In this document: one piece after another, positions 1-10,123 of the stretch
How the letters are laid out: each line of letters opens with the position of its first letter
Numbering within the stretch: position 1 is the stretch's first letter
From: Pseudomonadota bacterium
GTDB lineage: Bacteria > Pseudomonadota > Gammaproteobacteria > Xanthomonadales > Rhodanobacteraceae
Reading direction: 5' to 3'
DNA: 10,123 nt
NCBI GenBank assembly: GCA_021798675.1
Contig: JAJZGE010000026.1
Location: 1-10,123, forward strand
The notes under the pieces: model-generated
The model's database searches: none
What the model was told of the DNA's origin: nothing
Seen by the model: the letters and a program-made list of their open reading frames with translations, nothing else
Program-made: the position numbers and the translations under genes

Positions 1-70
1 ATGATCAACCGCTCCCCCTCCTTGCGCATGATCGCATCCTCGCCGGGCAACTCGAATTCGCGTGGAATCC
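1..70. repeat. Direct repeat, left copy (within vapB)
   Basis: Bases 1-70 recur at 2630-2698 in the same orientation with two substitutions and one missing C in a C-run. The similarity stops at GGAATCC/GGGATCC, the point where vapB codon 19 begins. The left copy continues off the window, so the full repeat is longer. It brackets the whole transposase relic and HAD/kinase operon. Confidence 0.9.
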
Positions 71-125
71 GCACAGCCTGATTGCGCCCGTTCTTGAAGA
101 GTTTCACGTGTCGTTGCGCGAGCAT
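1..125 (-). CDS. vapB: VapB/AbrB-type antitoxin, N-terminal part (runs off left edge)
   Basis: Read from an ATG at 125-123 this frame gives MLAQRHVKLFKNGRNQAVRI followed by PREFELPGEDAIMRKEGERL and II, open to the window edge. This is the typical N-terminus of VapB antitoxins with a SpoVT/AbrB swapped-hairpin DNA-binding fold (the F-K-N-G-R-N-Q-A-V-R-I-P core is the family signature). In such modules VapB binds its own promoter and neutralises a PIN-domain RNase VapC, usually encoded just downstream. Only about 41 codons are visible, so the toxin-binding half and any vapC would lie left of the window. The start is supported by a GGTGAGG ribosome site 5 bases upstream and by a promoter with an overlapping palindrome. 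A second, broken copy of this gene lies near 2580-2698. Family assignment is strong; whether the gene is intact beyond the edge cannot be seen. Confidence 0.85.
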   Translation of the reverse strand, partial: MLAQRHVKLFKNGRNQAVRIPREFELPGEDAIMRKEGERLI

Positions 126-130
126 GGCTG

Positions 131-180
131 CCTCACCAAAACATATGCCTAAGCATATGCCAACGAGCATGCAATGTCCA
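131..180 (-). promoter_or_regulatory. vapB promoter, autoregulatory operator and ribosome site
   Basis: On the minus strand a -35-like TGGACA (complement of 175-180) is followed after exactly 17 bases by a -10-like TATGCT (complement of 152-157). An 18-base near-perfect palindrome, two CATATG ends around a GC-rich centre (142-159, only the two central-pair positions mismatched), covers the -10. A GGTGAGG ribosome site (131-137) follows, then the vapB ATG at 125. Toxin-antitoxin operons of this family normally repress themselves by antitoxin binding to such palindromes; binding here is inferred, while the sequence arrangement is directly visible. Confidence 0.6.
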
Positions 181-298
181 CGCCTCTTGCGCTCCATGCC
201 CGGCGTCTTCAGCCGTGCCCCGGGGCCGGAAGCCCGAGCAGGCTGTTGAAGTACCGGAGGGGGCCGCGCGCAGGCGCTGCGCGATGAGCTGCAAGGCG

Positions 299-337
299 CC
301 CAAGCCAAGGCCAGGCTGGACGCCTGGCCTGCTTGGG
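299..337. repeat. Long inverted repeat (hairpin 1)
   Basis: The left arm CCCAAGCCAAGGCCAGG (299-315) pairs with CCTGGCCTGCTTGGG (323-337) around a 7-base loop, leaving only two unpaired bases in the left arm. There is no T-run on either side, so a classical Rho-independent terminator is not indicated. It sits in a gene-free, rearranged stretch beside a second hairpin carrying the same CCAAGC/GCTTGG core. It may be the end of a small mobile element, a REP-like unit or a processed RNA structure; the function is unknown. Confidence 0.6.
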
Positions 338-341
338 GCAA

Positions 342-388
342 GCAGCAGATAGGCCAAGCCATCGCACGATGCTTGGCTTATCTGCTGC
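342..388. repeat. Long inverted repeat (hairpin 2)
   Basis: GCAGCAGATAGGCCAAGC (342-359) is followed 9 bases later by its near-exact reverse complement GCTTGGCTTATCTGCTGC (371-388); the single difference would be a G-U pair in RNA. An AT/AT pair extends the stem past one bulged C. The stem of about 20 pairs with a small loop is too long to be chance. It lies only 4 bases from hairpin 1 and shares its CCAAGC core. Function is unknown; it resembles ends of small non-autonomous elements more than a terminator, since no T-run follows. Confidence 0.65.
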
Positions 389-429
389 CCGCGTCTTTGC
401 GCCCGTTGGAAGCGCTCCCTCCCAGGCGT

Positions 430-630
430 CGAGCACGCGCTGGCGGAAGCTGGGCAACCCCGCGCCGTTGTCCAGGCGGATCGCCTCGTGCCGGCGATGG
501 ACATCCACCAGCAGGCTCAGGATCCGCATCACATGGCGACTACGGGATGAAGGTGCCGCGCTCGATGCGCAGCGCCTCACGCTTGCCCTCGCCGATCACG
601 TTCGAGGTCCGGTGCGAACGGCCGTCGTGC
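430..630 (-). pseudogene. Relic of an IS3-type transposase (orfB, rve integrase core)
   Basis: Minus-strand translation gives RTSNVIGEGKREALRIE (about 613-560), then a TAG stop and a one-base frame change near 541, then SRHVMRILSLLVDVHRRHE and AIRLDNG (down to about 463). These match by eye the part of IS3-family OrfB that normally reads R-T-x-N-V-I-D-x-x-N-R-E-A-L-x-I-E ... A-I-R-L-D-N-G-P-E, which spans two of the DDE-type catalytic acidic residues. The first expected D (NVID) is G here, and the usual P-E after LDNG is replaced by A-G, followed by RQRVLDAW, as if an internal stretch were deleted. No complete transposase or clear terminal repeats are present, so it is a dead fragment. It shows that insertion sequences have shaped this stretch. 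Confidence 0.6.
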
Positions 631-895
631 CGCGATCGGGAAGAGGGGAACTCTCTCTCAGGAGTGAACTCGAATGGGTCCCATCGCGCTGGATGGAGGA
701 CGTATTCCACTTATACCCAAGGGAGGGAGCTGGACGTCACGGCTTCCTGCTGAGATGATTTCTGCAGAGGGAATACGCGCGGCCCCGCTCGTACCGGAGG
801 CCGCACCATCGGGAGCGCCTCGTGCACGATCTCTCCATCGTCTTTGCGCCCTAGCGACGCATCACACATGTCGAGGCCGCGCGGCGGGACGCACG
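631..895. other. Gene-free stretch upstream of the HAD/kinase operon
   Basis: Together with 181-298 and the hairpins this completes roughly 770 bases without an intact gene. The plus frame of the HAD gene stays open back to an ATG at 674, but the added 74 residues are low-complexity, Arg/Ala/Pro-rich and precede the conserved start MKAVVFDLDG, so they are not believed coding. The operon promoter should lie here, but I could not pick a convincing -35/-10 pair. Around 238-252 the sequence CAGGCTGTTGAAG resembles the outer end of some insertion sequences; this is weak. Confidence 0.4.
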
Positions 896-1594
896 ATGAA
901 GGCCGTTGTGTTCGATCTCGATGGAACCCTCGTCACAACCCGAGCCGAGTACCGATGCGACGTGGTTGGACGCGCGTTGCGTGACCTGCGGCGCCACGCC
1001 GATCAAGCCGCGATCGACGCCTTCCGGTTCGGAGCCGACCGTGATGCCATCATTCGGAGCAACTTCGAACTCGATCCCCCGCTGTTCTGGACGGCCTTCG
1101 CGCGATACGACCGACCTGATCGCAGAGCGCGTTGCACCACCGCGTTCGGTGACGTCGGCGCCCTTGCGAAATTGCGCCGCCTGGGCATCCAGCTCGGGGG
1201 CGTGACCAATGCGCCGTTGCATGTCGCCAGAACCGAGCTTGCCCTGCTCGGCGCGGACCATTTCGGAGCCGTCGTCGTCGCCGAAGCCGCACATCGCATC
1301 CGGCGGAAGCCCAGCCCCGACGGCATCCTCGCCTGTCTCGACGCCCTGGCTGTTCGCGCCGACCGAGCGTGGTTCGTCGGCAACGCCGCCGAGGATATCG
1401 AGGCCGCGCGCGCAGCATGTGTCGTCGAAGTCCACGTCGAACGCGACGAACACCCCCTGCACACCGGAGTGCGCCCGCCGCGCATGCACTGCGCGAACTC
1501 GTTGTGGCGACGCGCGACGAAGCAGGGTGCGGACGAACCGCCTTCTTTCCTGCCCTGGGGCGCTTCGCGCTCTGATTCGAGTCCTGACTCATGA
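896..1594 (+). CDS. HAD-superfamily hydrolase (probable small-molecule phosphatase)
   Basis: The 232-residue product starts MKAVVFDLDGTLV, the HAD motif I with nucleophile D7 and acid/base D9. Motif II is GVTNAP (T104), motif III the lysine of RKPSPDG (K138), and motif IV is FVGNAAEDIEAA, where the usual first Asp is Asn163 while D167 is kept. A cap region of about 70 residues between motifs I and II fits subfamily I phosphatases such as phosphoglycolate-phosphatase-like enzymes. It would remove phosphate from a small cytoplasmic metabolite; the substrate cannot be read from sequence. The last 40 residues are poorly conserved-looking and Arg/Ser-rich. The start is set by motif I at the very N-terminus; the preceding GCGGGA is a weak ribosome site. 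The stop overlaps the next gene's start as ATGA (1591-1594), so translation is probably coupled to the kinase. Confidence 0.85.
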   Translation: MKAVVFDLDGTLVTTRAEYRCDVVGRALRDLRRHADQAAIDAFRFGADRDAIIRSNFELDPPLFWTAFARYDRPDRRARCTTAFGDVGALAKLRRLGIQLGGVTNAPLHVARTELALLGADHFGAVVVAEAAHRIRRKPSPDGILACLDALAVRADRAWFVGNAAEDIEAARAACVVEVHVERDEHPLHTGVRPPRMHCANSLWRRATKQGADEPPSFLPWGASRSDSSPDS

Positions 1595-2598
1595 TTCATG
1601 CGCATCCATCCACTGCGGCGGATGTCGTCGCGATCAGAAACCTGATCACGGTCGAATACGGCATGCCCGTCGTGGGTATCGAGCCTGTCGTCCTCGGGCT
1701 CAACCGTACCTTCGAGGTGCGCACAGTCACCGGGACCCATTTCTTCCGGCTTTGCCGCAACAGCGGACGAACCCTCGCAGAGATTCAGGCCGAGGCAACC
1801 CTTACCCATGGGGTACGCGAGGATGCAAGGCTCGGTGTTGCGCGCGCCATGCCGACCACGGGCGGCGCATACGTGGTCGAATGCCGGTGGCCTGCCGACG
1901 GCACTCGCCATGGCCTGTTGTTCCAGCGAGCCCGGGGGCGAGAGGCGAGTACGTCGGATGCGGATCTCCGGCTCATCGGCAATGCGCTCGCCCGATTGCA
2001 CGCTCAGGGCCAGCTCGAAGGTCTGGCGCCTCGGCGCCTGGTGGGCGCTCCGCCTCCCGACCATGAATGGCTCCGGCGTCTCGGCCAACTGGCTGGAGCA
2101 TCGACACAAGGCATCGAACGTATCGGGACACAGCTGGCGCACCTGCGTCGAAGCATGGTTGCGGGAGGCCCTCGCGGCTTTTGCCATGGAGATTTCCTGT
2201 GTGGGAACCTGCGAATCGCCGATGGCCGCGTGACCCTGTTCGACTTCGATGACTGCGGAGTCGGGCCCCAGTGGTACGACCTGGCCACCATGGGCTGGTG
2301 GATCGAGACCTCGCTGGCGCCACGGCGTTGCGCCGCGGCGTGGTCAGCGCTGGTGCATGCCTACTTCAACGAGGTCGATCCCGGTCCGGTCTTCGCCGAC
2401 TCGATCACCCTGTTGGTGACGGAAAACGAAGTTCGTTCGACCCGATTCCTTGTCGACCATTGCGATCTCGCACCCGAGCTATGGGCTCGGGTCGCACATT
2501 CCCTGGATTCGGTGACCGAGCGAGCCTGCAACGGACAGTTGCATATCCTTTCCGAGGGTCGTGCTCGGCGCGAGCCCTGCGGCCAGGGTCGCCGGTAA
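1591..2598 (+). CDS. Phosphotransferase of the aminoglycoside-phosphotransferase fold (PF01636-like)
   Basis: The 335-residue protein has the eukaryotic-kinase-like fold of the APH/choline-kinase/SrkA group. LGLNRTFEVRT (35-45) is the nucleotide-loop strand, followed by FFRLCR and EIQAEATL, which match the F-x-L-R-x-x-R and E-I-x-x-E pattern of the family. FCHGDFLCGN (197-206) carries catalytic D201 and N206, and LFDFDDCGVGP (216-226) carries metal-binding D218. It should transfer the ATP gamma-phosphate to a hydroxyl of a small molecule; the acceptor (aminoglycoside, sugar, homoserine-type or protein Ser) cannot be decided. It begins inside the HAD stop codon (ATGA), forming a kinase/phosphatase pair. 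The last dozen codons (EPCGQGRR, then TAA at 2596) run antisense into a vapB relic, so its natural C-terminus may have been replaced at a rearrangement junction. Role in resistance is possible but not shown. Confidence 0.85.
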   Translation: MIHAHPSTAADVVAIRNLITVEYGMPVVGIEPVVLGLNRTFEVRTVTGTHFFRLCRNSGRTLAEIQAEATLTHGVREDARLGVARAMPTTGGAYVVECRWPADGTRHGLLFQRARGREASTSDADLRLIGNALARLHAQGQLEGLAPRRLVGAPPPDHEWLRRLGQLAGASTQGIERIGTQLAHLRRSMVAGGPRGFCHGDFLCGNLRIADGRVTLFDFDDCGVGPQWYDLATMGWWIETSLAPRRCAAAWSALVHAYFNEVDPGPVFADSITLLVTENEVRSTRFLVDHCDLAPELWARVAHSLDSVTERACNGQLHILSEGRARREPCGQGRR

Positions 2599-2698
2599 GG
2601 CGAGCAGGGATTGTCGCGGCGCCGGCTCGATGATCAACCGCTCCCCTCCTTGCGCATGATCGCATCCTCGCCAGGCAACTCGAATTCGCGTGGGATCC
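2580..2698 (-). pseudogene. vapB: Broken vapB-like antitoxin copy
   Basis: On the minus strand RIPREFELPGEDAIMRKEG is followed by a frameshift from one lost base, which gives SG-stop. In the corrected frame it continues RLIIEPAPRQSLLALPATLA, the usual middle of this antitoxin family. The first 18 codons, the start, the operator and the promoter seen at the left copy are missing: sequence right of 2698 is unrelated. No vapC follows on the left, where the phosphotransferase gene begins instead. It is therefore a dead duplicate. Its far end near 2580 is estimated, because the similarity to the family fades there. Confidence 0.75.
2630..2698. repeat. Direct repeat, right copy (within vapB relic)
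   Basis: Same-orientation partner of bases 1-70, about 96 percent identical by hand alignment. It carries four instead of five C at 2641-2646, and G-to-A and A-to-G changes near 2673 and 2694. Homologous recombination between the two copies would delete the HAD/kinase operon. Confidence 0.9.
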
Positions 2699-2736
2699 TG
2701 TCGGAAGCTTCAGCGGAAGAGACCCACGCAGGCGCA

Positions 2737-3666
2737 TCAACCAGCGTTCCATGCGCGCTCCCGCGCCCCGGGAACATCGAGCGCGCCAGCCGCGGCGCGC
2801 AGGCGGGCGACGTCGCGCGCCGGGGCTTCGCCGAAGTGCCGGCGGTACTCGCGGCCGAACTGCGACGGGCTTTCGTAGCCCACGCGCATGGCGGCGGTCG
2901 CGACGTCGAGGTCCTGCACCAGCATCAGGCTGCGCGCCTCCTGCAGCCTGAGCTGTTTCTGGAATTGCAACGGTGTCATCGAGGTCACGGCGCGGAAGTG
3001 CTCGTAGAGGCTCGACGCGCTCATGCCCGCCTGCGCGGCAAGCTGCTCGATGCCGTAGCGCTCGCGGTAGTGCTTCCCGATCCAGGCCATGACGCGACCG
3101 ATCCGCGCCACCCGTCCCTGGCTGAATCCGATCTGGCGCATCCTGGCGCCGTCGGGGCCGGTGAACAGGCGATAGACGATCTCCTGCTCGGCGAGCGGCC
3201 CCAGCACGGGCAGAGCGGCCGGTTCGTCCAGCAGGCGCACCAGGCGCAAGGCCGCCTCGAGCAGGGCCGGGCTGGCATCGGACACCGTCTTGCCCTCGGG
3301 CGGGCATGGGGCTTCCGGCGGCGGCGGCACGCGCAGCGACAGGCTCCCCAGCATGACCGGGTCGAAGTCGAGATACATGCAGAGATAGGGTCTGTGCGGC
3401 GTCGCCTCCATCACGCGGCCGATGGCCGGCAGATCGTGGGTCACCAACCCATGGCGTCCCGCCGCGTAGCGCAGCACCCGGCCGCCCAGCGTGACGTCCT
3501 TGCGCCCCTGCACGACCAGGCACAGCTGGGGTCGGTACACGTTCGGCAACGGCAAGGTGACGGTGGAGGACCGCACCAGGGTCAGGCGCTCGATGGGGGT
3601 GCCATGAAATCCATCTCCGGGGAGATGCCGGGCCATCACGGAGGCGATTTCGCTCAAGGTATCCAT
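2737..3666 (-). CDS. AraC-family transcriptional regulator
   Basis: The product has 309 residues. Residues about 20-175 match the AraC_N type sensor domain (TPIERLTLVRSS, YRPQLCLVVQGRKDV, THDLPAIGRVMEATP are typical of this subgroup, as in YqhC-like regulators). The C-terminal third holds the two helix-turn-helix motifs: IEQLAAQAGMSASSLYEHF (206-224) and VATAAMRVGYESPSQFGREY (255-274), then FGEAP. It is a cytoplasmic DNA-binding regulator. It is divergent from an aldo/keto reductase 160 bases away, a common pairing in which the regulator activates the reductase in response to reactive aldehydes or similar compounds; that target is inferred. The ATG at 3666 has no clear ribosome site but directly abuts an inverted repeat. 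Effector unknown. Confidence 0.92.
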   Translation of the reverse strand: MDTLSEIASVMARHLPGDGFHGTPIERLTLVRSSTVTLPLPNVYRPQLCLVVQGRKDVTLGGRVLRYAAGRHGLVTHDLPAIGRVMEATPHRPYLCMYLDFDPVMLGSLSLRVPPPPEAPCPPEGKTVSDASPALLEAALRLVRLLDEPAALPVLGPLAEQEIVYRLFTGPDGARMRQIGFSQGRVARIGRVMAWIGKHYRERYGIEQLAAQAGMSASSLYEHFRAVTSMTPLQFQKQLRLQEARSLMLVQDLDVATAAMRVGYESPSQFGREYRRHFGEAPARDVARLRAAAGALDVPGARERAWNAG

Positions 3667-3692
3667 GGCGCGAATGATCGCAAATGCGCGCC
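3667..3692 (-). promoter_or_regulatory. Inverted repeat abutting the araC-type start codon
   Basis: GGCGCG (3667-3672) and CGCGCC (3687-3692) pair, with one mismatch and two further pairs inside, directly next to the regulator's ATG. In the minus-strand transcript it would fold into a hairpin where a ribosome site is expected. It could be an autoregulatory operator or a translation-limiting leader structure. Function is inferred. Confidence 0.35.
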
Positions 3693-3706
3693 CGTGCTGC
3701 CATGCC

Positions 3707-3728
3707 GATCCTGGAGTTCCGGAGGATC
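3707..3728. promoter_or_regulatory. Small inverted repeat in the divergent promoter region
   Basis: GATCCT (3707-3712) and AGGATC (3723-3728) are separated by ten bases, midway between the divergent AraC-type regulator and the reductase. The one-turn spacing would suit a regulator dimer, but AraC proteins usually bind direct repeats, so this is only a candidate operator. I found no convincing -35/-10 pair nearby. Confidence 0.25.
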
Positions 3729-3814
3729 AGGCAAACATTCCCGAACATCGCGCTCACGCCCGCCAGCGATCGCGGCCCACAATCCTGGCTTCGCAACCCT
3801 GCCGCGGCACAACC

Positions 3815-3820
3815 GGAGAA
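3815..3820 (+). promoter_or_regulatory. Ribosome binding site of the aldo/keto reductase
   Basis: GGAGAA sits 5 bases before the ATG at 3826 and decides this start. The frame is open far upstream (to 2611) but there it runs antisense to the AraC-type regulator and is not coding. Confidence 0.7.
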
Positions 3821-3825
3821 GCTCC

Positions 3826-4785
3826 ATGACCACCGATCATCCTCCCGCGCGCGGCTTCGCGCTGGGCACCTGGGCCTGGGGCGACAGCGGCGAGACGGGC
3901 GACGGCCAATTCGGAACCCGTCTGACCCGGGGCGACCTGGAGCAAGTCGTCGACAAGGCCCGAGCGGCCGGCTTCACCCTGTGGGACACCGCGCGGGTCT
4001 ACGGCATGGGGCGCTCCGAGGCACTGCTCGGAGAACTGCTGGGGGATGGCCCCCGGGAAAGCTACGAGATCTCCACCAAGTTCACCCCGCAGATCGCGGG
4101 CGACGGCGAGGATCCGATGCGCGAGATGCTGGAAAGAAGCCTGGCGACGCTCGGTGTCGAGTACGTCGATCTCTACTGGATCCACAACCCGGCCGACGTG
4201 CGCCGGTGGACACCGTGCCTGATCCCGCTGCTGCAAAGCGGGAAGGTCCGGCGTGTCGGCGTTTCCAACCACAACTTGGCCGAGATCAGGCTCGCCGACC
4301 GGATCCTCGGCGAAGCCGGTTTCCGGATCGAAGCCGTCCAGAACCACTACAGCCTGCTGTATCGCCAGTCCGAACAGGCCGGGATCCTCGATCACTGCCG
4401 CGCCGCGGGCATTCCCTTTTTCGCCTACATGGTGCTCGAGCAAGGTGCCTTGACCGGCAGCTACGATGCCGACAGGCCCTTGCCGGCGGGCAGCAAGCGC
4501 GCGCAGAGCTACACCGCCATGCTGCCGAAGCTCAAGCCCCTGACGGACGGGCTCGCCTCGATCGCCCGCGACCAGGGCGCCGAGGCGGCGGACGTCGCGA
4601 TGGCCTGGGCCCTCGCCAAGGGTGCGACGCCGATCGTCGGCGTCACCAGGCCCCGGCATGTCGAGGGGCTGGTCCGCGCTCGCGGCCTCGGGCTCACGCC
4701 CGAGCACGTCGCGGAGCTGGAGGCTCTCGCCGACTCCGCCGAGGTGAACACGCGCGGCTGGTGGGAGCGCGATATGGTCGTCTGA
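3826..4785 (+). CDS. Aldo/keto reductase family oxidoreductase
   Basis: The 319-residue protein is of normal family length. The catalytic tetrad is visible: D54 and Y59 in LWDTARVYGMG, K85 in ISTKF, H120 in LYWIHNP. GVSNHNLAEI and the NHYSLLYR segment are the typical beta-strand ends of the (alpha/beta)8 barrel, and VGVTRPRHVEG near 271-281 is the NADP(H)-binding part. It should reduce aldehydes or ketones, or oxidise the corresponding alcohols, in the cytoplasm; the substrate is not readable. YGMGRSE and the overall pattern are closest to the YajO/potassium-channel-beta-like group. It is divergent from the AraC-family regulator and probably controlled by it. The start is fixed by the GGAGAA ribosome site and by the barrel start GFALGTWAWG. 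Confidence 0.93.
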   Translation: MTTDHPPARGFALGTWAWGDSGETGDGQFGTRLTRGDLEQVVDKARAAGFTLWDTARVYGMGRSEALLGELLGDGPRESYEISTKFTPQIAGDGEDPMREMLERSLATLGVEYVDLYWIHNPADVRRWTPCLIPLLQSGKVRRVGVSNHNLAEIRLADRILGEAGFRIEAVQNHYSLLYRQSEQAGILDHCRAAGIPFFAYMVLEQGALTGSYDADRPLPAGSKRAQSYTAMLPKLKPLTDGLASIARDQGAEAADVAMAWALAKGATPIVGVTRPRHVEGLVRARGLGLTPEHVAELEALADSAEVNTRGWWERDMVV

Positions 4786-4920
4786 AGCTCGGCGCGCCTT
4801 GGTGCGCAAGACGCCGGCACCACGCGCGGCGTTGCTGCCCTGCGAGGCCCGCGCACGCCGCGGCCCGCAAGGGTCTACGATCGACGCATGGCCGGTCCCG
4901 CAACTCGCCAGGAGCCCACG

Positions 4921-5334
4921 ATGTCCGAGCACAGCGCCAGCCCCCGCCACGAGCGGGTCCACGGCCCGCAATCCATCGACGAACACCTGCGCGCGCAGCT
5001 GCCGCGCTGGTCGCGCGATGGCGGGTGCATCCAGCGCCGCTACCGCACCGCGGGCTGGAAGTCCAGCGTGCTGGCGGTGGGGGCCATCGCCCACCTGGCG
5101 GAAGCCGCGTGGCATCACCCGGATCTGTCGGTCGGCTACGACCATGTGGTGGTGCGCCTGAGCACCCATAGCGCGGGCGGCGTGACCGACAAGGACTTCG
5201 AGCTCGCCGCGCGCATCGAGCAACTGCTCACCTGGAACCCCGGGCGCCAACCCGGCAGCGCCCTCGAGGGCACGCCCGACGATCCGCGCCACGCCTATCT
5301 GCCGCCGGACGAGGCGCCGAAGACCGCGCGCTGA
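4921..5334 (+). CDS. Pterin-4a-carbinolamine dehydratase-like protein (PCD/DCoH family)
   Basis: The 137-residue protein contains the family signature AWHHPDLSVGYDHVVVRLST (63-82) followed by HSAGGVTDKD. H65, H66, H83 and D92 keep the spacing of the catalytic residues of mammalian PCD (61, 62, 79, 88). The family dehydrates 4a-hydroxytetrahydrobiopterin, recycling the pterin cofactor of aromatic amino acid hydroxylases, and some members act in molybdenum-cofactor or other pterin chemistry. A Tyr (Y73) stands where many members have Trp. A proline-rich tail of about 32 residues after NPGRQPG makes it longer than the usual 95-120 residues. AGGAG (4910-4914) supports the ATG at 4921; an earlier in-frame ATG at 4888 lacks a ribosome site. 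No hydroxylase gene is next to it, so its pathway is open. It is convergent with the dikinase gene. Confidence 0.88.
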   Translation: MSEHSASPRHERVHGPQSIDEHLRAQLPRWSRDGGCIQRRYRTAGWKSSVLAVGAIAHLAEAAWHHPDLSVGYDHVVVRLSTHSAGGVTDKDFELAARIEQLLTWNPGRQPGSALEGTPDDPRHAYLPPDEAPKTAR

Positions 5335-5353
5335 GCCCGCCGGACACGCGGGC
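5335..5353. terminator. Possible weak hairpin terminator
   Basis: GCCCGC (5335-5340) pairs with GCGGGC (5348-5353), directly after the dehydratase stop and within the 92-base gap between convergent genes. No T-run follows on either strand, so it is a weak candidate that could serve either transcript. Confidence 0.3.
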
Positions 5354-5426
5354 ATGCGCCACGACGGCCAGGCCGCTTCCAGGCTTCGACCCGCGCGGTC
5401 GTGCAGGCTCGCCGTGCGTCGGGGCT

Positions 5427-7955
5427 TCAGTCGTCGATCCGCTGCACGCGCCCCTGCGCGCCGTCCATGCGGACTCGAGTTCCCGTGCGCAGCAGATCCA
5501 ATGCCCGACGCACACTCATGACCGCCGGAAGTCCGAGCTCCCGGGCGGTCACCGCGCCATGGGACAGGGGCCCCCCGCTTTCCGCGATCACGCCCGCGCT
5601 GCGATAGAACAGCGGTGTCCAGGCCGGGTTCGTGGTTCGCGCCACGAGGATGGCTCCCGAGGGAAAGTCCGCGAAGTCCTCCGGGCCGCGCACGCAGAAG
5701 ACCCGGGCCTCGGCGATGCCCGCGCTTGCGCCCAGTCCCTGCAGCACCCGGGCGTCTTGATCCAGCACATCGGCGACGCCCAGTTCCCACTCCGGAGTGC
5801 GCATTCGAGCGGCGTCGTAGGCACGTCGATGCTCGGCCACCGCGGCCGCGACCGGCGCGAAGTCTGCGTCGGCGACGGCCTTTCCGAAGATCGCAACCGG
5901 GCAGAAATACACATCGTCGGCCCGGTCCAGCGTCCCCTGCTCCACCAGGCGGCGGCCGATCGCGGCCAGGCCGCGGCGGAACGGAAGGGTCAGCCGCGTG
6001 GTCTGATAGTGCTCCAGGTCGTCCAGCGCGGTGTAGGCGCGCGCCAGGCGAATCACCTCGCGCAGGAGGTAGCGCAACTCGGCCGGCGCCGCCCCGAGCA
6101 GATCGTGTTCCACGGCCGCCATGGAAACCTGGAGCTCGTGCAGGCGCTGCTCGTCGGCCTGCTCGGGCTGCGCCGCCAAGCCCGCGATCTGCGTGAGCAC
6201 GACGTGCGGCGCCTCGATCCAGGTCGGATGGTAGGCATCGAAATCGACCTCGCGATGGCCGTGCCGCTGCACGAAGTCGCGGAACCGACTGGCGAAGTCC
6301 GGATGCTCGGCAAGCTCCGGCCACCCTGGCCGCCGGGCGGCACGCAGCACAAGCTGCGCTCCGCCCGGCAACGACCGTGCGACGCGCGCCAGTTCGGCCA
6401 TCTCGCGGTTGATCTGTCCTGTCACGGTATCCGTCACGGCCAACAGGCGCTCCACCATCGCTCGGACCTCGGCATCGCCGGCCTCGGTCACCAGCCCGAC
6501 CAGGCGTCCGAGCCATCCGTGCAGGGCGCGCTGGGTCAGGGAAATGGCGATGTTGGGCAGGAAGTAGCGACGGCCGAGATCACGCACGCGCAGCACGTAG
6601 TCCCATAGCTCGGCGATCGACAGGTTGTCGAGGGGTTCGGCCATCAGCGCGCCGATGCTCAGCAGGTAGGCATCCAGATCCCGCGCCCAGCGCTGCGGCA
6701 GGTCGACCACCCAGGCGTAGCGCCTGCTCAACGTGGGCAACGCGGCGCGCAATGCGGGCAGGTCTCCAAGCAGATCGTCCGGGAGCCGCCCACCATACAG
6801 TTCCACGGCGTTCTGGTTGCCGTAGACGTATCCGTCCTTCACCGCGAACCATTTGTCGTGAAAGGGTGGCAACCCCATCAGCGCGAAGGAATGGTTGAGC
6901 GACGCATGGAATGCCTCCTCGACCAGATCCCAGGTCATCGGAGTGACCACGTTGGGAAAGCGTTCGGCGGACTCGTCGCGCGTCCAGCGCGCCGGAATTC
7001 GGGTCAGCGGGCGCGATTGGAGCAGGAACAGGCGCTCCCCTTCGTAGGCCCATTCGATGTCCTGGGGAAATCCGAACAACTTCTCGGCACGCAAGGCCAG
7101 GTCCGCAACCTCGGAGCAGGCCGCGGCGCTCAGGGACGCCCGCAGGCGTCGCGGCCGACCGAGCTGCACGCGTCGCGTCCCCCGCGCGTGCGGCACCCAG
7201 GCCCTGGGCTTGTCCGCGACACGCTGCTCGATCACCGGGAGCAGGCCGTCGTCGGCCGCGCGTCGCGAGATCCGGAATTCGTCGACCGCCTCCTCGCCGC
7301 CGACCACGCTCTCGCCCAGGCCAAACGCGGCATTGATCAGCACGGTGTCGAGGCGGCCGCGCACCGGATCGATGCTGAAGGCGACGCCAGCAGCGTCGTC
7401 GGCCGACACTCGGACCAGGCGCTGCACCACGACCGCCATCGCGGCTTCCATGTGGCATGCTCCCAGACGCTCGCGGTACTCCAGGGCGTGGCGATTCCAC
7501 AGCGACATGTAGCAGGCTCGCATGGCCTCGGCGACTTCGTCGACCCCGCAGCGATTCAGGGACGTATCGTGCAGACCGGCGAACGCGGCCCCGGCCGAAT
7601 CCTCCTGGGTGGCCGACGAGCGTACGGCCAACCCCTGTCCGAGCAAGGATTCGGCCCGAAGTGCCGCCTCCAGTTCGCACAGCAGCCCCTCGGGCAGCGG
7701 CTGCCCGGCCATCAGTTGCTGCACGGTCCGGCTGAGCGCTTCGGCGTCGCCCGCATGGCGCTCCAGCGCCGAGGCGATGCCCCGCTGCATGGGCCGCGCG
7801 AACTCGCGGTAGCCATGGCTGGTGATGATGACGCCGGGCGGCACGGCAAGCGTCGCGGCCGCCCGGGCAAGACCGGCCCCCTTGCCTCCGGAGAGGTCCA
7901 CGCGTCGTGCCTCGGGCGCGTGGAACGAAAAGACCCGCCGTTCGTGATCGCTCAT
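5427..7955 (-). CDS. PEP-synthase/rifampin-phosphotransferase-like dikinase
   Basis: The 842-residue product starts with a PPDK-type ATP-grasp domain (about 1-320): SGGKGAGLARA (K25), LAVRSSATQEDSAG (R112), GVAFSIDPVRG, GLGESVVGGEE and DIEWAYEGERLFLLQSRPLT. A middle region with FPNVVTPMTWDLVEEA follows. The C-terminus is the swivelling phosphohistidine domain, with GGPLSHGAVTARELGLPAV and catalytic H799. The PEP/pyruvate-binding barrel of PEP synthase is absent. This layout matches rifampin phosphotransferase, YvkC and the ATP-using domains of PigC-type prodigiosin ligases: ATP phosphorylates the His, which passes phosphate to a bound acceptor. The acceptor is unknown. The start ATG at 7955 overlaps the PAP2 stop (ATGA) and has GGGGGA upstream, so it is last in a three-gene operon. 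The frame stays open far upstream only because of the high GC content. Confidence 0.88.
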   Translation of the reverse strand: MSDHERRVFSFHAPEARRVDLSGGKGAGLARAAATLAVPPGVIITSHGYREFARPMQRGIASALERHAGDAEALSRTVQQLMAGQPLPEGLLCELEAALRAESLLGQGLAVRSSATQEDSAGAAFAGLHDTSLNRCGVDEVAEAMRACYMSLWNRHALEYRERLGACHMEAAMAVVVQRLVRVSADDAAGVAFSIDPVRGRLDTVLINAAFGLGESVVGGEEAVDEFRISRRAADDGLLPVIEQRVADKPRAWVPHARGTRRVQLGRPRRLRASLSAAACSEVADLALRAEKLFGFPQDIEWAYEGERLFLLQSRPLTRIPARWTRDESAERFPNVVTPMTWDLVEEAFHASLNHSFALMGLPPFHDKWFAVKDGYVYGNQNAVELYGGRLPDDLLGDLPALRAALPTLSRRYAWVVDLPQRWARDLDAYLLSIGALMAEPLDNLSIAELWDYVLRVRDLGRRYFLPNIAISLTQRALHGWLGRLVGLVTEAGDAEVRAMVERLLAVTDTVTGQINREMAELARVARSLPGGAQLVLRAARRPGWPELAEHPDFASRFRDFVQRHGHREVDFDAYHPTWIEAPHVVLTQIAGLAAQPEQADEQRLHELQVSMAAVEHDLLGAAPAELRYLLREVIRLARAYTALDDLEHYQTTRLTLPFRRGLAAIGRRLVEQGTLDRADDVYFCPVAIFGKAVADADFAPVAAAVAEHRRAYDAARMRTPEWELGVADVLDQDARVLQGLGASAGIAEARVFCVRGPEDFADFPSGAILVARTTNPAWTPLFYRSAGVIAESGGPLSHGAVTARELGLPAVMSVRRALDLLRTGTRVRMDGAQGRVQRIDD

Positions 7956-8839
7956 CGCAGTTCCCCCATGGCCGTCCCGCGAGCCAGCACAAGGGCCGCG
8001 CTGCCCAGCACGATCCCGGCGAGCACGTCGATGCCGTAGTGGTAGCGCAGGTACACGGTCGCCAGACAGATACCCGCCAGGATCGGCGCCAGCACCACCG
8101 CCACCATCCGATACGCGCGACGCCTCCGCCCCTCCAACCAGAAGAATCCCGTCACGTACCAGGCAATGCCGACGTGCAGGCTGGGAAACACATCCATGCC
8201 GGTGGCTCCATCGGCGACGGCGGCGCCGAGAAAGGCGCTGATCGGCCCGCCCGTGGCGACGGCGGGGATCTCCTCGGGAAAGGCCAGGTAGGGCCCGGCA
8301 GCCGGAACCAGCAGATAGCCCGCATAGCCGAGCAGATAGGCGAGGGACAGCCCGAGAAACCAGCGTCTGGACGAGGCCATGCGCCGTCGCACGCTGAACC
8401 AGACGACGGGCAGCACCACCAGGGGGTAGAAGCACAGATAGGCCAGGCTGAGGATGTCCGACACGCTTGCCCGTTCGAGCGGGAGCAGGCGCTGCGGCAG
8501 GCTGAGCCCGCCCCACAGCCATCGATCCAGTCGAAGCAGCATGGCATCGGCCGGGTGATGGATCCACTGCTGCTGGATGGCCTGGAACAAGGGGAAGGTG
8601 CTCCAGGAGGCCACGAATTGCAAGGTACCCTGCCAGTGCGCGAATGCACCTTCGCGCCGCGCCATGCTCAGACTGCAGACGGCGCACGCGGCCAGCGAGA
8701 CGACCGATACGATGCGCAACGGCCCGGCGTGGCGCATGGCGCCATCGCCGAACCACAGCGCGTAGCTGCCCAAGCCCCAGATCAGCCAGAGTTCCAGCAC
8801 GAACAACCATCCGATGCATCGAGTCCGGGTCTCGTTCAC
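7952..8839 (-). CDS. PAP2-family membrane phosphatase/phosphotransferase (PAP2_3, Aur1/Ipt1-like)
   Basis: The 295-residue integral membrane protein has about six hydrophobic segments (about 10-30, 42-58, 128-149, 160-178, 222-235, 246-263, with a last one 270-287). Motif-like elements are LLVPAAGPY (176-184), FPSLHVG (218-224, H222) and YLRYHYGIDVLAG (263-275, H267, D271). These are the C1-C3 motifs of the inositol-phosphoryl-transferase-like PAP2_3 group, which lacks the K-x6-R-P of classical PAP2. Such enzymes remove or move a phosphate or phospho-headgroup of a lipid on the outer face of the inner membrane. The start is GTG at 8839, immediately after the acyltransferase TGA, with GGAG 6 bases upstream. 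The stop overlaps the dikinase start. Exact lipid substrate cannot be told. Confidence 0.87.
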   Translation of the reverse strand: MNETRTRCIGWLFVLELWLIWGLGSYALWFGDGAMRHAGPLRIVSVVSLAACAVCSLSMARREGAFAHWQGTLQFVASWSTFPLFQAIQQQWIHHPADAMLLRLDRWLWGGLSLPQRLLPLERASVSDILSLAYLCFYPLVVLPVVWFSVRRRMASSRRWFLGLSLAYLLGYAGYLLVPAAGPYLAFPEEIPAVATGGPISAFLGAAVADGATGMDVFPSLHVGIAWYVTGFFWLEGRRRRAYRMVAVVLAPILAGICLATVYLRYHYGIDVLAGIVLGSAALVLARGTAMGELR

Positions 8840-9991
8840 TCAAGGCTCCGGCCAGCGCCACCATCCATAAGCCGCCACGGCGGCCATCGGCACCGCGGTC
8901 TGCGGGTACCGGACGGCAAGAATTGCCAGGATCGGCACCCACATCACGGCCGCGGCGGAACCGGCGAGCATGCGGCGCAGCGTGACCGTGTGGCGCGTCG
9001 TGGCCCTTGCCCCGGCCGCCAGCCCCGCCAGCAGGATCGGGGCCAGCAGCAGCGCGGCAAGCGCGACGCACGGCCACTCCCAGGCGCGCGGCGGCTTTGG
9101 TCGGGGCCGTGGCTCGACCTCCTCCGACGCCATGGGCCGCGCCTGCGTCTCGCAGGCCTTGAAGGCCAGCGCATAGGATCTGCCATCGCCGCTGCGCGCC
9201 GCGGCACGACGCTCGACGCGCTCGAAGCTCGCGGTGTCGGTGCAGTTCACCGACACCGCATCAAGCGCGGCGGCCAGCACGGCCTCGGTCTGTGCAACCC
9301 ACGCCCCGAATTCGCGCCCCGCCCGCTCGGGCACGAGGATCGGTGCGCCGACCAGCAATTCGGCGCGAGCGCGGAATCGATCCGGATGGCGATAGAACAG
9401 TCCCACCGGGACAATTTCCAGCGGCGCCATTCCCGATTCGCTCGCCAGGCAGGCGATACGGGCAGCGCCTGGCGCGTAGCGCAGTGGCTTGGGGCCCCAT
9501 GAACTCGTTCCCTCCGGGAACATCGCCACACAGCCCCCCCGCTCCAGACAGGACAGCGCGGCTTCCACCGGAGACGCGAAACGCCGCGCGTCCAGGCCCA
9601 GGCGTTGGCGATCCTTGTCCCGTACCACCGGGATTCCCGCGAACATGAGGCGCAGCAGGGGATTGCGCAGCCATTGCACGGACAGCAGGAAGCGAGCCTC
9701 GGGAAAGGCTGCGAGCACGAGATAGCCGTCGATGGCTCCGTTGCGATGACTGCACAGGACGAGCCGACGCGCCGCTGCGGGCGGGCGTACGCCCACGACG
9801 CGGACGCGAAAGTAGAAATTGCGCAGAAGCAAGGCCACCGATCGGTGCCACAGGGGCGTTGTCGGAGGACGGCCGCGCTTGCGCGCGCAAGCGCGCGTGG
9901 TGGAGTCTGGCACGTTGAGCCTGTCGACGGCCGTGGTGGCGAAGCCAACGCCACGGCCCACGATTTGATTGGCTGGGATCGTATGGGGCAT
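8840..9991 (-). CDS. PlsC-like lysophospholipid/glycerophosphate acyltransferase with C-terminal membrane segments
   Basis: Starting at the ATG at 9991 the product has 383 residues. LCSHRNGAIDGYL (79-91) is motif I, but with five residues between H82 and D88 instead of four. GIPVVRDKDRQ is motif II, AMFPEGTSSWG (156-166) motif III, and IVPVGLFY motif IV. It should transfer an acyl chain to a hydroxyl of a lyso-phospholipid or related acceptor at the membrane. Residues about 307-327 and 342-378 are strongly hydrophobic, an added C-terminal membrane region. The start is uncertain: the frame is open to the window edge, the ATG lacks a clear ribosome site, and family similarity begins only near PLWHRSVALLL (47-57), so GTG starts further in, or one beyond the edge, are possible. 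First gene of the operon; its stop abuts the PAP2 start. Confidence 0.85.
   Translation of the reverse strand: MPHTIPANQIVGRGVGFATTAVDRLNVPDSTTRACARKRGRPPTTPLWHRSVALLLRNFYFRVRVVGVRPPAAARRLVLCSHRNGAIDGYLVLAAFPEARFLLSVQWLRNPLLRLMFAGIPVVRDKDRQRLGLDARRFASPVEAALSCLERGGCVAMFPEGTSSWGPKPLRYAPGAARIACLASESGMAPLEIVPVGLFYRHPDRFRARAELLVGAPILVPERAGREFGAWVAQTEAVLAAALDAVSVNCTDTASFERVERRAAARSGDGRSYALAFKACETQARPMASEEVEPRPRPKPPRAWEWPCVALAALLLAPILLAGLAAGARATTRHTVTLRRMLAGSAAAVMWVPILAILAVRYPQTAVPMAAVAAYGWWRWPEP
9874..9895. repeat. Perfect 22-base GC palindrome in the acyltransferase 5' end
   Basis: Bases 9874-9895 are exactly self-complementary, with the core GCGCTTGCGCGCGCAAGCGC. It lies within codons of the poorly conserved N-terminal part (TRACARKRGR) upstream of the conserved acyltransferase region. 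It could be a cruciform or operator if the true start is downstream of it. Function is unknown. Confidence 0.55.
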
Positions 9992-10080
9992 CGAATCGCC
10001 CGCGCCGGATTGAGGGCTTTCGCCAGCCGGGGTCCTGGCCGGCGCGACGAAGAAGTGCTCCGAGCTCGCTGCGCGTACGA

Positions 10081-10098
10081 TGCGAGGCTTCCCTCGCA
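10081..10098. repeat. Short perfect hairpin near the right edge
   Basis: TGCGAGG (10081-10087) and CCTCGCA (10092-10098) form a 7-pair stem with a CTTC loop, about 90 bases before the acyltransferase start. No T-run is seen. It may belong to the end of an upstream minus-strand gene or to the operon leader. Between it and 9992 I found no clear promoter. Confidence 0.35.
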
Positions 10099-10123
10099 AC
10101 GCCCGTACCCCATGCAGCCAGAC

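Follow-up and report, generated by a model that had tools for sequence, protein, structure and literature searches.

Three adjoining genes in the window (the whole stretch of DNA that was analysed, 10,123 nt in length) very probably cooperate, and together they most likely assemble or remodel a so far undescribed membrane lipid. All three lie on the minus strand, as do the features given below, in the order ACYL (9991–8840), PAP (8839–7952) and DIK (7955–5427). ACYL is a PlsC-fold acyltransferase of 383 aa counted from the ATG at 9991 (assigned by Pfam PF01553, family alignment and hydropathy), PAP is an Aur1-like PAP2_3 membrane protein of 295 aa with a GTG start, and DIK is an RPH-type dikinase of 842 aa. 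Reading of both junctions confirmed the tight packing described in the sequence-only reading of this DNA: the TGA stop codon of ACYL abuts the GTG start codon of PAP with a gap of 0 (CCT TGA/GTG AAC, 8837–8842), and PAP and DIK share a 4-nt ATGA overlap (GCG ATGA GCG, overlap at 7952–7955). The catalytic motifs that had been called readable were present at their codons in all three genes. If the ATG at 9991 is the ACYL start, the span 5427–9991 is correct; the ACYL frame is open upstream of this codon to a TTG at 10099 and on to the end of the window.

Conservation of the trio was assessed in the best 80 of 125 loci with a DIK relative, 5 of which were cut by contig ends (L031, L054, L073, L074 and L075) and were set aside before counting, leaving 75. 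ACYL, PAP and DIK were found on one strand in 56 of these 75 loci, ACYL and DIK without an orthologous PAP in 17, and DIK with neither ACYL nor PAP beside it in 2. One of the 56 full loci, from an Acidobacteria genome (L080), had the order PAP-ACYL-DIK and was left out of the gap counts, which thus covered 55 loci ordered ACYL-PAP-DIK. The gap between ACYL and PAP was 30 nt or less in 54 of these (the exception being L036), and that between PAP and DIK was −50 to +30 nt in 51, although these figures are biased towards tightness by the rules for picking start codons (PAP near the ACYL stop; DIK and ACYL at the closest ATG upstream of the HMM match), of which gene order and strand are independent.

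DIK loci were spread over Pseudomonadota, Actinomycetota and Verrucomicrobiota, with Acidobacteriota and Campylobacterota known from MAGs only, and those listed included Cardiobacterium, Proteus, Providencia and Brevibacterium. The trio is therefore not confined to close relatives, and its recurrence in several phyla, mostly in the same order, indicates that the genes very probably work together. Chance proximity was rejected on the same grounds. The ACYL-PAP-DIK link itself is well supported, as is the earlier claim of a single pathway, given the 56 full and 17 ACYL-DIK loci. Of the 60 genomes in the Brevibacterium sandarakinum family, those with DIK (E ≤ 1e-100) were the same 21 that carried ACYL (E ≤ 1e-30). 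In Cardiobacterium hominis, DIK was isolated, and an Rce1-like gene, ACYL and PAP were grouped elsewhere in the genome. Mirror-tree correlations over 50 loci (excluding L001, L017, L051, L062, L064 and L067) gave r values of 0.94–0.96, but this measure ignores species kinship and was given little weight. No domain beyond the usual three was seen in the DIK relatives listed (120 of 1885), and none besides PF01553 in the ACYL relatives listed (120 of 253), so that no gene fusions were found among them. Plasmid-borne spread was rejected, as no plasmid record held one place covering 80% of DIK (best match 31.7% identity over 79%).

DIK matched PF01326 with 238.8 bits (cut-off 27) and PF00391 with 76.7 bits (cut-off 23.1). 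Its ATP-grasp domain (Pfam PPDK_N) spans residues 20–323 (6987–7898) and its swivelling phosphohistidine domain (PF00391) residues 764–835 (5451–5666), with the catalytic His799 of the SHGA motif (codon 5559–5561) invariant in the family alignment and aligned with His825 of RPH-Lm. The domain order (ATP-grasp, acceptor, C-terminal His) is that of RPH, and this order, together with GGKG, RSS and SHGA-type motifs, is common to DIK, RPH and the small-molecule dikinases HpeHI and PpsAB (phenylphosphate synthase). Among the matches listed, DIK scored under the cut-off of each of 25 NCBIfam families. For PEP synthase (TIGR01418) the score was 276.9 bits against a cut-off of 739.75, and that identity was rejected by cut-off, tree and motif; the His domain of DIK is C-terminal, whereas PEP synthase has a central His domain and a C-terminal pyruvate domain (PMC4844700). 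Among the matches listed, the sources label members of the DIK family "phosphoenolpyruvate synthase", "pyruvate,water dikinase" or "rifampicin phosphotransferase".

One reading of this architecture is that DIK is an RPH-like enzyme that inactivates drugs or other xenobiotics, the lipid genes being mere neighbours. DIK does match RPH-Lm structurally over its full length, and also 5hv1. Against this, it scored 280.6 bits with the RPH equivalog NF041857 (cut-off 999), and in the tree, in which the references were long-branched, all 38 DIK-family rows fell on one side of a 100/99 branch and both RPH rows on the other. At the acceptor site, DIK carries D645-D646-L-E648-H649 (DDLEH, 6009–6023) where RPH-Lm has R666-E667-x-x-K670, and the Arg666 position was occupied by Asp (D645) in 38 of 38 DIK-family rows and by Arg in 8 of 8 rows from elsewhere in the superfamily. 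Arg666 is required for rifampin phosphorylation and forms a catalytic pair with Glu667 (PMC4844700). These differences, and the linkage of DIK with ACYL and in most cases PAP in several phyla, make a detoxifying role very improbable. Judged from its sequence, DIK is not a rifampin phosphotransferase: RPH identity was rejected by cut-off, tree and motif, and the possibility raised earlier that DIK might group with RPH did not hold.

The loss of the phosphate-binding Arg could instead mean that DIK is no small-molecule kinase but a phosphohistidine phosphocarrier, protein kinase or sensor that controls both membrane enzymes, for which VadK, a PPDK-derived kinase with a new role, is a reported precedent (PMC13400623). 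However, conservation of the middle domain matched that of the ATP-grasp domain (mean majority fractions of 0.606 and 0.584, compared to 0.753 for the His domain), which suggests a bound substrate, and the acceptor motif was intact in 120 of 120 DIK relatives among the matches listed. We regard this regulatory role as improbable. Counted over the DNA of the loci, the motif was matched in 109 of 118 entries; the misses comprised two entries with no DIK (L116 and L117), one degenerate gene (L083/L114), one interrupted gene (L086/L087/L115) and one gene with Ile before DD and the rest of the motif present (L106/L111).

PAP matched PF14378 (PAP2_3) with 76.4 bits (cut-off 27) and contains the motifs PSLH (residues 219–222; 8174–8185) and RYHYGID (residues 265–271; 8027–8047), both verified at their codons. 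PSLH was invariant in the family alignment, and H222, H267 and D271 were invariant across 32 alignment rows. The best profile and fold match was Aur1, the PAP2_3 inositol phosphorylceramide synthase; it took in the entire protein, the N-terminal helices as well, and thus went beyond the common PAP2 core. PAP differs from Aur1 in being bacterial and in sharing just 14% identity with it in the structural alignment. A score of 43.3 bits with the phosphoinositol dihydroceramide synthase equivalog NF052609 (cut-off 480) led us to reject that bacterial identity. Headgroup transfer by PAP is predicted from these matches, and a phosphatase role appears less likely.

ACYL matched PF01553 with 30.3 bits (gathering score 23). 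Motif I is HRNGAID (9728–9748), in which H82, N84 and D88 are invariant, and a second motif, EGTSS (residues 160–164; 9500–9514), has invariant E160 and S163; the codons of both were checked. Hydropathy indicated C-terminal hydrophobic, membrane-type stretches at about residues 303–331 and 340–362. Motif I of 1-acylglycerol-3-phosphate acyltransferase has the spacing HX4D, whereas the ACYL family has an invariant HX5D (H82 to D88), and the score with TIGR00530 for that enzyme was 19 bits against a cut-off of 102.95.

The gene with the presumed capping role varied. One Verrucomicrobia family has 11 genomes with DIK, and in each of them a cap gene lay beside DIK or ACYL: PAP in 7, another PAP2_3 in 2 and a sulfotransferase in 2. 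DIK was interrupted in 2 of the 11 (G510 and G754). At the Actinomycetota loci, no capping gene was detected beside DIK with the profiles used.

Other neighbours were compared by clustering of called ORFs, part of which carry a Pfam annotation. Besides the trio, the only multi-phylum clusters with at least 9 loci were an ABC-ATPase-containing cluster (15 loci) and Aas/LplT (9 loci). The former (domain seen in L068) is a very common family and was mostly on the opposite strand. Aas was present in the flanks of 6 of the best 80 of 125 DIK loci, compared to about 0.25 expected, and at L049 both Aas and LplT scored above their NCBIfam equivalog cut-offs. Phospholipid-remodelling genes (Aas, LplT, YiiX-, LCAT- and Rce1-like) adjoined a minority of DIK loci. 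The Aas/LplT pair, known from LplT-Aas lysophospholipid repair, is thus optional and outside the core, as are the YiiX-like (C92) and Rce1-like genes, which fall into broad classes that also hold LnsA and LnsB of lipoprotein N-acylation (PMC7387801). Neighbours seen in single lineages, and not recurring, were 2-oxoadipate dioxygenase-like (L113), protein kinase (L012) and FGE-sulfatase-like (L048) genes. A 2392-aa frame at L060 had no Pfam match.

The sequence-only reading had offered two products, a lipid with an unusual phosphate or headgroup and an acylated secondary product. The first is backed indirectly, by the Aur1-like fold of PAP, the sulfotransferase in place of PAP at 2 loci and the phospholipid-type neighbours at a minority of loci. 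The second found no support, as only the ABC-ATPase and Aas/LplT clusters recurred across phyla at this threshold. It would have DIK act as an ATP-dependent ligase like those of prodiginine synthesis (PigC/RedH), coupling two building blocks through a phosphorylated intermediate, with ACYL and PAP tailoring an acylated natural product. The RPH-type architecture is common to all three enzymes, DIK scored 247.7 bits with PigC and 271.1 bits with RedH, and the patchy distribution is compatible with horizontal transfer. These scores are nonetheless far under the equivalog cut-offs (1300 and 1350, respectively), PigC identity was rejected by cut-off, tree and motif, and the PigC-like reference keeps the Arg (RREATR) and adjoins a PigD gene, a partner not seen in the window. 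No carrier-protein or synthase-type family formed a cross-phylum ORF cluster, and the annotated neighbours, which are part of the total, were mainly phospholipid-type or single cases. A natural-product pathway is accordingly improbable in our view.

The same neighbours bear on phospholipid salvage, in which the Aur1-like enzyme would strip headgroups to give diacylglycerol, DIK would act as a soluble diacyl- or monoacylglycerol dikinase that remakes (lyso)phosphatidate and ACYL would complete re-acylation, so that the trio recycles ordinary lipids. The PlsC fold of ACYL and the lysophospholipid-recycling Aas and LplT in the flanks of several loci are consistent with this, and the rifampin cleft of RPH is largely hydrophobic (PMC4844700), so that the fold can take a greasy acceptor. 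Of 59 invariant positions in the DIK middle domain, just 16 are charged or His. However, these 16 include R332, which adjoins the Gln337 position, and D645, D646, E648 and H649, a cluster at the phosphate-transfer site that is absent from the references; a polar acceptor fits these residues better. DIK and ACYL are also kept where a sulfotransferase replaces PAP or an orthologous PAP was not found. We consider salvage unlikely, though less so than the other alternatives.

The reading that we prefer, to which we give about an even chance, is that the trio works as a unit in a small pathway of lipid modification: DIK phosphorylates, ACYL acylates and PAP2_3 or a substitute caps. For its substrates, step order, topology and product we infer the following. 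DIK would load the β-phosphate of ATP onto His799, after which the His domain would swivel to the middle domain and phosphorylate a hydroxyl group on a small polar alcohol, either a polyol or an amino-alcohol. ACYL, held in the membrane by helices at its C terminus, would add a fatty acyl chain to the phosphorylated alcohol, much as PlsB/PlsC-type enzymes acylate glycerol phosphates. The Aur1-like PAP2_3 may then swap or strip the phosphate by transferring a phospho-headgroup from a phospholipid, a capping role that a sulfotransferase or another PAP2_3 might fill in some lineages. Lysophospholipid, as by-product or acyl source, could be handled by the Aas/LplT, YiiX-, LCAT- and Rce1-like neighbours where these are found. 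The logic resembles that of the Kennedy-type glycerolipid route (glycerol kinase, PlsB/PlsC and PAP), in combining a kinase, an acyltransferase that takes a phosphorylated alcohol as substrate and an enzyme for lipid phosphates, but here the kinase is a dikinase, the headgroup enzyme is Aur1-like and all three genes share one operon.

Searches of the open-licence PMC literature yielded no paper whose title or opening lines of abstract pointed to the ACYL-PAP-DIK trio, which is weak evidence of absence. We propose, more tentatively, that the trio is a horizontally spread three-gene pathway for a new class of bacterial lipid, in which an Asp-site dikinase would act on an unusual alcohol, a membrane-anchored HX5D acyltransferase would acylate the product, and interchangeable caps (the Aur1-like transferase, another PAP2_3 or a sulfotransferase) would complete the lipid. 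We know of no dikinase in lipid synthesis. The Arg-to-Asp switch provides a simple sequence mark for the DIK subfamily, and the sulfotransferase in the place of PAP leads to a sharp, testable prediction of the end group. If the proposal is true, a dikinase would gain a place in lipid synthesis, and bacteria of several phyla, Cardiobacterium, Proteus, Providencia and Brevibacterium among them, would make or remodel a hitherto undescribed lipid.

The trio occupied the minus strand of the window as adjoining genes for a PlsC-fold acyltransferase (ACYL; 9991–8840; PF01553), an Aur1-like PAP2_3 membrane protein (PAP; 8839–7952; PF14378) and an RPH-type dikinase (DIK; 7955–5427; PF01326 and PF00391), with domains assigned by Pfam. 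The ACYL stop codon, TGA, was directly followed by the GTG start of PAP, and an ATGA was common to PAP and DIK, as read from the sequence. Motif I of the ACYL fold was HX5D, with H82, N84 and D88 invariant in 29 alignment rows; the protein also carried an EGTS-type motif and, by hydropathy, a C-terminal pair of membrane stretches, and PlsC (E = 0.0087) was the sole solved structure reached by its profile at E ≤ 0.01.

The whole window was matched at 98.9% by a MAG contig (JAJZUV010000016.1; locus L001). Beyond DIK, on the strand opposite to the trio, were plus-strand genes for a pterin-4a-carbinolamine dehydratase (4888–5334) and an aldo-keto reductase (about 3823–4785), and the 2737–5334 stretch near the trio also held an AraC-type regulator (minus strand). 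A HAD-type hydrolase frame followed by an APH-type small-molecule kinase gene (674–2598, plus strand), which share 4 nt (1591–1594), possibly forms a second small operon. The 99-bp stretch at 2600–2698 matched a second place in L001 (17874–17973) at 93% and is a dispersed repeat, and a short minus-strand frame at the low end (3–362) resembled, by eye, a VapB/AbrB-type antitoxin.

A single genome-collection scan with the DIK alignment gave 125 relatives, the best 80 of which were kept as loci and searched with HMMs built from the three proteins; five of these were cut by contig ends. Among the 75 uncut loci of the best 80, 56 carried ACYL and PAP in the same orientation as DIK and no more than 3.3 kb upstream of it, and ACYL preceded DIK without an orthologous PAP in 17 (14 Actinomycetota and the Verrucomicrobiota loci L065, L077 and L078). 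The other two, both from Cardiobacterium (L040 and L042), had neither gene within 3.3 kb of DIK; both genomes had a PAP orthologue elsewhere, which in C. hominis adjoined ACYL and an Rce1-like gene (L117) and in C. valvarum contained an in-frame TAG. In loci of the usual order, the ACYL/PAP gap was within 30 nt in 54 of 55 and the PAP/DIK gap between −50 and +30 in 51 of 55, counts that use start codons picked by rules favouring closeness. The order at L080 was PAP–ACYL–DIK, so linkage of the trio survives rearrangement. Acidobacteriota (L055, L080) and Campylobacterota (L070) are represented by MAGs alone, for which binning errors are possible. The trio pointed out in the sequence-only reading is therefore real and extends beyond relatives. 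The tests made did not match it to any known set of enzymes for resistance or pigment synthesis, and the literature searches made on the trio, its parts and the dikinase listed no paper describing it.

DIK was rare and patchy, occurring in 3/321 genomes of one class, 3/288 genomes in the phylum sample of L050, 11/145 in the Verrucomicrobia family of genome G680 and 21/60 in the family of B. sandarakinum, where the 21 genomes with ACYL were precisely those with DIK. At E < 1e-100, ACYL was confined, within the sample of 321 genomes, to two of the three that carried DIK, and weaker relatives (E 6e-31 to 8e-41) occurred in ten more genomes without DIK. The third DIK genome (G296, locus L114) had no ACYL at E ≤ 1e-30 and no PAP within the 15-kb piece read. 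Its DIK relative (2214–4739 of L114), read by eye, had Tyr at the position of the catalytic His (His799 in the window) and had lost the acceptor-site residues D645 and E648, so this copy, a single case, is probably inactive. The surroundings of the stray PAP of C. valvarum (G692; L116) yielded no ACYL, and L040 showed only a 78-bit ACYL-like match, about 9.4 kb from DIK; the pathway may be decaying in this genome. Actinomycetota rows were nested within Pseudomonadota rows in the DIK tree, with modest support for the joining branch (83/96), which suggests horizontal transfer.

Several lipid-related genes recurred near ACYL or DIK at a minority of loci and were absent at most, the window included. 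Aas (over 300 bits) was found in the flanks of 6/80 loci (L045, L046, L049, L061, L062 and L067), with about 0.25 expected if the flanks total 1.14 Mb and each 4.5 Mb genome has a single copy; this expectation is rough, as copy number came from 19 chosen genomes with no matched random loci, and L045 and L046 look like kin. LplT-like transporters were found in 10/80 loci, several low-scoring. At L049, both Aas and LplT scored above their equivalog cut-offs in a same-strand run of Aas–LplT–papain-like–ACYL–PAP–DIK. A YiiX-like C92 gene preceded ACYL at L050 and L072 (Pfam), at L062 (27.4 bits vs a cut-off of 27) and at L056 (by similarity), with an LplT-like gene lying between the two at L072. 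Rce1-like genes preceded ACYL at L036 and L117; in S. aureus, according to one study (PMC7387801), lipoproteins are N-acylated by YiiX-like and CAAX-protease-like proteins together. An LCAT-like gene preceded ACYL at L020, with relatives at L015 and L037, a PLD-type gene scoring below the cardiolipin-synthase cut-off lay near L049, L055 and L062, and four Brevibacterium loci had an AMP-binding acyl ligase gene upstream of ACYL.

Two further conserved proteins were observed upstream of ACYL. One, of 556–570 aa (L049, 6051–7763; L057, 1805–3475), had no Pfam match at L049, and its HGGHFG and NCSG stretches resembled, by eye, a papain-type enzyme. The other, a 131-aa protein just upstream of ACYL in Brevibacterium (L021, L023, L024, L027 and L028), overlapped ACYL by 17 nt at the start codon used and gave a sub-threshold Polyketide_cyc2 hint in one of two tested and nothing else in Pfam.

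The proposed third-step enzyme (the cap gene) was replaced at some loci. A different PAP2_3 lay directly upstream of ACYL at L077 and directly downstream of DIK at L074, and a sulfotransferase (PF13469) lay directly upstream of ACYL at L065 and L078. A search at E ≤ 1e-8 found no PAP in the genomes of L065 and L078, which excludes only an orthologous PAP because the same search also missed the PAP2_3 proteins of L074 and L077. In the Verrucomicrobia family of G680, all 11 DIK genomes had a cap gene (seven PAP, two other PAP2_3 and two sulfotransferase); among these, ACYL was off the contig end in G796 and DIK was interrupted in G510 and G754.

The linkage, architecture, motif change and replacements of the trio are direct observations. 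In the proposed mechanism, DIK would phosphorylate a small alcohol, ACYL would acylate the phosphorylated alcohol, and PAP or its substitute would cap the acylated product; this order of steps follows the logic of glycerolipid synthesis, and it is here that the mechanism is weakest. Since both DIK and ACYL are retained where an orthologous PAP is missing, these two probably form the core of the pathway, and the variation of the cap gene suggests a third step that attaches an end group of exchangeable chemistry.
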